A stretch of DNA of 64,000 bases, taken from NCBI GenBank assembly GCA_028714855.1, contig JAQTLP010000006.1:62001-126000 (forward strand), given 5' to 3'. The DNA comes from Phycisphaerae bacterium (GTDB lineage Bacteria > Planctomycetota > Phycisphaerae > Sedimentisphaerales > Anaerobacaceae). Of the stretch, positions 1 to 64,000 are shown piece after piece; the stretch's first letter is position 1, and every line of letters starts with the position of its first letter. Position numbers and translations under genes: made by a program. The notes beneath the pieces were generated by a model. It saw only the letters and a list, made by a program, of their open reading frames with translations, did not search any database and was not told the origin of the DNA.

Positions 1-1344
1 GTGGAAAACAGTGTCCCTGAGAGGCGTGACAGCTTTATCCGCTGGGGTGTTTATGGCAGTGCCAGCGGCGGACAATTTGCTACGGAGGAAGAAAGCTATA
101 AAGGCATCCTGTTTATCAGCTTGAAACCTAAAAGGCAGCGGGATGTTTCCCCTTCTGATATTATAGAACGGCTTCGCAAAATCACGGCTGATATGCCTGG
201 GGTTACTATTCGCTATAGTGCCGAGGACCCGGTTGAAGCAATGGTATTCGGCAGCGGCGGGAAATTGGCCGTCGAACTTTACGGCCATGACATGGATTTG
301 GCTCGTAAGTATGCGGATTCTGTTAAAGCGGCAATAGAGTCCATTGATGGCATCAAGGATGTTGAAATCAGCAGAAAAGAGGAAAAACCGGAGATTAAGG
401 TTATCGTTGACCGCGAAAAAGCATCGAAACTTGGTCTCGATGTGAGGACTATCGGTAAAACGATAGAAACGTTTTTTGCAGGCGATACCGCAACGAAATA
501 TCGCGAGGGCGGAGATGAATATGATATAGAAGTCAGGCTGCAGGAACAGGACCGTAACAGAATTGAAGATTTACGGGATGTGTTTATCAGTTTGCCAACA
601 GGTGCTCAGGTCAGTCTGGCTAATATCGCCAAAATCGAGCAAGGAGTAGGGCCGACGAAGATAGAACGAAAGGACCAGGCGCGGTATATTACGGTTTCCG
701 GCGAAATAATCAGCGGCAAGGACCTCGGTTCGGCGGTAAAGGAAGTTGAAAAAGCCCTTGATAGTATCCCTGCACCACCTGGTTTTAGTTATAAATTTGC
801 CGGTGCTGAGAAAGAAAGGGCGGAAGCATTCCGGCTGTTGTTGATAGCTGTTGGTTTGGGAATGGTGTTGGTATATATGGTGATGGCTTCGCAGTTTGAG
901 TCTCTGCGTGACCCATTTATTATCTTTCTGTCCATCCCATTTGGTATTGTAGGTGTGATTATTGCATTGGCGCTGACGGGACAAAGAATGAGCGTTATAA
1001 GTTTTCTGGCCTTGATTATGATGGTTGGCATTGTAGTAAATGACGGTATTGTACTTGTCAGCTTTATAAGCATACTTCGCCGAAGGGGCCTTAGTGTTTA
1101 CTCGGCGATCATTGAAGGGGGCCGCAGTAGAATGCGACCTGTAATATGCACTACCGCTACTACGATTCTGGCGATGATACCTCTGGCTCTTTCAAGAAAT
1201 GAGGGCTCTGAGATTTGGGTGCCGTTTGCGATAACGGTAATTGGTGGGTTGGTTGTTGGGACCGTAATTACGTTGGTTATGATGCCTACTTTATATAGCG
1301 TGTTTGAGGGTTTCAAGATTACTGATGCAAAAGGCCAATTATGA
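1..1344 (+). CDS. RND efflux permease, C-terminal part (cut by window start)
   Basis: This is the C-terminal 447 residues of an AcrB/MdtC/HAE1-type resistance-nodulation-division permease. Such pumps sit in the inner membrane and use the proton gradient to export drugs or metals through a periplasmic adaptor and an outer-membrane channel. Residues 1-265 look like the second periplasmic porter/docking region. From residue 276 there are five or six hydrophobic helices, with the conserved segments VYMVMASQFES, SIPFGIVGV, GIVVNDGIVLV and RMRPVICTTATTILAM. The reading frame is open to base 1, so the GTG there is not a real start; a full protein has about 1000-1050 residues. The stop overlaps the next gene by 4 bases (ATGA), so they are co-translated. 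The substrate cannot be told. Confidence 0.93.
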   Translation: MENSVPERRDSFIRWGVYGSASGGQFATEEESYKGILFISLKPKRQRDVSPSDIIERLRKITADMPGVTIRYSAEDPVEAMVFGSGGKLAVELYGHDMDLARKYADSVKAAIESIDGIKDVEISRKEEKPEIKVIVDREKASKLGLDVRTIGKTIETFFAGDTATKYREGGDEYDIEVRLQEQDRNRIEDLRDVFISLPTGAQVSLANIAKIEQGVGPTKIERKDQARYITVSGEIISGKDLGSAVKEVEKALDSIPAPPGFSYKFAGAEKERAEAFRLLLIAVGLGMVLVYMVMASQFESLRDPFIIFLSIPFGIVGVIIALALTGQRMSVISFLALIMMVGIVVNDGIVLVSFISILRRRGLSVYSAIIEGGRSRMRPVICTTATTILAMIPLALSRNEGSEIWVPFAITVIGGLVVGTVITLVMMPTLYSVFEGFKITDAKGQL

Positions 1345-1631
1345 AAGCTGTTTTGATTATACACAACGTCGCGATTAATGAGCAGGTAAATGAGATGCTG
1401 GTTTCTATTGAGATTAATTGCTACACCAAATTCACCAACACCTTGGGCAAAGGTATGCTCAGTGAACCGCATTTGAATACCGACGTTTGGCCTGGGGAGA
1501 ACTACGGCACTTTTGTTGTTACCGACCAGGCCAAAAGCAAAGAAATAATGGATAAAGTCCGACAAATGCGGGAGAAACTGGGTTCTGAAGGTCTGAAGGC
1601 ATTTATGTGGGATATCGACGATGCTACATAA
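1341..1631 (+). CDS. Small RND-transporter-associated protein (PG0541-like)
   Basis: A 96-residue soluble protein whose ATG overlaps the stop of the RND permease gene, so it is made with the pump. There is no signal peptide or membrane helix. The strand/helix pattern (KAVLIIHNVAI, then FTNTLGKGM and GTFVVTD) suggests a small ferredoxin-like alpha/beta fold, as in PII or CutA proteins. From memory it resembles the PG0541 family of 'transporter-associated' proteins found beside RND pumps; the molecular role of that family is not known to me. The link to the pump rests on the overlap and on this resemblance, so the gene is certain and the name is moderate. Confidence 0.7.
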   Translation: MKAVLIIHNVAINEQVNEMLVSIEINCYTKFTNTLGKGMLSEPHLNTDVWPGENYGTFVVTDQAKSKEIMDKVRQMREKLGSEGLKAFMWDIDDAT

Positions 1632-1779
1632 TGGCAGTTTAATTAAGACGTTATGGTCTGTAAGTAGCTTTGAATACGAAACTTAACAAACAGCAAAAAA
1701 ATCTTCTTGTTTTCGAAAAATTTTCTGGCCAAATCATTCCTAAAAGCAGATAATAACCTTGGTTTACATTTGGTGCAGT

Positions 1780-2535
1780 ATGGAAACTACTATAAACTAT
1801 AAACCGAATGTTGAAGTTGTTTCCGATGCTGAGGGACTTGCACGTAGAAGCGTTGCACTTTTCGTTGGCGATGCGGAAAAAGCGATAAAAGCAAAAGGCG
1901 TCTTTTACGTCGCGATATCAGGGGGGCATACACCTTGGCGTTTCTTTGAACTGCTCAGCGAAGTACCCAAAGCAAAAGCTCTGCCCTGGGACAAAATACA
2001 GTTATTCTGGGTTGACGAACGGTATGTTCCACCAGATTCACAATCAAGCAATTACAAGCTGGCTGCCGATACTTTTCTGGCTAAAGTTGCCATCCCCAAA
2101 GAAAACGTCCACAGGATACCAACGGAATATAGCGATTTCAATGTTGCGGCCAAGCGCTATGAAGAAACGATTCGAAAAGTTTTTGGTTTACAGGAAAATC
2201 AGTTTCCCCAATTCGACCTGATTGTGCTGGGTATGGGCGCTGAAGGGCATACTGGTTCGCTGTTTCCCAATAGCTACGCGCTTCTTGATACGGAGGATTT
2301 GGCCTGTGTCGTTTATATCCTGGACGAGAAGCTTAACAGGATAACCCTGACGCGTCCGGTTTTATGTGCTGCATCCCACTTGGCCGTGTTGGTTTCAGGG
2401 GAAGAAAAGGCCGGTATTTTGAAAGAAGTCCTGACCAGTGAGCCGGATGAGGTACGGTATCCTATACACAGCCTCTGGCCCATTCTCGATAAGGTTACGT
2501 GGCTGGCCGATAAGCAAGCGGCAAAGCTGCTGTAG
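1780..2535 (+). CDS. pgl: 6-phosphogluconolactonase
   Basis: Hydrolyses 6-phosphogluconolactone to 6-phosphogluconate, the second step of the oxidative pentose phosphate pathway, in the cytoplasm. The protein of 251 residues has the family's usual length. Visible signatures are the early VAISGGHTPWRFF loop (sugar phosphate binding), FWVDERYVPPDSQSSNY, and GMGAEGHTGSLFP near the middle, all typical of the DevB/Pgl family. The frame is open upstream to a TTG at 1759, but the ATG at 1780 gives the usual N-terminus. No strong ribosome site is seen. It stands alone, with no zwf or gnd beside it, and is convergent with the LysM gene. Confidence 0.93.
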   Translation: METTINYKPNVEVVSDAEGLARRSVALFVGDAEKAIKAKGVFYVAISGGHTPWRFFELLSEVPKAKALPWDKIQLFWVDERYVPPDSQSSNYKLAADTFLAKVAIPKENVHRIPTEYSDFNVAAKRYEETIRKVFGLQENQFPQFDLIVLGMGAEGHTGSLFPNSYALLDTEDLACVVYILDEKLNRITLTRPVLCAASHLAVLVSGEEKAGILKEVLTSEPDEVRYPIHSLWPILDKVTWLADKQAAKLL

Positions 2536-2569
2536 TCACTTTGCTTTGGAGGCACTTCACGTCTGCGGC

Positions 2570-2974
2570 TTACTGTGGGATGGTTAGTTTCACGCCGGGT
2601 ATGAGGGTGTTCCCGTCTTTCAAGCGAGAGCGGTTGGCATCAAGAATCTTTTGCCATTTTTCTGCAGAGCCGTAGTATTTGTAGGAAATTTCGGTAAGAG
2701 TTTCGCCGGCACGCACTATGTGAAATCTCTCGACCTTCATCTCCTTAAGCTGCTCATTATTTGCTTTTTTAGCTGAACTCCCACTTATAGCGGTTTCTTC
2801 CCGAGGTTCGACACTGTGAGAGAATGTAGGGTTTCCAATTTCGCGATGCACCGCAGATTGTGGGCTCCGCATCCTTGCTTTGATACTCAGGTTGGGTCGA
2901 GCAGAAAGCAGGACCACAACTATAGCCACCAACGCTAACCCCAGAGCCATTCCTATTTTGAAATCTCTCTGCAT
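2570..2974 (-). CDS. Membrane-anchored LysM domain protein
   Basis: A 134-residue protein with one N-terminal hydrophobic segment (about residues 8-25, GMALGLALVAIVVVLLS), then a polar linker, then a C-terminal LysM domain (about residues 84-133: FHIVRAGETLTEISYKYYG ... ILDANRSRLKDGNTLIPG). LysM binds peptidoglycan glycan strands, so the protein probably sits on the outer face of the inner membrane and touches the cell wall. It starts 9 bases after secDF and is probably the last gene of the tgt-yajC-secDF operon. No catalytic domain is present. A role in envelope organisation is inference. Confidence 0.85.
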   Translation of the reverse strand: MQRDFKIGMALGLALVAIVVVLLSARPNLSIKARMRSPQSAVHREIGNPTFSHSVEPREETAISGSSAKKANNEQLKEMKVERFHIVRAGETLTEISYKYYGSAEKWQKILDANRSRLKDGNTLIPGVKLTIPQ

Positions 2975-2983
2975 TTGGGGCCT

Positions 2984-5900
2984 TTATTTCGCAGGCTGTG
3001 GTTTTGCGGGTAATGCTTCCTTGGCCTTTGCTTTTTTATCGGTAGTTTTGAAGCGGAGCAACAATACTGGCGCCGAAATCGCTATTGAAGAGTATGTCCC
3101 TAAAATAATGCCAAAGAGCATTGCAAAGTTAAAACCTCGCAGCCCTGTGCCTCCGAAGATGTACATTACTATCAGGACCAAAAGCGTAGTAGTACTTGTC
3201 AGCAGGGTTCTGGAAAGAGTTTCGTTGATGCTGTTGTTGATTATCTGCGGCGTCAAAGTACCCTTGCGGCGGTTCTCACGAATACGATCGTAAATAACAA
3301 TTGTATCGTTGATCGAATATCCGAGCAGCGTCAGGAAGGCAGCTATCATAGCAAGGTCGATTTTGAAATCTCCGATGAGCAATTTCTGGCCGATTGTTGT
3401 TGCGGCTATATAAGTGCAGGCGGTAACCATACCGACTGTAACACAGGTATCATGAAAGAGCGTTATGATGGCACCGAAGCCGAAGTGTAAATCTCCAAAT
3501 CGAACCCAGATGTAAATCAATATCGCAATCAACGACAAGACAATAGCAACCAGTGCCCGCGTTTTTGCCTCTTCGCCGACCGACGGGTCTATCTGTGTTA
3601 CTCGCGGCAACGAGGCCTCCATTTCGGTTGCGGCAAGCACCTTGTCTGTTTCGTTTTTAACAAACTGTGCCCACTCATCTTCACTTAATTCACGGAAACC
3701 AGCCTCAGGCTCAACACCAAGATAAACAAAAGACTTCACCGGCTGGTTTGGTTCCATTGTCGTCATATCCGAACTGAGGATTTTATAGGAATACCAGTTA
3801 AGGTTTTGCATATCAGGCTTGAATCGCAAATCCGCCAATCTTCGGTTGATTTCTTCCGCCGTGGCAGCCCTTTCGATATTGCAGGTAATTTTAATACCGC
3901 CAATAAAGTCGACAAGTGCAGGGTAAGAATCTACAATCTGCTGGGTTAATTTTTCCTGCGAGACAATCTCCGGCTGAAGATTTTGCTGAATTTTCAGTTC
4001 ATTCGCAAAGGCAGTTAGTACTGCATCATTGACAATTTCATCGACTTGCGGCTGCGAAACGCTGGCGTCGGGAAAAGCAATTTTTAAAACGTCTCCCACT
4101 AAAAATGTATTCAACTGGCTTGTTGTTACAGTGAATTCAGTGGCTGTTCCGCTGACAGGAATTATCACAAGATTACTCAGTCTGGCATCTTTCTTTTCCG
4201 CGGCTTTTTTGATTGCCGCAGCCATCGCTTCGATTGTCTGGCCAGCTTGCGGGAAAGTGACTGAAGCTTTAGTTTTATTTGTTTCTGTCGTGGTTATTTC
4301 ATACTGTTTACCAGACGTTCCGATGCTATAGACGCTTGCCGCTGCCAAACCGGAGCTTCCCGCATCAGTTCCGGCTTTGTGGATTCTGTCTTCCACTATT
4401 CGCCTATCAAGGTTGGCATCGTCCTTTAGGTTGATTTGAATACTTGTTCCGCCGGTAAATTCAATGTCGTATTTGTTGTTTTTTGTGTCATCCCTCGTCA
4501 GGAATACAGCTACGCCTCCAATGGTAAGTATCGCCGAAATCGTAAAGAATACCGGTCGCAGGCTCATCCAGTTTATATTCGGCCTGTGTATCAGGTTTAA
4601 CATAACCAAATGGTCTTTTATAATTCGTTTGGCAAGCAGCCAATCAAAGATTGTTCTTGTTACAAATAAGGCGGTGAACAAGCTCGATGACAGGCCGAGC
4701 ATAAGTACCAAGGCAAAGCCCTTTATTTCTTCCGAACCAACCCAGTAAAGAATGGCAGCGGTCATAATTGTGGTAATATTGGAATCGAAAATGGCGCTGA
4801 ACGCCTTTTCGTAGCCGTTTTTGATGGCACCCCTCAGGGATACGCCCTTCTGCTGTTCTTCGCGGATTCTCTCAAAAATTAGCACGTTGGCATCAACACT
4901 CATTCCAATAGTCAAAATGGCACCGGCAATACCGGGCAGCGTAAAGGTTGCCCGCAGTAATGCCATTATTGCCAGTGTGAACAACAGGTTCATAAGCAGC
5001 GCCACATCGGCGATTGCTCCGCCGAGGGTGTAATAAATTGCCATACAAAGCATTGTTCCAGCAAGGCCGATTAAGCCAGACCTGATTCCTTTATCACGAT
5101 TGTCGGCACCGATGGACGGACCTATCGTTTTTACCGAGATGGGCTGTTCTATTAGTCTGGCCGGCAGAGAGCCGGCGTTTAATTTGTTGACCATATCAAC
5201 AACTTGTATTTGTGTGAAGCTGCCCTGTATTATGCCGTGTGTAAATATTACCGAATTAATGTTCGGAGCGGATATGGCTACACCATCGAGCAGGATGCAA
5301 AGAGGCCGGTCAATATTTTTCCCGGTAATTTCACCAAACAACCTTCCGCCTTTCTCATCAAAGGAAAAACCAATGGCCCTTCGACCGGTCTGGTCTGTTG
5401 TGGGGTAGGCCCTCTTCAGGCTCCAGTCTTTACCTTCGACGCTGTGCAGTAAAGTCTCACCTTTTTTGTTGCTTGCCAGGACATAGAACTTATCGCCGAA
5501 TTGGGCAACGTAGACATCATTCCTTTTAAATTCATCGATATTTTCTATTTCACACCATATATTTTTACTGTCTGAGGCGTATTTGGGTCCCTTTGTCTTA
5601 AGCCGCTCAACATAGCCGTCCATCTCATCGGCGTCCACTTCCGCGTGTCCCTGTGCCGGCAGTATTCTGAACTCCAGTATTCCGGCGCCTTTCAGCATTC
5701 GCTGGAGGTCTCGCGGGTCGTCGAGTCTTCCCTGGAAAGGACGATATTCGTCAAAGGCCGCAATTGCCCTGTCAATCTTTTCTGAACGGTCGGGAAATCC
5801 GGCTTTAAGCTCATCGATGGCGTAATTGCGTTTAAGTGACTTGGGAGGCATTTCGAGACAGAATTTTAGCTGTTCTTCGGTAAGATTAAATTTATCGAGG

Positions 5901-6679
5901 GTTTTTGTTGCCTCTCTATAGCTGACATTTACACCCGTTACAGCATTTGTCAGCTGCTCGACAACTCCAGCCCATTCGGTATACATATTTACATACTTAG
6001 TGAGCATGTCCAGTTTGCCTTCGGAGCCGAGGTAGCCTGTCAGCACATCTTTTAATTGCTGCTCATCCAGTTTAATCCAGTCGCCAATATGTTGTTTTAT
6101 ATCATCGAGATTAAGTCCGGCAACGGTAAGTATCTTTCCCGAAGCCGCCAGTTCCGAAAAGAGCTTGTCTCGCTTGCCCTGTATTTCCTTGCGATGGTCA
6201 TAGACATCTGCCAGTTTGTTGAGTATCGTCATTCTGTCAGGAGAGCCCTGAGCGAACTCTTCGAAATCTTTGGTTCGCTGTTCTACCGGCTTTTGCAAAG
6301 AGCTCAAAATAACTGTAACGTTTATATTTTCTGCCAGCAGATCGCTGCGCGCTTTTTCAAAATCCTGCCGCCTCTGGCGGGTTTCTTCACTGGCCAAAGG
6401 CATTTGTATCTCAAAACGGGTGCCGCCCTGCGGACGCCATACAAGGTTTTGGATGTTGGCGGGGTCTATTCGCCTTCGCAGAACAACTATCATCCTCTGG
6501 GCCAAGTCTTTCTTTTCCATTCCCTCAAGTCCCTGCGTATCAATCTCATAGATAAGGCTTGTTCCGCCCGCAAGGTCTATTCCCGGCTTTAAGGTTTTGT
6601 CCGGAGGATATAAGGTCCACACCGCAACAACCACAAGAACAATAATTAAAATAGATTTCCACAATAAACTCTTGTTCAT
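2984..6679 (-). CDS. secDF: Protein translocase subunit SecDF (SecD and SecF fused)
   Basis: Uses the proton gradient to help pull secreted proteins through SecYEG. At 1231 residues it joins SecD (about 1-690) and SecF (about 694-1231). SecD shows a first helix near residues 10-28, a periplasmic region of about 500 residues, then five helices with IGMSVDANVLIFERIREE. SecF starts near NLIHRPNINWMSLRP, has a helix at about 707-727, a periplasmic loop of about 300 residues (E. coli about 100), then a helix bundle with LGYSINDTIVIYDRIRENRR. The ATG follows GAGGAAGC. SecDF fusions are known in planctomycetes and in Bacillus. It lies directly after yajC. The enlarged SecF loop is the odd feature. 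Confidence 0.96.
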   Translation of the reverse strand: MNKSLLWKSILIIVLVVVAVWTLYPPDKTLKPGIDLAGGTSLIYEIDTQGLEGMEKKDLAQRMIVVLRRRIDPANIQNLVWRPQGGTRFEIQMPLASEETRQRRQDFEKARSDLLAENINVTVILSSLQKPVEQRTKDFEEFAQGSPDRMTILNKLADVYDHRKEIQGKRDKLFSELAASGKILTVAGLNLDDIKQHIGDWIKLDEQQLKDVLTGYLGSEGKLDMLTKYVNMYTEWAGVVEQLTNAVTGVNVSYREATKTLDKFNLTEEQLKFCLEMPPKSLKRNYAIDELKAGFPDRSEKIDRAIAAFDEYRPFQGRLDDPRDLQRMLKGAGILEFRILPAQGHAEVDADEMDGYVERLKTKGPKYASDSKNIWCEIENIDEFKRNDVYVAQFGDKFYVLASNKKGETLLHSVEGKDWSLKRAYPTTDQTGRRAIGFSFDEKGGRLFGEITGKNIDRPLCILLDGVAISAPNINSVIFTHGIIQGSFTQIQVVDMVNKLNAGSLPARLIEQPISVKTIGPSIGADNRDKGIRSGLIGLAGTMLCMAIYYTLGGAIADVALLMNLLFTLAIMALLRATFTLPGIAGAILTIGMSVDANVLIFERIREEQQKGVSLRGAIKNGYEKAFSAIFDSNITTIMTAAILYWVGSEEIKGFALVLMLGLSSSLFTALFVTRTIFDWLLAKRIIKDHLVMLNLIHRPNINWMSLRPVFFTISAILTIGGVAVFLTRDDTKNNKYDIEFTGGTSIQINLKDDANLDRRIVEDRIHKAGTDAGSSGLAAASVYSIGTSGKQYEITTTETNKTKASVTFPQAGQTIEAMAAAIKKAAEKKDARLSNLVIIPVSGTATEFTVTTSQLNTFLVGDVLKIAFPDASVSQPQVDEIVNDAVLTAFANELKIQQNLQPEIVSQEKLTQQIVDSYPALVDFIGGIKITCNIERAATAEEINRRLADLRFKPDMQNLNWYSYKILSSDMTTMEPNQPVKSFVYLGVEPEAGFRELSEDEWAQFVKNETDKVLAATEMEASLPRVTQIDPSVGEEAKTRALVAIVLSLIAILIYIWVRFGDLHFGFGAIITLFHDTCVTVGMVTACTYIAATTIGQKLLIGDFKIDLAMIAAFLTLLGYSINDTIVIYDRIRENRRKGTLTPQIINNSINETLSRTLLTSTTTLLVLIVMYIFGGTGLRGFNFAMLFGIILGTYSSIAISAPVLLLRFKTTDKKAKAKEALPAKPQPAK

Positions 6680-6691
6680 AGCTTCCTCTTA

Positions 6692-6742
6692 CAGGTAGTT
6701 AATTGGCGATTGGTTAAATAGTTACCAGTTACCAATTACGAT
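6692..6742. repeat. Dispersed 'ACTGGTTA' repeat C, copy 1
   Basis: The yajC-secDF gap contains runs such as TTAATTGGCGATTGGTTAAA followed by the inverted form GTTACCAGTTACCAATTAC. Closely related strings lie at 20051-20094, 45700-45735 and 63256-63285. They look like one family of AT-rich intergenic repeat. Confidence 0.55.
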
Positions 6743-7152
6743 TTATCTTGTGACAAATTCCTTCCAATTGCTGAAGATGCAACTTTTATTTTCGTATTAT
6801 TCGACTCGTCGACTTTCAATGTAATCTCGTCGCCTTTGATATCCACAACGGTGCCAAAAATCCCGCCGATTGTCTGGACCCTGTCGTTTTTTTGCAGCGA
6901 TTGGATCAGTTTTTTACGTTCCTGCTTTTGCTTTTGAGGCCCTCTAAAAACGACAAAAAACATTACGAGCATCAAAGCAATCCAAATCACCCACACCATG
7001 TTCCCGAACGGCTTCTGTTCCGTACCCTTCGTCGCAACGGCATCGGAGTCAGATGGAATCTTGGTTGAGGCCTCCGTTTCAGGTTCTGAAGTAATACCAC
7101 CCAGCGGCGCCTCATTGCCCTCCACGTTGGCTAAAATCCATAAATTGTTCAT
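6736..7152 (-). CDS. yajC: Preprotein translocase accessory subunit YajC
   Basis: YajC is a small inner-membrane partner of SecDF in the holotranslocon. The protein of 138 residues has an unusually long, acidic N-terminal part of about 50 residues, a membrane helix (about 51-70, MVWVIWIALMLVMFFVVF), then the family signature RGPQKQKQERKK and a small basic C-terminal domain with NDRVQTIGGIFGTVVDIKGDEI. It sits between tgt and secDF, the usual order in many bacteria (tgt-yajC-secD-secF), and is separated from tgt by 80 bases. Confidence 0.95.
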   Translation of the reverse strand: MNNLWILANVEGNEAPLGGITSEPETEASTKIPSDSDAVATKGTEQKPFGNMVWVIWIALMLVMFFVVFRGPQKQKQERKKLIQSLQKNDRVQTIGGIFGTVVDIKGDEITLKVDESNNTKIKVASSAIGRNLSQDKS

Positions 7153-7232
7153 TTCTACTTTCCCTTCATAGCTGGCTGCAAATAACCAATTAATATTTAT
7201 CGATAAGATGTTAAATTATCCACAATCAATAA

Positions 7233-8336
7233 TCAATAGCCATTTTTTAATTGTTCCTCTGCCCATTCAGCAAATTTGTCTTCTTTAAGGACCTGCTTTA
7301 TGCGGACCATTAGTCTCTGGTAAAACCTTAAATTATGCAGTGACACTAAAATCGGCCCGAGCATTTCTCCGACATTAAAGAAATGCCTTAAGGATGCCCG
7401 GCTAAAATTCCTGCAACAGTAACAATCGCAGCAGGCTTCAATTGGCGAGGTGTCGCTTATATGTGCGTTGTTCCTCAATCGCACAGGACCATTTTCAGTG
7501 AAAGCAAAACCGTTTCGGCCGTTTCTGGTTGGCAGAACACAATCAAACATATCGACGCCGGCCCTCACAGCGGCAATAATATCTGCCGGCGTACCAACGC
7601 CCATTAAATAGCGAGGTTTATCCTCCGGTAAAACTCGTGTTGTACCGGAGACTATTCTTATCATCTCTTGATGTCCCTCGCCCACGCCCAATCCTCCGAT
7701 GGCATAACCGCCAAAGTCCAGTTCGACAAGTTCGCCGGCACAAAGCTCTCGAAGCAGCAAATCTGTCCCGCCCTGAACAATACCAAACAACAACTGGTCA
7801 GGGTTATTGTGCGCATCCCTGGCACGTTTCGCCCACTGTATGCTTCTTTCCGTCGCTTTCTTTAGCTGCGAGTCACTACAGGGAAACGGCGTGCACTGGT
7901 CGAAACACATTATTATATCGGCGCCGAGCCGGTTCTGAATTCCGGTGGCGATTTCAGCATTAAGATATATTTTTGCTCCATCTATATGACTGGCAAACTC
8001 AACTCCCTCATCATCGATTTTAGCCAGCGGGCTTAGCGAAAAGACTTGATAACCGCCGCTGTCGGTCAGTATGGGCTTGTTCCACCCCATCAGTTTGTGC
8101 AGTCCGCCGGCCTTTTCTACCGCCTCGATTCCGGGCCGCAGCAACAAATGATATGTATTGGCTAAAACAATTACAGAACCGGTTTCTTCGAGCTGCTGTG
8201 GCGTTATTCCTTTTACCGCCCCGGAACTGCCTACCGGCATAAAAACAGGCGTCTCGACCTTGCCGTGGGCTGTGGTTAATACTCCCAGCCGGGCTGCGGA
8301 ACAACTGTCTGTAGATAGAATTTCGAAGCTACCCAT
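7233..8336 (-). CDS. tgt: tRNA-guanine transglycosylase (queuine tRNA-ribosyltransferase)
   Basis: Exchanges guanine 34 in GUN-anticodon tRNAs for the queuosine precursor preQ1. The 367-residue protein has all hallmarks: VLANTYHLLLRPG, ILTDSGGYQVFSL (active-site Asp), GIVQGG, GGLGVGE, the nucleophile region DMFDCVLPTRNGRNG, and the zinc site with a C-x-C-x2-C cluster (CDCYCC) and a later SLHNLRFY His. The frame has a TTG at 8339, but the ATG at 8336 overlaps the upstream SpoIID stop as TGATG and is preferred. It is translationally coupled to SpoIID and precedes yajC-secDF. Confidence 0.97.
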   Translation of the reverse strand: MGSFEILSTDSCSAARLGVLTTAHGKVETPVFMPVGSSGAVKGITPQQLEETGSVIVLANTYHLLLRPGIEAVEKAGGLHKLMGWNKPILTDSGGYQVFSLSPLAKIDDEGVEFASHIDGAKIYLNAEIATGIQNRLGADIIMCFDQCTPFPCSDSQLKKATERSIQWAKRARDAHNNPDQLLFGIVQGGTDLLLRELCAGELVELDFGGYAIGGLGVGEGHQEMIRIVSGTTRVLPEDKPRYLMGVGTPADIIAAVRAGVDMFDCVLPTRNGRNGFAFTENGPVRLRNNAHISDTSPIEACCDCYCCRNFSRASLRHFFNVGEMLGPILVSLHNLRFYQRLMVRIKQVLKEDKFAEWAEEQLKNGY

Positions 8337-9670
8337 CAATAAACTCTTTCGATATTTGAGCCGGGATAATAATAAAAGAGAATCTGCTTTGAATTTTTAC
8401 CCTGCCTGGCCATCCCCTCTGCCCCGCATTGGCACATTCCAACACCGTGGCCGAAGCCTCTGCCCTGTACAAATGCCCATTTATCGCCCGTATTGACGAT
8501 TTGACAGACTGCGCTTTTTATCTCCTGCCCGCTTGGGTCTATTGCAAGACGGAAGTCCTCAGCACGCAAAAAATCTCTTTTGCCGCTTGAGCCGGTAATT
8601 TCTATCCGTGTCAACCTGGAATATCCCTCGTAGTTGCTCTGCCCGACAGAATTTACATTTATAATTTCTCCGATTCCCGCCAGCCTCGGATACCGCTTTA
8701 GCAATTTCTCTGCAACAACACTCTTGTTAAACCAGACCGTCGGCCAGTAAAAAAAATCTGCCTTTGCCACGCTCTCACAATACGAACACGGTACGCCCTC
8801 AAGCGGCGCAAAAGAATCTCCGAACACATTTTTGCTGTTCTCGGTATGACCGCCGCAGCTTGAGCTGTAGTAAGCAGGGAACAGCCCCGTGCTACCGTCA
8901 GTTTGCTCGCAGACCAAAACCTGGCCATACGTCCGATTGACAGCATTCCAGACTTGAGCCGATTCGGCTGCAATCCCGAGATAACGCTGGTTGGCCTGTG
9001 TTTTGGTAACATCCCAGTTGCGGCCGCTGCCGAAACGCTTTTTAATATACAAACAATAGGTTCTTGCCGCAATTGCCTGCGCTTTAAGCGCCTCAGGTTC
9101 CCAGTAATTAGGCATCTCGGCGCTTATTACACCGGCCAAATACGGCTCAAGCGGAACAAGATTTATAGCACTAAAAGAATTACAATCAGGATTGAGTATT
9201 AGCTTCAATTCGCCGCGGTAATCGGCGCCATCCAGGTTAAAAATATACGGTTCATCAGGAAAAATAATTATCTGCTCGCCGGTAAAAGGTCTGCCGGAAA
9301 TGGCAATACTGCCGTCGGTTATCGTTACCTCCATCGGTGCATCTGTTTGTTCAATGCAGGCCGCCGGAATCCGCGTTTGGGCATCCAAAACGGTGAACGT
9401 GGAACTAATCTTCAGTGTGCAGGCTTTGATGCCGTCAAGGAGCAAAACCCTTATCCAAAACTGCGGATCGATATCCATTTGCGGGGTTGCTCTGCCGGGG
9501 TGCCTAGCTTTACACCCGCCAACTATTATCAGCCAAAGCAGAAAAATTGCGCGGCAGCAGCATATAATGTTTGGTTTATGGCAGATAGAAACTTGTCTTT
9601 TCAATTCTAAACTTTTAACCTTCCTTCGACTGTGTTCGGAATGGAAAACAAACCAGCTCGTTGTGAGCAT
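8336..9670 (-). CDS. SpoIID/LytB-domain lipoprotein
   Basis: SpoIID proteins are lytic transglycosylases acting on peptidoglycan strands without peptide stems; most non-sporulating relatives are uncharacterised. The SpoIID domain covers about residues 160-440, with YLAGVISAEMPNYWEPEAL, KAQAIAARTYCLYI, YYSSSCGGHTEN and the C-terminal GRGFGHGVGMCQCGAEGMA. A hydrophobic stretch ending in LLWLIIVGGC (near residue 52) is a lipoprotein signal. The first ATG (9670) would put about 36 odd residues before it, including a copy of a dispersed repeat at 9623-9644, so the TTG at 9604 is a plausible true start. The stop overlaps tgt. Confidence 0.85.
   Translation of the reverse strand: MLTTSWFVFHSEHSRRKVKSLELKRQVSICHKPNIICCCRAIFLLWLIIVGGCKARHPGRATPQMDIDPQFWIRVLLLDGIKACTLKISSTFTVLDAQTRIPAACIEQTDAPMEVTITDGSIAISGRPFTGEQIIIFPDEPYIFNLDGADYRGELKLILNPDCNSFSAINLVPLEPYLAGVISAEMPNYWEPEALKAQAIAARTYCLYIKKRFGSGRNWDVTKTQANQRYLGIAAESAQVWNAVNRTYGQVLVCEQTDGSTGLFPAYYSSSCGGHTENSKNVFGDSFAPLEGVPCSYCESVAKADFFYWPTVWFNKSVVAEKLLKRYPRLAGIGEIINVNSVGQSNYEGYSRLTRIEITGSSGKRDFLRAEDFRLAIDPSGQEIKSAVCQIVNTGDKWAFVQGRGFGHGVGMCQCGAEGMARQGKNSKQILFYYYPGSNIERVY
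9623..9644. repeat. Coding-associated repeat D, copy 1
   Basis: The bases CCTTCGACTGTGTTCGGAA resemble the CCTTCGACTACGCTCAGG repeat at 39373-39392. The copy lies inside the N-terminal extension of the SpoIID frame, upstream of its lipoprotein signal, and argues that the real start is downstream. Confidence 0.5.
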
Positions 9671-9699
9671 GCCTAACCAAGTCGAAAGAATCGAACCGT

Positions 9700-11016
9700 T
9701 TATTCCAGGCTTCGCAACGATAACCCAAGGTTGCTAATGGCTTTTTTAATTTCGTTCAAGCTCGTCACGCCGAAATTTTTAACACCGAGAAGTTCGGCCT
9801 CTGTCTTGTGTACCAATTCACCGATTGTGCGAATATTGAGCTTTTGCACGCACTTTCGAGCACGGACCGACAATTGAAGGTCTTCCACAGGCTTGCTCAA
9901 AAGACCTTCGTATTCCTCTTTTACGCCGCTGCGCTCGAACGGCTCTGCCGGGGTAAACTGCTTTTCCTCCAGCGCCATGCCGAGATGTAATCCTTTTGAT
10001 TCAAGAATGACCTTTATCTCCCGCAGCGAGGTTTCACCAAAATTCTTATAAGACAGCAGCTCTACCTCAGTAATGTTCAAAAGGTCCCCGACCGTATCAA
10101 TACTCATTTTTTTGAGGCAGTTCCTGCTGCGCACCGACAGCTCAAAATCTGAGATTGGAGTTTCGAGAATTTGGGTCCTGCGGTCTTTTTTCTTCTCTTT
10201 TTCTTCATCGTAGAACATTGTTTTTGAGCTTTCAATGTCCTTTTTGAACAGGCTTGCTCTTTGGTGATTGGGGTGATACTTTAAGACCTTATCTATACAT
10301 TGAGCCGCCCTGTCAAATTCGCCCATATCCTCATAAAGCACAGCTAAATTCAGAAGGGCGCTGACATAAACCGGAGTAACTGAAGCAATTTGCTTGTAGT
10401 AGTCAACGGCTGCCTCTTCATCACCGGATAAATCACAGCGATACGCCAAATGGAAAAGGGCCTTTTGATGATTCGGAGATAATTCCAATGCTATTTTGTA
10501 ATTGTCCGTTGCCTCGTCATAAAGCCCCTGTGTTTCCTGAAGACGGCCAAGCTGGTAGTGGTATTCCGCGCTTACGTTCTCAAAATTGGCCAGCGTCTTG
10601 AGTTCCTTGGCCGCTGCGTCGAAGTTTGATGCATGACGATACGTGGCGGCTTTCTCCAGTGTTATGTTCATCTTGTCCGCTTCATATTCGAGTGCCTTTT
10701 GCAAATCTTTTATCGCTTCATCGAATCTGGCCATTCGGCGAAGTGCGAACGCCAGATAGATATATTTCTCTTTGCCGTCTTTTGCTTTTTCTAATCTCTT
10801 GACCGCCTCGGCATACTTGCCAAGGATAAAAAGGCCGATGCCCGCCGCTATAAAAGCTTTTTGGCCGGTTCCGGACATATTTTCTTCCACCCGTTTGCTG
10901 AAAGCTATCCGATTAGCCTCGCTGGAATGGACAAAAAACGACAATTTCTCAATCTCTTCTAATGACGGCAGCTTATCTGCAAACAAGTCTATTTGGCACT
11001 CTGCAACCTGTTCCAT
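9700..11016 (-). CDS. TPR protein with two RNA polymerase alpha-CTD-like domains
   Basis: A 438-residue soluble protein. Residues about 50-260 form helical tetratricopeptide repeats (for example YHYQLGRLQETQGLYDEA). Then come a charged linker (about 266-284) and two copies of the RNA polymerase alpha-subunit C-terminal domain, at about 285-348 (FELSVRSRNCLKKM ... YKNFGETSLREIK) and 372-436 (LQLSVRARKCVQKL ... VKNFGVTSLNEIK). Against E. coli alpha, copy 1 keeps the equivalents of Arg265, Asn268, Gly296 and Ser299; copy 2 keeps Arg265, Gly296 and Ser299 but has Lys for Asn268. The rest of RpoA is absent. DNA binding or interaction with transcription factors is inference. It is divergent from hemA. 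Confidence 0.85.
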   Translation of the reverse strand: MEQVAECQIDLFADKLPSLEEIEKLSFFVHSSEANRIAFSKRVEENMSGTGQKAFIAAGIGLFILGKYAEAVKRLEKAKDGKEKYIYLAFALRRMARFDEAIKDLQKALEYEADKMNITLEKAATYRHASNFDAAAKELKTLANFENVSAEYHYQLGRLQETQGLYDEATDNYKIALELSPNHQKALFHLAYRCDLSGDEEAAVDYYKQIASVTPVYVSALLNLAVLYEDMGEFDRAAQCIDKVLKYHPNHQRASLFKKDIESSKTMFYDEEKEKKKDRRTQILETPISDFELSVRSRNCLKKMSIDTVGDLLNITEVELLSYKNFGETSLREIKVILESKGLHLGMALEEKQFTPAEPFERSGVKEEYEGLLSKPVEDLQLSVRARKCVQKLNIRTIGELVHKTEAELLGVKNFGVTSLNEIKKAISNLGLSLRSLE

Positions 11017-11055
11017 AGGAATTTGCTCCTTTTAATCTTGCATAGGAAACGAGTC

Positions 11056-11083
11056 ATTATAATATGAAAATAAGTTTTGGCAA
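11056..11083 (-). promoter_or_regulatory. Promoter of the TPR-alphaCTD gene
   Basis: On the minus strand TTGCCA (11083-11078) and a perfect TATAAT (11061-11056) are separated by 16 bases, about 40 bases before the start codon at 11016. AAAGGAG upstream of that ATG is the ribosome site. Confidence 0.65.
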
Positions 11084-11115
11084 TAGATTTTTTCGAGCCG
11101 ACAGTATAGGCCGTC

Positions 11116-11144
11116 TGGACAGGCGGACAGCAATACCGTATACT
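11116..11144 (+). promoter_or_regulatory. Promoter of the hemA operon
   Basis: TGGACA (11116-11121) and TATACT (11139-11144) with a 17-base spacer lie 28 bases before the hemA start. It is back-to-back with the TPR-alphaCTD promoter; the two -35 boxes are about 33 bases apart. Confidence 0.6.
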
Positions 11145-11171
11145 TAACTCTCTCAAAAAAACAAAGGCAAA

Positions 11172-12443
11172 ATGAAGCTTGTTTTGAACAATGTAACTTA
11201 CCGTAATTGCCCCGTGCATCTGCGCGAAAAGGTCGCTTTTCCCCCGGAAAAACGCTGCATTATGCTGAAAAAAATGCGTGCCGAAAAAAATATCTTCGAA
11301 GCAGTTGTCCTCGAAACCTGTAGCCGGTCCGAATTTTACATCTACGCTAAAAAAGATTTCGATGTAGCTGGCTTTCTGGCCGAGCTTATCGGGCAAGTGC
11401 AGCCGGAGGCACTCGATATCTGGAGCAAATACAGCCGCCAGAGCGCCGGGGCCGATGCCGTTCAGCATCTTTTCGAAGTCGTCGCAGGCCTCGATTCGCA
11501 GATGCTCGGCGAAAATCAGGTCCTCTCCCAGGTAAAATCCGCCTACACAGAATCCATCGATTGCCGTATGAGTAAATTCCTGCTCCACCACCTCTTTCAC
11601 GAGGCCTTTCGGGTAGGAAAATCAGTGCGAACCAATACCGACATCAACTGCGGTGCGGTTTCAATAAGTTTGGCTGCTGTAGAGCTGGCCAAAAAGAAAA
11701 TCGATTTGTCCTCCGCCTCAGCGATGGTAATAGGCGCAGGGGAAAACGCCGCCCTGGCGGCAAAGTATCTCCTCAAGGCCCGCCTGCCGACCCTGACTAT
11801 CGCAAACCGCAATGCTGACAAAGCACAAGTCCTCAGAACACAGCTTAAAGCAGGTGAAATAATCTCTCTTGCCGACATTGCTAACAGACTCGCTGACGTC
11901 GACCTTGTGATTAGCTCGACCGCCGCTACTGAGCCGGTCGTAACATATCAGACTGTCGCACATACCCTCTCACACAGAAAAAAACCGCTTCTGCTCATAG
12001 ACCTCGCTGTGCCGCGAGATATAGAGCCGCAAATCAACCAGTTTGAATGTGTCTCCCTGTTCAATATCGATGATTTGAACGAGCAGATAAGTCTGAACAA
12101 AGAAAAACGAAACCGTGAGATTCCAAAAGCACAGGCCATCGCCGAAGAATTTACTGGTAAATTTATGCAATGGTATGATTCGCTTAATCTCACACCGACA
12201 ATTATACAGTTGACACAGCAAGGTCTTAACATGGCCCATAGCGAAGCTGATCGCTACGCAAAAGATTTCGGCGAAGGCAACGCAGACAAACTGGAGCTTT
12301 TTGCCGAGTCTCTCGTTAAGAAGATACTGCACGGGCCAATCACCTTTCTCAAAAATGGCGACGACGAAAAACCGAGCACGGAACAGCTCCGGGCGGTGGA
12401 TTTGATAAACAAAATGTTCCTCTCACAAGGTAAACGTGATTAA
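11172..12443 (+). CDS. hemA: Glutamyl-tRNA reductase
   Basis: Reduces glutamyl-tRNA with NADPH to glutamate-1-semialdehyde, the committed step of C5-pathway tetrapyrrole synthesis. The 423-residue length is normal. The catalytic Cys is in VVLETCSRSEFYIY; DSQMLGENQVLSQVK is the substrate domain motif; the NADPH domain begins at AMVIGAGENAALAAKYL; a C-terminal dimerisation helix region follows. It is the first gene of a tightly packed plus-strand operon (2-base gap to hemC). A hemL for the next step is not in the window. Confidence 0.97.
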   Translation: MKLVLNNVTYRNCPVHLREKVAFPPEKRCIMLKKMRAEKNIFEAVVLETCSRSEFYIYAKKDFDVAGFLAELIGQVQPEALDIWSKYSRQSAGADAVQHLFEVVAGLDSQMLGENQVLSQVKSAYTESIDCRMSKFLLHHLFHEAFRVGKSVRTNTDINCGAVSISLAAVELAKKKIDLSSASAMVIGAGENAALAAKYLLKARLPTLTIANRNADKAQVLRTQLKAGEIISLADIANRLADVDLVISSTAATEPVVTYQTVAHTLSHRKKPLLLIDLAVPRDIEPQINQFECVSLFNIDDLNEQISLNKEKRNREIPKAQAIAEEFTGKFMQWYDSLNLTPTIIQLTQQGLNMAHSEADRYAKDFGEGNADKLELFAESLVKKILHGPITFLKNGDDEKPSTEQLRAVDLINKMFLSQGKRD

Positions 12444-12445
12444 CG

Positions 12446-13372
12446 ATGAATGTCCTTACCGTTGCAACACGGGGCGCAGAATTGGCCATTGCTCAAACGC
12501 AGATTATCATCTCGGCTTTGAAGAAAACCTGCCCCGATATACAAATCAAAATCAAAAAAATAACCACCAAAGGCGACACCGATAAATATACTGCCTTGTG
12601 GGATTTAAAGAGCACTGGCTTTTTCACTTCGCAGGTAGAAGATGCCCTCCTGGCCGGAAAAGCTGATTTTGCTGTCCACAGCTTCAAGGATTTGCCTACC
12701 CAACAGCGAAATGGACTGACCATCGCAGCGATTTGTGATAGACAATTTGCAGAAGATTGTCTGATGGCAAATGATGCAATTAATTCGATAGAGCAGCTTC
12801 CACTCTCTGCAAAAATCGGCACTTCCAGCCTAAGACGCGCAGCCCAGATAAAACATTTAAGAGCTGACCTCACCCCCTTGTCCATTCGCGGTAATGTCCC
12901 GACACGAATAAAATTGCTGGAGCAAGGCAAATTTGATGCTGTCATTTTAGCCCGTGCCGGCATAGAACGGCTCGGCTTGGGTAAAAAAATATCTTTATGC
13001 TTCGACCCGCAGCAATTTATCCCTGCACCGGCTCAGGGGGCACTCGCCGTTCAAACAAGAATAGATGACCCAGCCGTAACAAAATTGATTGCCGCCATAG
13101 ATGATAAAAACCTCAGGGCAATTACCTTTGCAGAGCGCCAGGTTCTGGTTACAATGCAATGCGGCTGCCATGCCCCCGTAGGTGCCTTTGCAAAAATAAT
13201 CGGAAACGATATGGAAATCCGCGCATTTATCTCTGATGTGGAAGGCGAAAATTTCATCAGCCGTCGCATCACAGGCCCGGCGGCCGATGCCAACGGCCTC
13301 GCTGAAAAAATCGCCAATGACCTCCTCGATGCCGGCGGCAGAGAAATCCTGGAAAAACTCGAAAAACAATGA
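12446..13372 (+). CDS. hemC: Porphobilinogen deaminase (hydroxymethylbilane synthase)
   Basis: Polymerises four porphobilinogens into hydroxymethylbilane. The 308 residues are the family's length. Visible motifs are ATRGAELAIAQT at the N-terminus, FAVHSFKDLPT, KIGTSSLRRAAQI, SIRGNVPTRI and the cofactor-binding Cys in TMQCGCHAPVGAF, which carries the dipyrromethane. It starts 2 bases after hemA and overlaps the next gene by 4 bases, so the proteins are translationally coupled. Confidence 0.97.
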   Translation: MNVLTVATRGAELAIAQTQIIISALKKTCPDIQIKIKKITTKGDTDKYTALWDLKSTGFFTSQVEDALLAGKADFAVHSFKDLPTQQRNGLTIAAICDRQFAEDCLMANDAINSIEQLPLSAKIGTSSLRRAAQIKHLRADLTPLSIRGNVPTRIKLLEQGKFDAVILARAGIERLGLGKKISLCFDPQQFIPAPAQGALAVQTRIDDPAVTKLIAAIDDKNLRAITFAERQVLVTMQCGCHAPVGAFAKIIGNDMEIRAFISDVEGENFISRRITGPAADANGLAEKIANDLLDAGGREILEKLEKQ

Positions 13373-14880
13373 ACAGAAAAGGCAAAGTATATCTCGTCGG
13401 CGCAGGACCCGGCAGAGCCGATTTGATTACCGTCCGTGGCGCAGAACTGCTCAAAACCGCAGACTGCATAATCTGCGACAAGCTGGCCAATCCCGCCTTG
13501 TTAAAATTCGCCCGTCCCGGCGCCGAGATTATCCACGTCCCGAAGCGAATTGGTCCCGGCTCCGCCACGCAGGACCAAATCAACAAATTAATGGTCGAAA
13601 AAGCAAAACTCGGGAAAACCGTTGTCCGCTTAAAAGGCGGAGACCCCGGTATCTTCGGCAGAACTGGACAGGAATTGTCATCCCTAACCGAAGCAGGTAT
13701 CGATTTTGAAATCGTCCCCGGCGTAACTGCCGCCGTCGCCGCTGCCGAATCCGCAGGTATCCTGCTGACCGACAGAGACTACAGCTCACAGGTGGTCTTC
13801 ATTACCGGCCGAGAGGCCGAAGGAAAACAAAAAAGCAATATCGACTGGAACATGCTCGCTAAATGCAACGGCACCATAGTCTTCTATATGGCGATGGAAA
13901 ATCTAAAGTTTATCACAGGCCAATTAATAAAAAATGGTATGGCCGAAGAAACACCAACAGCAGTAATCGCCGACGCTACGCTGCCGACCCAGAAAACTGT
14001 AAGGGCATCACTCAATAAAATATCCGAAACGTGCAAAGAAAATAAAATCGAACCGCCCGCGATTGTAGTCATCGGCGCCGCCGCCGATGAAAAACTTAAC
14101 TGGCTTGCCAATAAGCCCCTCTTCGGTAAAACTACCATCATAACTCGTGACACCGAAAGCAACGCCGACTTCGCAGCTAAGATTATTGCCAAAGGCGGCA
14201 GCCCCATAGAATTTCCAACAATCAAAATCGAACCATTGACGCATACAAATAACTTCCTGCAAATGTTCACTAAGTTAGCCGAATATGATTGGCTCATTTT
14301 CACCAGCGCAAACGGCGTAACAGTCCTCTTCGACGCTCTGCAAAAACTGGACAAAGACGCTCGCGTCTTCGCCTCTATAAAAATCGCCGCCATCGGCAGT
14401 GAAACCGCCGCAAAACTGGCCGAATTCGGCATAAAAGCAGATTTCACGCCGAATGTCTTCACCAGCAAAGAACTCGGCAAACAACTACTCGCCTTTACGA
14501 ATCTAAAAAACAAAAAAGTCCTGCTCCTCCGCTCCCAATTTGCCTCGAATGAGCTTTGCGAACTATTAGAAAACACCGGAGCCAAAGCCGATAATGTTCC
14601 CATCTATACTACTGTAACTGTGAAAAATGATTCCGGCCTTCTAATAGAGAAAATCGAAAAAGGCAAAATCGACTGGCTGACCTTTGCAAGCCCATCTTCT
14701 GTTAAAGCTTTTTTCGAACAAATCCCCGCCGACCTTATAAACTCCAGTAATATCAAAGTAGCGTCTATCGGTCCGGTTACCTCCGAACAACTGAAAACCC
14801 TCGGCCTCAAAGTCGATATGCAGGCGACTGAGCACACCATCGACGGCCTGCTCGACGCTATTGAAAAAATGTACGAATGA
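13369..14880 (+). CDS. cobA-hemD: Fused uroporphyrinogen-III methyltransferase / uroporphyrinogen-III synthase
   Basis: A 503-residue two-domain enzyme. Residues about 1-250 are the SAM-dependent methyltransferase (SUMT/CobA) with KVYLVGAGPGRADLITVRG, VVRLKGGDPGIFGRTGQE and VPGVTAAVAAAESAG; it makes precorrin-2. Residues about 255-500 are HemD, with FGKTTIITRDTESNADFAAK, WLIFTSANGVTVLF and WLTFASPSSVKAFFE; it closes hydroxymethylbilane to uroporphyrinogen III. The fusion channels product directly toward precorrin-2 and siroheme, as in several anaerobes and Gram-positive bacteria. The gene overlaps hemC and the next gene by 4 bases each. Confidence 0.95.
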   Translation: MNRKGKVYLVGAGPGRADLITVRGAELLKTADCIICDKLANPALLKFARPGAEIIHVPKRIGPGSATQDQINKLMVEKAKLGKTVVRLKGGDPGIFGRTGQELSSLTEAGIDFEIVPGVTAAVAAAESAGILLTDRDYSSQVVFITGREAEGKQKSNIDWNMLAKCNGTIVFYMAMENLKFITGQLIKNGMAEETPTAVIADATLPTQKTVRASLNKISETCKENKIEPPAIVVIGAAADEKLNWLANKPLFGKTTIITRDTESNADFAAKIIAKGGSPIEFPTIKIEPLTHTNNFLQMFTKLAEYDWLIFTSANGVTVLFDALQKLDKDARVFASIKIAAIGSETAAKLAEFGIKADFTPNVFTSKELGKQLLAFTNLKNKKVLLLRSQFASNELCELLENTGAKADNVPIYTTVTVKNDSGLLIEKIEKGKIDWLTFASPSSVKAFFEQIPADLINSSNIKVASIGPVTSEQLKTLGLKVDMQATEHTIDGLLDAIEKMYE

Positions 14881-16022
14881 TAAACATCTCAAAACTATAT
14901 TGCGGCTTGGCCGGCGAATCCGACCACCTGCGCTACGCACAGCATAATTCCTTCGGCCCAGTCGTCGCCTACAACTGCACAAGCCGCTGTAACTTAAATT
15001 GCCTGCATTGTTACAGCAGTTCCACCTCCGGCCTCGGCAGCGATGAACTAACCACCACCGAAGCCAAACAACTGCTCCATCAACTCGCTGAAGCCAATTG
15101 CCCCGTCATATTATTCACAGGCGGCGAACCCTTGCTGCGAGATGATTTATTCGAACTATTGGCCGAAGCAAAGCAATTATCCCTGCGGACCGTCATCTCC
15201 ACCAATGGAACATTGATTGATTCAGCCGCAGCCAAAAAACTCGCCGAAGTCGGCGTAAGATACGTTGGAATCTCCATCGACGGCGAAGAATCCTTCCATG
15301 ATAAATTCAGACAATCGAACGGCTGTTTCAAAGCCGCCTTAACCGGCATCGCGAATTGTCAAAAAACTGATTTAAAAACCGGTCTGCGATTCACCATAAC
15401 AAAACAAAACGCCGAACAAATCCCCGCCGTCTTCGACATCGCCGCCGAAGCCAGCATCCGCAGGATTTGTTTCTATCATCTTGTAAAAGCAGGCAGGGCA
15501 AAAAATCTCGATGAGTTTATTCTGACGCCGCAGCAAACTCGTAACGCCATTGACACAATAATAGAAAAAACCGGAGAATTCGTTCAAAAGAAACTCGTTG
15601 ACGAAGTCCTCACTGTCGGCAACCACGCCGACGGCCCATACCTCCTGCTGAAAATGAACGCGGAGGCAAATCCGCTTTACGAAAAAGCCGAGCAGCTTCT
15701 TCTTACTAACGGCGGCAACAAAACCGGCGAGAAAATCGCCTGCATCGGTTGGGACGGCTCCGTCCACCCTGATCAGTTCTGGAGGAATTACTCACTCGGC
15801 AATATTAAAAACAAACCTTTCAAAGAAATCTGGAATAACCCGGCCGAATCTGTGCTCAATAAGCTCCGCAACAAAAATCGGTTCGCCGACAAACGCTGTC
15901 TGAAATGCAAATGGTTCGACCTGTGCAAAGGCAACTTCCGATTCCTTGGCCAAGACCCATCTGAAAAAAACTGGTTACTCGAACCGCCCTGCTACCTTGC
16001 GGAAGAAGAAATAAAAAAGTAA
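14877..16022 (+). CDS. ahbC: AhbC-like radical SAM enzyme (didecarboxysiroheme deacetylase)
   Basis: A 381-residue radical SAM protein. The cluster motif C-x3-C-x2-C is in [17 protein letters not shown], the SAM 'GGE' motif in [14 protein letters not shown], and a C-terminal Cys cluster in [14 protein letters not shown] with a final PPCYLAEEE. The start [19 protein letters not shown] and the C-terminal cluster match AhbC/NirJ1 rather than AhbD. AhbC removes two acetate groups from 12,18-didecarboxysiroheme to give Fe-coproporphyrin III in the siroheme-dependent heme route. Its place between cobA-hemD and hemB fits this. A role in heme d1 synthesis (NirJ) is the alternative. Start overlaps cobA-hemD by 4 bases. 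Confidence 0.85.
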
Positions 16023-16032
16023 GATACTCTCT

Positions 16033-17004
16033 ATGAACTTTCCAAAAATCAGATTGCGACGGCTGCGAAGCAGTGCAGCTATGCGAAGACTGGTTCACGA
16101 AACGTCTTTGAGCATTGATAACCTCGTATATCCGCTTTTTGTCTGCAACGGCGAAAATATCAAAGAGCCAATTAAGTCGATGACCGGCTGTTTCCACTTT
16201 TCGCCCGACACCATCGCAGCCGAGGCCGCTGAAGTCGCCGCTTTAGGAATACCCGCTGTGCTTCTTTTCGGCCTGCCGGATAAAAAAGACCAGACCGGCT
16301 CGCAGGCCTGGGCTGAAAATGGCGTCGTCCAGCAAGCTGTAAAAGAAATCAAAAAAGCCGCCCCCGACTTGCTCATCATCACCGACGTCTGCCTCTGCGC
16401 ATATACGTCTCACGGCCACTGCGGCGTCATCAAGGACAATAAGGTTGATAACGATGCGACCTGCGAACTACTCGCCAAGGTCGCTCTCTCGCACGCTCAG
16501 GCCGGTGCTGATATTGTAGCACCCTCCGATATGATGGATGGCAGGGTGAAATATATTCGTGAGGCCCTCGAACAAAACGGCTTCCACGATGTCGCCATCA
16601 TGTCTTACGCCGCCAAATTCGCCTCCGCTTTCTATGGGCCATTTAGAGACGCGGTCGATTCCGCTCCCGCATTCGGCGACCGCAAAACCTATCAGGCTGA
16701 CCCCGCCAACGCGAGACAGGCCCTTGCTGAAATTGCTCTCGATATCGAAGAAGGCGCTGATATCGTTATGGTCAAACCCGCCCTCGCCTACCTTGATATA
16801 ATTTACCGAGCGAGACAGCGTTTCGATTGCCCCATCGCCGCTTATAATGTCTCTGGCGAATATATGATGCTCAACTCCGCCGCCGAGGCCGGGCTTTTAG
16901 ATAAGCAGGCCGCTATGATGGAAACGCTTTACTCAATCAAACGCGCCGGCGCCGATATAATAATCACTTACTTCGCAAAAGATGTCGCAAGAAAGACAAC
17001 TTAA
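16033..17004 (+). CDS. hemB: Porphobilinogen synthase (ALA dehydratase)
   Basis: Condenses two 5-aminolevulinates to porphobilinogen. The 323-residue protein shows the zinc-type metal site [15 protein letters not shown] (three Cys), the active-site lysines in [17 protein letters not shown] and [14 protein letters not shown], and the N-terminal [18 protein letters not shown]. It is the last gene of the hem cluster, 10 bases after ahbC, and is convergent with the MscS-like gene, leaving only 17 bases between stops. Confidence 0.97.
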
Positions 17005-17021
17005 CTTTTCACCAGCTTTTT

Positions 17022-17702
17022 TTAAAAGCCTTTTTTCCTTAACTCATCGAGATACTTAGCCGCGGCATCCTTGCCGCCTAAACCAAAGGCAAGCGCCAAA
17101 GCAAGGACAATGCCGCCGAGGATAATATTAAAGGTAGCAGTTACCAAAAGAGGGGCAATACCAAGCTGTTCTAACGCGATTGTTACTGCAAAAATTATAA
17201 TCGCCCAGCGGCATATACCGGCCAAAAGCTGTGGTTTGGGCAGATTAGCATTGCCTGCGGCAGTGCGGACTATTCCTGAGACGAAACTGGCCAGAAACAT
17301 CGCAACCACCAGAACAAGCAGGGCTGCTATCACATTCGGAACGTAAGCAAATAAGCTTGCAAGAACATCGGAAGCCTTGGGCAGCCCCAACGCATCTACG
17401 GCCATCACTAAAACCATAATAATAATCAGCCAATAAACTACGCCGCTTACCACTTCTCTGGCGGAGACTTTCAAATCGCCTTTTCTTAAAACCTCTGTTA
17501 TACCCGCCTTATCAGCCAGCATATCGAAACGCACTACCTTAAGCAGCCAGTTAATTACTCCCCTGATTGCCTTGGCCACAAGCCAGCCCACTATCAAAAT
17601 TACTAATGCACCAAGCAAGATGGGAAGATAGGCCAGTATTTTGGTCAACATTTGGCGGACCGGCTCAGCTATAAGATTGTTCCATTCTAATTGTGCTAAC
17701 AT
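17022..17702 (-). CDS. MscS-like small membrane protein (TM_helix repeats)
   Basis: A 226-residue integral membrane protein with about four to five hydrophobic helices and no soluble C-terminal beta domain. Two similar units, LAYLPILLGALVILIVGWLV and LFAYVPNVIAALLVLVVAML-like, look like the conserved TM-helix repeat found at the N-terminus of small-conductance mechanosensitive channels; the C-terminal LALALAFGLGGKDAA resembles the pore-helix end of that family. The ATG at 17702 has GGAGG 8 bases upstream and is preferred over the GTG at 17717. Function as an osmotic channel is inference. Confidence 0.75.
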   Translation of the reverse strand: MLAQLEWNNLIAEPVRQMLTKILAYLPILLGALVILIVGWLVAKAIRGVINWLLKVVRFDMLADKAGITEVLRKGDLKVSAREVVSGVVYWLIIIMVLVMAVDALGLPKASDVLASLFAYVPNVIAALLVLVVAMFLASFVSGIVRTAAGNANLPKPQLLAGICRWAIIIFAVTIALEQLGIAPLLVTATFNIILGGIVLALALAFGLGGKDAAAKYLDELRKKGF

Positions 17703-17857
17703 TTTTGGTACCTCCACAATAAACTGTTAATATTCTATATCGTTTCTACCGGCTTTCATTTAAACACTCTTTTATGTCTTTTCTATATCACCCCCTGTAT
17801 TATTATCGGCACTACCATTCGACATTAATTAAAAATTCTCTCTGCGGACAAGTCATA

Positions 17858-18003
17858 AAATTGGCTTTGTTTGGGTTTGTTTTTGCGAGTTGGTAGTTCG
17901 TGGTTCGTAGTTGTTAGTAATTGTCATATCTGGAGTTATATTCATTTTGGGGGTTTTGGAAATTGGGTTCGTTTTGCATAATTTAGTTATTTTGATTGAT
18001 TGA
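17858..18003 (+). repeat. Dispersed repeat A, copy 1
   Basis: About 146 bases starting AAATTGGCTTTGTTTGGG and ending TTTTGATTGATTG. Nearly the same string occurs at 45477-45624 and, inverted, at 40686-40832. Shared landmarks are AAATTGGGTTCGTTTTGCAT and GTTCGTAGTT. This copy is the most diverged. Confidence 0.85.
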
Positions 18004-18100
18004 CTTTCAACCACAGATTGCACAGATTAACACTGATTATTAAGTAAAAGCCGCCTAAATTAACTGTGTTTTGTTGTTTCATGTCTTTCATCCTGTTTAG

Positions 18101-18262
18101 AATACGTCCCTTCTACAATTGGAAGAACTTGCGCGAATGATGCGAAAAACAGGGGGTTTTCAGGGGTGTGGTTTTGGCTAAGTCGTTATAGTTAAAGGGA
18201 TAAAGAAATTTTGAAAAAGTGAATTTTTGATTTTAACCTGCTGCGCGTCTGATTGATTTTCC
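18101..18262 (+). repeat. Dispersed repeat B, copy 1
   Basis: Starts AATACGTCCCTTCTACAATT, contains CTTGCGCGAATGATGCGAAA and ends GATTGATTTTCCC. Related copies are at 40365-40530 (inverted), 45751-45908 and, partial, 18659-18750. The middle is diverged between copies; the two ends are conserved. Confidence 0.75.
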
Positions 18263-18326
18263 CACCACCTCAGCGAGAATTTCACCTTTTCACTAATGCT
18301 GCTTTGCCGAGAGCTGCTCGATAAAT

Positions 18327-18521
18327 TCACAGCTTTACAGGAGTGCAAAGGTTGTTCTTGTCAGCAGCAACTCTTCCACAGTGTTTACACATATACTTAG
18401 GTTCGCGGACAAGAGACTTGTATTCTTTCGTATTCTGCACCTGATAACCGACATTTGCCAGATAGCATAAATGCATTTCGTGCCAAGTGTGAGGCATTTT
18501 AGGTTTTCTTCTTAAAAACAT
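18327..18521 (-). CDS. Small conserved-looking zinc-ribbon protein
   Basis: A 64-residue basic protein with Cys26-type single Cys and a C-terminal CKHCGRVAADKNNLCTP knuckle that could bind zinc with a further Cys. There is no signal peptide. The open frame reaches 18539, but GAGGAG lies 6 bases before the ATG at 18521 (MFLRRKPKM), which settles the start. I recognise no function; similar short proteins ending NLC-x-P-x-KL are, from memory, found in other environmental bacteria. It stands alone between repeats. Confidence 0.7.
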   Translation of the reverse strand: MFLRRKPKMPHTWHEMHLCYLANVGYQVQNTKEYKSLVREPKYMCKHCGRVAADKNNLCTPVKL

Positions 18522-18658
18522 TATCAGCTCCTCAAACAATTTGATGGTTTATAATTTACCTGTTTTTCCCGCTTTTCAAGGCCTATATTCCGCTATCATA
18601 AATTCTATGCCGAAGTTGAAGTAAGAGCAAGAAAAATTTCGGGGTTGTGGGGAGTGAT

Positions 18659-18750
18659 ATTTTGGCTAAGTTGTTAGAGCTAAAGAGACAAAAAAACTTT
18701 GAAATCAGCCGTTTTGGGTGTGCAGGTATATGCGTTTTTGATTGATGATT
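18659..18750 (+). repeat. Dispersed repeat B, copy 4 (partial)
   Basis: Contains TTTGGCTAAGTTGTTAGAG (compare TTTGGCTAAGTCGTTATAG in copy 1) and GTTTTGGGTGTGCAGGTAT followed by GCGTTTTTGATTGATGATT, matching the 3' half of repeat B. Confidence 0.65.
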
Positions 18751-18790
18751 TCGTATTGCGCAGTAAATATATCGTACTGTTTCCTACAGT

Positions 18791-19141
18791 CTATTCGGTC
18801 TTACTGGGGCGGGATTTCTTTTTTATTTTTTCAATAATTTTAACGGGCAGTCCGACCAGCAAGACGATTGGGAATTGGCAAATAATCATAAACAGCCGAA
18901 ACAGGCGGCCCATAACAGATACATCACGTGACCATAGTTGCTGCCACGCTCTGACCCAGACGCTGACCTGCCAGCGAAGATTTAGAAACGGGATATACTG
19001 AGTGAACTGGCCAACAGCCTCGCCGCAATGAGGGCAATAGTGATCAAGCGGGTGAACGGGCCTGAAGCATCTTATACAGACGGGCGTTCCATCGCCTTGT
19101 TCTTCAGTAATATCTCTATCTTCTGCAGGCTGTGGTTCCAT
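18791..19141 (-). CDS. Zinc-ribbon membrane protein, unknown function
   Basis: A 116-residue protein. An acidic N-terminus is followed by a zinc ribbon (two C-x2-C pairs: PVCIRCFRP about residues 20-28 and HYCPHCGEA about 34-42), an amphipathic Trp-rich region and one membrane helix (about 84-104, FMIICQFPIVLLVGLPVKII), with a basic tail. The layout resembles small zinc-ribbon plus helix proteins of unknown role. It has a good promoter of its own. No neighbour hints at its role. Confidence 0.7.
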   Translation of the reverse strand: MEPQPAEDRDITEEQGDGTPVCIRCFRPVHPLDHYCPHCGEAVGQFTQYIPFLNLRWQVSVWVRAWQQLWSRDVSVMGRLFRLFMIICQFPIVLLVGLPVKIIEKIKKKSRPSKTE

Positions 19142-19190
19142 TTCGATTGGCGCCTAATAAATAGTATAAACCGCTTTTTGCCAAGAACTT

Positions 19191-19219
19191 AGTATACCCC
19201 GCAAGGGATAAAAAGTCAA
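19191..19219 (-). promoter_or_regulatory. Promoter of the zinc-ribbon membrane protein gene
   Basis: Minus strand: TTGACT (19219-19214), 17-base spacer, TATACT (19196-19191), about 50 bases before the start at 19141. Confidence 0.65.
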
Positions 19220-19399
19220 GATACTTTGCCGAAGGCCGCGACGTAAAGAAAATCAAATACCAAAAATAAAAAGTAAAAAATATGGAGCCGCTTCGCGGAG
19301 GAGTTTTTATCCGAGCAGTAGGCAGCATTCCCATTTATTATTTTCGATTTACAATTTGGAATTGTATTTTACCTGTGAATTCATTAGTATGCCGTTGTT

Positions 19400-19705
19400 A
19401 TGGAAACGCTGAAATTATTATGCGATTATTTTCCGACGGCGGTTTTTACGGGCAAGTGCCTGGTCTTTATAAGCGAGGACTGGCGGGTAGAACTTACCGA
19501 GCATAAAGACAGCGATTTCAGCAAGGCCGATGATGCGCAGCCATCCATTATACGAATTAAAATCTTCAAAAAGGCGCTGAACGGAGAATTCGTACCCGGC
19601 CATTACGAGGATTTCCAGCTTTCATCATTGGGCGAATTAGCCGAGCAGATTGAAAAGTATGTGCAGTCGGCAATCGGCGCAAATCTGCGAGAGAATATCG
19701 AATAA
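19400..19705 (+). CDS. Hypothetical protein
   Basis: A 101-residue soluble acidic protein (METLKLLCDYFPTAVFTGK...). It reads as an alpha/beta mini-domain: an N-terminal helix, two strands (AVFTGKCLVFI, WRVELTEH), a loop, a strand (IIRIKIFKKA) and a C-terminal helix (LGELAEQIEKYVQSAI). No motif I know. No clear ribosome site precedes the ATG. It lies 54 bases before the DUF167 gene on the same strand, and codon use is like the neighbours. It is probably real but unassigned. Confidence 0.6.
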   Translation: METLKLLCDYFPTAVFTGKCLVFISEDWRVELTEHKDSDFSKADDAQPSIIRIKIFKKALNGEFVPGHYEDFQLSSLGELAEQIEKYVQSAIGANLRENIE

Positions 19706-19759
19706 CCGGTAAGCAAAAATTTCTTCTGCATACATCTCCAAACAGATATAATCTAATCA

Positions 19760-20056
19760 ATGGCTGATTTAAAGATTGAAAATACCGAGGGCGGCGTTAT
19801 CTTTCCGGCGAAGATAGTCCCCGGCAGCAGCAGGGCCTGTATCTGCGGTCTGCTCGGCGGGATGCTGAAAATCAAGATTTCCGCCCCGCCGGAGAAGGGC
19901 AAAGCCAACCAGAGTCTTATCGAATTTTTAGCTAAACAGCTCGGCGTGAAAAAGAACGCTATCAGCATAATCTCCGGCCAAACTAATCCAGTAAAACAAG
20001 TACAGGTTTTGGGCGTATCAGCTGATAGTCTGATAGAGAAACTTAACCTTGGTTAA
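19760..20056 (+). CDS. DUF167 (YggU) family protein
   Basis: A 98-residue protein matching the DUF167/YggU family, whose function is unknown. The core is FPAKIVPGSSRACICGLLGG, then LKIKISAPPEKGKANQSLIE and LAKQLGVKKNAISIISGQT, the most conserved part of the family. The ATG at 19760 begins the normal N-terminus. It precedes the MATE gene by 38 bases that are occupied by a dispersed repeat. Confidence 0.9.
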   Translation: MADLKIENTEGGVIFPAKIVPGSSRACICGLLGGMLKIKISAPPEKGKANQSLIEFLAKQLGVKKNAISIISGQTNPVKQVQVLGVSADSLIEKLNLG

Positions 20057-20094
20057 ATGGTAACTGGTTAAATAGTAATTGGTGATTGGTTAAA
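20051..20094. repeat. Dispersed repeat C, copy 2
   Basis: GGTTAAATGGTAACTGGTTA followed by AATAGTAATTGGTGATTGG fills the gap between the DUF167 and MATE genes. It starts inside the last codons of the DUF167 gene and runs to the MATE start. Confidence 0.55.
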
Positions 20095-21525
20095 ATGACT
20101 GAGGAATCAACGCTACTATCAAAAAATCATATCACGGACGAGAGTTCGCTTAAATATATGCTGAAGTTAGCTGCGCCGATGGTGGTAACGAACATATCGT
20201 TCACCGTTATGCAGTTCGTTGACAGGTTTATGGTTTCACGTCTTGGGACGGAGGCGCTGGCGGCGATTTTGCCGGCCGGCATTATCAGTTTCGTGCCCGT
20301 AAGCTTCGCAATAGGCGTGATGACAAGCGTCAACACATTTGTGAGCCAGAGTTTAGGCAGAGGGCAGAAAAAAGACTGCTCGAATTACTGCTGGCAGGCA
20401 ATATATATGGGGCTGGCATATATTGTTCTGGTAGCGGCAATTATGTGGCCTGCTGCGCCGTGGATATTCAGGACGCTCGGGCATGAGCCGGGGGTTGTCG
20501 CTTTGGAAGTCGTATATCTGCGGATTATGCTCTATTCTCAGTTTCTCTCGATATTCACGTGGGCGAGCACACAATTTTTGATGGGGATTCACCGGCCGAT
20601 TATTACGATGTATGCGTCGCTGGTCGGGCAGGTGGTCAATGTCACCGCGAATTACGCATTGATTTTCGGCCACTTCGGATTTCCCGCGATGGGTGTCGCA
20701 GGCGCGGGATGGGGAACATTTATAGGCGTAGGCGTCGGAGCAGTTATGGTGATGGCGATGTTTCTGGGCAACGAGATAAACTCTAACTTCGCAAGCAGGA
20801 GAACAACAAACATCGATTTGGCTAAGATGAAGGATTTGGTAAAAGTGGGTTTTCCGGCTGGGGCCGGCTTTATAATAAATATGTCATTCTGGGGAATAAT
20901 CCTGTTCGGGCTGGTCGGCAGATTCGGCAAAGAATCGCTGGCCGCGACAAGCGCGGTGTTTTCTTGTATGAGCGTTTCATTTATGCCTATTGTAGGGCTT
21001 GGAACCGCCCTGACCGCAGCAGTGGGCAGGTCAATCGGCAAAGGCAGGAAAGAAATGGCAATCAAACAAACCGCCGTCTGTCTGCGGGTCGCCCTTATTT
21101 ATATGGGGCTGGTGGGGCTTTGCTTTTTGTTATTCAGGAACAATTTAATGGCTTTCTGGTCCCCGGACGATAAAGAAGTAGTTGCTATAGGGATTAACAT
21201 TTTTATTTTTGCAGCCATTTTTCAGGTTTTCGACGGTATGCTGCTTATTTACTATAATGCGCTGTGCGGGGCCGGCGATACTTTGTGGCTGGCGATTGTC
21301 GAGGCCGTCAGCGCGACGACCATAATGGGAATAGGCGGCTTTTGTATGATAAAATTTTTCCCGGAGTTTGGCGCTTTGGGGCCGTGGGGTTCAGCCACGG
21401 TAAAGATTATCCTGATTGCGATGGCAAACCGCTGGAGATTTAAGAGCGGTAAGTGGATGCAGATAGATTTGTTCAAACGGCGTCCTGTCGGTGTGCCGGT
21501 AGAGATTGAGGCGGTCATCGAATAA
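20095..21525 (+). CDS. MATE family efflux transporter
   Basis: A 476-residue polytopic membrane protein of the multidrug and toxin extrusion family, which exports cationic compounds in exchange for Na+ or H+. About 12 hydrophobic helices in two similar halves are visible. Family signatures are LAAPMVVTNISFTVMQFVDR at the start, the helix segment GTEALAAILPAGII, and in the second half GKESLAATSAVFSCMSVSF and GLGTALTAAVGRSIG. The frame extends to a TTG at 20086 but the ATG at 20095 is preferred. Substrate unknown. The next gene follows 7 bases after its stop. Confidence 0.93.
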   Translation: MTEESTLLSKNHITDESSLKYMLKLAAPMVVTNISFTVMQFVDRFMVSRLGTEALAAILPAGIISFVPVSFAIGVMTSVNTFVSQSLGRGQKKDCSNYCWQAIYMGLAYIVLVAAIMWPAAPWIFRTLGHEPGVVALEVVYLRIMLYSQFLSIFTWASTQFLMGIHRPIITMYASLVGQVVNVTANYALIFGHFGFPAMGVAGAGWGTFIGVGVGAVMVMAMFLGNEINSNFASRRTTNIDLAKMKDLVKVGFPAGAGFIINMSFWGIILFGLVGRFGKESLAATSAVFSCMSVSFMPIVGLGTALTAAVGRSIGKGRKEMAIKQTAVCLRVALIYMGLVGLCFLLFRNNLMAFWSPDDKEVVAIGINIFIFAAIFQVFDGMLLIYYNALCGAGDTLWLAIVEAVSATTIMGIGGFCMIKFFPEFGALGPWGSATVKIILIAMANRWRFKSGKWMQIDLFKRRPVGVPVEIEAVIE

Positions 21526-21532
21526 TTTTAAG

Positions 21533-23137
21533 ATGAAAAAGATTTTGCTGATAATCGTTTGTGTTTTGTTTTTTACGGCAGGGGTATCCTTCGGCCAGAA
21601 TGCGACACTCGCCAACCAGGACAAACAAGGGTTGAATGCGCGGTCGATCGAGCAGGTGCTGAGATTAGACGATGAAGAGGTCGATTTAGGGACAGCAGTA
21701 CTGATTGTCTCGGAGCAGTGGAGTGATGTCGTAGAGGGCAGGAGGTACCTGTCGGACCTGGATGATATGGCCATTGAAATCCGCGGGAGACTAAAAAAGA
21801 AAAGGCTGCAGGCGAACTATAAAGCAATTGAGGTAATAAACAAATACTTATTTGACGAACTGGGATTTAGGGCGGTTAAAGATGCAAACAACCCGGATGA
21901 TTTGTTTTTGCATTCGGTACTGGACAGAAAACGCGGGTACTGCCTTAGTCTTTCGGTGCTTTACCTTTCGCTTGGGGAACGGCTGGGCCTGCCTTTGTAT
22001 GGCGTTGTTGTGCCGGGGCATTTTTTCGTGAGATACGACGACGGACGGGTGCGCTTTAATATCGAGACAACCAGCAAGGGCGGATATGCTGATGACGAAC
22101 ACTACAGGAAAGAATTCAAGGTGCCGAAGAACAGCGACGGCATTTATATGGAGAACCTGAATAAAATCCAGACATTAGGCTGTTTTTTTAATAATCTTGG
22201 AAACAGCTACAATGAGGTCGGCGATATAAATCAGGCGATGCTTGCGATTGAGAGAGCAGTCGAGATAAATCCGGGCCTGGCTGAATCACGCATGAATTTA
22301 GGCAATATCTACCTGAAGAAAGATAAAGTAGATGACGCAATACGCGAATACAACGCGGCTCTGGAAATTGACCCGGGCAATGCCAAGATATATAACGGCC
22401 TTGGAAACGCATACGCCGAACAAGGCCGTTGGAACGAAGCAGCTTCGCAGTTTATGCGCTCGGTCGACATGGACCCGGATTTCACAGAGGCGTATAAAAA
22501 TCTGGCAACCGCTTATTGCGAACAGGAAAGATTCGGGCTGGCTGAGATGCAACTGAAACATGCGATTGGTCTGGAGCCGAAAGACCCCAATCTGTATAAG
22601 CAATTAGGCGACATCTATACCAAGATGGGGGATTATAAAAATGGAATATCGCAATATAAAAAAGCTTTGGGGAAAAAGAGTAACTTGGCTGAGGCACATT
22701 TTGGTCTGGCTTTCTGTTATAACAAACTGGATTTGTTTGACGATGAACTTCAAGAATACAAAAAAGCTCTGGCAATTAAACCCGATATGACGGCTGCTCT
22801 GGTGAATTTAGGGAATGCATATTTCAACAGACATAACTATGATGCAGCCATCGAACAGTATAAAAAAGCCGCCCAGATAACACCAAAAGACATCATGATT
22901 CATTATAACCTCGGAGCGGCGTACTCCAACAACGGACAATATGAGCAGGCAGCATCAGAGTACGGGAAAGCGATTGAGATTGACCCGAAAATAGGCGATG
23001 CGCATAAAGGGCTGGCGTTCGCATTTTACAGGTTAGAAAAATATGATTTGGCGTGGCAGCATATTAAAACAGCCGAGAAATTAGGAGTCGAAGTTTCCAA
23101 AGACCTGCTCGCTGCCATCGAGGACGAAATAAAATAG
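21533..23137 (+). CDS. Secreted transglutaminase-like (SirB1-type) TPR protein
   Basis: A 534-residue protein with an N-terminal signal peptide (MKKILLIIVCVLFFTAGVSF). Residues about 50-200 form a SirB1/transglutaminase-like domain: LHSVLDRKRGYCLSLSVLYL carries the likely catalytic Cys and VVPGHFFVRYDDG the His. From about residue 205 to the end there are about nine tetratricopeptide repeats (for example AMLAIERAVEINPGLAESRM, YNAALEIDPGNAKIYNGLG). It is probably periplasmic or outer-membrane associated, with TPRs as scaffold. The ATG at 21533 gives the signal peptide; a TTG at 21506 lies within the MATE gene. Protease-like activity is not proven by the sequence. Confidence 0.88.
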   Translation: MKKILLIIVCVLFFTAGVSFGQNATLANQDKQGLNARSIEQVLRLDDEEVDLGTAVLIVSEQWSDVVEGRRYLSDLDDMAIEIRGRLKKKRLQANYKAIEVINKYLFDELGFRAVKDANNPDDLFLHSVLDRKRGYCLSLSVLYLSLGERLGLPLYGVVVPGHFFVRYDDGRVRFNIETTSKGGYADDEHYRKEFKVPKNSDGIYMENLNKIQTLGCFFNNLGNSYNEVGDINQAMLAIERAVEINPGLAESRMNLGNIYLKKDKVDDAIREYNAALEIDPGNAKIYNGLGNAYAEQGRWNEAASQFMRSVDMDPDFTEAYKNLATAYCEQERFGLAEMQLKHAIGLEPKDPNLYKQLGDIYTKMGDYKNGISQYKKALGKKSNLAEAHFGLAFCYNKLDLFDDELQEYKKALAIKPDMTAALVNLGNAYFNRHNYDAAIEQYKKAAQITPKDIMIHYNLGAAYSNNGQYEQAASEYGKAIEIDPKIGDAHKGLAFAFYRLEKYDLAWQHIKTAEKLGVEVSKDLLAAIEDEIK

Positions 23138-23140
23138 AAT

Positions 23141-23530
23141 TTATTTCTTAATATCTTCCAAGAAATCCGCTCCCCAGCCGATAAGCTTTCCATTATCGAA
23201 AATAAGGGGCGTCAGCTCGCTGTCCATGATGGTGGCCGGATTGGCAGTGTAGACGGTGCTTTCTATATCTGTGTAGTAATACAACACCTCAAAGGTTTTG
23301 TCTTTCCCAGGCAGGATTTCGCTCTTATACGGGCTGTTGACCGTCGGTTCGCCGAACCTTCCGCCTCCGCTTTCGTTTCCCATAATCGCCAGCGCCTGCT
23401 CTTTGGCCATACCCACAGAAAGTTTTTGCAGATTTCGCCTGTTTGCAGTTCTAACCCGATCAAGCGAAGAAGTGCAACCGGCTATCAACACAAACAATAT
23501 GGAAACAACTGCCGCTTTTTTCATAACCAT
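23141..23530 (-). CDS. Small lipoprotein, BamE/DUF3192-like
   Basis: A 129-residue lipoprotein with a short signal ending in FVLIAGC (lipobox, Cys about residue 19). The mature part starts with RRNLQKLSVGMAKEQALAIM, the two-helix opening typical of SmpA/BamE-like and DUF3192 proteins, followed by a beta-rich domain with LPGKDKTFEVLYYYTDI and LTPLIFDNGKLIGWGADF. Such domains sit in the periplasm and mediate protein contacts. AAGGAAAGG precedes the ATG at 23530; a second ATG at 23524 is also possible. It converges on the TPR gene, with 3 bases between the stops. Confidence 0.75.
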   Translation of the reverse strand: MVMKKAAVVSILFVLIAGCTSSLDRVRTANRRNLQKLSVGMAKEQALAIMGNESGGGRFGEPTVNSPYKSEILPGKDKTFEVLYYYTDIESTVYTANPATIMDSELTPLIFDNGKLIGWGADFLEDIKK

Positions 23531-23641
23531 ACCTTTCCTTAAGACGCACCTGATTTTGGCCTTCTGAATTTTAACTTAATAGAAACCAGATTAAAAGACA
23601 ATACTTAGCTCTCCTTAAAAACAGCCATATTTCAAAAATTA

Positions 23642-23670
23642 TTGATATTACCCCGACAAGGGTGTATATT
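23642..23670 (+). promoter_or_regulatory. Promoter of the FG-GAP gene
   Basis: TTGATA (23642-23647), a 17-base spacer and TATATT (23665-23670) lie 62 bases before the GTG start at 23733. Confidence 0.55.
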
Positions 23671-23732
23671 GCTGTGCGTAAAACGTAATAAATTTCACAG
23701 AGAAACCACAGGTAAAAGTGGAGGATTTTATT

Positions 23733-26156
23733 GTGCGGCCGATTAGAACAATAATCACGGTTGTAATTTTAAGTGTAATTATAAGCAGCACCGGCGCTGA
23801 GCCGACCGACCCTAATAATTTAGCAGCATACTACGGGTTCGGCGAGATGGAGATAATCAAATTAGACTGGGGTATAAAAGGTTTGAGGGTCGCTGATTTC
23901 AACGGCGACGGCCGGGGCGATATCGCCGTGGTCAATGACAGAAAGGCCAAGATTGAGCTGCTGCTTCAAAAAGACTCCGTCGGGCCGGGCGAAACACCTG
24001 TAGCTGTTGACCCTAACGACATTGACATAAACATACTCAGCCCCCCTACCCGTTTTCAAAAAGAGTCTATAGCAGTCTCACAGAAAGTCTTCAGTTTCGT
24101 TTGCGGGGATTTGAATTCAGACAAGATGATTGATTTGGCCTTTTATGGCGAGCCGAAGGGTTTGTATGTGATATTGCAAAAAGCAGGTGAGACTGAAGCC
24201 GGAAAGCCGAAGATCTTAAACTGGCGAACAAGAAAAAAAATAAAAATTGACGACGGCCTTACAAATCCCGGCGCGCTGGTGTGTGCCGATTTGAATAACG
24301 ACGGTAAAGACGATTTGGCTCTGGCCGGCCGCGACGGGGTTTATATTATTCTGCAAAAAGAAGACGGCTCGCTGGCTGAGCCGGTGAAATATCCTACCAC
24401 TGCGACGACACTGGGCGCAGAAGCAGGCGATTTGAACGGTGACAAGATAAACGACCTGATTCTCGTAACAAATAACAGCGAAAAGCCGATACACACGCGG
24501 TTCGGCCTTGCCAAGGGACAATTAGGCCCACAAGTTCAATTCTTTATTGAAAGACCGCTGGCATTGGAGGTTTGCAATATAGACGCCGAAGCCGGCAGCG
24601 AAATCTTGACTGTTGATGCGTTAAGCAAGCGGTTAATCTGTTACAAATTTACCTCCGAAAAAGAGCCGGACGGCGATTGGCCGATTCTGTTTTATCCACT
24701 TACTTCGGGCGAAGGAAGTAATAAGCGGGATTTGGCAGTCGGTGATTTTGATGGCGACGGGCTGGCTGACATCGTGGTAAGCGACCCTGGAGCCGCGGAA
24801 CTTATTTTCTATAAGCAAACACCGGAACTCGGGTTGGCTGAGCCGGTGAAATTTCCCGCATTTGCCGATATTGAGAGTTTGTCTGCTGCAGATATCGACG
24901 GCGATGGGAAAGTCGAGCTGGCAGCTTTGAGCGTTAAGGAAAAGATAATCGGAAAAGCTAAATTGGAAGGCGACAGATTGTCGTTTCCGCAACCGGTCGA
25001 AATCATCGGTGAACCGGCGGCAATGGATCTTGCCGATATTGACCATGATGGTAAGACCGATTGTCTTTATATATCTAAAGACGCTAATGATATTAGACAC
25101 TTAAGGGTAATTTATAATCTTGGCGCAACGGACAAACGTGACATCCCGTCAAAAAAGAAACGGTCTAAGGAAGACGCAGATGACGCCAAATCTGCTTTAG
25201 AACTTAAAGGGCTTGCCTCAGACCCGGATGGTTTGAAAGTTCTTGATGTTGACCAGGATGGTTTAGAGGACGTTCTGATATTTGTCAAATACGAATCTCC
25301 TATATTGGTTCGCCAAGTACAGAAGAAAAAATTTAAAGTAGTTGATTCGCCGAGCGCACAAGCAAGCCTGATTAAGGATGCAACTCTGGGGTCAGCGGCT
25401 GTAGCTAATGTGGACGACAAGGCAGGCGAAGAAATGCTGGTTGCACAAAATAATTTTGCGAGGAGCCTGGTTTTCGCAGAGGGCAAGACATGGAGTATAA
25501 TAGACCAATATAACGCAAAGGGCACGGAGAATAAAATATCGGCAGTTGCCGCCTTCGATATTGACGGTAATGGTCCTCAAGGCCGCCCCGCTATCCTGCT
25601 GCTGGACGGTCAGAAGGGCCAGCTTCAAATACTCAAGGCAGGTGTCGATAATACCTACCGGTTTGAAAAAGAATTAAATGTCGGCACGTGGGACACAGCA
25701 GCAAAGCACCTAAAAATGCTGTTTGTACCTCTTACAGACAGCAAAGTTAAGAACATTCTGCTGTTCGACGGTGATAAATTTGCACTTGTAACGCCGCCAA
25801 GCGACAGCCAGACGCCGCAGCATTTAGAGCAGCTATTCAGTTATGAAACAAAAATAAAAGATGGTCTATATGGCAATCTTACGGCTGGGGACATTAACGG
25901 TGACGGCCGGGTCGATATTATTATGGTCGACTACAACCGCAATCATATCGAGATACTTGCGCTTGATAATGATACGAAGCCGATTCCCGCAATGCGTTTC
26001 AAGATATTTGAGCAGAAAAGCTATCGCGATGGTAAAGAACTCGCCAAAGTCTCTATCGAGCCGCGAGAGATGAAAATCGCTGACGTAACCGGCGACGGCA
26101 AAAACGATTTAGTAAATGTCATCCATGACCGAATAGTTATTTACCCTCAAGACTAA
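23733..26156 (+). CDS. Secreted FG-GAP/VCBS beta-propeller protein
   Basis: An 807-residue exported protein with a signal peptide (TIITVVILSVIISSTGAEP). At least eleven calcium-loop motifs of FG-GAP/VCBS type are spread along it, such as ADFNGDGRGDIAV, DLNNDGKDDLAL, DFDGDGLADIVV, DIDGDGKVELAAL, DVDQDGLEDVLI, DINGDGRVDIIMV and DVTGDGKNDLVNV, indicating one or two beta-propellers that bind Ca2+. No enzyme domain, cell-wall anchor or PEP-CTERM tail is seen. GGAGGA lies 7 bases before the GTG at 23733, which is preferred over the GTG at 23718. A surface binding or adhesion role is inferred. It is followed by the glycosyltransferase gene. Confidence 0.88.
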   Translation: MRPIRTIITVVILSVIISSTGAEPTDPNNLAAYYGFGEMEIIKLDWGIKGLRVADFNGDGRGDIAVVNDRKAKIELLLQKDSVGPGETPVAVDPNDIDINILSPPTRFQKESIAVSQKVFSFVCGDLNSDKMIDLAFYGEPKGLYVILQKAGETEAGKPKILNWRTRKKIKIDDGLTNPGALVCADLNNDGKDDLALAGRDGVYIILQKEDGSLAEPVKYPTTATTLGAEAGDLNGDKINDLILVTNNSEKPIHTRFGLAKGQLGPQVQFFIERPLALEVCNIDAEAGSEILTVDALSKRLICYKFTSEKEPDGDWPILFYPLTSGEGSNKRDLAVGDFDGDGLADIVVSDPGAAELIFYKQTPELGLAEPVKFPAFADIESLSAADIDGDGKVELAALSVKEKIIGKAKLEGDRLSFPQPVEIIGEPAAMDLADIDHDGKTDCLYISKDANDIRHLRVIYNLGATDKRDIPSKKKRSKEDADDAKSALELKGLASDPDGLKVLDVDQDGLEDVLIFVKYESPILVRQVQKKKFKVVDSPSAQASLIKDATLGSAAVANVDDKAGEEMLVAQNNFARSLVFAEGKTWSIIDQYNAKGTENKISAVAAFDIDGNGPQGRPAILLLDGQKGQLQILKAGVDNTYRFEKELNVGTWDTAAKHLKMLFVPLTDSKVKNILLFDGDKFALVTPPSDSQTPQHLEQLFSYETKIKDGLYGNLTAGDINGDGRVDIIMVDYNRNHIEILALDNDTKPIPAMRFKIFEQKSYRDGKELAKVSIEPREMKIADVTGDGKNDLVNVIHDRIVIYPQD

Positions 26157-26174
26157 CCAGGAAGAGCTTTGCCC

Positions 26175-27227
26175 ATGCAGGAAAACGATAATATTTTTAA
26201 CCTGCTGAGGGAAGAGGAAGCCGAAGCATCCCGGCGAGCTCTGCGCGGGGTAATATTGCAGCCGGGCGCAATCGGTGATTGTATATTAACTCTGCCTTTA
26301 GTCGAATTTATGAAAGACCGTCTCGGATTGGGCGGGGTTGACATTCTCGGTCATGCCGAATACACCGGCATTTTGCCGGGCAGGACGTGCGTTGACAGCA
26401 TCCGCTCTATAGATTCGGTAGACTTGCATCGATTATTTGTCGAACCCAATACGTTTGACCTTGCGGATGGGGATGCCTTGATAAACGTTTTTAGCGATTA
26501 TGCCTGGATTGTAACATTTCTGGGTGAGCCGGATAGTAACTTTGAGCAGAACCTGATTTTCACCGCCAATTGCAGCCGCAGTGTGGAAGTAATAACTTTA
26601 TCCTTAAAGCCATCTGAGAAATCATCCACGCATATAACCGATTTTTACATAGAGCAATTTGCCGCTCAAAGCGGCTTATCTCCGGAGCCTCCGCCGGTTT
26701 GCAAAACGAAAAGTTTAATAAAAGCGACTAAAGCAGACATAAACAGAGGTAAAGAACTGCTGAAAGAAATAAACGTTGATTCTACCGAAAAACTTATTGT
26801 AATTCAGCCGGGCAGCGGCGGTTCGCATAAGTGCTGGCATTTGGATAATTTCATAAATGTGGCGAAAGAGTTGGCAAGCAAGGGAACAGATGTGATATTT
26901 TTGCTGGGTCCCGCAGAGATGGAACGACTAAACACATCGACGATTAGCAGAATTGAGAGCATCTCTAAAATACTTACGAATCTGCCATTGGCGGACGTGC
27001 TTGCGGTTTTGAGCAATGCCAGCGGCTACACCGGCAACGATAGCGGGATAACGCATCTTTCGGCGACATTAGGCATACGAACGGTTGCAGTTTTCGGGCC
27101 GACAGACCCGGCGGTATATGGTCCTATCGGGCCGACTGTAACGGTTTTACAAGGCGTGGAACCGGATTTCACAAAGAAACCCTCGGCGAAGCTGCAGCAG
27201 AAGCTTTTGAAGGCTTTAATGACATGA
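26175..27227 (+). CDS. Glycosyltransferase family 9 (heptosyltransferase-like)
   Basis: A 350-residue ADP-heptose:LPS-heptosyltransferase-like enzyme. The N-terminal domain begins VILQPGAIGDCILTLPLVEF, the hallmark of GT9; the C-terminal domain has KLIVIQPGSGGSHKCWHLDN, the acceptor/donor loop, and the GYTGNDSGITHLSATLG and VFGPTDPAVYGP motifs. It transfers a sugar to LPS core or a related glycan at the inner face of the inner membrane; the actual sugar is unknown. ATG at 26175 is preferred (TTG at 26169 possible). It lies upstream of lpxD, which has its own promoter. Confidence 0.9.
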   Translation: MQENDNIFNLLREEEAEASRRALRGVILQPGAIGDCILTLPLVEFMKDRLGLGGVDILGHAEYTGILPGRTCVDSIRSIDSVDLHRLFVEPNTFDLADGDALINVFSDYAWIVTFLGEPDSNFEQNLIFTANCSRSVEVITLSLKPSEKSSTHITDFYIEQFAAQSGLSPEPPPVCKTKSLIKATKADINRGKELLKEINVDSTEKLIVIQPGSGGSHKCWHLDNFINVAKELASKGTDVIFLLGPAEMERLNTSTISRIESISKILTNLPLADVLAVLSNASGYTGNDSGITHLSATLGIRTVAVFGPTDPAVYGPIGPTVTVLQGVEPDFTKKPSAKLQQKLLKALMT

Positions 27228-27282
27228 GGATAAATCGCAGCCAGGTTTGCACTGAGCACGAGGCACAAGCGATATGTCTGTG

Positions 27283-27310
27283 TTGACTGCATCAGCTATT
27301 GTGCTATAAT
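27283..27310 (+). promoter_or_regulatory. Promoter of the lpxD-lpxI-kinase group
   Basis: TTGACT (27283-27288), 16-base spacer, perfect TATAAT (27305-27310), 64 bases before the lpxD start. AAGGA precedes the lpxD ATG. Confidence 0.7.
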
Positions 27311-27374
27311 ACATCAAAGATCTTTGTAGAAACTCACAACATCGAAATTCCGGCAAGATGAAAGATAAGGACAC

Positions 27375-28418
27375 ATGCAAAAAACTTTGGGCGAATTAGC
27401 TGAATATGTAGGCGGCAGAGTCGTCGGCGACTCCAATGTAGCAATCAACTCTGCCTCCACGCTCGGGCGAGCAGGTGAAGGAGAAATCAGCTTTTTGGCC
27501 AACATTAAATACGAAAAGCAGGTCCAGACAACCAAGGCCAGCGCCGTAATCGTAGGCAAAGAAACACCTGAAGTTTCGGTTCCTCTTTTGGTGGCCGAGG
27601 ACCCGTATTACGCTTTTATGCAGATTATGGTACTGCTCCACGGTTACCGGAAGCATAAAAAGACAGGAATCAGTCCGCGGGCAATAATTTCAGACAGCGC
27701 AAAAATCGGTACAGAATGTCACATTTATGATTTCGTTACCGTATCAGACGATGCAAAAGTCGGGAATGGCTGCATAATTTATCCGGGTGTGTTCATCGGA
27801 CAAGGTACTACAATCGGCAATGACTGCATAATATATCCGAACGTGGTCATTTACGACGGATGTAAAATAGGCAATCGTGTAATTCTAAATGCCAATTCCG
27901 TAATTGGCGATGACGGCTTCGGTTATGCCAGCCATAAGGGCATACACTACAAGGTGCCGCAGATCGGTATTGTGATTATAGAGGATGACGTGGAGATTGG
28001 CGCCTGCTGCGGAATTGAACGAGGTACACTCGGCGATACCGTCATAGGCCAGGGCAGTAAATTAGGCGATTTGGTCGCGATAGGTCACGGCACTAAAATC
28101 GGCCCGCACTGTCTGCTCGTAGCTCAGGTAGGTGTTGCCGGCTCGACAACTCTGGGACACCACTGTATAGTCGGCGGCCAAGTTGGTATTGTCGGTCATA
28201 TTAATATCGGAAATAATGTTATCATAGGCGCCCAGGCCGGTGTTATTAATAATGTTCCAGACGGCAAAACGATAGTGGGTGCACCGGCTATTGAGGCCGA
28301 CCAGGGCAAACGAGCGTACAGTATGATACAACACCTGCCTGAGATGCGGCAGAGTATTCGCAAACTCGAAAATCAGATTGAGCGGATTGCCCCGTCTGCC
28401 GAATCGGACTCTGAATAA
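27375..28418 (+). CDS. lpxD: UDP-3-O-acylglucosamine N-acyltransferase
   Basis: Adds the second acyl chain to UDP-3-O-acyl-glucosamine in lipid A synthesis. The 347-residue protein has the N-terminal uridine-binding domain (TLGELAEYVGGRVVGDSN, GEISFLANIKYEKQV), then a left-handed beta-helix of hexapeptide repeats (IGTECHIYDFVTV, CIIYPGVFIGQGTTIGNDC), the catalytic His region in DLVAIGHGTKIGPHC, and a C-terminal helix. It shows that the organism makes lipid A and hence an outer membrane. Starts the lpxD-lpxI-kinase group. Confidence 0.97.
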   Translation: MQKTLGELAEYVGGRVVGDSNVAINSASTLGRAGEGEISFLANIKYEKQVQTTKASAVIVGKETPEVSVPLLVAEDPYYAFMQIMVLLHGYRKHKKTGISPRAIISDSAKIGTECHIYDFVTVSDDAKVGNGCIIYPGVFIGQGTTIGNDCIIYPNVVIYDGCKIGNRVILNANSVIGDDGFGYASHKGIHYKVPQIGIVIIEDDVEIGACCGIERGTLGDTVIGQGSKLGDLVAIGHGTKIGPHCLLVAQVGVAGSTTLGHHCIVGGQVGIVGHINIGNNVIIGAQAGVINNVPDGKTIVGAPAIEADQGKRAYSMIQHLPEMRQSIRKLENQIERIAPSAESDSE

Positions 28419-28448
28419 TCAACGGAACAATAGTTATTTGTTTGTTCT

Positions 28449-29285
28449 ATGAATAGCGAAGATATACTTGGCTTGATTGCAGGAGAAGGCAGATTGCCTT
28501 TTCTTGTAGCCGCCGGCGCCAGAGAAGCGGGATTGAAAGTAGTTTGCGTCGGTTTGGCGGATAATGCAGAACCCGCACTGGCTGACGAAGTCGATACCTT
28601 CCACAGCGTGGCGATTGCCCGACCCGGAAGCTGGATACGGAAGTTAAGAAAACACGGCGTAACCAGAACGGTTATGGTCGGACGGGTTGCCAAACACCGG
28701 CTGTTTACACCCCAGAGAATTCTAAGGTATCTGCCTGACTGGAGAGCGTTTAGAATATATTACTGGCGATTGCGCGGCAAAGACAAACGAAACGATACGT
28801 TATTAAACGCCCTGGCGGAGGAACTGGCCAGCGGCGGAATATTGCTGGAGAATTCAACAATGTACTGCAAAGAACATCTGGCAACAGCGGCAGTAATGAC
28901 AAAGACACAACCGAGCCGGTCTGTCGAAGGCGACATTGAATTCGGCTGGCAGATAGCGAAAAAACTCGGTGAACTGGACATAGGTCAGGCGATTGCGGTC
29001 AAAGAAAAGGAAGTGATTGCCGTCGAAGCGATAGAAGGCACGGCAAAAATGATTGAGCGGGTCGGCCAGTTTTGTAAATCGGGCGGCTGGACGCTTATCA
29101 AGACCTCGAAACCAAATCAGGACATGCGGTTTGATGTGCCGTGCGTCGGACCAGACACTATCAAAAGTTTGGCCGAAAACGGAGGCAAATGCCTCGTCGT
29201 GGAAGCGGGCAAAACGATAATTATTGACAAGCCCGAGACAACAAAACTTGCCGACCAATTGGGCATAACTATTCTGGGACGGTGA
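28449..29285 (+). CDS. lpxI: UDP-2,3-diacylglucosamine pyrophosphatase LpxI
   Basis: LpxI hydrolyses UDP-2,3-diacylglucosamine to 2,3-diacylglucosamine-1-phosphate; it replaces LpxH in many non-enterobacterial Gram-negatives. The 278-residue protein shows the family opening LGLIAGEGRLPFLVAAGARE, RTVMVGRVAKHRL, and the C-terminal catalytic half with GQAIAVKEKEVIAVEAIEGT, VLIKTSKPNQDMRFDVP-like text and PCVGPDTIKSLAENGGKCL. It follows lpxD by 30 bases and the stop lies 4 bases before the kinase start. Confidence 0.95.
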   Translation: MNSEDILGLIAGEGRLPFLVAAGAREAGLKVVCVGLADNAEPALADEVDTFHSVAIARPGSWIRKLRKHGVTRTVMVGRVAKHRLFTPQRILRYLPDWRAFRIYYWRLRGKDKRNDTLLNALAEELASGGILLENSTMYCKEHLATAAVMTKTQPSRSVEGDIEFGWQIAKKLGELDIGQAIAVKEKEVIAVEAIEGTAKMIERVGQFCKSGGWTLIKTSKPNQDMRFDVPCVGPDTIKSLAENGGKCLVVEAGKTIIIDKPETTKLADQLGITILGR

Positions 29286-29289
29286 CATC

Positions 29290-30126
29290 TTGAACCGATG
29301 TTTCGACAAAATACACAGGGGGAACAACACGTTATATATACACAAAAATTTTCGCAACGATACTTTTGAACAGGCTCTATTAAATAGCGACAAAGAACTT
29401 GGGGAACGTTACCGACTGACGGTAATCCAGTCTTCAAAGTTTGCCCGGGTGTATAAGCTCACCGTCAGGTTCAATGACGCGGACAAAGGTATTTATTTCA
29501 AGCAATATCTTTGCAGGTCGGTTTGGGATTTTATCAAGCATTTCGTGCGGGCTAACCGGGCCGAGCGGGCTTTTAAAGCATCTGAGATGCTTGGTAAAAA
29601 CGGCTTTGATACTCCTGCCACTATCGCGATGGGCAAAACGGCAAATTTCATGGTGACTCTCGAGATTGAAAACGCAAAACAGATTTTGCAATTCATCTCC
29701 GATAACAACTTGGAAACTCGAGACAGACGTGAACTAATACGAGAGTTTGGACGGACCATAGGCCAAATGCACACCAGGGGTATTTTCCATGGTGATTTGC
29801 GATTAGGCAACATACTGGCCAGACATGAGAAAAACCACTGGAAGTTTTTCTTTATCGATAATGAGCGAACGAAAAAATTTCGTCACCTGCCAGCGAGGCT
29901 GTGGGTAAAAAATCTGGTGCAGGTAAATACGCTTCCGCCTGTTTTGATAAGCAATACAGACCGTATGAGATTTTTCAGGGAATACTGTGCGCAAAACGAA
30001 AAAGCCGAAACAGAGAAAACAGCCCTGATAAAAAAAGTTCTTGAAAAAACCCGGCTACGTTTGGATAAAAAAAGAAACCTCAGAATTGCTTCAGAAATCG
30101 CAGGTCATTCTCGAACAGCAGTCTGA
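29290..30126 (+). CDS. Lipopolysaccharide (Kdo/InaA-type) kinase
   Basis: A 278-residue member of the WaaP/KdkA/InaA kinase family, which phosphorylates LPS core sugars. The catalytic loop is GIFHGDLRLGNIL (H-G-D-x4-N) and the metal-binding Asp is in KFFFIDNERTKK; the N-terminal lobe carries a lysine in YFKQYLCRS. Starts at TTG 29290, 4 bases after the lpxI stop. Its last 47 bases overlap the 3' end of pheS on the other strand, so both genes use the same DNA at their ends. Exact acceptor sugar unknown. Confidence 0.85.
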   Translation: MNRCFDKIHRGNNTLYIHKNFRNDTFEQALLNSDKELGERYRLTVIQSSKFARVYKLTVRFNDADKGIYFKQYLCRSVWDFIKHFVRANRAERAFKASEMLGKNGFDTPATIAMGKTANFMVTLEIENAKQILQFISDNNLETRDRRELIREFGRTIGQMHTRGIFHGDLRLGNILARHEKNHWKFFFIDNERTKKFRHLPARLWVKNLVQVNTLPPVLISNTDRMRFFREYCAQNEKAETEKTALIKKVLEKTRLRLDKKRNLRIASEIAGHSRTAV

Positions 30127-31072
30127 TATCACTGATACCGTATTTTCTCATTGCGAGGCGTTCCACACCGAAACCGAATGCCCAGCCGGTATACTTTTCG
30201 CTGTCTATCCCGACCGCATCGAAAACATTCGGGTCGACCATACCGCAGCCGCCGACTTCCATCCAGTCTTCCTTACCTTGTTTATTTACCCAAAACACGT
30301 CAACCTCTCCGCTCGGTTCCGTAAAGGGGAAAAAGCTCGGCCTAATCCGCCATTTAATTTCGGGTCCATAATAGGCGTGAATAAACTGGTCGATGGTGGT
30401 TTTCATATCCACCATACTGACGTCCTCGTCGACAACCAGCGCTTCGATTTGATGAAACATATACATATGCGTCGCATCGACTGTGTCCGGCCGGTAAACT
30501 CGCCCCGGCGCAACTACGCGAATTGGCGGTTTGGTTTTTTCCATAACACGGATTTGGACCGGTGAAGTGTGGCTCCGCAGCAGAGTACCGTCGCCGATGT
30601 AAAAAGCATCGAATGGGTCTCTTGCGGGGTGTTCCGGCCCAATATTCAACGCGATGAAATTATGCCACTCGTCCTCAACTTCAGGCCCGTAGGCAACGGA
30701 GAAACCCATTCGGCCGAATATCTCCAGCAGCTCATTTATCGTCTGGGTAATGACATGCGTTTTGCCGATATCAACGGCTTTGCCCGGCAGAGTAACATCG
30801 AGCATCTCTTTAGATTTGCCCCGCTGTGACCGCAGCAGACTTTCTTTAAGCTGCTCAAATGCTTCGGAGATTTCCTTTTTTACTTTGTTTGCAAGCTGCC
30901 CCCCCTCGCGTCTTTGTTCAGCGGGCAGATGTCCTACCTGGCTGAGCATTTGGGTAATTTGGCCTTTTCGACCAAGGTATTTTATACGGAACTCTTCCAG
31001 CGTTGCTGTATCGGTGATGTTCTTTAAGGCGGCGAGCGCATCTTTACCGATTTTTTCTAATTGCTCAAGCAT
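30080..31072 (-). CDS. pheS: Phenylalanyl-tRNA synthetase alpha subunit
   Basis: Catalytic subunit of PheRS. The 330 residues have the N-terminal coiled coil (LEQLEKIGKDALAALKNI, KYLGRKGQITQML) and the class II aminoacyl-tRNA synthetase core: motif 2 in TVDATHMYMFHQIEALVVDE, FPFTEPSGEVDVFW, EVGGCGMVDPNVF and motif 3 GWAFGFGVERLAMRKYGI, ending in the usual NDLRFLKQF. It closes the thrS-infC-rpmI-rplT-pheS run. The beta subunit gene pheT, normally next, is absent here; the LPS kinase gene converges instead. Confidence 0.97.
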   Translation of the reverse strand: MLEQLEKIGKDALAALKNITDTATLEEFRIKYLGRKGQITQMLSQVGHLPAEQRREGGQLANKVKKEISEAFEQLKESLLRSQRGKSKEMLDVTLPGKAVDIGKTHVITQTINELLEIFGRMGFSVAYGPEVEDEWHNFIALNIGPEHPARDPFDAFYIGDGTLLRSHTSPVQIRVMEKTKPPIRVVAPGRVYRPDTVDATHMYMFHQIEALVVDEDVSMVDMKTTIDQFIHAYYGPEIKWRIRPSFFPFTEPSGEVDVFWVNKQGKEDWMEVGGCGMVDPNVFDAVGIDSEKYTGWAFGFGVERLAMRKYGISDIRLLFENDLRFLKQF

Positions 31073-31117
31073 TTTGTCGTAGCTCGCGAATAGAAACTGG
31101 TTACCCTGTAATAGTCC

Positions 31118-31474
31118 TTATTTAATTGCCGCTTTTACAGCTTCAACGATGGCGTCAAAACCGGCGGGGTCAACGATAGCAATTTCACTAAGCATCTTGC
31201 GATTCAAAGTGATATTTGCCTTCTTTAAGCCGTTGATGAATTGGCTGTACCTGATTCCTCGCTGCCGGCACGCAGCACTTAAGCGTGTAATCCACAAACC
31301 TCGGAAATCTCTTTTCCGCAGCTTTCTGCCGATACGCGCGTAGACGCCTGCCCGTGTAGCTGCTTCTTTGGCCAAACGATACAGATGACCTGGGGCTCCG
31401 CGGCCTCCCCTTACTGATTTGAGAATTCGTTTCTTTGGCCGGCGTCGTGCCGAACCTTTTCTAACTCTTGGCAT
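31118..31474 (-). CDS. rplT: 50S ribosomal protein L20
   Basis: A 118-residue, very basic protein with the L20 landmarks MPRVRKGSARRRPKKRILK, GGRGAPGHLYRLAKEA, RKLRKRDFRGLWITRLSAA and YSQFINGLKKANI. Binds 23S rRNA early in large-subunit assembly. It lies between rpmI and pheS in the conserved infC operon order. Confidence 0.98.
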   Translation of the reverse strand: MPRVRKGSARRRPKKRILKSVRGGRGAPGHLYRLAKEAATRAGVYARIGRKLRKRDFRGLWITRLSAACRQRGIRYSQFINGLKKANITLNRKMLSEIAIVDPAGFDAIVEAVKAAIK

Positions 31475-31590
31475 ATCAGCTTTCCTTAAAAAATTTTCGA
31501 TTTTCCCGGCTCACTGGCGGCAGCTGATTTGTATGGAGCCGAGAAGCAAGCCTGTTTAATTGATTATCCGTTTATTCTATTGATTACTTT

Positions 31591-31794
31591 TTATGCTTTT
31601 CCTTTAGCGATTTGGATTCTGATTTTAGCAGCTGCTCTACCGCTAATAATCGCCGAACTTCCTATTCGCCTGCGCCGTTTGGCATTTTTGCTGCTCATAA
31701 GATGACCGCCGCCGCAGCGACCTCGGGTGATTTTACCGGTAGCAGTAACTTTGACTCTTTTAACCAAACCCTTATGGGTTTTCTGTTTTGGCAT
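31591..31794 (-). CDS. rpmI: 50S ribosomal protein L35
   Basis: A 67-residue basic protein, MPKQKTHKGLVKRVKVTATG, with GHLMSSKNAKRRRRIG, the family signature. It follows infC and precedes rplT, the canonical order. The 116 bases to rplT show no separate promoter that I can see. Confidence 0.97.
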   Translation of the reverse strand: MPKQKTHKGLVKRVKVTATGKITRGRCGGGHLMSSKNAKRRRRIGSSAIISGRAAAKIRIQIAKGKA

Positions 31795-31994
31795 TTAATC
31801 AATTCCTTTCCGGCTACGGCCCGGCCTTTGCCGAAACGAGAAATATAAAGAGAGTAATCTACAGCATTTGTGGTCTCCGGTCAATACCGCACCTTGGAAA
31901 TTCCCGAAAAAAATGAAAAATCAGCCCCCAACTTCTGGCAAATCCCTCCTTTTATGCCAATAAATACCCACCCTTGAGCTAATTATTAATTCGG

Positions 31995-32510
31995 CTACTT
32001 AGGCACGACAACCAATGTTATACGCTTTCCAGCCATTCTGCCTGGCTGTTCGACCTTGGCCGCATCCTCTAACGACCCTGTAATCTGCTCGACCATCTTA
32101 TATCCAAGATCCTTGTGCAGCATCTGGCGCCCGCGGAATATTATCGTGAACTGAACCTTATGGCCTTTCAGCAAAAATTCGCGGGCGTGATTAAGCTTGA
32201 TTTCCAGGTCGTGTTTGTCGGTTTCGGGCCTGAGTCTGATTTCCTTAAGCACAGTCGAATGGTGCTGGTGTTTTTTATGTGCGTCGCGGACCTTGCGCTT
32301 TTGCTGATACAGCCACTTGCCGTAATCCATTATCCTGCAAACCGGCGGGTCGCTCATAGGCGATACTTCCACAAGGTCTAATTCGGCCTCGCGGGCCTTC
32401 GTAAGCGCATCGTATGTATTTACCAGTCCGACTTGATTATTTGATTCGTCGATTAGCCGAATTACGTTGGCCCGAATCCTCCCGTTTATCCTTAATCCTT
32501 GTTTGCTAAT
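31995..32510 (-). CDS. infC: Translation initiation factor IF-3 (ATT start codon)
   Basis: IF-3 keeps ribosomal subunits apart and checks the start codon. The full protein needs the N-terminal domain LRINGRIRANVIRLIDESNN, which lies upstream of the first ATG/GTG/TTG (GTG at 32372). Between the in-frame TGA near 32552 and that GTG there is no ATG, GTG or TTG; the ATT at 32510-32508 is preceded by AGGTGG with 6 bases spacing and gives 171 residues, the usual IF-3 length. E. coli infC is known to start with AUU, which lets IF-3 repress itself. The C-domain shows KEIRLRPETDKHDLEIKL and GRQMLHKDLGYKM. Confidence 0.93.
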   Translation of the reverse strand: MSKQGLRINGRIRANVIRLIDESNNQVGLVNTYDALTKAREAELDLVEVSPMSDPPVCRIMDYGKWLYQQKRKVRDAHKKHQHHSTVLKEIRLRPETDKHDLEIKLNHAREFLLKGHKVQFTIIFRGRQMLHKDLGYKMVEQITGSLEDAAKVEQPGRMAGKRITLVVVPK

Positions 32511-32524
32511 TGTATACCACCTTG
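32508..32524 (-). promoter_or_regulatory. infC ribosome site and ATT start
   Basis: Minus strand reads AAGGCAAGGTGGTATACA directly before ATT. The AGGTGG box, the 6-base spacing and the position just before the conserved IF-3 N-terminus decide the start. Confidence 0.8.
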
Positions 32525-32580
32525 CCTTTCTTAAAAGAAATAAAACAATTCATCACTTTATCAATCTTCAAGTTCCAGCT

Positions 32581-34482
32581 TTACTTTTTTTCGGCAATTT
32601 TGAGCTTTGCTATTTCAATAAATTTGTCGATTTCCACTGTTTTAGTTTCTTTCTCTCCCCGGATTCTTACATTGACGGTGCCGGATTGCGATTCTTTAGG
32701 CCCGACTACCAGCATAAAGGGAAGCTTCCTGCCGTGGGCCTTGGCAATTTTAACATCTATTTTCTCATTCGATAAATCACAGTCGGCCCGCAGCTGCGCA
32801 CCTTTTAGCTTCTCCTCTACGACTTTCGCATAATCATTGCTCTTCTCGCTTATCGGCAAAATTCCCACCTGCTCAGGCGAAAGCCACAGAGGCAAATTCC
32901 CGCCATAGTGTTCTATAAGAATACCGATGAACCGCTCGAAAGAGCCCAAAATCGCCCTATGAATCATAACGGGTGCCTTCTCGGTATTATCCTTGCCGGT
33001 ATAAACTAATCCAAATCGCTGCGGCATAGAAAAATCAAGCTGGATCGTGCCGAGCTGCCACGACCTTTTCAGGCAGTCTCTTATGTGAAAATCTATCTTG
33101 GGTCCGTAAAATGCACCGTCGCCTTCGTTGATTTTGTATTCGATTTTCTTGTACTTCAGGGCGTCTTTCAAAGCACTGGTGGAGATGTCCCAAATTTCGT
33201 CTGAGCCTATGTGTTTCACAGGCTTGGTGGACAGCTCGATATGAAAATCTTCGAACCCGAAAGCGCGATATATTTCAAAGGCAAGCTCAATAACACCTAT
33301 TATTTCAGGTTTTATCTGTTCGGGGGTGCAGAAAATATGGGCATCGTCCTGCGTAAATTGTCTTACTCTGAAAAGCCCATGCATAACGCCGCTGGCCTCG
33401 TGCCTGTGCACCAGTCCGAGCTCGGCAACCCGCATCGGAAATTCCCGGTATGAATGCTGTCGGGTTTTATAGACCAGACAACCGCCCGGGCAATTCATCG
33501 GTTTTATCGCGTAGTTGGCATCGTCGAACCTGGTGAAATACATATTTTCTTTGTAATTGTCCCAATGACCGCTTTTGTGCCAAAGCTCCTCATTCAAAAT
33601 AATAGGCGTTTTGATTTCCTCGTAGCCGTATTTGCGATGAACGCCGCGCCAGAACTCCGTTATAGCGTTCCAGACAATCATTCCCTTAGGGTGAATGAAT
33701 GCGAAGCCGGGGCCGGCCTCGTTGAAACTAAATAAATCCAATTGCCTGCCTAAAACCCGGTGGTCGCGTTTCTTTGCCTCTTCCAATCTTTGCAGGTAGG
33801 CATCAAGCTCCTTTTTAGTCGGCCAGGCGGTGCCGTAGATGCGTTGAAGCATTTTTTGCGTTGGGTCGCCGTGCCAATAAGCGCCGGCTACCGACATAAT
33901 TTTAAAGGCGGCAACTTTGCCGGTGCTGGGCAGATGGGGGCCTCGACATAAATCTTCGAAACCATCTCCGTGCGAATAAAAACTGATAATGTCGCTATCC
34001 GTGCGATTTATATTGTCGGTTTTATACCTGTCAGATGCTAATTTTGCCAGGGCCTCGCCCCGTGACATCTGCCTCCGGACGAACGGCTTGTCGGCCTTGG
34101 TAATTTCATACATCTTTTTTTCTATGCGTTCAAAATCGGAAGGAGAGATTGGCTCCTCAAGGTCTATGTCATAATAAAATCCGTCTTCGACGGTCGGGCC
34201 GTAAACTAACTTCGCCGCAGGCCAAATGCTGCATATAGCTTCAGCCATTATATGGGCGCAGCTATGCCTTAGTATTTCCAGACCTTCTGCATCTGCGAGG
34301 GTAATAATCTGAACGGCGGCATCAGCCGTGATAGGTGTGGACAAATCTATTAATTGCCCGTTTATTTTCGCTGCTACAGCGGCTCTTGCAAGTCCCGGCC
34401 CTATTTTCTCTGCTAATTGTTTTGCTGTTGTTCCGTTAGCAATTTCTAATGTGCTGCCATCAGGCAGTGTTATTCGCACCAT
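32581..34482 (-). CDS. thrS: Threonyl-tRNA synthetase
   Basis: Charges tRNA-Thr. The 633-residue protein has the TGS domain at its N-terminus (VRITLPDGSTLEIANGTTA), the editing domain with LRHSCAHIMAEAICSIWP (HxxxH) and RGPHLPSTG, and the class II core with zinc Cys in IKPMNCPGGCLVYK, RVAELGLVHRHEASG, VRQFTQDDAHIFC and IHRAILGSFERFIGIL. The anticodon domain ends the protein. ATG at 34482 (MVRITL) is preferred to the TTG at 34494. It starts the thrS-infC-rpmI-rplT-pheS operon. Confidence 0.98.
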   Translation of the reverse strand: MVRITLPDGSTLEIANGTTAKQLAEKIGPGLARAAVAAKINGQLIDLSTPITADAAVQIITLADAEGLEILRHSCAHIMAEAICSIWPAAKLVYGPTVEDGFYYDIDLEEPISPSDFERIEKKMYEITKADKPFVRRQMSRGEALAKLASDRYKTDNINRTDSDIISFYSHGDGFEDLCRGPHLPSTGKVAAFKIMSVAGAYWHGDPTQKMLQRIYGTAWPTKKELDAYLQRLEEAKKRDHRVLGRQLDLFSFNEAGPGFAFIHPKGMIVWNAITEFWRGVHRKYGYEEIKTPIILNEELWHKSGHWDNYKENMYFTRFDDANYAIKPMNCPGGCLVYKTRQHSYREFPMRVAELGLVHRHEASGVMHGLFRVRQFTQDDAHIFCTPEQIKPEIIGVIELAFEIYRAFGFEDFHIELSTKPVKHIGSDEIWDISTSALKDALKYKKIEYKINEGDGAFYGPKIDFHIRDCLKRSWQLGTIQLDFSMPQRFGLVYTGKDNTEKAPVMIHRAILGSFERFIGILIEHYGGNLPLWLSPEQVGILPISEKSNDYAKVVEEKLKGAQLRADCDLSNEKIDVKIAKAHGRKLPFMLVVGPKESQSGTVNVRIRGEKETKTVEIDKFIEIAKLKIAEKK

Positions 34483-34548
34483 ATATCCTACCAAATAATA
34501 TCAATCTTTTACAGCAGAACCAGAACCAGCAAAATAGAGTTCTCTTTG

Positions 34549-34576
34549 AATATAATCGTTTGGCTGAAATTGTCAA
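34549..34576 (-). promoter_or_regulatory. Promoter of the thrS operon
   Basis: Minus strand: TTGACA (34576-34571), 16-base spacer, TATATT (34554-34549), about 67 bases before the thrS ATG. Confidence 0.65.
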
Positions 34577-34731
34577 GCTAACTCTCTGGAGCCGAATACA
34601 AAAGTCCTAATCAGCAAGTACAAAAAGAAACGCCAAACGGCATTTGCCGCACAAAATCGCTCGTAACTGATTAATTAACATATAGTTATGCATGCTGAAC
34701 CCGACGGGACGGTTTCGTCAACATTACTTGT

Positions 34732-34759
34732 TAACAAATTTATCTGTTGTTATATACTA
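34732..34759 (+). promoter_or_regulatory. Probable promoter of the FHA cassette
   Basis: TTAACA followed after 16 bases by TATACT (within GTTATATACTAC), about 69 bases upstream of the FHA gene ATG, which itself has GGAGAAGG upstream. Confidence 0.5.
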
Positions 34760-34827
34760 CTTTTGTTTATATAATGTAGTTTTAGCGAAACTTAAAGCTC
34801 CGCAAAGTATTTTTTGGAGAAGGCAGT

Positions 34828-35241
34828 ATGGATGTAAATTTGGTTTTGCTCAAAAAGAACAGCTCACATAAGCTTTTCCCCCTTCCAAGCAGCGTCACGA
34901 CAATTGGCCGGCGTCATAGTTGTGATTTATGCATCCCTCTGATGTCGGTTTCCAAAAAACACTGCCAGCTAAATCACGATGAAGGGATATTGAAAATTCG
35001 TGACCTTGACTCGCGTAACGGCACTTACCTCAATGGCAAGCGTGTAGATGAAGCGGTGATTCAGGCAGGCGATTCCATCAAGATAGGACCTTTAATATTC
35101 GTGCTCCAGATTGATGGTCAGCCGCAGACGATTGCCGCACCTGACCTGGCTGCACAAAGCCCACCCCCTCAGGATGCAGCAGCGGAGGATATCGCAAATG
35201 AGCAGTTAGATAATCCTGTACAACTGGAGGGCCTCGATTAG
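34828..35241 (+). CDS. FHA domain protein
   Basis: A 137-residue protein that is almost only a forkhead-associated domain, a phosphothreonine-binding module. Conserved FHA residues are visible: TTIGRRHSCDLCI (Gly-Arg), SVSKKHCQLNH (Ser and His) and DLDSRNGTYLNGKRV (Asn-Gly). The C-terminal 35 residues are acidic and Pro/Ala-rich, likely a disordered tail. There is no kinase in the window to supply a phosphate. It begins a three-gene run with the GspE-like ATPase and CvpA-like genes; ribosome site GGAGAAGG. Confidence 0.92.
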   Translation: MDVNLVLLKKNSSHKLFPLPSSVTTIGRRHSCDLCIPLMSVSKKHCQLNHDEGILKIRDLDSRNGTYLNGKRVDEAVIQAGDSIKIGPLIFVLQIDGQPQTIAAPDLAAQSPPPQDAAAEDIANEQLDNPVQLEGLD

Positions 35242-35306
35242 TTAGAGGCAACCGGTCCACCTTGATTTATTGTATTGCTTTATATGCTTGCTGATACGGC
35301 AAAGAT

Positions 35307-36989
35307 ATGGTAGTTTGTGGCATATTGTCGGCTGATTTTTCAGTATCCGGCTTCTGGGTAACTAATATGGGAATATTGGCTTTGACAAAATGTTTCTCAA
35401 TCTTCCAACAATTAGGCGCAAGCCTAATCTCGATTGGCACAGGGCCTGGTACAGCCTTATCTGTCACGTCGCTGCCTTTTAACCCGATCAAATTTGTCTT
35501 TCTTGTGGGATGGGTATATCTCTGTTTGTACTTTGTTCAACATATCCAGTTCAGTTCGTTGGTACCCAAGAACCGTAAATCAATAGCCAATATTGCCGCG
35601 CTTTTTTTGGGACCTATACTTTTATTTATGCTGCTGATAGCGGACTTACTAAAAAAATCCTACAAGGGGCACCGTAGTATCTTCGAGATAATACAAGAGC
35701 ATCTGCAAAATGTATCTTCGGGGATGAGGTCTTTACATCCTGATTCCAAAGATAAAACAATGTTAAGGCTGGTTGATTCATCAGGTAGAAGCCTTACGGA
35801 AATATATGGCCACGGAAAAGGCAAACGGGAAGACAGCCACATTCTCGATTTGACCGAACAAATTGTCGCTGACGCCCTCAATGAACGGGCCAGCGACATT
35901 CTTATCGACCCGAAGAACGAATTAATCTACACAGTCAGGTTTCGAATAGACGGCGTATTGAGAACGGTCAATGAGCTTGATCCTGCTATATGTCAGGCGG
36001 TAATAAACAGCATCAAGGCCGTTGCTAACATGGATATTGCCGAAAGACGCAGGCCTCAGGATGGTGCATTTTTAGCAAAAACAGCCGAAGGTACTGTGTT
36101 CTTCAGAGTTGCAAGTGCCGGGGCTGTCAGCGGCGAAAAGTTATCGATTAGGGTGCTTAACCAAAACGCCGGAATGTTTACGCTGGAAAGTATCGGATTA
36201 ACGGATAAGCAGCGGGCGGTCATCGAAGCTATGGTCGCCAAACCTACCGGCATGGTGCTTATGTGCGGCCCTACAGGCAGCGGCAAAACCACAACTTTGT
36301 ACGCCATGCTCAACAGAATTGACTTGCTTACACGCAACGTTGTTACGGTTGAAGACCCTATCGAATATGTACTGCCGAATGCCAGTCAGATTGAAGTTAA
36401 TCCAAAGGCTGATATTACTTTTGCAAAGTCTTTGCGAAGCATTCTAAGACAGGACCCGGATGTAATATGCGTCGGAGAAATACGGGATGAGGAAACCGCC
36501 GCGATTGCTCTTCGGGCGTCACAAACCGGCCATCTTGTCATGGGGACAATACACAGCGACAGCAATGCATCGGCATTGGTGCGGCTGCTGGATTTAAGCG
36601 TAACGCCCCTCCTGCTGTCATCGGGATTAGATATTCTTATCTCGCAGCGATTGGTTCGTCTGCTCTGTAATAGTTGCAAGGTACCCGCTAAATTAAGTCA
36701 AAACCAAATCCACGACCTCCACAAAAAAGGCATAAACTACAAAAATATCTTCCAGGCCAAGGGATGTGACAAATGCCACAAAACCGGCTATCGCGGAAGG
36801 ATAGCGATTTTCGACATCCTGGTTCTCAGCGACGAATTAAAAGCAGATATAGCCAATAATAGATTGTCTGTAACTCAGTTGAAAAAAGACGGTGACAAAA
36901 AAGGCAGATCCAACCTCAGAAAACAGGGATTGAAGGCCGTTGTATCCGGAATTACAAGTCTTGAAGAGCTTAAAAGAGTGATAGGGTAA
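35307..36989 (+). CDS. GspE/PilB-like secretion ATPase with N-terminal membrane helices
   Basis: A 560-residue traffic ATPase. The ATPase core starts near residue 170 (SHILDLTEQIVADALNERAS) and has Walker A GPTGSGKTTTLYAML, the Asp box VTVEDPIEYVL, Walker B VICVGEIRDEETA, the His box TGHLVMGTIHSD, and a tetra-Cys zinc site (LCNSCK ... GCDKCHKTGYRGR). Unlike usual GspE/PilB there is no N-terminal MshEN domain; instead two hydrophobic helices lie near residues 59-80 and 91-114. The ATG at 35307 is assumed; ATG 35367 is possible. It may be anchored to the inner membrane. It follows FHA and precedes CvpA-like. Confidence 0.85.
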   Translation: MVVCGILSADFSVSGFWVTNMGILALTKCFSIFQQLGASLISIGTGPGTALSVTSLPFNPIKFVFLVGWVYLCLYFVQHIQFSSLVPKNRKSIANIAALFLGPILLFMLLIADLLKKSYKGHRSIFEIIQEHLQNVSSGMRSLHPDSKDKTMLRLVDSSGRSLTEIYGHGKGKREDSHILDLTEQIVADALNERASDILIDPKNELIYTVRFRIDGVLRTVNELDPAICQAVINSIKAVANMDIAERRRPQDGAFLAKTAEGTVFFRVASAGAVSGEKLSIRVLNQNAGMFTLESIGLTDKQRAVIEAMVAKPTGMVLMCGPTGSGKTTTLYAMLNRIDLLTRNVVTVEDPIEYVLPNASQIEVNPKADITFAKSLRSILRQDPDVICVGEIRDEETAAIALRASQTGHLVMGTIHSDSNASALVRLLDLSVTPLLLSSGLDILISQRLVRLLCNSCKVPAKLSQNQIHDLHKKGINYKNIFQAKGCDKCHKTGYRGRIAIFDILVLSDELKADIANNRLSVTQLKKDGDKKGRSNLRKQGLKAVVSGITSLEELKRVIG

Positions 36990-36994
36990 AGTTT

Positions 36995-37654
36995 ATGGCG
37001 TTTTGGATAGGCATATTAGTTAGCGGGGCCTTCGCATGGCTTACCATAAAACTGCGCTTCTATCAGACATGGGCCCTTGTTTTCAATATCCTAATCTCAA
37101 TTTATCTGGCTATATACCTTCAGCCAATAATCGGAAATATCTCTGCGTTCGGTGATACGCCGTACAGTAACGCTCTGACTATGATAGTTGTTGCGGCAGC
37201 GTCTTTTTTAATTTTACATGGCATATCATACACATTTCTTACGGGTCAATTTAATGTCACATTTCCAACAGTAGTTGACTCGGTCGGTGCCGGCCTCCTG
37301 GGCTTTTTAGCCGGTTTTCTCGTCTGGAGTTTTCTAAGCCTCTTATTCTACATAACACCAGCTTCTCAAAATACCTTCGTAAAGGAAATCGGTTTTACAG
37401 ACCAGTTTCAGCAAACCAGTGTCTCATACATCTCCCGGTTTTGCAATTTGATTAATGCGGTAGTCTCCTCTCAAAACAAAGAGTCCTCTGCGGAACAAGC
37501 TATCAGTAAATTGCTGAAAGACCTCGGACAGAAAGCACGCAAAAAAACGAACGAAAAAACCAAACCGGTTGAGCCTGTCAAACCAAAAGAAGCGAAAACC
37601 CACATTCGTGACCAGAACGAACTCGGCCCGCCTCCTGAGATTGAAGATTTTTAA
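36995..37654 (+). CDS. CvpA-like membrane protein
   Basis: A 219-residue protein with four hydrophobic helices in the first 130 residues (FWIGILVSGAFAWLTIKL, ALVFNILISIYLAIYLQP, LTMIVVAAASFLILHGISYT, VGAGLLGFLAGFLVWSFLSL) and a charged C-terminal tail. The pattern and the VGAGLLGFLAGF segment resemble CvpA (colicin V production) proteins, a family of uncertain role in the envelope. It starts 5 bases after the ATPase gene and may work with it. Confidence 0.7.
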   Translation: MAFWIGILVSGAFAWLTIKLRFYQTWALVFNILISIYLAIYLQPIIGNISAFGDTPYSNALTMIVVAAASFLILHGISYTFLTGQFNVTFPTVVDSVGAGLLGFLAGFLVWSFLSLLFYITPASQNTFVKEIGFTDQFQQTSVSYISRFCNLINAVVSSQNKESSAEQAISKLLKDLGQKARKKTNEKTKPVEPVKPKEAKTHIRDQNELGPPPEIEDF

Positions 37655-37666
37655 ATCGGCTTACCT

Positions 37667-39472
37667 TCAGCTTTTTGCCTGGTCAAGGATAAGGTCCTTG
37701 ACTTTCTGACTCGGCAGATTGAGCGCGCCATAAGCCGCTGCGGCGGCGCTGCGAAGCTCAGGATCGCTCTCTTTAGAGCTGACCAGCGAATAAATAGCGT
37801 CTATCTTTTCGTCATCAAGCAGATTGGCATTAATTTTAGCTGAGACGGCTAAAGAATCAAAGGCGGATATTCGAATGTCCTTGGAGTTGCTTTCAGTAAG
37901 AGCCATCGCAGCTATCGCTCGCTGGGCCTCGGGGCTGCCAAGATAAGCCAAAGTCCGGCCGGTAAGAACCTGAATCTCAACCCGCGTACTCTTTGTTGCA
38001 TCTATAAGGGCGCTTTGAGCCGCGGATAAATCAATAACGGCACTTCGTGTTATAGCCAATTTGAGCATAACTTCTGCCGCCCGAAGAGAAAAGCTGTTCG
38101 CATCCATCGTCTCGTTGTCACCTGTCTTTTGCCCCTTGTCTTTTTGTTCGAGGGCTTCTGTTAAATTCTTAACGACGAGATTACTCTCCGCAAAGCCTTC
38201 CTTGGGACCGACCGCCGCTATCGCTATCGCCGCACTGTATCTCACGGCTTTATCATCGAACGACAATGCCTGAACCAGCGGCTGGGTCGGACCAATTCGA
38301 TAAAGCAATGATTTTTCGCCCGCAGTGGTGGCTAATGCCTCGACTGCGCGAAGCGCGATATAAGCGTTTTTATCTTTAATAGCCAAAGCAAGAGCCTGAT
38401 GCAAATACTCCGGCCCTGCCGTGGTAGCATAAGTCATCGCGTCGGCATGACCTTCGCCAAAGTAACTCGGCATATCGAGACCAGTGGACTCGGCCTTAAA
38501 ATATGCGGCCAGCCACAAACCGATAGCCCGGCCGAAGCCGGCGTCCGCTTTTAACGCCCACTCGCAAGAGCGCATCGTCATAAGCTCGTTAAAGTAGCTT
38601 CTGTCAACCTTCTCCCGCGTCAAACTTCGTTCGTTCGGGTCCCAGAACCAGACATTGGCGAAATTGGCGTCTTCCACCGGAGCTAAAGATGGAGTGTTAT
38701 TATAATAATCCTCACCGAGCTGGTAGAACAACTGCGCAGCTGGAGCTTTCAAAGCGCCAGGGTCTATCTGCTTGATGCTTTCGCTGGCAAGTTTGCGAAG
38801 CTCTTCGGAACTATCCTTCTCGACAATGTATTTCAGATAAGGCAGCGATTGAGGATATTTAATCTTTCCCAGCGCCCGCACTATTTCAGCCTTTAATCCG
38901 ACGTCTTCAGCCTGCAAAGCCGCCGTAAGAGGCCTTATTGCATCTCTGCCCACTTGCGGCAGTGCCCATACGATATTCGGAAATTCCTCTTTTCGGGTTT
39001 TGTCCGCCATTGCATTGAGCATAAAATATGCCGCGTATTCGCCGGCGTTCTGAAGTCGCTTGACTGCTGCAAGCCTGCCCCTGTCTGTGCCGCTTAGCCT
39101 TCTTATTTCCTCTCCAATAATCTTCGGGTCGGACCGCCGGATGAACCTGCCCTGCTCGATAATGTCCAGAACTTTTTTGCTCACCTCAACCAGCTCGGCA
39201 TCGGACGCAGTGTCGATGACCCTTAACAAAATCGCATACCCCTGGGGATTCTCTTCACTGAAACCGAGCAATTCCACCGGGTCAGGATTGCTGTCGAGAA
39301 CAGCTTGCGCGTATCCCTTGGCCAAATCGAGTCGGCCAATCTTTGTGTAATGCAAATAGTCGTTCCAGCTTGCCCTGAGCGTAGTCGAAGGGTCTTTGGT
39401 TGCCCCGAAAGAAATGCTGGCGGCCAAAAGTACTGCTGCTAAAATTATTCCGACGGTCTTCTTATTAAACAT
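37667..39472 (-). CDS. Exported HEAT-repeat protein
   Basis: A 601-residue protein with a signal peptide (KTVGIILAAVLLAASISFGA). Much of the rest is alpha-helical pairs of HEAT/PBS-lyase type, for example AEIVRALGKIKYPQSLPYLK, IALRAVEALATTAGEKSLL and VRYSAAIAIAAVGPKEGF, giving a curved solenoid for protein contacts in the periplasm. ATG 39472 with GAGGAG upstream is preferred over the more upstream frame start. Just after the signal peptide the residues DPSTTLRAS are encoded by a copy of a dispersed repeat (39373-39392). Function unknown. Confidence 0.8.
   Translation of the reverse strand: MFNKKTVGIILAAVLLAASISFGATKDPSTTLRASWNDYLHYTKIGRLDLAKGYAQAVLDSNPDPVELLGFSEENPQGYAILLRVIDTASDAELVEVSKKVLDIIEQGRFIRRSDPKIIGEEIRRLSGTDRGRLAAVKRLQNAGEYAAYFMLNAMADKTRKEEFPNIVWALPQVGRDAIRPLTAALQAEDVGLKAEIVRALGKIKYPQSLPYLKYIVEKDSSEELRKLASESIKQIDPGALKAPAAQLFYQLGEDYYNNTPSLAPVEDANFANVWFWDPNERSLTREKVDRSYFNELMTMRSCEWALKADAGFGRAIGLWLAAYFKAESTGLDMPSYFGEGHADAMTYATTAGPEYLHQALALAIKDKNAYIALRAVEALATTAGEKSLLYRIGPTQPLVQALSFDDKAVRYSAAIAIAAVGPKEGFAESNLVVKNLTEALEQKDKGQKTGDNETMDANSFSLRAAEVMLKLAITRSAVIDLSAAQSALIDATKSTRVEIQVLTGRTLAYLGSPEAQRAIAAMALTESNSKDIRISAFDSLAVSAKINANLLDDEKIDAIYSLVSSKESDPELRSAAAAAYGALNLPSQKVKDLILDQAKS
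39373..39392. repeat. Coding repeat D, copy 2, inside the HEAT-repeat gene
   Basis: The minus strand reads CCTTCGACTACGCTCAGG, a short imperfect palindrome known as a dispersed element in several bacterial phyla. It is in frame and adds PSTTLRA to the protein just after the signal peptide. Confidence 0.7.
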
Positions 39473-39876
39473 TAAATATCTCCTCAAAAGCCGTTTACCT
39501 TATCAAAAACGCAGATTCCTATAAGTAATCGTCATTTAGCCCCATATCGTATAGATAAATGCCCTTTTTGTCAATAAAAATACGTTTTGTGTTATGTTAT
39601 CGGAACATTCGAGGTTCTACCTTTCTCGGTTAGCCCCGCAATTTATTGCGAGGGTTAGAAATGTTTACCCGTCGCCGGCACGGTGACGATTCAAAACCAT
39701 ATTTAGCCCCGGCCTTCGCCCCTGTGTAATACTAACGTCCCTCATCCTGCCTGCGGAAACAACAGCAACTTTAGGTGTTGTGAAAACCTGAAAAATAGGG
39801 TAAAATTCCACAAGGCATCCGGGAGCGGAAAACACACGAGATACAATTCACGAGATAAGACATATGAGGGCAAGAG
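39473..39876. other. Gene-free stretch upstream of the HEAT-repeat gene
   Basis: No gene seen in 404 bases. It holds the HEAT-gene promoter (39546-39574) and a short imperfect hairpin with a loop at CCCCGCAATTTATTGCGAGG (about 39636-39655). The remainder shows no recognisable structure. Confidence 0.55.
39546..39574 (-). promoter_or_regulatory. Promoter of the HEAT-repeat gene
   Basis: Minus strand: TTGACA (39574-39569), 17-base spacer, TACGAT (39551-39546), about 74 bases before the ATG at 39472. Confidence 0.6.
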
Positions 39877-40104
39877 ATGGAAAACCTGAAACTAAGTATG
39901 ATGTGTAAGGCAGGTGGGCCTGCAGTGATAATCCTGTGGGTGCTCGTTGGCCTGTGCTATAAGAAATTCGGCCTGGATTCTCTCTATATAGTGCTGACAG
40001 TTCTTACTATTATTCTACTGTTGCTGTTTGGTTATCTGGCAATCAAGATTACTTTTATTGTGATAAGCGCTATCTTGGATATTCTAAAAGAAAGAAAAAA
40101 TTGA
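39877..40104 (+). CDS. Small membrane protein, unknown function
   Basis: A 75-residue protein with two hydrophobic helices (about 13-28, GGPAVIILWVLVGLC, and 35-68, SLYIVLTVLTIILLLLFGYL) and a basic C-terminal DILKERKN. GAGGGCAAG before the ATG could be a ribosome site. No motif is recognised and it lies alone between repeat-rich stretches, so it could be a relic or a small regulator of a membrane complex. The gene call is moderate. Confidence 0.5.
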   Translation: MENLKLSMMCKAGGPAVIILWVLVGLCYKKFGLDSLYIVLTVLTIILLLLFGYLAIKITFIVISAILDILKERKN

Positions 40105-40238
40105 CGTCAGAAAGTGAGTAAGTCGCGGTAAAGTTTGCCGTTGTAAATAGAAGAAATAACTAGGGACAGTCACCTGTTTTTGCTTTGTAAATTTTTGACC
40201 TTCCTTCCTTTTCATTTTTTCCCAACCGCGAAAACTCC

Positions 40239-40281
40239 GAGGCAATTGACAAAAGTCTTAATTGTCAATTGCAAGTGCCTC
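40239..40281. repeat. Nested inverted repeat
   Basis: GAGGCA (40239-40244) pairs with TGCCTC (40276-40281) and, inside, ATTGACAA (40245-40252) pairs with TTGTCAAT (40262-40269), with a six-base bulge on the right arm and a nine-base loop. Confidence 0.65.
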
Positions 40282-40364
40282 GCCAGCATGCGTTTGGTGA
40301 CACCCCTTTGGCCGCAGCCTAATGCGAGAGAGTTATAGTTCCTGCTTGTGCTGCCAAAGGGTTT

Positions 40365-40530
40365 GGGAGAAAATCAATCAAAAGCGCAGGGGGTTGCACA
40401 CCCAAAACGGAAAAGTCAAAGATTTCTTTACTCCTTTTCCAACATCGAGTTACGAGATTTATCCGTCTCAGGCGGAATCGAAATTTCGCATCAATCGCGC
40501 AAGCCCGCCTAATTACAGAAGGGACGTATT
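40365..40530 (-). repeat. Dispersed repeat B, copy 2 (inverted)
   Basis: On the minus strand it starts AATACGTCCCTTCTGTAATT, contains CTTGCGCGATTGATGCGAAA, CGGATAAATCTCGTAACTC and CCGTTTTGGGTGTGCA and ends GCTTTTGATTGATTTTCTC. Confidence 0.75.
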
Positions 40531-40685
40531 CTGTCTCTTATATGATTTAATATTTTAGGATTCATTTATGGTTTTGACTTTTATGCTTTCTTTATTCTGA
40601 ATTCTGTCTTCTGACTCCTATATTCTGTTTTTTCTCTTTTCTCTGTGCCCTCCGTGGCAGACACGGAGATTTTCTGTTTATAGTA

Positions 40686-40832
40686 AAAAAATCAATCAAA
40701 AAAACATTAATTATGCAAAACGAACCCAATTTCCGAAATGCCAAAAATTGCTATAACATCAGTAATGACAATAACTACGAACTATGAACAACGAACTATG
40801 AACTATCAAAAACGAACCCAAACAAAGCCAAT
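40686..40832 (-). repeat. Dispersed repeat A, copy 2 (inverted)
   Basis: On the minus strand it reads from AAATTGGCTTTGTTTGGG through GTTCATAGTTCGTTGTTCAT and AAATTGGGTTCGTTTTGCAT to TTTTTTGATTGATTTTTT. It is nearly identical to copy 3 (45477-45624). Both copies continue into a TATAAACAG(A/C)AAATCTCCG-like extension. Confidence 0.85.
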
Positions 40833-40863
40833 TTTATCCGCCTATGTGGCGGATAAAATTGGC
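40827..40863. repeat. Perfect 16-bp hairpin at the edge of repeat A
   Basis: GCCAATTTTATCCGCC (40827-40842), loop TATGT, then the exact inverse GGCGGATAAAATTGGC (40848-40863). On the minus strand it is followed by TTTGTTT and lies 69 bases past the cca stop, so it could act as the cca terminator. It is also the border of repeat A copy 2. Confidence 0.7.
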
Positions 40864-40931
40864 CTGCCTGCCCTCGGATGTCGTTATCGGGGGAGCGCAG
40901 CCGAAGGGCCTTTAGTAACTAAAACACAGTT

Positions 40932-42152
40932 CTACATATCAGATAGTTTATGTCTTTTGAGCCAGTTTTTCACCCACTGCTCGGCCTGTTCTTTCCCCAG
41001 CACTTTCCCTTCCAACTGGACAGTATACATCTCTTCAGCCAGTTGTCCCAATTCAGGCCCCTGCACCGCACCTAATCGAATCAGGGCGTGCCCATCGAGC
41101 AAAGGCTTGGGCCGCAGCTCTACGTCGCCCAGCGCCTTTATTCTTTTCCGCAAACTTATAAGAGGTGCCGCGCTTTTGCGTTCGGCCTTTTGTATCGCTC
41201 TTTGCAGTTCATACAAGTCCCCAAAATATGGCTCGCTGACAATCAGCTTCAATTGCGATAAAGACATATCCTCATCAAGCAGTTTCCCTCTGTTGTCTAA
41301 CAGGAATTTTATATGCCTGGTTTGGCTCCTGCTGAGTTTCAAACAGGCGCATTTCTCAATCGCGAATTCCGTCGAACAACCCGCAAAAAGACACGCTAAA
41401 GACAAAGAGAAATTACTCTTTTTTCGCAGTTGGGCCAGTACCTTGATTCCAAATTTTATATCTTCGGCACCAAAGCCGGGAAAAATCGCTTTCGCCAATC
41501 CGCTTTTGACAAGCAGTGACACGCCTGCGGAACGGTTTGGGCTGACCAGGATTGCCTCTAATTCCATAGCTATACGTTCGCCGCTTACCTTGGCTATACG
41601 TTTTGAATTACTGCAAATCGCTGAAAAGGTCCGCAGCTCAATCGCAAAACCGAGCTGGGTTGAAAACCGCACCGCCCGCAGCATTCGCAGATAATCTTCT
41701 CCGAACCGCTCAGCCGGCTTGCCGATTGTTCGTATCAGCTCTTTCTTGAGGTCGGCCCGGCCGTTGACGTAATCGATGACCTCCTTCTTCAAAGGGTCGT
41801 AGAACATTCCGTTGATAGTAAAATCTCTTCGGCTGGCATCTTCCGCCGCGCTGACAAATTTAACAGCAGATGGGTGTCTGCCGTCGGCATAGCCGGTTTC
41901 AGTTCTGAACGTCGCCACTTCCACCTGCTTATCGTCAATTAATACAATCACTACCCCGAATTTTGCCCCGACTTTTAGCGTCCGTTTGAACATCTTCGTT
42001 ACATCTTCCGGATGGGCGCTTGTAGCAACGTCATAATCGCTGGCGGCCCTCCTCATGAGCATATCGCGCACGCACCCCCCTGCCAGCAAGGCTTCAAAAC
42101 CATTGCTGCGGAGTCGTTTGATTATCTTTATAGCTGCTTCTTTGTTTGTCAT
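40932..42152 (-). CDS. cca: CCA tRNA nucleotidyltransferase / poly(A) polymerase family
   Basis: A 406-residue class II nucleotidyltransferase that adds or repairs the 3' CCA of tRNA, or polyadenylates RNA. Motifs: LLAGGCVRDMLMRRAASDYD (nucleotide binding and the catalytic D-x-D), VEVATFRTETGYADGRHP, AEDASRRDFTINGMFYDP, GKPAERFGEDYLRMLRAVRF. No HD phosphohydrolase domain is visible. ATG 42152 overlaps the rsmD stop as ATGA with GGAGCAG upstream; the longer frame to 42194 is not needed. CCA versus poly(A) activity cannot be decided by eye. Confidence 0.92.
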   Translation of the reverse strand: MTNKEAAIKIIKRLRSNGFEALLAGGCVRDMLMRRAASDYDVATSAHPEDVTKMFKRTLKVGAKFGVVIVLIDDKQVEVATFRTETGYADGRHPSAVKFVSAAEDASRRDFTINGMFYDPLKKEVIDYVNGRADLKKELIRTIGKPAERFGEDYLRMLRAVRFSTQLGFAIELRTFSAICSNSKRIAKVSGERIAMELEAILVSPNRSAGVSLLVKSGLAKAIFPGFGAEDIKFGIKVLAQLRKKSNFSLSLACLFAGCSTEFAIEKCACLKLSRSQTRHIKFLLDNRGKLLDEDMSLSQLKLIVSEPYFGDLYELQRAIQKAERKSAAPLISLRKRIKALGDVELRPKPLLDGHALIRLGAVQGPELGQLAEEMYTVQLEGKVLGKEQAEQWVKNWLKRHKLSDM

Positions 42153-42721
42153 TTGCTGCTCCGATGCAGTATGGTTACTACCATAGTTCCCCATTGTCTG
42201 CGCTCTATTACTTTTAGTCCGCCATACTGTTCCAGTAACTCTATCCGTTTCTCTGTCCTGACCACAACAATACCGTCAGGTGACAACTGCTCGGTTAACA
42301 AAACCAGCAATTTGCCCAATGGTGCATCATCTTTTGTTTCCCTCGAGGCCGCATACGGCGGGTCAACAAATATAAGGTCATATTTTCGCTTATAGGCCGG
42401 CGCACCAATTTTAAACGCATTAGCCCTTACAACTTTAGATTCTCCTGCAAAACCTGCCTTTTCAACATTCTTCTTCAAAGTCGCGACAATCTTCAGGTCT
42501 TTTTCAACAAAAGCAACAAATTCAGCCCCCCTGCTAAGCGCCTCCAGCCCTAAAGACCCGACACCGCAGAACAAATCGGCTGCGATTTTACCCTCCAGAA
42601 AACCGTAATTCCAAAGAACATCAAAAAGCGATTCCTTGACCCTGTCAGTAATCGGTCTCGACACGTCCGTCTTTGGACTGAGCAATTTCATCCCTCGTTT
42701 TGCACCTGCTATTATGCGCAT
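42149..42721 (-). CDS. rsmD: 16S rRNA (guanine966-N2)-methyltransferase
   Basis: A 190-residue SAM-dependent methyltransferase acting on G966 of 16S rRNA in the 30S subunit. Signatures: MRIIAGAKRGMKLLSP at the N-terminus, RPITDRVKESLFDVLW, the SAM motif AADLFCGVGSLGLEALSRGA, and the catalytic motif DLIFVDPPYAAS. It overlaps cca by 4 bases and begins 7 bases after the HYExAFE gene, so hisS-HYExAFE-rsmD-cca form one transcription unit. Confidence 0.95.
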   Translation of the reverse strand: MRIIAGAKRGMKLLSPKTDVSRPITDRVKESLFDVLWNYGFLEGKIAADLFCGVGSLGLEALSRGAEFVAFVEKDLKIVATLKKNVEKAGFAGESKVVRANAFKIGAPAYKRKYDLIFVDPPYAASRETKDDAPLGKLLVLLTEQLSPDGIVVVRTEKRIELLEQYGGLKVIERRQWGTMVVTILHRSSK

Positions 42722-42727
42722 CTCACA

Positions 42728-43312
42728 TCACAACAAAAGATTTTGCATCTGCACTGCGCACCGGCGGAATTTATCGGCCGGCAACGTTACCGTCTGCCAC
42801 TTCGGACTGCGCTGCTTCATAAACACTCGATAATCATCCAGCTTGACGGCGAAAAACATATATCTGTTTTCGTCAAAGTCATAGACCTCCCTGCCGTCAA
42901 AATCAACATCGATATTTTCTATTTTGTATGCGAAGACGAAGACAGCGGTATGCCCCTGACTTCCTTCGGAGAAAACCTCTTGCCACTTCGTCAGCCCGTC
43001 GATGTCCTCAGCCGTGACCCAGCATTCGAAGCCGGCTAACTTGGCAAAACTTGTCCCCTTGAAGGCCCTGCCCTTTACCTCTGCGATTATCACCTGCTGA
43101 TTGCGCGGATATAAAAGGAAATCGAAGCTTTTAAATTTGCACGGTCCGCTTGCCTCGGCGGAGCGGGTCGAAGCCGGGAATTCCGCCCGCTTCTGCTCAT
43201 CGACCGTAACGTATTGGATGTGATTGTCTATCAGCCAGCTTTCAAAAGCCCGCTCATAATGATTCATCGCGGCGAAGCGTCCCGCAGCCGGTTTGGCAGA
43301 TATATCCTTCAT
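42728..43312 (-). CDS. HYExAFE family protein (possible nuclease fold)
   Basis: A 194-residue protein with the naming motif NHYERAFESWL near residue 17, a family I associate with planctomycetes; its function is unknown. The middle has SFDFLLYPRNQQVIIAEVKG, a spacing of Asp and E-x-K like PD-(D/E)xK nucleases, so a nuclease-like fold is possible. Residues ASTRSAEASG (about 48-57) come from a GC-rich repeat (43152-43178) and look inserted. It lies between hisS and rsmD, among tRNA and rRNA genes. ATG 43267 right before the motif is an alternative start. Confidence 0.8.
   Translation of the reverse strand: MKDISAKPAAGRFAAMNHYERAFESWLIDNHIQYVTVDEQKRAEFPASTRSAEASGPCKFKSFDFLLYPRNQQVIIAEVKGRAFKGTSFAKLAGFECWVTAEDIDGLTKWQEVFSEGSQGHTAVFVFAYKIENIDVDFDGREVYDFDENRYMFFAVKLDDYRVFMKQRSPKWQTVTLPADKFRRCAVQMQNLLL
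43152..43178. repeat. Coding repeat D-like insertion in the HYExAFE gene
   Basis: Minus strand GCTTCGACCCGCTCCGCC then GAGGCAAGC. It resembles the TTCGAC...GCTC pattern of the 39373 and 9623 copies and encodes ASTRSAEAS in the protein. Confidence 0.5.
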
Positions 43313-43319
43313 CTTGGAT

Positions 43320-44618
43320 TTAGTCCGCCTTTGGCGGATTAAGCTCTGCGAAAAATGCGTCTATTTTAATCCGTTTTTGCTTACTGGTTGTCATATCCTT
43401 AACCACAAGCTCATTGCTTTTGAATTCGTCGCCGAGAATAATGCTTTTCCTGGCATTTTGGGCCGCGGCTTGTTTGAGTTGCCTGCTCAGACTGGCGGCC
43501 TTGTAAGTGAAATCAGCCGAATAACCTTTTGCCCGCAGTTCTGCTGCTATTTTAACGGCGTCCTGCAGGGTCTGTTCCGGCTCTATGCAGGCGATAAAAT
43601 AATCTATCCCTGTCGGCTTCGGCTTCAACAGTCCCCGTTCTTCGAGCATCAAACCTAATACGCAATCGCCCATACCGAATCCCGTGGCAGGTATCGCCGG
43701 CCCACCGAACTGCTTCAGCAAATCATCGTATCTGCCGCCCCCGCCGATGGCTCGCAGATCGCCTCGCTTGTCATAAATCTCATACACGATGTCCGTGTAA
43801 TATGCCAGCCCTCTGACAATGCCCGGGTCGAATTGGCAATATTCCACAACTCCCATTCGCTTAAGCCAGTCGAACAAAACCGCGATTTTTTCGATGGCCT
43901 CGTTAATTTTGTCGTCCGGCTCGATCATCTTCTTGATGTCCGAGACTGCCTTAATCTCCATAAATTCCTGTATCTTGTCGGCCATCTTGGCGTCCGCAAC
44001 CTTCTTGTTGAGCATTTGCTTGAATTCCCCCGCCGACACCTTGTCTTTTTTGTCAAGCACAGGATACAGCGCATCCAAACGTTTATCAGCTATCCCCATC
44101 TTTTCGAGAATGGCTGACAGCAGTTTCCTGCTGGATATTCTCACCACAATATCCTTTGGCGTTAGCCCAACTTCTCGCAGGTAATCCAAAGCACAGAATA
44201 TCACCTCGGCATCAGCCAGCGCACCCTCTACGCCGATTATGTCAACGTTCCACTGGAAGAATTCACGCAATCTCCCCTTCTGTGGACGCTCCGCCCGAAA
44301 TAGTCTCGGAACAGAAAACCACTTGATAGGCATAGGCAGCGAGCTGATTTTTTGATTTACCATTCGTGCCAGCGTAGGCGTGATTTCAGGCCTCAGTGCC
44401 AAATCTCTGTCGCCCCTGTCTTTGAATGAGAAAAGCTGCTCGATAATCTCGTCGCCGCTTTTTATCTGGTACATCTGCAGGTATTCGAATATCGGCCCGT
44501 CGTATTCCTCGAACCCGTTGCGCAGAGATACCTTCTTCCAGCCGTCGATTATCCAGTTCCGAACGGCCATCTCCTGCGGATAAAAATCCCTTGTTCCTTT
44601 TACCGGCGATATCTGCAT
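43320..44618 (-). CDS. hisS: Histidyl-tRNA synthetase
   Basis: Charges tRNA-His. The 432-residue protein has class II motif 1 (GTRDFYPQEMAVRNWI), motif 2 (PIKWFSVPRLFRAERPQKGR, FFQWNVDIIG), the histidine-specific motifs GLAYYTDIVYEIYD and IGGGGRYDDLLKQFGG, motif 3 (PATGFGMGDCVLGLMLEE), and the C-terminal anticodon domain (KSIILGDEFKSNELVVKDM). The first gene of a run with HYExAFE, rsmD and cca; 73 bases from the divergent pseudouridine synthase gene. Confidence 0.97.
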   Translation of the reverse strand: MQISPVKGTRDFYPQEMAVRNWIIDGWKKVSLRNGFEEYDGPIFEYLQMYQIKSGDEIIEQLFSFKDRGDRDLALRPEITPTLARMVNQKISSLPMPIKWFSVPRLFRAERPQKGRLREFFQWNVDIIGVEGALADAEVIFCALDYLREVGLTPKDIVVRISSRKLLSAILEKMGIADKRLDALYPVLDKKDKVSAGEFKQMLNKKVADAKMADKIQEFMEIKAVSDIKKMIEPDDKINEAIEKIAVLFDWLKRMGVVEYCQFDPGIVRGLAYYTDIVYEIYDKRGDLRAIGGGGRYDDLLKQFGGPAIPATGFGMGDCVLGLMLEERGLLKPKPTGIDYFIACIEPEQTLQDAVKIAAELRAKGYSADFTYKAASLSRQLKQAAAQNARKSIILGDEFKSNELVVKDMTTSKQKRIKIDAFFAELNPPKAD

Positions 44619-44691
44619 GTCAATTCACTATTTTCTATCTACTATTCGCTATTTAATTTATAATGCGTTCTTTTACTGTAAAAGAGGCTAA

Positions 44692-45480
44692 ATGTCAAAG
44701 ACAAAGGTCGAAATAATATATCAGGATGACGATATCCTTGTCGTCAATAAGCCCGCGGGTGTATCGGTTACCAAAGACCGCACCGGCGCTGCCCAACTTA
44801 AGGATATTCTCCCGCCCGCCATCTGCGCTCAATTGCGCCTCGTCCATCGCCTCGACAAAGACACCTCAGGCGTGATGCTCCTGGCTAAAAATGTTGAAGC
44901 GCAGAGCAAATTCTCTGCTTACTTTGAAAAAAGGCTGGTCCAAAAGACTTATTTGGCTATCGTGGCCGGCTTCGTGTCTGACCGGCAAGGCACAATCGAT
45001 GCGCCCTTAATCCGCGACCCCAAAAATACGACCCTTATGTGCATCGCCAAAAAAAAGGGAAAGGAATCGGTCACCAATTGGCGACTGCTCGCCGACTTCG
45101 GCAGAGTCGCCTTACTGGCGGTCCAACCCTTGACCGGCCGAACACATCAAATCCGCGTCCACCTGCCCAGCATCGGCTTACCGCTGGCGATTGACCCGTC
45201 ATATGGCAGCAACATGCCGATATTTCTATCCGAATTCAAATCAGAATATCGGCTGGGCATAAACCAAATCGAAAAACCGCTTATCGAGCGTTTGACTTTG
45301 CACGCATATCAGCTTTTAATTCCAGAGGGGACTGAAAATCGGCCGGATTGTTTCATAGCTAAGCTTGACAAGAAATTCACCGCTTGTCTTAAAATGCTCA
45401 CCAAGTATAACCCCAATGGCCCCAACGCCTTTCTCAAATCCGACGATTTCTCCAAAATCCTTAATGGCGAAGCCCTGTAA
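44692..45480 (+). CDS. RluA-family RNA pseudouridine synthase
   Basis: A 262-residue cytoplasmic enzyme that isomerises uridine to pseudouridine in rRNA or tRNA. The catalytic motif is LRLVHRLDKDTSGVMLLAKN (Asp in RLDKDTSG), followed by KTYLAIVAGFV and LTGRTHQIRVHLPSIGLPL. There is no S4 domain at the N-terminus, so it is short like RluA/TruC types. The target nucleotide cannot be told. Its stop codon is already inside repeat A copy 3, which begins in the last codons. Confidence 0.93.
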   Translation: MSKTKVEIIYQDDDILVVNKPAGVSVTKDRTGAAQLKDILPPAICAQLRLVHRLDKDTSGVMLLAKNVEAQSKFSAYFEKRLVQKTYLAIVAGFVSDRQGTIDAPLIRDPKNTTLMCIAKKKGKESVTNWRLLADFGRVALLAVQPLTGRTHQIRVHLPSIGLPLAIDPSYGSNMPIFLSEFKSEYRLGINQIEKPLIERLTLHAYQLLIPEGTENRPDCFIAKLDKKFTACLKMLTKYNPNGPNAFLKSDDFSKILNGEAL

Positions 45481-45624
45481 AATTGGCTTCGTTTGGGTTC
45501 GTTTTTGATAGTTCATAGTTCGTTGTTCATTGTTCGTAGTTATTGTCATTACTGATGTTATAGCAATTTTTGGCATTTCGGAAATTGGGTTCGTTTTGCA
45601 TAATTTATTCATTTTGATTGATTT
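45477..45624 (+). repeat. Dispersed repeat A, copy 3
   Basis: Starts at the stop codon of the RluA-type gene with AAATTGGCTTCGTTTGGGTT and runs through TAGTTCATAGTTCGTTGTTC and AAATTGGGTTCGTTTTGCAT to TTTGATTGATTTTTTCG. The minus strand is open over this copy, which is why a spurious 98-codon frame exists there. Confidence 0.85.
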
Positions 45625-45750
45625 TTTCGCTATAAACAGACAATCTCCGCTGCCGAAATATCAGCCACAGAGAAAAAAAGAGAAGTAAATTATAAACAGT
45701 ATTAATTGGTTATTGGTAACCGCTCATTAGTAATTCCTTTCAAGTAGACT

Positions 45751-45908
45751 GCCTCTATACAATTGGACGAACTTGCGCGAATGATGCGAAAAATCGGTTT
45801 CGCCTGGGGCGGATAAATCTCGTAACTCTATAAAAGGAAAGAAGTAAAAAAATTTTCGATTTTACTGTTTTTGGTGTGCAGGTAGCTACGCTTTTGATTG
45901 ATTTTTTT
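45751..45908 (+). repeat. Dispersed repeat B, copy 3
   Basis: Contains ACAATTGGACGAACTTGCGC, GAATGATGCGAAAAATCGG, CGGATAAATCTCGTAACTC and GGTGTGCAGGTAGCTACGCT, ending TTTTGATTGATTTTTTTAA. It shares the CGGATAAATCTCGTAACTC part with copy 2 and the GCGAATGATGCGAAAAA part with copy 1. Confidence 0.75.
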
Positions 45909-45983
45909 AACCCATCTATGGTAAAACCTATCACCTACTTCCTGCCTTGATTTTTGCACCCCAAATTTGTCTCCCGAAAATCC

Positions 45984-46013
45984 TTGACAATCCAGATGGG
46001 TAAGTGGTAAAAT
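45984..46013 (+). promoter_or_regulatory. Promoter of the His/Cys-rich peptide gene
   Basis: TTGACA (45984-45989), 18-base spacer, TAAAAT (46008-46013). The 178 bases to the ATG form a leader with a 6-bp inverted repeat whose loop carries an unused AGGAGG. Confidence 0.55.
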
Positions 46014-46112
46014 GCTATTTATGTAAGTTCGCTGTTGTGCGGGCTTATAAAAGGAGAAGAGATCGGATCATTGTAGTAAGAGGAGGATTTTCATACTACG
46101 GCAAAATTGCAA

Positions 46113-46145
46113 TGGCTTGGTTGCGTGACCAAGCGTTTAATATGG
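46113..46145. repeat. Short repeat E, copy 1
   Basis: GGCTTGGTTGCGTGACCAAG followed by CGTTTAATATGGG, matched at 46382-46414 by GGCTTGGCTGCGCAGCCAAA followed by CGCTTAATATGG. In copy 2 the centre is a perfect 16-base palindrome. Confidence 0.65.
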
Positions 46146-46191
46146 GAAATACCAAATAATAACCGTATGGGAACATAACAGGAGGACACTT

Positions 46192-46338
46192 ATGAAAAAG
46201 ATTTTATTACTTATCCTTTTAGTACTTTCTTTATTCATTACTAGCAGCTGCTGCTGCCACAGGCACCATAGACGCTGCGGGCACCACCACCACCACTACC
46301 ACAATGAATGCAATGAATGCCATGAGGTAACTCGCTGA
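46192..46338 (+). CDS. 48-residue His/Cys-rich secreted peptide
   Basis: A very short gene with an exact AGGAGG 6 bases before its ATG and a promoter further upstream. Residues 1-19 (MKKILLLILLVLSLFITSS) are a signal peptide; the rest is C-C-C-H-R-H-H-R-R-C-G, five His in a row, then Y-H-N-E-C-N-E-C-H-E-V-T-R. Of 29 mature residues, 10 are His and 6 are Cys, a clear metal-binding composition (Cu, Zn or Ni). The three Cys at the end of the signal could carry a lipid, but the lipobox is weak. No family is recognised. Confidence 0.7.
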   Translation: MKKILLLILLVLSLFITSSCCCHRHHRRCGHHHHHYHNECNECHEVTR

Positions 46339-46381
46339 GAAGTACGCTGGTAGCAGATTTTGATATTATTGCGGAATTAGC

Positions 46382-46414
46382 AGGCTTGGCTGCGCAGCCA
46401 AACGCTTAATATGG
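46382..46414. repeat. Short repeat E, copy 2
   Basis: Matches 46113-46145; contains the perfect palindrome TTGGCTGCGCAGCCAA. Its last bases provide the ATG of the following small frame. Confidence 0.65.
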
Positions 46415-46569
46415 TAGATCTAAGATTTAGCAGTCTTATCCTGTTTACTGCTCTCGCAAATGTTCTTACGCCTGTTCTCGCCAAGGGCACGTATATCTAC
46501 CTGAGCGGCGGTGGACTGGGGCTCATTATTGTCATCGTGCTGGTGTGCTCGTGTTTCGCCGCCAGATGA
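46411..46569 (+). CDS. Possible small membrane protein
   Basis: An open frame of 52 codons: a likely signal peptide (SSLILFTALANVLTPVLA) followed by KGTYIYLSGGGLGLIIVIVL, a glycine-rich membrane helix. The composition is protein-like, but there is no ribosome site and its ATG is part of repeat E copy 2, which also carries an ATG in copy 1. It may be real, or a chance frame. Low confidence. Confidence 0.35.
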   Translation: MVDLRFSSLILFTALANVLTPVLAKGTYIYLSGGGLGLIIVIVLVCSCFAAR

Positions 46570-46915
46570 AGCGGCTTATGGCGTTTTAAGACGCATAGCG
46601 GCAAGATCTCGTCGGATATAGATGAGCCTTCGGGCGGCGCCATCGAAGCGTTGCTGAATCTCGCACCACCCATGGCGTAAATCTGGGGACACCATACTTA
46701 TTTTTTCCGAAATCCGCAATTTGAACTACCCGCATCTCCCGGCCTTAAGTTTCTGTTAAATTATCTATAAATCTTCCTCAAGACCATGTCAACTCTCAAA
46801 AACCCGTCTGCATCTGGAACCCAAGTCCAATTTTTACAACAAAAAAACCAGTGTATTGACTATTGCAACTTATATTTATAAACTACAGCCCAATATAATC
46901 TTAAGGACTGAACAA
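46570..46915. other. Gene-free stretch before hom
   Basis: No gene seen in 346 bases. Contains CTGGGGACACCATACTTATT (46684-46703), a phrase I associate with the flanks of small REP-type transposase genes, though no transposase is present, and the hom promoter at 46856-46884. Confidence 0.5.
46856..46884 (+). promoter_or_regulatory. Promoter of the hom operon
   Basis: TTGACT (46856-46861), 17-base spacer, TAAACT (46879-46884), 31 bases before the hom ATG at 46916. Confidence 0.55.
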
Positions 46916-48238
46916 ATGAGCGAACAGGTTATAAAAATCGGGCTTGTCGGATTCGGCACAATCGGGGCCGGGGTGGCAAAGCTGTTACTTAAAGACGGCG
47001 GTTCTATCGCGGCCAAGACCGGCCTGCGCCTAAAGCTGGCCTGCGTGGTCGATACCGACACTAAATCGGCCCGGCCGGTGAAGCTGCCTAAAGCTATTCT
47101 AACCAACGACTTAGATAAACTCCTGAAAGACGACTCTATAAAGATAGGCATCGAATTAGTCGGCGGAACGAAAGCCGCCAAGCAAATCCAGCTTAAGATG
47201 CTTCGGGCCGGTAAAGACGTCGTTACCGCCAATAAAGCATTGCTGGCCGAATATGGCAACGAGCTTTATAAAGTCGCCCGTGAAAATAATCGCTGTATCG
47301 CCTTCGAAGCAAGCTGCGCGGGAGGGATACCGATTATATCCGGCTTGAGGACTGGACTGGCCGCGAATAATATTATGGCCATCTACGGCATCGTCAACGG
47401 GACGTGCAACTATATCCTCTCCAATATGACCAGCAAAGACGAAGACTTTTCCGAGGCACTGAAACAGGCGCAGAAGTTAGGTTACGCGGAGGCTGACCCC
47501 TCCTTAGACCTCTGCGGCGGCGACAGCGCTCACAAGTTAGCTATTCTGGCTTCGATTGCATTCGGGTGCGAAATCTCGCTCGACGATATATCCGTCGAGG
47601 GCATCGAAGAAATTTCGAAGGACGACATCCGCTACGGCGGCGAAATGGGATATGTACTGAAACTACTGGCAATCGGACAAAAAGACAAGGCCGGCAGGAT
47701 ATCACTGCGGGTGCACCCGTCTTTTATCGCCAAAGACAATTCTCTTGCGCGCGTCGGCGGCCCATTTAACGCCATTAGTATATTCGGCAGCGCGGTAGGA
47801 CAAGTAATGTATTACGGCCGAGGGGCTGGAATGATGCCCACCGCCAGCGCAGTCGTCGCCGACGTTATCGATGTCGCTCTGGGCAATTCCGCTACCACTT
47901 TTGACCATCTGCACCTGAAGCCTCGGAGCGAAACGAAGCGGTTAATCGAGAAAATCGGTAACCTCGTCAGCAGATTCTACATTCGACTGATGGTCAGGGA
48001 CCAGGCCGGCGTATTCGCACAAATCGGCAAGGTTCTTGCCGTAAATTCCATAAGCATATCCGGTATCCTGCAACACGAAGGTCACGGCCCCGACAACACT
48101 ATTCCCGTGGTTATTACCACCCACCCGACGCAACAAAGCAAGGTGAGCACAGCCATCAGAGGGCTGGATAAACTCAATACCGTTTGCAGCAAACCGGTGT
48201 GCATCCAGATAGTCGATATCCCGGAGGACAAGGATTGA
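46916..48238 (+). CDS. hom: Homoserine dehydrogenase
   Basis: Reduces aspartate semialdehyde to homoserine, the branch to threonine and methionine. The 440-residue protein has the NAD(P) fold GLVGFGTIGAGVAKLL, the KDVVTANKALLAEYG segment, the substrate motif FEASCAGGIPIISGLR and GTCNYILSNM, and a C-terminal ACT domain (RLMVRDQAGVFAQIGKVLA) for feedback by an amino acid, probably threonine. The ATG at 46916 is preferred; the frame extends to 46856. It overlaps the next gene by 4 bases. Confidence 0.96.
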   Translation: MSEQVIKIGLVGFGTIGAGVAKLLLKDGGSIAAKTGLRLKLACVVDTDTKSARPVKLPKAILTNDLDKLLKDDSIKIGIELVGGTKAAKQIQLKMLRAGKDVVTANKALLAEYGNELYKVARENNRCIAFEASCAGGIPIISGLRTGLAANNIMAIYGIVNGTCNYILSNMTSKDEDFSEALKQAQKLGYAEADPSLDLCGGDSAHKLAILASIAFGCEISLDDISVEGIEEISKDDIRYGGEMGYVLKLLAIGQKDKAGRISLRVHPSFIAKDNSLARVGGPFNAISIFGSAVGQVMYYGRGAGMMPTASAVVADVIDVALGNSATTFDHLHLKPRSETKRLIEKIGNLVSRFYIRLMVRDQAGVFAQIGKVLAVNSISISGILQHEGHGPDNTIPVVITTHPTQQSKVSTAIRGLDKLNTVCSKPVCIQIVDIPEDKD

Positions 48239-49425
48239 AGGCCAAATACGTCATAATAGTTCCTGACGGCGCTGCGGATGAACCCCTGGAGGAGTTTGGA
48301 GGAGAGACTGTCCTCCAGGCGGCCGAAACGCCCAATATGGATAAAATCAGCATGCAGGGCAGATTAGGGCTTGTCCGGACGATTCCGCCCGGTCTCGAAC
48401 CCGGCAGCGACGTTGCGCAAATGAGCCTGCTCGGCTATGAACCGCTGGAGTTTTATACCGGCCGGGCGCCGATAGAGGCGGTGGCGCGCAATATTCAGCT
48501 ATCTCCTAATGATTGGGTCTTCCGGTGCAATCTTGTTACTTTTAGCGACGGCAAAATGGAAGACCACAGCGCGGGACATATCTCCACTGAAGAAGGCAGC
48601 AAGCTGATAAATGACTTAAACGAACAGTTAAGCGGAGAGAGCTTTCGCTTTTATCCTGGCGTAAGCTACCGGCACCTGCTGGTTTTCAAGGACGCCGATT
48701 TCGACGTTAAGACGTATCCGCCACACGACTATATAGGGACGGCGGTAGAGAAGATTTTGCCGAGAGGCAAGGGCGCCGAAATTCTTATCGATTTGATTGG
48801 CCGTTCGCAGCAGCTTTTTATCAATCACGACATCAACAAAATCAAAAAGGACCTCGGCGAAAATCAGGTAAGCTCCATCTGGCTTTGGGGACAGGGAAAA
48901 AGGGCCCGAATGGAAAGTTTCGAAAAGCGATTCGGACTCAAAGGGGCCGCCATCACCGCCGTCGACCTTGCAAGAGGTCTGTCAATGCTCATCGGCTTCG
49001 ATTTGATAAACGTGCCGGGCGCTACCGGATTTGTCGATACGAATTATCAGGGCAAGGCATCGGCTGCGATAGAGGCGCTCAATAAGTACGACATTGTTTT
49101 TATCCATATAGAAGCCCCCGATGAGGCATCCCACAACGGCAGCATTGAGCTGAAGAAAAAAGCCATCGAGCAGATTGATAAATATATTGTCGGACCTGTC
49201 CTCGATGCGCTGCAGGGCTACGAAAAGTGGAGAATACTCGTTTTGCCGGACCACCCCACCCCCGTCATAAAAAGGGCGCACTCGGGCGGGCCTGTCCCAT
49301 TTGCTATGGCAGGGACCGGTGTAAAAGGCATTTTGAACGCAACTTTCAGCGAAGCCAATGCTGCAAAATCGGGAATTAAAATAGAAAACGGCTCCGAATT
49401 GATGGAATATTTCTTAAAAAGTTAG
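48235..49425 (+). CDS. ApgM-like enzyme, probable homoserine kinase
   Basis: A 396-residue member of the archaeal-type cofactor-independent phosphoglycerate mutase family (alkaline phosphatase superfamily): YVIIVPDGAADEPLEEFGG at the start, MSLLGYEPLEFYTGRAPIEA, HIEAPDEASHNGSIELKKKA and LPDHPTPVIKRAHSGGPVPF are metal-site motifs. TIGRFAM names the subgroup TIGR02535 'proposed homoserine kinase' because it lies with threonine genes and no ThrB is there. Here it lies between hom and lysC, overlapping hom by 4 bases (TTGA) with GGAGG upstream of the TTG, so phosphorylation of homoserine is the likely role; phosphoglycerate mutase is the alternative. Confidence 0.85.
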   Translation: MKAKYVIIVPDGAADEPLEEFGGETVLQAAETPNMDKISMQGRLGLVRTIPPGLEPGSDVAQMSLLGYEPLEFYTGRAPIEAVARNIQLSPNDWVFRCNLVTFSDGKMEDHSAGHISTEEGSKLINDLNEQLSGESFRFYPGVSYRHLLVFKDADFDVKTYPPHDYIGTAVEKILPRGKGAEILIDLIGRSQQLFINHDINKIKKDLGENQVSSIWLWGQGKRARMESFEKRFGLKGAAITAVDLARGLSMLIGFDLINVPGATGFVDTNYQGKASAAIEALNKYDIVFIHIEAPDEASHNGSIELKKKAIEQIDKYIVGPVLDALQGYEKWRILVLPDHPTPVIKRAHSGGPVPFAMAGTGVKGILNATFSEANAAKSGIKIENGSELMEYFLKS

Positions 49426-49450
49426 AAGAATTGACAGGAAAAGCTAAGAA

Positions 49451-50686
49451 ATGGCAATACTTGTGCAAAAATTCGGCGGAACTTCGGTTGCTAACGCGGA
49501 GAAAATTCGCCGGGCCGCCAAGAGGGTAATCAATGCGGTAAAAAACGGCTATTCGGTCGTGGTAGTCGCTTCTGCCCGCGGCCAGCAGACAGATGAGCTT
49601 ATCGCCGATGCTCTCGAACTTAATCCGAATCCGCCAAAACGCGAGATGGACCAGCTGCTTAGCACCGGCGAACAGCAATCCGTCTCTCTTTTCGCAATGG
49701 CTCTTGACGCCGCAGGTTATCCGGCCATCAGTTTTACAGGCGGTCAGGTCCAGATGCTGACCGACAATGTCCATACAAAGGCAAGAATAAAAAGCATCGG
49801 GGCCGAGCGGATTAAAAAGCAGCTGGATGAAGGTAAAATAGTTCTTGTCGCCGGCTTTCAAGGCGTAGATAAGGACGGCAACATAACAACGCTCGGCAGA
49901 GGCGGTTCAGACACAACCGCAGTTGCGCTGGCCGCGGCCCTGGGAGCAAAGGAATGCGAAATTTATACCGACGTTGACGGGGTATATACAACCGACCCGC
50001 GGATATTTAAAGAGGCCGTGAAGCTGGAGCAGATTAGTTACGACGAAATACTCGAAATGGCAAGTCTCGGGGCCGGCGTTATGCATTCACGGTCCATCGA
50101 GTTCGGTAAAAAATACAATGTCAAAATTCACGTCAGAAGCAGTTCAGAAGAAAAAGAAGGAACAATAATTATGCACGAAGTACCAGAAATGGAAGGCGTA
50201 GTAGTTACAGGCGCAACTGTTCAGAAAGATATGGCCAAGATAGACCTTGTAAACGTAGACAATAAACCGGGGAATGCTGCAAGAATCTTCGCTTCGCTGG
50301 CGAAGGCCAAAGTAGTAGTCAACGACATTATGCAAACCGAGGTCAGCAGCAAAAAGGCGAACCTGTCGTTTTTAATCAGCATTTCGGATTTGGCCGCCGC
50401 CAAAGAAGCCATTGAGCAAATTAAAAGTGAGATTAATTGCGATAATGTTTTTGTCCGCGATGATATTGCCGAGATTTCCGTGGTCGGCGTCGGCATGCGG
50501 ACTCATTATGGCGTGGCTGAGAAGATGTTCGGAGCTATAGCCAAGGCCAAAATCAATATCGATTCGATTACCACCAGTGAAATCCGCATCAGCTGCGTAG
50601 TGAGTATAAAACAGGCCGATGAAGCCTTAAGGGTCGTCTCTGCCGCCTTTGAGTTGGATAAGCCTTCTAAAGAGCGAACAAAATAA
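49451..50686 (+). CDS. lysC: Aspartate kinase
   Basis: Phosphorylates aspartate, the first step to lysine, threonine and methionine. The 411-residue protein has the kinase signature VQKFGGTSVANAEKI at the start, the middle motif LGRGGSDTTAVALAAALGA, ECEIYTDVDGVYTTDPRIF, and two C-terminal ACT domains (about residues 265-405, GVVVTGATVQKDMAKIDLVN and ISVVGVGMRTHYGVAEKMF), which sense lysine or threonine. It starts 25 bases after the ApgM-like gene. Confidence 0.97.
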   Translation: MAILVQKFGGTSVANAEKIRRAAKRVINAVKNGYSVVVVASARGQQTDELIADALELNPNPPKREMDQLLSTGEQQSVSLFAMALDAAGYPAISFTGGQVQMLTDNVHTKARIKSIGAERIKKQLDEGKIVLVAGFQGVDKDGNITTLGRGGSDTTAVALAAALGAKECEIYTDVDGVYTTDPRIFKEAVKLEQISYDEILEMASLGAGVMHSRSIEFGKKYNVKIHVRSSSEEKEGTIIMHEVPEMEGVVVTGATVQKDMAKIDLVNVDNKPGNAARIFASLAKAKVVVNDIMQTEVSSKKANLSFLISISDLAAAKEAIEQIKSEINCDNVFVRDDIAEISVVGVGMRTHYGVAEKMFGAIAKAKINIDSITTSEIRISCVVSIKQADEALRVVSAAFELDKPSKERTK

Positions 50687-50736
50687 GGATTAGCGAATCC
50701 TTGCTGCCGCCTAAACGAAAGAAACCCGCTTTGGCA

Positions 50737-51360
50737 ATGAGCAAACGCAGGCATTCCGCCATCTTTATCCTCTGCTTGCTGCTGGTAGCAGCATTTGTCT
50801 GGCTCGACCATAGCCCTATTAGACGCAGCCTGCAGGCCCAGCCCGAATCCGGCGAACAAACAAACAGCCGCGATTTTGAAAAATATCACGACAAAACCTT
50901 CACCGTATTAAAAGTTGTCGATGGTGACACCATTGACATAAACATACCTGACGACAAATACAATAACACAAGAATACGGCTGTGGGGAATTGACACGCCT
51001 GAGACCAAAAACACTAAAACAGGCGTTATGTATTTCGGCCCCGAGGCGGCTGATTTTGCCACGAAATCAGCCCTCGGAAAACTGGGCACTGTTTATCTCG
51101 AAGAACGTCGCACCAGAGACAAATACGGCAGGCTGCTTGCTTATGTTAAATTACCTGACGGCAGATTTTTGAATGAGGCACTGCTATCCGAGGGTTTCGC
51201 TTACGCGGATTTGCGCTTTCGCCACAGTCTCTACAACAAATACCAGCAGTTAGAAGCTGCCGCCCGCAGCCAAAAGAGAGGATTATGGAAAAAGGTAACT
51301 CGCGATCAATTACCCGAATGGCTCCAACGAAAGAAACCCAACCTGCTACTAAAAAAATGA
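50737..51360 (+). CDS. Secreted thermonuclease (SNase) family protein
   Basis: A 207-residue protein with an N-terminal membrane/signal segment (SAIFILCLLLVAAFVWLDHS) followed by a staphylococcal-nuclease domain from about residue 50: TVLKVVDGDTIDINIP, IRLWGIDTPETKN, YGRLLAYVKLPDGRFLNEAL and GFAYADLRF. The conserved Asp/Arg/Glu residues of the active site (VVDGDTID, RLWGIDTPE, EERRTRDKYGR) are there. It degrades DNA or RNA outside the cytoplasm, probably for nutrition. ATG 50737 is chosen; a TTG at 50701 is an alternative. Confidence 0.88.
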   Translation: MSKRRHSAIFILCLLLVAAFVWLDHSPIRRSLQAQPESGEQTNSRDFEKYHDKTFTVLKVVDGDTIDINIPDDKYNNTRIRLWGIDTPETKNTKTGVMYFGPEAADFATKSALGKLGTVYLEERRTRDKYGRLLAYVKLPDGRFLNEALLSEGFAYADLRFRHSLYNKYQQLEAAARSQKRGLWKKVTRDQLPEWLQRKKPNLLLKK

Positions 51361-51383
51361 GTCGTGAACCGAACTACGATGTC

Positions 51384-53279
51384 CTATCTGCTATTTTTTC
51401 GTTTTCTCAGCACAATTAACCCGCCTAAGCCGAGAATTGACAGAGTGTAAGGCTCGGGAACGAAGTTAGTTAGCTGAACTGAGGTGCTGTCATAGAGTAC
51501 ATCGAACGTCCCCCCACCGATGAAATTGACAGTGCCGATGGCATTACTGAATACACCGCTAATAGTATTGCCGGTGCCGGAGACTGTCAGGATAGTGAAT
51601 ATATCTGTCGGGGCGGGGATAAATTCCTCAAACGCCGATACAAAGAGGTCACCATCAAGGAAGGCGTCGCCTACGATGGCCAACTGGTCATAATCGGTGC
51701 CTAAAACTGTACCACCGATTTCGATTTTCAATATACCGGTATCGGATTGAACGTAGTCACCTGTAATACTTAGAATGCCAGGCGAAAGACCGGGGCTTAC
51801 CATTCCGCTGTTTACGAAGTCCACGCCTGAGATATTCAGTGCCCCAATCCCGGAAATTGTCCCGCCGGCCGTATTAATGAACGTATCACCCGTGACGGTG
51901 ACTATAGCTTCCAGTTCCAAGATGCTAAAGTCTCCTGAGTTGGTATGAGCCGCGCCGGTTTTGCCGAGAGCAACTGTTCGGCTGATATTTACTATGCCGT
52001 TGTTAGCCAGTCCAACTGAAAGCGTCCGAGTACCGCCGCTGCCCTCATTAACATTGACCTGTCCTTCGTTAGTAAGTGTGCCGGAGGTAACATAAAATCT
52101 TGAGTAATAGCCACTATCAATCGACTCCAGATTTATGACACCGCTATTGGTAAATCCATCGGCTGCTGTCAGCGTAGCATGCCCCCCGCCAAGACAGCCA
52201 AGAACCGTAACCGTCTGGTCGGGCGCGATATCACCGCTCAAGGTGCTGCTGCCACCCCGAACGGAAAAGCCGGCTGCCCCGGTTGAGCCCGGACCAATGT
52301 TCAATGATGAGTTCTGTATCATCAACTCACTGCCGGTAATCGTTCCACCGTTAAAGTTGAACGTAGCTGAATTCATACTGAATGCACCATCGACATCTAA
52401 TGTTCCATCGTTCTGGCTGAATGTCTGATTGTTGAGCGAGATTGTCAACGTCTTATCAGCAGCAATATTTAAATCGGCGTTGTTTGTGTATGAACCGCTG
52501 GACTTTAGGAAAGTCGTATCGGCATTGATATTTACTGTGTTATTGTTGTTCAGATTTGCCCCAAGTGTTCGCACACCACCGGTGCCTTCATTTATGTTGA
52601 TTTGGCCTTCGTTCGTAAGTGTGCCGGAGGTAACATTAAGCCTCGATTGATATGCACCATCGATTGAGTCCAGATTAATGGTGCCGGAGTTGGTAAAGCC
52701 ATTTGCCACTGTTAGTGCGGCGTGGTTTGCGTAAAAACCTTGAATTGTCAATTGCCCATTTTGGGCAAAGGTATTTGTGTTAATGGCTGAAGTGCCTCGT
52801 ACTGTCATATTGGCACTATTGTTTAGCGTGCCGGCACCGTCGTCGGCCCACGTGGAACTTTGCCAAAGCACATTGCCGTCCAGCAGCAAAGCACTATCTT
52901 CCACTGTCAGTGTTTTGCTGACAGCTGAAAGCGTAGCGTCGGCGGAATCCAAAGTAAAATTTGAAAGGGTAGGGCTGATATTCAGACTAACCGTATAGGC
53001 GCCGCCCATCGCGTTAATCGTAGCAGTATCGGCGGTGTCATCAGGAATCCCATCCGGGTCCCACAGAACTGAGTTATCCCAGTTGCCGGAGACCACAGAA
53101 TCCCACGTATAGGTGGTAGCAAAGATCGGATGAGCAAGTGCTGCGAGCATGGCCACAGCAAACAGAATGGCTAACTTGTGACAAATGCAACATGTGTTGG
53201 GCGACGGCTTGATGCCTCGGTTTACATTGGCTCTCCAAGAGGTTGTGCCGCCCATTTTGGAACTATCGGCTAATTTCAT
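51384..53279 (-). CDS. Exported PEP-CTERM protein with beta-solenoid repeats
   Basis: A 631-residue protein. Signal region near residues 26-50 (LAILFAVAMLAALAHPIFA), then a strand-rich passenger with NWDNSVLWDPDGIPDDTADT (as in autotransporter-associated strand proteins), and a C-terminal PEP-CTERM (VPEPYTLSILGLGGLIVLRK) that is cut by an exosortase. A segment of about 75 residues is present twice: INLDSIDGAYQSRLNVTSGT ... and INLESIDSGYYSRFYVTSGT ..., each followed by LTNEGQ and NEGTGG/NEGSGG. ATG 53279 has GGGAGAAGGAA before it. Probably surface or matrix protein. Confidence 0.85.
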   Translation of the reverse strand: MKLADSSKMGGTTSWRANVNRGIKPSPNTCCICHKLAILFAVAMLAALAHPIFATTYTWDSVVSGNWDNSVLWDPDGIPDDTADTATINAMGGAYTVSLNISPTLSNFTLDSADATLSAVSKTLTVEDSALLLDGNVLWQSSTWADDGAGTLNNSANMTVRGTSAINTNTFAQNGQLTIQGFYANHAALTVANGFTNSGTINLDSIDGAYQSRLNVTSGTLTNEGQININEGTGGVRTLGANLNNNNTVNINADTTFLKSSGSYTNNADLNIAADKTLTISLNNQTFSQNDGTLDVDGAFSMNSATFNFNGGTITGSELMIQNSSLNIGPGSTGAAGFSVRGGSSTLSGDIAPDQTVTVLGCLGGGHATLTAADGFTNSGVINLESIDSGYYSRFYVTSGTLTNEGQVNVNEGSGGTRTLSVGLANNGIVNISRTVALGKTGAAHTNSGDFSILELEAIVTVTGDTFINTAGGTISGIGALNISGVDFVNSGMVSPGLSPGILSITGDYVQSDTGILKIEIGGTVLGTDYDQLAIVGDAFLDGDLFVSAFEEFIPAPTDIFTILTVSGTGNTISGVFSNAIGTVNFIGGGTFDVLYDSTSVQLTNFVPEPYTLSILGLGGLIVLRKRKNSR

Positions 53280-53632
53280 TTTCCTTCTCCCTTTCTCTAC
53301 AGGCTCTTTCGCAACAAAATACAATTGTGCCTCTACCGCGTTTGGGCTATAAAGCAACTAGCTTTTTGTGGGAGGAAAGCCTGGCAGAAAACAAACCAAA
53401 CTCTCTCACCACTCTCCTTCTGTGAAACTATATCTTCTTTGTAACCATACCTCTTCGGTATAAAATATCAAGGAAAAAGGCTGATAAAAACAAGATTTTT
53501 TATGGAAAACTAAAAAAATGGTAACTGGCTTAAGACACGAGATTTGCAGTTTCAAGTAGCGTAAAACGCAAAGCGAAAAACTAAAAACCAAAGCTCAAAA
53601 TACAAAACTAACGCGGCTAAAACAATTTTGAA
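53280..53632. other. Promoter and leader region of the large PEP-CTERM gene
   Basis: No gene seen in 353 bases. The promoter (53444-53471) with its upstream box lies about 165 bases before the ATG, leaving a long leader that shares AAGGAG/GTGGTG and GCTTTC.CC/CAAAAAG elements with the leader of the 53633-54304 gene. The rest (53500-53632) is AT-rich with nothing recognised. Confidence 0.6.
53444..53502 (-). promoter_or_regulatory. PEP-CTERM promoter region, copy 3
   Basis: Minus strand: -35 TTGATA (53471-53466), 16-base spacer, -10 TATGGT (53449-53444). Upstream of the -35 is AAAATCTTGTTTTTATCAGC (53499-53480) then CTTTTTCC, shared with the promoters of the two other PEP-CTERM genes. Confidence 0.65.
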
Positions 53633-54304
53633 TTATGGCTTTATGCTCTTTGTTTTATGTTTTAAGCTACTTTTTCTTATAATCGCCAAGCCGCCTAAGC
53701 CGAGCAGGAAAACCGTCGCCGGTTCAGGAACTGTAAAGACCATATCATCGAGATTTACGGCCAACCATTCGCCGTTGTTTTCAAACCGAGCAAAATAAAA
53801 AGCCACATCACTTCGCAAACCGATAAACTGGTCTACATTCGTGTTGTTGTTAGTCGGGACTACAACCGAATCCAATAATACTCCATCAATATCGAAGATT
53901 GAAAGCGTAGTTGCCGTATAACCATAACCCTGGTCATTTCCAAAGAACGCCCCTAATTCGTAAATCGGTGATGAAAAAATCGCGTTGAGGTGCATGGCCC
54001 AAGTTGTAATTGCGGGGAATTTTGCGACTGTTGCAATGACGTTCGGAGGCGAAGTCGTAACATCACCTAAGCTTTGGACATCGTAAAGGAATATATCGTA
54101 GCCGTCATCTCTTGAGAATTCAACACCCTTATCAAGATAGCGAGTATTAGCAGCGGCACCTGATGGTCCATCATCAAAGCTGAGGGTTGTTGCAGAATAA
54201 ATGAACTCAGAAGGGGACATCAACTGAATAATGTCGGCTTCTCCGACAACCGAGACGCTCAACAACGTACCCACCAAACATATAAGAATTTGTTTTTTTA
54301 ACAT
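53633..54304 (-). CDS. PEP-CTERM exported protein
   Basis: A 223-residue protein with a signal peptide (KKQILICLVGTLLSVSVVGE), a strand-rich middle (ATTLSFDDGPSGAAANTRYL, ITTWAMHLNAIFSSPIYELG, ATTLSIFDIDGVLLDSVVVP) and the PEP-CTERM tail VPEPATVFLLGLGGLAIIRK followed by a basic end. The tail directs sorting by an exosortase and processing at the envelope. The middle looks like a lectin-like beta sandwich of the type seen on PEP-CTERM proteins; no enzyme motif. Ends 329 bases before the next gene's promoter start. Confidence 0.85.
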   Translation of the reverse strand: MLKKQILICLVGTLLSVSVVGEADIIQLMSPSEFIYSATTLSFDDGPSGAAANTRYLDKGVEFSRDDGYDIFLYDVQSLGDVTTSPPNVIATVAKFPAITTWAMHLNAIFSSPIYELGAFFGNDQGYGYTATTLSIFDIDGVLLDSVVVPTNNNTNVDQFIGLRSDVAFYFARFENNGEWLAVNLDDMVFTVPEPATVFLLGLGGLAIIRKSSLKHKTKSIKP

Positions 54305-54401
54305 CTGCTACCCCTTTCTTCCTTTTTGTTTTTCTAGAATGAAATTTCTTTTTGGTGAAAGCTTGGGAAAAAAGCTGTTCCACCACCACTCCTTTAGAAA
54401 T

Positions 54402-54462
54402 AACATATCCGATTAAGGAAAAAATGTCAAGGGAAAAAGGCCTACAAAAAGCAGCTTTTTTT
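54402..54462 (-). promoter_or_regulatory. PEP-CTERM promoter region, copy 2
   Basis: Minus strand: -35 TTGACA (54430-54425), 17-base spacer, -10 TATGTT (54407-54402), with the shared AAAGCTGCTTTTTGTAGGCC then TTTTTCCC box directly upstream. The start codon lies 98 bases downstream of the -10. Confidence 0.7.
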
Positions 54463-54502
54463 CGCGGAAATCAATAAATAGAAAGTGATACTACTAAAAA
54501 TA

Positions 54503-55129
54503 TTAACATGCCTTATGAGTTCTGCGATTAAATTTTCGCACCGCCAAGCCGCCTAGGCCGAGCAGGAAAATCGTCGCCGGTTCAGGAACTCCAGCAAGAT
54601 ATTCATCGCCCGCCGCCATAGCTGTAAGAGCTGACATATCAGGAAAACCTACCCCCTTCAGGGAATTCGCATAGTATGTCGCGCCGCTTTGCGATACCCA
54701 AAAAAACATATTTTCACCCGTTCCAACCGTGAACTCGGGCAGATAAATATCAAAACTGCCGCTGCCGACAAAATCCAATGTGAGTATGCAGGCCTCAAAC
54801 GTCTGGGTACTACCTGTATAGTGACTCACCCGTATGCCAAGGTTACCACTTTTTTCACCGTAATCCGTAACGGTGAAAGCCCCGGCCGAAAGCGACACCC
54901 AGGCCAGGTTATACGTTGAACCAGGCTCGGTTTCTTCATACAAATCATCCGCAGCAAAAGGCCACAGATAGGTATAAAGGTAAGGATTCGGAGATGTCCA
55001 TGGGACTGGGGCAAAGCTGACAGATGTTGGGCCGGCAACATCGAAAGTACCGCTTTTGGGAATGCCTCCCAGAGCAATACTGCCGCACAAAGCCGCAATA
55101 ACTAATATGAAGACGTACCGTCTTTTCAT
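54503..55129 (-). CDS. PEP-CTERM exported protein
   Basis: A 208-residue protein: signal peptide (MKRRYVFILVIAALCGSIAL), a strand-rich domain with TSVSFAPVPWTSPNPYLY, LAWVSLSAGAFTVTDYGEKS and LTLDFVGSGSFDIYLPEFTV, and the tail GVPEPATIFLLGLGGLAV-RK, an exosortase signal. Several starts are close together; GAGGAAA lies 6 bases before the ATG at 55129, so that start is chosen. No catalytic motif; probable extracellular matrix or surface protein. It is the nearest of the three PEP-CTERM genes to the NtrC-type regulator. Confidence 0.82.
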   Translation of the reverse strand: MKRRYVFILVIAALCGSIALGGIPKSGTFDVAGPTSVSFAPVPWTSPNPYLYTYLWPFAADDLYEETEPGSTYNLAWVSLSAGAFTVTDYGEKSGNLGIRVSHYTGSTQTFEACILTLDFVGSGSFDIYLPEFTVGTGENMFFWVSQSGATYYANSLKGVGFPDMSALTAMAAGDEYLAGVPEPATIFLLGLGGLAVRKFNRRTHKAC

Positions 55130-55262
55130 CATTTTCCTCATCCTGAATAATTATAACTCTCTGGCAAAAGGTGCGGTCTTAATTTCAGCTCAGCAGAATT
55201 AATAATTAACCAGAACTTGACTGCATTTGGATTAAAAAAGAATTCTCACCCCATTGATCATT

Positions 55263-55320
55263 AGTATACCTGTTTCGAAGAGAAATGTCAAGAAAAAACC
55301 GATAAAAACAGGATTCTTTG
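55263..55320 (-). promoter_or_regulatory. PEP-CTERM promoter region, copy 1
   Basis: Minus strand: -35 TTGACA (55291-55286), 17-base spacer, -10 TATACT (55268-55263), with AAAGAATCCTGTTTTTATCG then GTTTTTTC directly upstream. About 134 bases of leader precede the ATG at 55129. Confidence 0.75.
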
Positions 55321-55355
55321 CGGGAATTACGGGGATAAGCCCCAAAAGGAAAATT

Positions 55356-56711
55356 TTACAGATTGTATTCTTTTATCTTCCGATAGAGCGTTCTTTCGCC
55401 GATTCCGAGGATTTTGGCGGTTTTTTCGCGGTTGTTACCGGTCTTTGCCAACGTGTCAATAATGGCCTGTTTCTCAAGCTCACTGAGCGTGCGGTCCTGT
55501 TTTGGCCGGCCGGCTGTCAACTGCCGCACCTGATATATTTCGGGGGGAACGTCGGCCACATCGAGCTTTTCACGGTCGCACATCACTACCATTGTTCTGA
55601 TACAGTTTCGAAGCTGGCGAATATTCCCGGGCCAGTTGAAAGCTGTAAGAATATTCATGGCTGCCTGTGTGATACCGGTAACCTTTGAGCCGGTCTCGGC
55701 AACAGCCTCTTCGATAAAATACCGGATAAAATCAGGTATGTCTTCCGCCCTGTCAGAGAGGTCAGGCAGAGAAACCCCGACCCCTTTGATTCTGAAATAT
55801 AAATCCTGCCTGAACTTCTTCTGTTCTATAAGCAACGTCAAATCATGATTTGTAGCACTGATTATTCGCACGTCCACGACAATCGGCTTACTGGAGCCAA
55901 CCGGATTAACAACCCCGTCTTCAATGACTCGCAGGAGTTTAGCCTGCATATTCAGCGGCATATCGCCAATCTCGTCCAGAAAAAGTGTTCCCTTGTCGGC
56001 TATTTCAAACAAGCCTTTTCTATCGGTTGCTGCACCGGTAAAGGCCCCTTTGACGTGGCCGAACAGTTCGCTTTCAAGCAGCGTTTCCGTTAGTCCCGCA
56101 CAATTAACAGGCCTGAAAGGTTTATCGGCGCGTTTGGAATTATAATGAATAGCTCTTGCCAGCAGTTCCTTGCCCGTTCCGGAGCGACCCTCAATCAAAA
56201 CAGATATATCTGTCGGGGCAACACGCCGAAGCACCTCAAATACCCCGTTCATCGCGGCGCTCTTGCCTCGCACACCTTCAAATTCGAAATCCCCAGCGCC
56301 CGCTCTGGCAACTTCAGTTCGACGGCGGGTCGCAGCAGAGACCTTTCTGCCTGCCTGCCCCACAAGCGTGCGAAGCTGATTAATGTCGATGGGTTTGACA
56401 AGATAATCGTATGCCCCCCGCCGCATTGCTTCCTTGCAGGTATCAATAGTAGCGTAGGCCGTTATCAGAATAACTTCGGTATCGGCATTATATTTCCTGG
56501 CCTGGCTGAGTATTTCCAGGCCGTCGATGTCACCGCCGAGTTTCAGGTCGGTAACAACAACATTAACCGTTTCGCTGCGAAGAATCTCCAGTGCATCAGA
56601 ACCGTTGTAAACCGCAATCGCCTTTGCACAGCATTTCTGGAGCGCCTCGGCAATGCCGTCGGCGTGGTCATGCTCATCATCTACAACCAGAACTATGATG
56701 TCCTTGCTCAT
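55356..56711 (-). CDS. NtrC-family sigma-54 response regulator
   Basis: A 451-residue regulator. Receiver domain (about 1-120, VLVVDDEHDHADGIAEAL, phospho-Asp in NVVVTDLKLGG), AAA+ domain (about 140-390) with Walker A EGRSGTGKELLARAIHY, the sigma-54 contact ESELFGHVKGAFTGA and GTLFLDEIGDMPLNMQAKLL, and a Fis-type helix-turn-helix at the end (TGNNREKTAKILGIGERTLY). It turns on sigma-54 promoters after phosphorylation. Starts 6 bases after the kinase gene, so they are a pair. It resembles PrsR-type regulators of exosortase systems, but no sigma-54 promoter was found at the PEP-CTERM genes. Confidence 0.95.
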   Translation of the reverse strand: MSKDIIVLVVDDEHDHADGIAEALQKCCAKAIAVYNGSDALEILRSETVNVVVTDLKLGGDIDGLEILSQARKYNADTEVILITAYATIDTCKEAMRRGAYDYLVKPIDINQLRTLVGQAGRKVSAATRRRTEVARAGAGDFEFEGVRGKSAAMNGVFEVLRRVAPTDISVLIEGRSGTGKELLARAIHYNSKRADKPFRPVNCAGLTETLLESELFGHVKGAFTGAATDRKGLFEIADKGTLFLDEIGDMPLNMQAKLLRVIEDGVVNPVGSSKPIVVDVRIISATNHDLTLLIEQKKFRQDLYFRIKGVGVSLPDLSDRAEDIPDFIRYFIEEAVAETGSKVTGITQAAMNILTAFNWPGNIRQLRNCIRTMVVMCDREKLDVADVPPEIYQVRQLTAGRPKQDRTLSELEKQAIIDTLAKTGNNREKTAKILGIGERTLYRKIKEYNL

Positions 56712-56717
56712 ATATCC

Positions 56718-57428
56718 TTAATCGGCCTGAAGAGGCAGTTTTATCGTAAATAATGTTCCTTTGCCGGGTTCGCTGTCAACGGTTATTGTGCCATTATGTG
56801 CCTCGACTATTCTCTTTGCGGTGGCCAGCCCCAGACCGGTACCGCTCGGCCGAAAAGAACAATAAGGCTTAAAAAGCTCGGGCAGTTTGTCCGCCGCTAT
56901 CCCGTTGCCGGTATCGCTAATCTGAATCACCGCTTTTTCTTTCTGCCTGGATGTTCTTATCATCAGTTCACCGCCGGTATTCATCGCCTGCTGTGCGTTA
57001 ATAAATAAATTCAATATAACCTGTTTTAGCATACCTGCATCAACTTTGCAAACCAGCGGCTCACTCGACAAACCCTGCCGAATCGTTATTGAGTTACTGT
57101 ACGCCTGGGGCGAATAAAAATCAACCATATCACTAAGCAGCTCATTGACATTGACACCGGCGAGCTGAAGTTCGGGTCTGCTGACGTACCGCAGAAAACC
57201 GTCAAGAATCTGCCCGAGTCTATCCGTTTCTTTTTGAACGACGGTAATTTTTTTGAGAGCTCTCGCTGCCGTCTGGTCGTTTTTACCCGGCCTTTGCAGT
57301 TCTTCGGCCGCAAGCTCAAGGTTGACCTTGATGGTGGAAAGGGGATTTTTTATTTCATGAGCAAGCTCGCCGGTTAACTTACTTAACTCTTCAAGCTGTT
57401 TGAAATGTTCGTTTTTACTCTTTTGCAT
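56718..57428 (-). CDS. Cytoplasmic sensor histidine kinase
   Basis: A 236-residue kinase without membrane helices or a sensing domain. HisKA part with the phospho-His in GELAHEIKNPLSTIKVNLEL, then the HATPase domain: N-box VILNLFINAQQAMNTGG, G1 IQISDTGNGIAADKLPELF, G2 GTGLGLATAKRIVEAHNG and PGKGTLFTIKLPLQ. It should phosphorylate the NtrC-type regulator that follows 6 bases later. Because the sensing part is missing, the signal must come through another protein or from the cytoplasm. Confidence 0.93.
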   Translation of the reverse strand: MQKSKNEHFKQLEELSKLTGELAHEIKNPLSTIKVNLELAAEELQRPGKNDQTAARALKKITVVQKETDRLGQILDGFLRYVSRPELQLAGVNVNELLSDMVDFYSPQAYSNSITIRQGLSSEPLVCKVDAGMLKQVILNLFINAQQAMNTGGELMIRTSRQKEKAVIQISDTGNGIAADKLPELFKPYCSFRPSGTGLGLATAKRIVEAHNGTITVDSEPGKGTLFTIKLPLQAD

Positions 57429-57515
57429 CTATTTCCCCCGCATACCGTTTAAATCTACAAATTAGATTGTCACTGCCGCCCGGCATTTTAACTTTGCCCC
57501 CCGGCCAAAGTACCA

Positions 57516-59654
57516 TTATTTTTTACTGTCGGTTTGTGCCTTTTCGCCCTTGTTAAGCTCAGCGAGAGCGGCCTTGCGGGAAAGTTTAAATCTGCCCTGC
57601 TCATCAATCATCAATAATTTCACAGGTATCAAATCACCCATTTTGCATACCTCTTCGGCGTTTTTGACGTAGCCGGTGCTTAGTTCGCTGATATGACACA
57701 GCCCTTCCACTCCGGGCGTGATTTCAACAAATACTCCAAAGTCTTTTACAGACACCACTTTCGAGTTTTCATATATCCGCCCCACTACCGGAGGCGTGGT
57801 CATCCCTTCGATAATATCCCTGGCCTTGAGGTGGCCGTCACCATCTATGCAGCTTATAAAAATAGTTCCGTCTTCTTCGATTTCAATCGTTGTGTCGGTC
57901 TGCTCCTGAATACTTTTAATCATCTTTCCGCCCGGTCCAATCACCTTGCCGATAAACTCAGGGTCAATTTCGATACTTATCAGTTTCGGCGCATACTTGC
58001 TCAATTCGGGTCTGGGCTGACTGATGACGCCGGTCATAATCTTCAAAATCTCCAGACGGGCTGTTTTCGCCCGCTCCAGCGCCTCGGCCATAATATTATG
58101 CGCAAGCCCTTCAGCTTTGATATCGAGTTGTATCGCCGTAATACCGTCAACAGTACCGGCAACTTTGAAATCCATATCGCCGTAATGGTCTTCCTCGCCA
58201 ATGATGTCTGTCAGCAATGCATACCGCCCCTTTGCGTCACTGACCATTCCGATTGATATGCCAGCGACCGGTTTTTTGATTGGAACACCCGCATCCATTA
58301 AAGCGAGCGTACCTCCGCAAACCGAAGCCATCGAGCTGGAACCGTTCGATTCCGTAATATCAGATACTATCCTGACGGTATATGCAAATTCTGCCTCCGG
58401 CGGCCTCACGCCTCCCAGCGCACGTTCCGCAAGAGCGCCGTGTCCGATTTCTCTTCGGCCTGGCCCGCGAACCGGACGTACTTCGCCGACGGAAAACGGC
58501 GGGAAATTGTAATGGAGCGTAAAACTTTGAGCGTATTCTTCCATCAAACCATCTATAATCTGAGCATCCCGGACAGTGCCGAGGGTTACGCTCACTATCG
58601 CCTGTGTTTCTCCCCGGCTAAATAACGCCGACCCGTGCGTCCGCGGCAAAAAGCCTACTTCACAAACTATCTGGCGAACATCATTGTAACCTCTGCCATC
58701 GAGTCTTTTACCTTCCAGCAGCAGCTTGCGGACAACCTGGCCCTCTATCTTGTCGAAGATTCGTTTAAGCATCGCTTTGGTACATTTAGGCTCAGCACCG
58801 TTCACCGCCTCACAATATTCCGTGTTAAGCTGTTCAACTAATTCTTTAACAGCAGCTTTGCGTTCCTGCTTAACTGGTATTTGCTTGGATTCGTATAATT
58901 TATCTGCCGTCTGTGAACTAATTTGCGAGTAAAGCTCCTCGTCTATCTCCACAAGAGGGATTTCCTTTTCGACGCCGGCTTTTTCTTTGAGCTCCTCAAT
59001 CATTTCACAAACCTGGACAATCGTTTGTTGTGCTGTTGCAATCGCATCAGCAATAACCTGTTCCGGCAATTCCTTCGCGCTGACTTCAATCATATTTAAC
59101 GCTTCTTTACGTCCTCCAAGAAGCAGGTTCAGGTCGCTTGTCTCAAGCTGCTGATACGTGGGGTTGACCACAAATTCGCCGTCAACTCTGCCTAATCTGC
59201 AGGCGCCGGTCGGGCCCATGAACGGAATTTTGCTTATCGTAAGCGCAGCACTGGCACCTACCATTGCCAAAATATCAGGGTCGTTCACATTGTCTGCGCT
59301 CAAAACGTCTGCTATGATTTGAACTTCCTGAAAATAGCCCTCGGGAAACAACGGACGAATAGGCCTGTCTATCATTCTTGCCGTCAGAATTTCTTTCGTG
59401 CTCGGCCTGCCCTCGCGTTTAATAAAACCGCCCGGAAACTTGCCCGCAGCACAGTGCTTCTCCCGATACTCAACGCTTAGCGGGAAAAAATCGATTTCCT
59501 CGTTCCTCGGAGGCGCTGTTACCACAGTAACAAGAACAACGGTATCGCCGTACTGAACTACAACCGCTCCGTCTGCTTGTTTAGCAACTTTGCCGGTTTC
59601 GATGGATAACAATCTTCCCCCGATTTGCTTTTCTACTCTGCATACATCAAACAT
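57516..59654 (-). CDS. pnp: Polyribonucleotide nucleotidyltransferase (PNPase)
   Basis: Phosphorolytic 3'-5' exoribonuclease of mRNA decay. The 712-residue protein has two RNase PH domains (GGRLLSIETGKVAKQADGAV and RTHGSALFSRGETQAIVSVT, AGISIGMVSDAKGRYALLTD, DFKVAGTVDGITAIQLDIKA), a KH domain (KVIGPGGKMIKSIQEQTDTT) and an S1 domain (VKDFGVFVEITPGVEGLCHI), all in the usual order. ATG 59654 with GAGGT upstream is preferred to the TTG at 59660. It follows rpsO, the classic rpsO-pnp order. Confidence 0.97.
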   Translation of the reverse strand: MFDVCRVEKQIGGRLLSIETGKVAKQADGAVVVQYGDTVVLVTVVTAPPRNEEIDFFPLSVEYREKHCAAGKFPGGFIKREGRPSTKEILTARMIDRPIRPLFPEGYFQEVQIIADVLSADNVNDPDILAMVGASAALTISKIPFMGPTGACRLGRVDGEFVVNPTYQQLETSDLNLLLGGRKEALNMIEVSAKELPEQVIADAIATAQQTIVQVCEMIEELKEKAGVEKEIPLVEIDEELYSQISSQTADKLYESKQIPVKQERKAAVKELVEQLNTEYCEAVNGAEPKCTKAMLKRIFDKIEGQVVRKLLLEGKRLDGRGYNDVRQIVCEVGFLPRTHGSALFSRGETQAIVSVTLGTVRDAQIIDGLMEEYAQSFTLHYNFPPFSVGEVRPVRGPGRREIGHGALAERALGGVRPPEAEFAYTVRIVSDITESNGSSSMASVCGGTLALMDAGVPIKKPVAGISIGMVSDAKGRYALLTDIIGEEDHYGDMDFKVAGTVDGITAIQLDIKAEGLAHNIMAEALERAKTARLEILKIMTGVISQPRPELSKYAPKLISIEIDPEFIGKVIGPGGKMIKSIQEQTDTTIEIEEDGTIFISCIDGDGHLKARDIIEGMTTPPVVGRIYENSKVVSVKDFGVFVEITPGVEGLCHISELSTGYVKNAEEVCKMGDLIPVKLLMIDEQGRFKLSRKAALAELNKGEKAQTDSKK

Positions 59655-59719
59655 ATACAAACCTCAATTATGGGTGCAAAAATCACACGTTACTTGTGCA
59701 CTTTGGCTTTCGTACTCTT

Positions 59720-59986
59720 TTATTTCCGCAGGCCGAGCCGGGATATGGTTTCCTGATAACGCTTGACGTCTTTTTTGCTTATGTATTTAAGCAATGCCGC
59801 CCTGGTTCCGACCATTTTCAGCAAACCACGCCTGGATGCGTGGTCTTTTTTATGAATCTTAAGATGGCCGGTAAGGTAGTCTATCTTTTTCGTCAACAGC
59901 GCGATCTGAACCTCAGGCGAGCCGGTGTCTCCGTCGTGGAGCTTAAAATCACTGATAATTTTCTCTTTTTCCTGAACCGTCATCAT
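59720..59986 (-). CDS. rpsO: 30S ribosomal protein S15
   Basis: An 88-residue ribosomal protein: [40 protein letters not shown] and ISRLGLRK are family signatures. Binds 16S rRNA of the 30S platform. It precedes pnp by 65 bases and has a strong promoter of its own, so rpsO and pnp are co-transcribed as in many bacteria. Confidence 0.98.
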
Positions 59987-60084
59987 CTTTTGGACAAATC
60001 CTTTCCTGAATACTTAATCGACAATTCAATAATCACTTAGACTCTCAAATAACCTCACAGAATATTATAAACCGTAAACGGGGC

Positions 60085-60113
60085 ATTATAGCCAGCCATT
60101 ATTATATTTGCAA
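60085..60113 (-). promoter_or_regulatory. Promoter of rpsO-pnp
   Basis: Minus strand: TTGCAA (60113-60108), 17-base spacer, perfect TATAAT (60090-60085), 98 bases before the rpsO start. Confidence 0.7.
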
Positions 60114-60269
60114 GTCTTTTCTGCAGCAAAGTTTATTTAAGATAAAATCCTCCGTAACCAGTAAAAAAGGATGCTTTTTCCTGAAAAATCAAAAGGGCAA
60201 ATCCTGAGAATACAGAAAAGCAGCGGCTTGACTTCTTCCGACAGGAAAGTTCGTATCTAACAAGTAACG

Positions 60270-61478
60270 TTAGTGGCTGATTATGGTTGATATTCTAAAC
60301 ACGGGCAGCAGCAGGGCTATCGCAATAGTCCCGATAATACTGCCCAAAATTACTATCATTACCGGCTCTATAAGAGCCATAACAGCCCCTATAGAAGCCT
60401 CGAGTTTTTTCCCGTAAAAGACCGATACCTTGTCGCAAACTTCACCGAGTTTACCGCTCTTTTCGCCGGCGCGGAGCATTTGGACAATCCCGGGGGCAAT
60501 TAGGTGTTTTTCGTATCCTTCGCTGTCCTGCGAAATCAGTATCGACTCCGACAATTGATAACCGTCCCGAATTTTCTTGTCTGTTCCTGCCCAGAGCTGC
60601 TGGAAGTAGTAATTCTCACACGAACCTTGTATCACCTCTATAGTATCCAGCAGGCTCACGCCCGTATTGACCATTGTGGACATAATACGCATGCTGCGAG
60701 TTACGAGCGTGTCGACAAACATCGTGCCAAATACAGGTGTGTGGATTTTTAGATAATCTATCACCCGCCGCCCCATTAGCGTCCTGCCCCAGTAATATAA
60801 TCCCATTGAGGCAAATACAATCGTCGTCAGAATAACCGTCATTGCCTGGAAATCCCCTAATATCTTGCTGAAACCAACAAGTATTTGAGTGATTTTGGGA
60901 AGGGCGGCACCTCTGGATTCATAGATTTTCATGAACCTCGGCAAAGCAAAGAACATCAGCGTCCCTGTCGCAGCCACAGCCATCAACGCCATTACAATCG
61001 GATACGTAAGGGCCCCTTTGATGCGCTTGCGGGTTTCGAATTCAAAGTTCAGATAGCCACTAAGCACCTCGAGCATTTCTACCATTTTACCGGATGCTTC
61101 CGAAGCCTTGACCATACTGATAAACATCGAGCTGAAAACCTTCGGATATGCGCTCAGCGTCTTCGACAAATTTTCACCGCCCTTGACCGCCTCTGCCACA
61201 TCCATAATTATCATTTTGAGTACACCTTCTTCGGATTGCTCTGCAATAGCATCAAGAGCATCACTAAGCACCACCCCGCTGTCAAGCATTACCGCCAACT
61301 GTGTCGTGAACAGTATCAGATCTGTCGATTTAACCTTTACCGTATATAACGGTTGAGATCCATCTCGTGACCGGCCCCTCATATACTCCTGCTTCATTTG
61401 AGGCTCCACAGGCTTCTGTTTCTTACTTTCCTTTACAAAATCAGGTTTTTCTGCTGTATTTCTTACCGACACAATCAT
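60270..61478 (-). CDS. gspF: Type II secretion/type IV pilus inner-membrane protein (GspF/PilC)
   Basis: A 402-residue membrane platform protein of a type II secretion or type IV pilus machine. Two similar cytoplasmic helical domains, each followed by a membrane segment: LILFTTQLAVMLDSGVVLSD with YPIVMALMAVAATGTLMFFA, and VDTLVTRSMRIMSTMVNTGV with LMALIEPVMIVILGSIIGTI, plus LQTRLMVSMRAGEKSGKLGE-like text (MLRAGEKSGKLGEVCDKV). The first 60 residues are a charged linker. It follows the GspE gene by 36 bases. Confidence 0.93.
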   Translation of the reverse strand: MIVSVRNTAEKPDFVKESKKQKPVEPQMKQEYMRGRSRDGSQPLYTVKVKSTDLILFTTQLAVMLDSGVVLSDALDAIAEQSEEGVLKMIIMDVAEAVKGGENLSKTLSAYPKVFSSMFISMVKASEASGKMVEMLEVLSGYLNFEFETRKRIKGALTYPIVMALMAVAATGTLMFFALPRFMKIYESRGAALPKITQILVGFSKILGDFQAMTVILTTIVFASMGLYYWGRTLMGRRVIDYLKIHTPVFGTMFVDTLVTRSMRIMSTMVNTGVSLLDTIEVIQGSCENYYFQQLWAGTDKKIRDGYQLSESILISQDSEGYEKHLIAPGIVQMLRAGEKSGKLGEVCDKVSVFYGKKLEASIGAVMALIEPVMIVILGSIIGTIAIALLLPVFRISTIISH

Positions 61479-61514
61479 TTATTTGGCTTCCAAACTCTTA
61501 TTTCCTGTTATCGG

Positions 61515-63248
61515 TTACTCGCTGTCCTCGCCGTCCGTTGTTGGGGCTGTTCTCAACACTTCTTCGATTGATATTATTCCCGCTTTTACCTTTTCGATAC
61601 CATCTAATTGCAGAGGAACCATCCCGGTTCGCAGTGCTTCGGCTCGCAGTTTCTTAAGGCTCACCCGGTCATTAATCATTTCCTTGATTTCATCATCAGG
61701 CACAAACAGCTCATGTATGGCAATTCGGCCGGCACAACCAGTGTTCCTGCACTTCCTGCAGCCCACACCACGGTAAAATTTCTCGACCCCACCACATATA
61801 CTTTTCACCGCTTTTCTAATACTGCTGGCAGCCTCGTACTCCGTCTTGCAAGCCGGGCATATCTTACGTACCAGACGCTGTGCTAAAACAGCAATCAGCG
61901 ATGCGCTTACAAGATAAGGGGCAACGCCAAGGTCCAGCAAACGCGTCACGGCGCCGGGTGCATCATTTGTGTGTAAAGTTGACAGGACCAAATGGCCCGT
62001 CAGCGCTGCCTGCACAGCAATGTTTGCAGTGATGTTATCTCTAACCTCGCCAATCATTATGATATTAGGGTCTTGTCTTAACAAACTCCGCAATGCCGTC
62101 GAAAATTGAAAACCCACACCTTCGCTAACCTGAAACTGATTTATGCCCGCCATATTGCACTCTACAGGGTCTTCAACCGTGCAGATATTAACCTCATCGC
62201 TGTTTAATTCAGCCAAAGCAGCGTAAAGGGTGGTATTTTTCCCTGAACCGGTTGGTCCTGTTACCAAAACTATACCATTTGGAGATTGTATCACTTTCCT
62301 GAACAGCTGCAGGTTCTCGTAGGTAAATCCGAGAGATTCAAGACTAAAGAGAATCTTCTGCGGATCAATAATTCTGATAACCACTTTTTCGCCAAAGTTG
62401 CCCGGCATAACCGACACACGTAAATCAATCGGCCTGCCGTCCTTTAAGACATGAATACCGCCGTCTTGAGGCAATCGGCGCTGAGCTATATCCAGTTCAG
62501 CCATTATTTTGATACGCGAAACAATCGCAGCATGCATCTGATGAGGCGGGCATAACTTTTCATAAAGCTTGCCGTCGACCCTGTACCGGACACGCAGTTT
62601 CTTATCATACGGCTCTATATGAACGTCACTGGCATTTTCCAGCACAGCGTTGTAAATAAGGTAATTAACCAACTTAACAACCGGCGATTGGCCCGCTATT
62701 TCTGCAAGGTCGCCTATATCCGCTTTATACTTTTCTATCAGCGAAAAGTCTCCCAGTCCTTCCTCATCGATAATATCGTCAATGACAAAAACATTCGCCG
62801 ACGGCAAATATGTCCCCAGCGTGGCCTTGATATCCTTTGTCGTAGCGCAGACTATCTGAACCTTACAGCCGCTTATACGTTCTACCTCATCTATCAAAAA
62901 TACGTTTGTCGGCTCGTTCACCGCCACTGTAAGCTTATCTCCAACCTTAAACAGCGGCAGAATGACATGCTCTTCGAGAAATTCCCTCGGCAAAATATCG
63001 AGCACTTTTGCATCGCATATCTTCGGACTAACCTGGGCATAAGGCACATCGTACGCCTCTGCAAGCGCCGCGGCTATCTGATTCTCCGTACAATAATTCA
63101 TCTCGACCAAAAGCTCGCCGAGCAGCTTGCGATGCCCCTTTTCTTTCTGTTCAGCAAGAGCACTATCTATCTGCTCTTGTGTAACAATACCGCGACCCAT
63201 CAGCAATTGACCGAGCTGCGTCTTGTTTTCTGTTGCTATCCGACTCAT
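61515..63248 (-). CDS. gspE: Type II secretion/pilus ATPase (GspE/PilB)
   Basis: A 577-residue traffic ATPase with the MshEN domain (about 1-155, QLGQLLMGRGIVTQEQIDSA, LGELLVEMNYCTENQIAAAL) and the ATPase core: Walker A VTGPTGSGKNTTLYAALAEL, Asp box CTVEDPVECNMAGINQ, Walker B IIMIGEVRDNITA, His box TGHLVLSTLHTNDAPG, Cys4 zinc site (KICPACK ... GCRKCRNTGC). The Walker A has Asn where the family has Ser/Thr after the Lys, which is unusual. ATG 63248 has GAGGG upstream; the frame extends to 63287. Upstream of gspF. Confidence 0.93.
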   Translation of the reverse strand: MSRIATENKTQLGQLLMGRGIVTQEQIDSALAEQKEKGHRKLLGELLVEMNYCTENQIAAALAEAYDVPYAQVSPKICDAKVLDILPREFLEEHVILPLFKVGDKLTVAVNEPTNVFLIDEVERISGCKVQIVCATTKDIKATLGTYLPSANVFVIDDIIDEEGLGDFSLIEKYKADIGDLAEIAGQSPVVKLVNYLIYNAVLENASDVHIEPYDKKLRVRYRVDGKLYEKLCPPHQMHAAIVSRIKIMAELDIAQRRLPQDGGIHVLKDGRPIDLRVSVMPGNFGEKVVIRIIDPQKILFSLESLGFTYENLQLFRKVIQSPNGIVLVTGPTGSGKNTTLYAALAELNSDEVNICTVEDPVECNMAGINQFQVSEGVGFQFSTALRSLLRQDPNIIMIGEVRDNITANIAVQAALTGHLVLSTLHTNDAPGAVTRLLDLGVAPYLVSASLIAVLAQRLVRKICPACKTEYEAASSIRKAVKSICGGVEKFYRGVGCRKCRNTGCAGRIAIHELFVPDDEIKEMINDRVSLKKLRAEALRTGMVPLQLDGIEKVKAGIISIEEVLRTAPTTDGEDSE

Positions 63249-63255
63249 ATTTTCC

Positions 63256-63285
63256 CTCAGTAACCGGCAACTGGTTAAAATCACC
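63256..63285. repeat. Dispersed repeat C, copy 4
   Basis: CAGTAACCGGCAACTGGTTA then AAATCACCAATCACC, in the gap between STAS and gspE, related to the copies near 6700 and 20070. Confidence 0.45.
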
Positions 63286-63311
63286 AATCACCATCTTCCA
63301 ATATCTGTTCT

Positions 63312-63647
63312 TTATGCAAAACTCTTTACCGCCTCGGTGAGTTCTGCGTAACACTCGAATTCTTTTTCGAGCCGGGTAATTTCCAGAATTTTCGTGACAG
63401 TCTCATCAAGTCCGGCCAACCTTATCTGGCAGTCGTTCTCGCTGCAGTAATCACGCACACACAACAATTGTTCCAATCCCACACTGTCAACAAACCCTAC
63501 CTCGCTCATATCAAGTACAATGCCGGACTTGTGTGTGTCAATTATCCCGGTAACCGTATTTTGGAACATTTCGACAGAGTCGCTGTCCAGTTCACCCTGC
63601 AGTCCCACAACCGCAACATCGTTATAATTTTGTGTTTTAATCTTCAT
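63312..63647 (-). CDS. STAS-domain anti-sigma factor antagonist
   Basis: A 111-residue single STAS domain of SpoIIAA type. The conserved phosphorylatable serine is in SEVGFVDSVGLEQLLCV, with IKTQNYNDVAVVGLQGELDS at the start. Such proteins bind anti-sigma kinases or act in signalling modules; there is no kinase or sigma factor here. Its start overlaps the HD-GYP gene by 4 bases (ATGA), and it lies before gspE, so it could link second-messenger signalling with pilus or secretion control. Confidence 0.9.
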   Translation of the reverse strand: MKIKTQNYNDVAVVGLQGELDSDSVEMFQNTVTGIIDTHKSGIVLDMSEVGFVDSVGLEQLLCVRDYCSENDCQIRLAGLDETVTKILEITRLEKEFECYAELTEAVKSFA

Positions 63648-64000
63648 CTGACTAATTCCCCAACAGCAGAAATACCATATTCTGATAAATTACCGCTTCC
63701 ATAAATCTCAGAAAATCCCTCCTGCATAATACCCCAGAGTTGATGAAGGTCACTGTTAATAAATACCCTTCCTACTTTCTCGTCAAACTGTGTGCCTAAT
63801 CCCTTTTCTATTTCCGCTCGTGCTTCGTCTACAGTCATAGCGTCCCTGTAAGTGCGCTTCGATGTCATTGCATCAAAACTGTCCGCCAGTCCGACAATCT
63901 TGCCCACCAGCGGTATCTGCTTGCCCGTTAAACCGGTGGGATACCCCTTGCCATCAGACCGCTCGTGGTGATACAACACACCGGGCACAATATCACGCAT
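63644..64000 (-). CDS. HD-GYP phosphodiesterase, C-terminal part (cut by window end)
   Basis: The last 118 residues of an HD-GYP protein. The motif HHERSDGKGYPTGLTG is the GYP half of the domain; IVGLADSFDAMTSKRTYRD and GTQFDEKVGRVFI follow the family pattern. HD-GYP proteins degrade cyclic di-GMP. The 5' part is outside the window. The stop overlaps the STAS start by 4 bases. Confidence 0.92.
   Translation of the reverse strand: MRDIVPGVLYHHERSDGKGYPTGLTGKQIPLVGKIVGLADSFDAMTSKRTYRDAMTVDEARAEIEKGLGTQFDEKVGRVFINSDLHQLWGIMQEGFSEIYGSGNLSEYGISAVGELVR

Follow-up and report, generated by a model that had tools for sequence, protein, structure and literature searches.

The window analysed here, a stretch of 64,000 nucleotides from a draft planctomycete assembly of 2.31 Mb in 19 contigs, encodes a membrane-anchored ATPase of the GspE type followed by a CvpA-like protein, and comparison with related genomes showed that the two genes are passed on together. 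This ATPase-CvpA pair is the functional core of the locus. Its retention across many planctomycete genomes points to an undescribed envelope machine, which we read, tentatively and with some doubt, as a planctomycete inner-membrane motor in which a membrane-anchored GspE hexamer would work with CvpA in the place of GspF and without pilins. The form spread over the phylum would be powered by PilT, its GspE often being a dead adaptor, and the form in the window would be a self-powered derivative; the motor could drive crateriform structures and fibres or some other envelope process. A whole lineage has a version of the secretion ATPase that anchors itself and goes with another membrane partner, the pairing being kept over large distances; little is understood of the envelope biology of these cells. 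No paper describing a membrane-anchored GspE/CvpA pair was found in the limited open-access literature searched.

The locus comprises three consecutive ORFs, all on the forward strand: 34828-35241 (137 amino acids), 35307-36989 (560 amino acids) and 36995-37654 (219 amino acids), encoding a small FHA-domain protein, the ATPase and the CvpA-like protein, respectively. The initial annotation had described three genes in a row on one strand, 66 and 5 bases apart; the ORFs, the strand and the second gap were confirmed, and the first gap is really 65 bases. Relatives of the ATPase start at a Met that corresponds to residue 21 of the 560-residue ORF, so the true start is probably 35367, giving a protein of 540 residues and a gap of 125 bases to the FHA gene. 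Convergent to the CvpA gene is a HEAT-repeat protein with a signal-peptide-like start (37667-39487, reverse strand). The cluster of this protein recurs in 12 compared loci, and in two loci of family f2 it is on the other side of the pair.

The motor domain of the ATPase (T2SSE, 35829-36977, residues 175-557) matches PF00437 with 385.9 bits against a Pfam cut-off of 24.9. Walker A (GPTGSGKT, 36267-36290) and the Walker B region (DPDVICVGEIRD, 36453-36488) are each kept in 35 of 36 window-type sequences, and 35 of the sequences, that of the window among them, have the Asp box and the His box in addition to both Walker motifs. The ATPase sequence also contains the four zinc cysteines (C454, C457, C487 and C490; 36666-36776), in agreement with the complete motor motifs and zinc site reported before. 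The alignments of 33 sequences omit L039 (judged to come from the genome of L045, with equal gene lengths), L040 (cut), L042 (with a run of N), L071 (second type, see below) and L050, whose Walker A, GPTGCGKT, was missed by the motif pattern; the motif count of 36 has L040, L042 and L050 restored. In a fold search the model of the motor domain matches the GspE/PilB structures 4ksr, 5oiu and 5zfr (best E 3.5e-40). The scores for the NCBIfam equivalogs TIGR02533 (410.6 versus 630.25 bits) and TIGR02538 (405.4 versus 675.65 bits) are below their cut-offs. The protein thus shares the T2SSE domain, the catalytic motifs, the zinc cysteines and the fold with the GspE/PilB extension ATPases of type II secretion and type IVa pili, but it has a membrane module instead of the MshEN N-domain, and its gene is accompanied by CvpA instead of GspF.

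Upstream of the motor, which begins at residue 175, Pfam revealed no MshEN or T2SSE_N family at E<=1. This part of the protein holds two hydrophobic segments, and the stretch LLDSSGRSxxEIYG in it is conserved. The first segment (FVFLVGWVYLCLYFV, 35493-35537) includes the invariant W69 (numbering of the 560-residue ORF), and the second (NIAALFLGPILLFMLLI, 35589-35639), with Gly-Pro in its middle, is either a full span or re-entrant. Both segments are conserved in the 33 aligned sequences, which rules out an ordinary GspE with an overlooked N-domain. The proposed replacement of MshEN by two membrane helices therefore stands as regards the missing domain and the conserved hydrophobic segments, but the two-helix topology does not fit the charge pattern: the loop between the segments is positive, with a mean net charge of +2.3 over 33 sequences, and a simple two-helix hairpin would not be expected to have such a loop. 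The second segment may be re-entrant. The confidence of the ATPase model over residues 41-110 (block means of 58-74) is too low to decide the topology, and some distant relatives carry further hydrophobic segments.

The CvpA-like protein (36995-37654, forward strand) has four predicted membrane helices and a charged tail. Its match to Colicin_V (PF02674), 24.3 bits, is below the Pfam cut-off of 29.3, and a member of the homologous CvpA set described below, from locus L124, scores 30.3 bits, over the cut-off. In the structural model (pLDDT 82.9) the helices span residues 2-20, 22-47, 56-83 and 92-120. Foldseek returned no match to this fold at E<=0.001, the best Z in a structural comparison was 4.6, and the PDB holds no sequence relative at E under 0.4; the absent fold match does not amount to a new fold. 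A charge count shows the first loop to be positive and the second negative, which suggests that both ends are outside; the second-type CvpA proteins do not clearly follow this pattern. As in the CvpA family PF02674, the protein is small, is predicted to have four helices and gives a weak profile match; unlike that family, it is linked to a secretion-type ATPase, and the proteins of the class-wide paralogue are longer. In Escherichia coli, cvpA is linked with purF.

Conservation of the pair was surveyed in 75 genomes of the window's order with a completeness of at least 90%. The membrane module of the ATPase gave 58 matches in 57 of these genomes, and CvpA is directly downstream in 58 of 58. 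This conserved order, together with the conserved membrane segments, bears out the self-anchored GspE-type motor of the initial annotation. Three CvpA matches (G010, G033 and G350) had no module by coordinates; in G010 and G033 (loci L012 and L028) an ATPase ORF broken by the contig end adjoins CvpA. A search from the other side recovered relatives of the CvpA-like protein from 41 of 61 genomes, the window's own included, and an ATPase-family ORF adjoins CvpA in all 29 loci returned from other genomes (L010-L038). The outer neighbours of the pair vary among loci, and L058 carries a tandem duplication of the two genes together. The second ATPase copy of L058 (8712-10322) has lost parts of Walker A, Walker B and the His box, and the first copy is intact. 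Adjacency of this kind shows a shared history of the two genes, not contact between their products. A contig-level scan for relatives returned two loci, both from Planctomycetota. The exact window-type module could not be extended beyond its own order: among 294 genomes of the phylum, the full-length profile is strong only in that order, and its other matches are weak and mostly cover the generic start of the motor domain.

A second type of the pair occurs in the same genome, outside the window. On contig C7 (L116) PilT (6440-7561) is followed by a divergent, membrane-anchored GspE (7590-9257), which has no ATPase motifs, and by CvpA (9320-10495). The initial annotation overlooked this PilT-bearing paralogue. 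The order PilT-GspE-CvpA is kept in 22 of the 22 loci first read at length. The second-type membrane module (profile A6) is present in 103 of 294 genomes of the phylum and its CvpA (profile A4) in 110. CvpA is downstream within 3.5 kb in 96 of the 103 by coordinates, and in 99 after the loci were read; G285, G310 and G330 have a weak CvpA (23-29 bits) directly downstream. In G078 and G180 the pair is split and CvpA is not directly downstream; in G157, of the same genus, CvpA is on another contig by coordinates, and in G284 the module and CvpA are on different contigs, with CvpA at a contig end. The 18 CvpA matches found without a module consist of four of the window type, these four split or broken pairs and ten weak matches, whose loci (L200, L202, L204, L207 and L212-L217) were read and have no such ATPase. 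Locus L071 was tallied with the second type as L124, and L245, the same place as L208, was counted once. Both second-type profiles match in all 54 sampled genomes of the window's class, so this cassette is likely to have a basic role. Its CvpA proteins are long, 351-749 residues in loci of that class, and may carry an additional domain outside the membrane. Judged by eye, many second-type proteins outside the class have a signal-peptide-like start, often ending in AQ, followed by membrane segments, and their N-terminus would then be outside. In several distant genomes (L124, L173, L192, L194 and L199) a gene resembling hisF (by eye) is directly upstream of the PilT cassette.

Loss of the ATPase motifs in this second type goes with the presence of PilT. 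The GspE protein has lost both Walker patterns in 35 of 55 loci, and PilT is upstream in all 35. The other 20 loci keep Walker A, with PilT adjacent in eight and not adjacent in 12; one of them, L244, misses the strict Walker B pattern. The association has a Fisher p of 2.9e-7, in a test that treats these related loci without accounting for kinship. PilT itself has intact motifs in 22 of 22 aligned sequences. The loss of motifs beside PilT suggests that force generation has been split from anchoring. Beside the window-type pair, no PilT-type ORF was found among 34 loci (L041-L075 minus L071); L074 has a further ATPase-family ORF at the far end of the locus. The paralogous cassette, which we take to be comparable to PilT/PilU, resembles this and other pairs of pilus ATPases in placing an intact PilT beside a second ATPase-family protein. 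It differs from them in that a GspE anchored in the membrane takes the second place, in many cases lacking the ATPase motifs, and in that CvpA follows it.

The two membrane-anchored types probably share one origin, judging from sequence comparisons. Their CvpA sets are homologous (hhalign 97.9%, E 3.5e-13), and their membrane modules align weakly (12.6%, E 0.0023). In a quick tree, 12 window-type sequences group with 15 of 16 second-type rows (support 83), and 28 of 29 ordinary rows are apart (87). The one remaining second-type row pairs with L112, which was initially labelled ordinary and is a membrane-anchored form with CvpA. A more careful tree separated all 22 membrane-anchored rows from 14 ordinary ones with support of 93/89. 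The split loses support when the long degenerate rows are removed (96/71 for one side, 42/0 for the other), and the AU test does not reject a grouping of the window type with ordinary GspE (p-AU 0.278).

Secretion ATPases normally depend on partner proteins to bring them to the membrane, and they work through GspF. Our proposal is a single motor unit in the inner membrane, made up of the ATPase and the CvpA-like protein, with CvpA in GspF's place; it is a serious candidate that falls just short of being probable. The ATPase would form a hexameric ring, fixed to the membrane through its own helices, and the ring would push or turn CvpA as its membrane partner, in the way of GspF/PilC in the pilus motor; the motion would then be handed to a component of the envelope. 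In the paralogue, PilT would provide ATP hydrolysis and the degenerate GspE would be the membrane adaptor. The window version of GspE would perform both hydrolysis and anchoring, and hence would need no PilT beside it. The role of CvpA, its contact with the ATPase, the transfer of force, the topology and the cargo are inferred. Crateriform structures with fibres, described for planctomycetes (PMC5394234), are one possible client of the proposed motor.

Alternatively, the ATPase could be an auxiliary motor of an ordinary type IV pilus or type II secretion system, acting on a distant GspF/PilC, with CvpA only anchoring or stabilising it. The motor domain closely resembles GspE/PilB of solved structure, and elsewhere the genome encodes several GspE/PilB genes and five GspF proteins; a GspF encoded at another place could serve the window ATPase. 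However, each of the five GspF proteins already has an adjoining GspE, the membrane module replaces MshEN, and a search of 95 loci, 11 of which hold only CvpA, gave no GspF-like ORF; taken together, these points make an auxiliary motor somewhat unlikely. The nearest GspF in the window (60270-61478) is beside another GspE, in an ordinary GspE-GspF pair at 60270-62696 on the reverse strand, about 23 kb downstream. A search near the homologues for GspF and pseudopilins, as suggested in the initial annotation, gave neither a GspF-like ORF nor the usual pseudopilin set at the locus. A crude class III signal pattern matched in five of the 95 loci, and only in L053 are such pseudopilin-like ORFs, two in number, on the same strand, approximately 0.8-2.6 kb upstream; pseudopilins near the ATPase are thus rare, not absent. 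An essential-gene study of Planctopirus limnophila describes planctomycete-specific genes in a locus that carries a type II secretion annotation (PMC10632474).

It is unlikely that the pair serves envelope homeostasis, in which CvpA would be the acting protein and the ATPase would move or regulate it, with no fibre or cargo. This reading draws on EHEC and two vibrios, which need cvpA to resist deoxycholate (PMC6705877), and on the length of the second-type CvpA proteins. The planctomycete CvpA proteins are distant, however, with Pfam scores below the cut-off, and the function seen in enteric bacteria need not transfer to them.

The FHA gene (34828-35241, forward strand) is an optional, loose neighbour of the motor proposed here and probably not a part of its core. 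Its product matches PF00498 with 71.5 bits (Pfam cut-off 20.7), and the GRx and SxxH binding motifs are retained in 10 aligned sequences. Among the 57 ATPase-bearing genomes the FHA gene adjoins the ATPase in 15, all of family f1, in which 28 of 40 genomes have the ATPase; in the other 42 it is not adjacent. Close FHA relatives are present in 55 of the 75 genomes of the order, including 13 that have no ATPase and in which the gene is beside other genes; close FHA relatives are missing from 15 genomes that have the ATPase. The limited adjacency and the 13 genomes with FHA and no ATPase speak against FHA as a core part, and the three-gene order of the initial annotation is conserved only within one family. 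In the loci read, FHA and the ATPase occur together mostly at the thrS locus (thrS judged by eye), where FHA also occurs without the ATPase (L238) and the ATPase without FHA (L048, L050 and L054). Control of the motor by FHA, with phosphothreonine binding as the switch, had also been proposed; it is in keeping with the FHA gene lying directly upstream on the same strand in the 15 genomes, the retained binding motifs and three protein kinase matches over the cut-off in the window's own genome, but it is very improbable given that FHA stands apart in most genomes, and since the adjacency is confined to one family such control is possible at most in part of it.

A role in anti-phage defence was rejected: PADLOC gave one weak match, of the ATPase to mad8 (E 3.5e-5, over 38 residues at Walker A), and none for the FHA or CvpA-like protein. 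An FHA-like protein (by eye) is encoded divergently from the PilT cassette in G180 (L242, 415-1116, reverse strand). Elsewhere in the window, an infC-like frame on the reverse strand (31995-32489) is, by eye, open upstream of its first ATG/GTG/TTG, and translation may begin near 32489 at a rare codon, for example ATA.

Follow-up and report, generated by a model that had tools for sequence, protein, structure and literature searches.

Three tandem genes for otherwise different PEP-CTERM proteins in an uncultured planctomycete (Phycisphaerae bacterium, GCA_028714855.1, contig JAQTLP010000006.1, positions 62,001-126,000 of the forward strand; genome size 2.31 Mb) each lie behind a promoter in which a box of about 30 bp is fused directly to the -35 hexamer, and two of these promoters are followed by a conserved leader hairpin. 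The explanation towards which we lean, with moderate confidence and on the strength of sequence comparisons, combines a housekeeping promoter for each gene, the box as a near-ideal upstream element, and, for genes A and B, a leader that would set the lifetime or the translation of the mRNA. All gene and box coordinates are positions in the window, i.e., the whole stretch of 64,000 nt that was analysed. The start of gene A was set at the ATG at 53279, where a Shine-Dalgarno sequence is present. The promoters, with their scores in the box profile R1, and the genes, with their scores in the PEP-CTERM model TIGR02595 (cut-off 16 bits), are as follows:

51384..53279, minus strand: gene A, 631-aa repetitive exported PEP-CTERM protein (18.5 bits)
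53444..53501, minus strand: box and promoter A, with A-tract, TTTTTATCAGCC, T-tract, -35 TTGATA at 53466-53471 and -10 TATGGT at 53444-53449 (54.8 bits)
53633..54304, minus strand: gene B, 223-aa PEP-CTERM protein (20.8 bits)
54402..54462, minus strand: box and promoter B, with -35 TTGACA at 54425-54430 and -10 TATGTT at 54402-54407 (58.1 bits)
54503..55141, minus strand: gene C, 212-aa PEP-CTERM protein (20.2 bits)
55263..55319, minus strand: box and promoter C, with -35 TTGACA at 55286-55291 and -10 TATACT at 55263-55268 (62.3 bits)

On the minus strand, the layout is AAAAAATCTTGTTTTTATCAGCCTTTTTCC-TTGATA-N16-TATGGT for promoter A, AAAAAAAGCTGCTTTTTGTAGGCCTTTTTCCC-TTGACA-N17-TATGTT for promoter B and AAAGAATCCTGTTTTTATCGGTTTTTTC-TTGACA-N17-TATACT for promoter C, with spacers of 16, 17 and 17 bp between -35 and -10. 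A base-by-base rereading agrees with what an earlier sequence-only reading had described, namely, before each gene, a string of about 30 bases on the minus strand joined to a -35 and a -10 that are spaced by 16-17 bases, and its statement that the three proteins are otherwise different also holds, since all of them score above the TIGR02595 cut-off while blastp confines their similarity to the tail. Copy C does not contain the literal CTTTTTCC, and the two perfect matches to TTTTTRTMRGNNTTTTTC in the window are those of A and B. With up to two mismatches, this motif is found six times in the window against 0.98 expected, a number that none of 100 shuffles reached. Across all box copies, 7 to 10 nt separate the central GG/AG from the -35.

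A fuller box pattern occurs three times in the 2.31-Mb genome, only at A, B and C, and is absent from the reversed control; a random scatter over the genome, which would have spoken against the earlier reading, is not what is found. The genome holds 41 PEP-CTERM matches above cut-off, and the upstream regions of the 40 called PEP-CTERM genes were read and scanned with R1. Besides A, B and C no VPEP protein of the genome is preceded by the box (3 of 41), and several of the other genes have ordinary TTGACA/TATAAT promoters with T-rich sequence ahead of the -35. The suggestion that the box marks a regulon thus fails in its simple form, and a genome-wide mark of PEP-CTERM genes is ruled out by the same count.

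Across the 89 genomes of the family, a search with R1 revealed additional loci with strong copies in G006, G020 and G096, and about ten other genomes have weaker ones. Where the gene after the box can be read in relatives, it encodes a PEP-CTERM protein (G015, G023, G074, G076), a variant with a VPxPGA tail (G098), or another exported or unassignable product (G095, G082, G006). The exact box pattern was found at six places among 84,980 species, four in members of the family (Planctomycetota, Phycisphaerae) and two in Clostridia that are taken as chance. As a side observation, a promoter in G005 (L075, G005:C27 near 51519) follows three tandem copies of a roughly 20-bp unit (TTTTTGTCAGATAAACATTA) and lies ahead of an 853-aa exported protein.

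These loci bear on the idea that the likeness of the three promoters reflects nothing but a local duplication of a promoter with its PEP-CTERM gene, the coding parts having later been exchanged or diverged. The tandem arrangement of the genes would suit this idea, and so would a pair of nearly identical 290-bp copies located at contig ends in G020; however, proteins A, B and C are dissimilar outside the tail, and relatives have the box at different loci, ahead of different genes, so that selection on the sequence would still be needed. We regard such a history as quite improbable, and simple gene duplication as a full account is rejected because the proteins are non-homologous outside the tail. 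The G020 pair itself, at the ends of contigs C1 and C20 (L074/L136), comprises box plus leader, is 95% identical and reaches the contig end in both cases, which suggests a repeat that broke the assembly.

What the box most resembles became apparent from ordinary promoters. TTGACA sites in 1.19 Mb of these genomes were compared, 49 having a fitting -10 and neither box nor leader, and 453 having no -10. The 49 promoter-like sites show an A/T excess at several positions from -20 to -14 and from -8 to -4 before the -35, as well as an enrichment of G at -10/-9. At position -16, A/T reaches 80% against 50% in the sites without -10 (p 7e-5), A/T is also in excess at -7 and -5 (p 6e-5 and 2e-5), and a C directly before the hexamer is found in 51% against 16%. 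Ordinary promoters therefore show the layout of the box in a weaker form, and the box is best read as the strong form of their UP-like upstream element. Of the two interpretations offered before, a regulon or an unusual UP-like element, it is accordingly the second that has gained support, and the first that in its simple form has not.

UP elements are known from sigma-70 promoters, E. coli rrnB P1 being one example. Like them, the box has two A/T-rich blocks immediately ahead of the -35, spaced by about 10 bp or one helical turn; unlike them, it has coding-strand T-tracts that flank a conserved GG, and a C precedes TTGACA. When the -35 was left out of the box profile (R2), the 14 best matches (13 training sequences and one new) were still all directly joined to TTGAC, as were several weaker new matches, from which it follows that box and -35 belong together. 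The variable spacing of the GG fits an UP-like element better than a rigid activator site. Nevertheless, the GG and the sequence of the tracts vary less than a mere demand for A/T would require, so that a specific protein may yet play a part at the box.

Some weak R2 matches that are uncoupled from a -35 are perfect intrinsic terminators with the same look of A-tract, T-loop and T-tract. The box, with its A-tract, CC, loop TTTTT, GG and T-tract, resembles such real terminators picked by R2 at low score, and could in principle serve the upstream gene as an intrinsic terminator that is weak or has decayed. This is highly improbable: a stable G+C stem followed by a U-run is not present, every strong copy is attached to a -35, and the folding energy of the box (about -1 to -10 kcal/mol) is close to that of shuffled sequence, compared with -16 to -19 for real terminators, a weakness for which the terminator reading is rejected.

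The A-tract of box C begins 36 bp past the stop codon of a response-regulator gene, which is itself adjoined by a histidine kinase gene:

55356..56711, minus strand: NtrC-type response regulator (receiver, AAA+ sigma-54 domain, Fis HTH), conserved neighbour upstream of box C
56718..57428, minus strand: histidine kinase gene, adjoining the response regulator

Genes for PNPase, histidine kinase and NtrC-type response regulator stand in a row at 55356-59660, and the same row is seen in G006. The box could be the operator of a dedicated activator or repressor for a small set of surface proteins, for example a regulator that contacts polymerase upstream of the -35. In keeping with this, the GG and both tracts are kept across genera before non-homologous genes, the exact pattern is restricted to the four family members apart from the chance-like Clostridia matches, and the NtrC-type gene adjoins the box in four genomes. 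In 4 of 30 inspected loci (this genome, G006, G086 and G087) the box closely follows the response-regulator gene, and the gene after it differs, being a PEP-CTERM protein here, an unrelated PEP-CTERM protein in G086/G087 and, on our reading of the sequence, a metallophosphoesterase-like exported protein in G006; these products are non-homologous outside the tail. We nevertheless consider a dedicated operator unlikely, because a GG-to-(-35) distance varying between 7 and 10 nt is unusual for an activator touching polymerase, because ordinary promoters have the same layout, and because the adjoining regulator is of the enhancer type that activates sigma-54 while no good sigma-54 promoter is present. 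Its orthologues (65-88% identity) are moreover widespread in the family, mostly in genomes without a strong box.

The lack of a good sigma-54 promoter also separates these genes from the proteobacterial system, in which a cis-regulatory site of PEP-CTERM genes acts with sigma-54 and PrsK/PrsR (Haft, 2006; PMC1569441). Conserved DNA before PEP-CTERM genes, often as single-gene units with long leaders, is common to both; unlike the proteobacterial site, which consists of a -24/-12 sigma-54 promoter plus an activator motif and is limited to Proteobacteria (PMC1569441), the box here joins a -35/-10 promoter. In a search for the -24(GG)/-12(GC) motif, the best GG-N10-GC candidates match only seven positions and none lies at the three promoters, and the response regulator scores 356.7 bits against PrsR (TIGR02915), under the cut-off of 502.6. 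Control by PrsR and sigma-54 is ruled out on these two grounds.

The reading of the box as a strong UP-like element concerns the DNA up to the -35. In an alignment of box promoters, similarity extends past the -10 in A, B and several relatives, and this part was captured in a covariance model (R3) built from nine leader sequences with a short calibration. It comprises GGAGGAGUGGUGAGAAGGCUU, a variable loop of 4-24 nt (mostly 14-16), AAGCUUUCCCCCAC and then A-rich sequence, and is found in the window at two places, both of which are R3 training sequences:

53359..53424, minus strand: leader hairpin A, 5' UTR of gene A (R3 47.4 bits, E 3.7e-10 per genome), part of alignment A5
54342..54398, minus strand: leader hairpin B, 5' UTR of gene B (R3 36.1 bits, E 5.5e-7)

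Downstream of promoter C, the R3 leader was sought and not found, and the box copies in G086/G087 likewise have no leader; box and leader are therefore separable. R3 has 116 matches in 47 of the 89 family genomes (E up to 0.05), with up to 10 per genome. Outside the family, matches were seen in three genomes only of the class sample (E up to 0.001) and in 1 of 391 other genomes of the phylum sample, which doubles as a check of specificity. The earlier reading did not include this leader, which follows two of the three promoters and marks a much larger set of exported-protein genes across the family. None of the 4227 Rfam covariance models matched at any leader included in the search; a tRNA and two chance matches elsewhere were all that came up.

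The structure of the leader was assessed in an alignment of 70 leaders (A5), which was fitted to the R3 structure and therefore favours it. In A5, 88.8% of the stem cells pair and compensatory changes occur in 7 of 8 pairs, so that the conserved stem is kept as expected for a structured leader; 31 double-changed stem cells stand against 13.7 in shuffles (0 of 500 reach this), and the score drops on sliding the partners. A second helix further out (GUGG/CCAC) is plausible and weaker, with pairing in 68.5% of its cells. Because the stability of the hairpin is unremarkable, being only mildly above shuffled (mean z -0.9) with the conserved arms paired in 42 of 70 minimum-energy folds, the case for structure rests on conservation and covariation.

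In 51 of 69 contexts read, a scored -35/-10 pair lies just upstream of the leader, and the GGAG of the leader follows the -10 by a median of 19 nt (50 cases with a strict pair), so that the hairpin probably lies near the 5' terminus of the transcript. Upstream of the -10, a shared CAATC-G motif was considered as the signature of a specialised sigma factor and dropped, since the enrichment is too weak (AATC is present in 13 of the 51 promoters ahead of leaders and in 6 of 59 controls). The distance to the start codon is very variable, and the leader is far from most start codons. A leader peptide as in attenuators was ruled out for lack of reading-frame conservation: the loop lengths are distributed as 25/28/17 over residues 0/1/2 modulo 3, a lack of three-base rhythm that makes such a peptide unlikely, and the start-codon frame is no longer open than a neighbouring frame.

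The genes behind the leader encode, to a large extent, proteins that look exported. With ORFs called mechanically, PEP-CTERM-type tails are present in 22 of 55 complete ORFs after the leader compared with 5 of 168 control ORFs (p 3e-11), and in 20 of 49 when the training loci are left out. By a simple rule, 55 of 64 leader-downstream proteins look exported vs 52 of 168 controls, and these 64 fall into 45 sequence clusters. A homologue of gene B in G015 (62% identical), which lay outside the R3 training, likewise has the leader. At five loci (L241, L253, L263, L264, L285) the leader precedes proteins of 188-277 aa with a LYxxxQWExWELL-like start and one hydrophobic segment; these five cluster together, and the one member searched against Pfam (L241) matched no family above cut-off.

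A leader so widely used before unrelated genes could be a switch that binds a ligand or a protein, i.e., a riboswitch or a CsrA-type target, in which case A and B would belong to a set of exported-protein genes under common post-transcriptional control. In agreement with this, unpaired purines are conserved alongside a covarying stem (41 of 70 leaders contain ANGGA), and CsrA is encoded in 75 of the 89 family genomes, although its presence is so nearly universal in the family that it does not discriminate. The small stem with its variable loop is unlike most metabolite switches and the leader is distant from most start codons, and we consider a switch of this kind rather unlikely.

In the explanation that we prefer, each of genes A, B and C would be transcribed from its own housekeeping-type, sigma-70-like promoter, and the box would represent a near-ideal version of the family's upstream element, in which GG separates two A/T tracts spaced by roughly one turn of the helix and C precedes TTGACA. 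It would probably raise promoter strength via the C-terminal domains of the RNA polymerase alpha subunits and via DNA bending. The transcripts of A and B would then start with a purine-rich, Shine-Dalgarno-like stretch followed by the conserved hairpin, a leader that many unrelated exported-protein genes of the family appear to use as well, and whose likeliest role would be to determine, at the 5' end, how long the mRNA lives or how well it is translated, whether by its own structure, by a ribosome docked there or by a protein that binds the RNA. The simplest effect would be on message stability, by analogy with 5' stem-loops and Shine-Dalgarno-like stabilisers. The boxes with their restricted occurrence, the promoter layout in the controls, and the leader with its covariation and its associated genes are observed, and transcription starts, polymerase contact and the leader effect are the steps that we infer here.

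Stabilisers at the 5' terminus of mRNAs include the ompA 5' stem-loop, the aprE leader and STAB-SD, among the studies listed in PMC3997798. The leader resembles them in combining Shine-Dalgarno-like purines with a stem-loop close to the probable 5' end, and is unlike them in that one conserved sequence and stem recurs before dozens of unrelated genes and that its role in decay is a prediction. Candidate structured RNAs, including cis-regulatory ones proposed from covariation as here, were collected by Weinberg (2010; PMC2864571), among them the Rhodopirellula-1 motif, which occurs in Planctomycetes and is given there without an Rfam number. As the leader is found mainly in one family and is nearly absent from the phylum sample, identity with Rhodopirellula-1 is doubtful, a judgement based on distribution. 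Full-text searches of the literature for a promoter, a leader or a riboswitch of planctomycete PEP-CTERM genes yielded no description of what is seen here. We tentatively propose that the leader may be an undescribed class of cis-regulatory RNA that coordinates exported and PEP-CTERM surface proteins in one family of Phycisphaerae, with A and B as members that have an extreme upstream element.

The 2006 study of PEP-CTERM proteins stated that more regulatory proteins and DNA motifs were still awaiting discovery, inside and outside Proteobacteria (PMC1569441). The shared promoter layout and the shared leader RNA before exported-protein genes provide a testable candidate in Planctomycetota, and the covariance model of the leader is a means to collect such genes and a route to asking whether the output of surface proteins is set at the level of the mRNA. 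Two further arrangements were seen among the PEP-CTERM genes of G000. Three paralogous genes for proteins of about 294-327 aa (L052, L053 and L060, on contigs C11, C3 and C15) have another conserved, hairpin-like leader around GACGGTCGxCCGGTGTGTAACCGGCCGAATCCACACCC, for which Rfam gave no match at gathering threshold. Moreover, seven different PEP-CTERM genes stand in tandem at C3:95585-100924 (L055), and the short spacers between them often contain a small hairpin, TGCGGxCGxTCCGCAGC.
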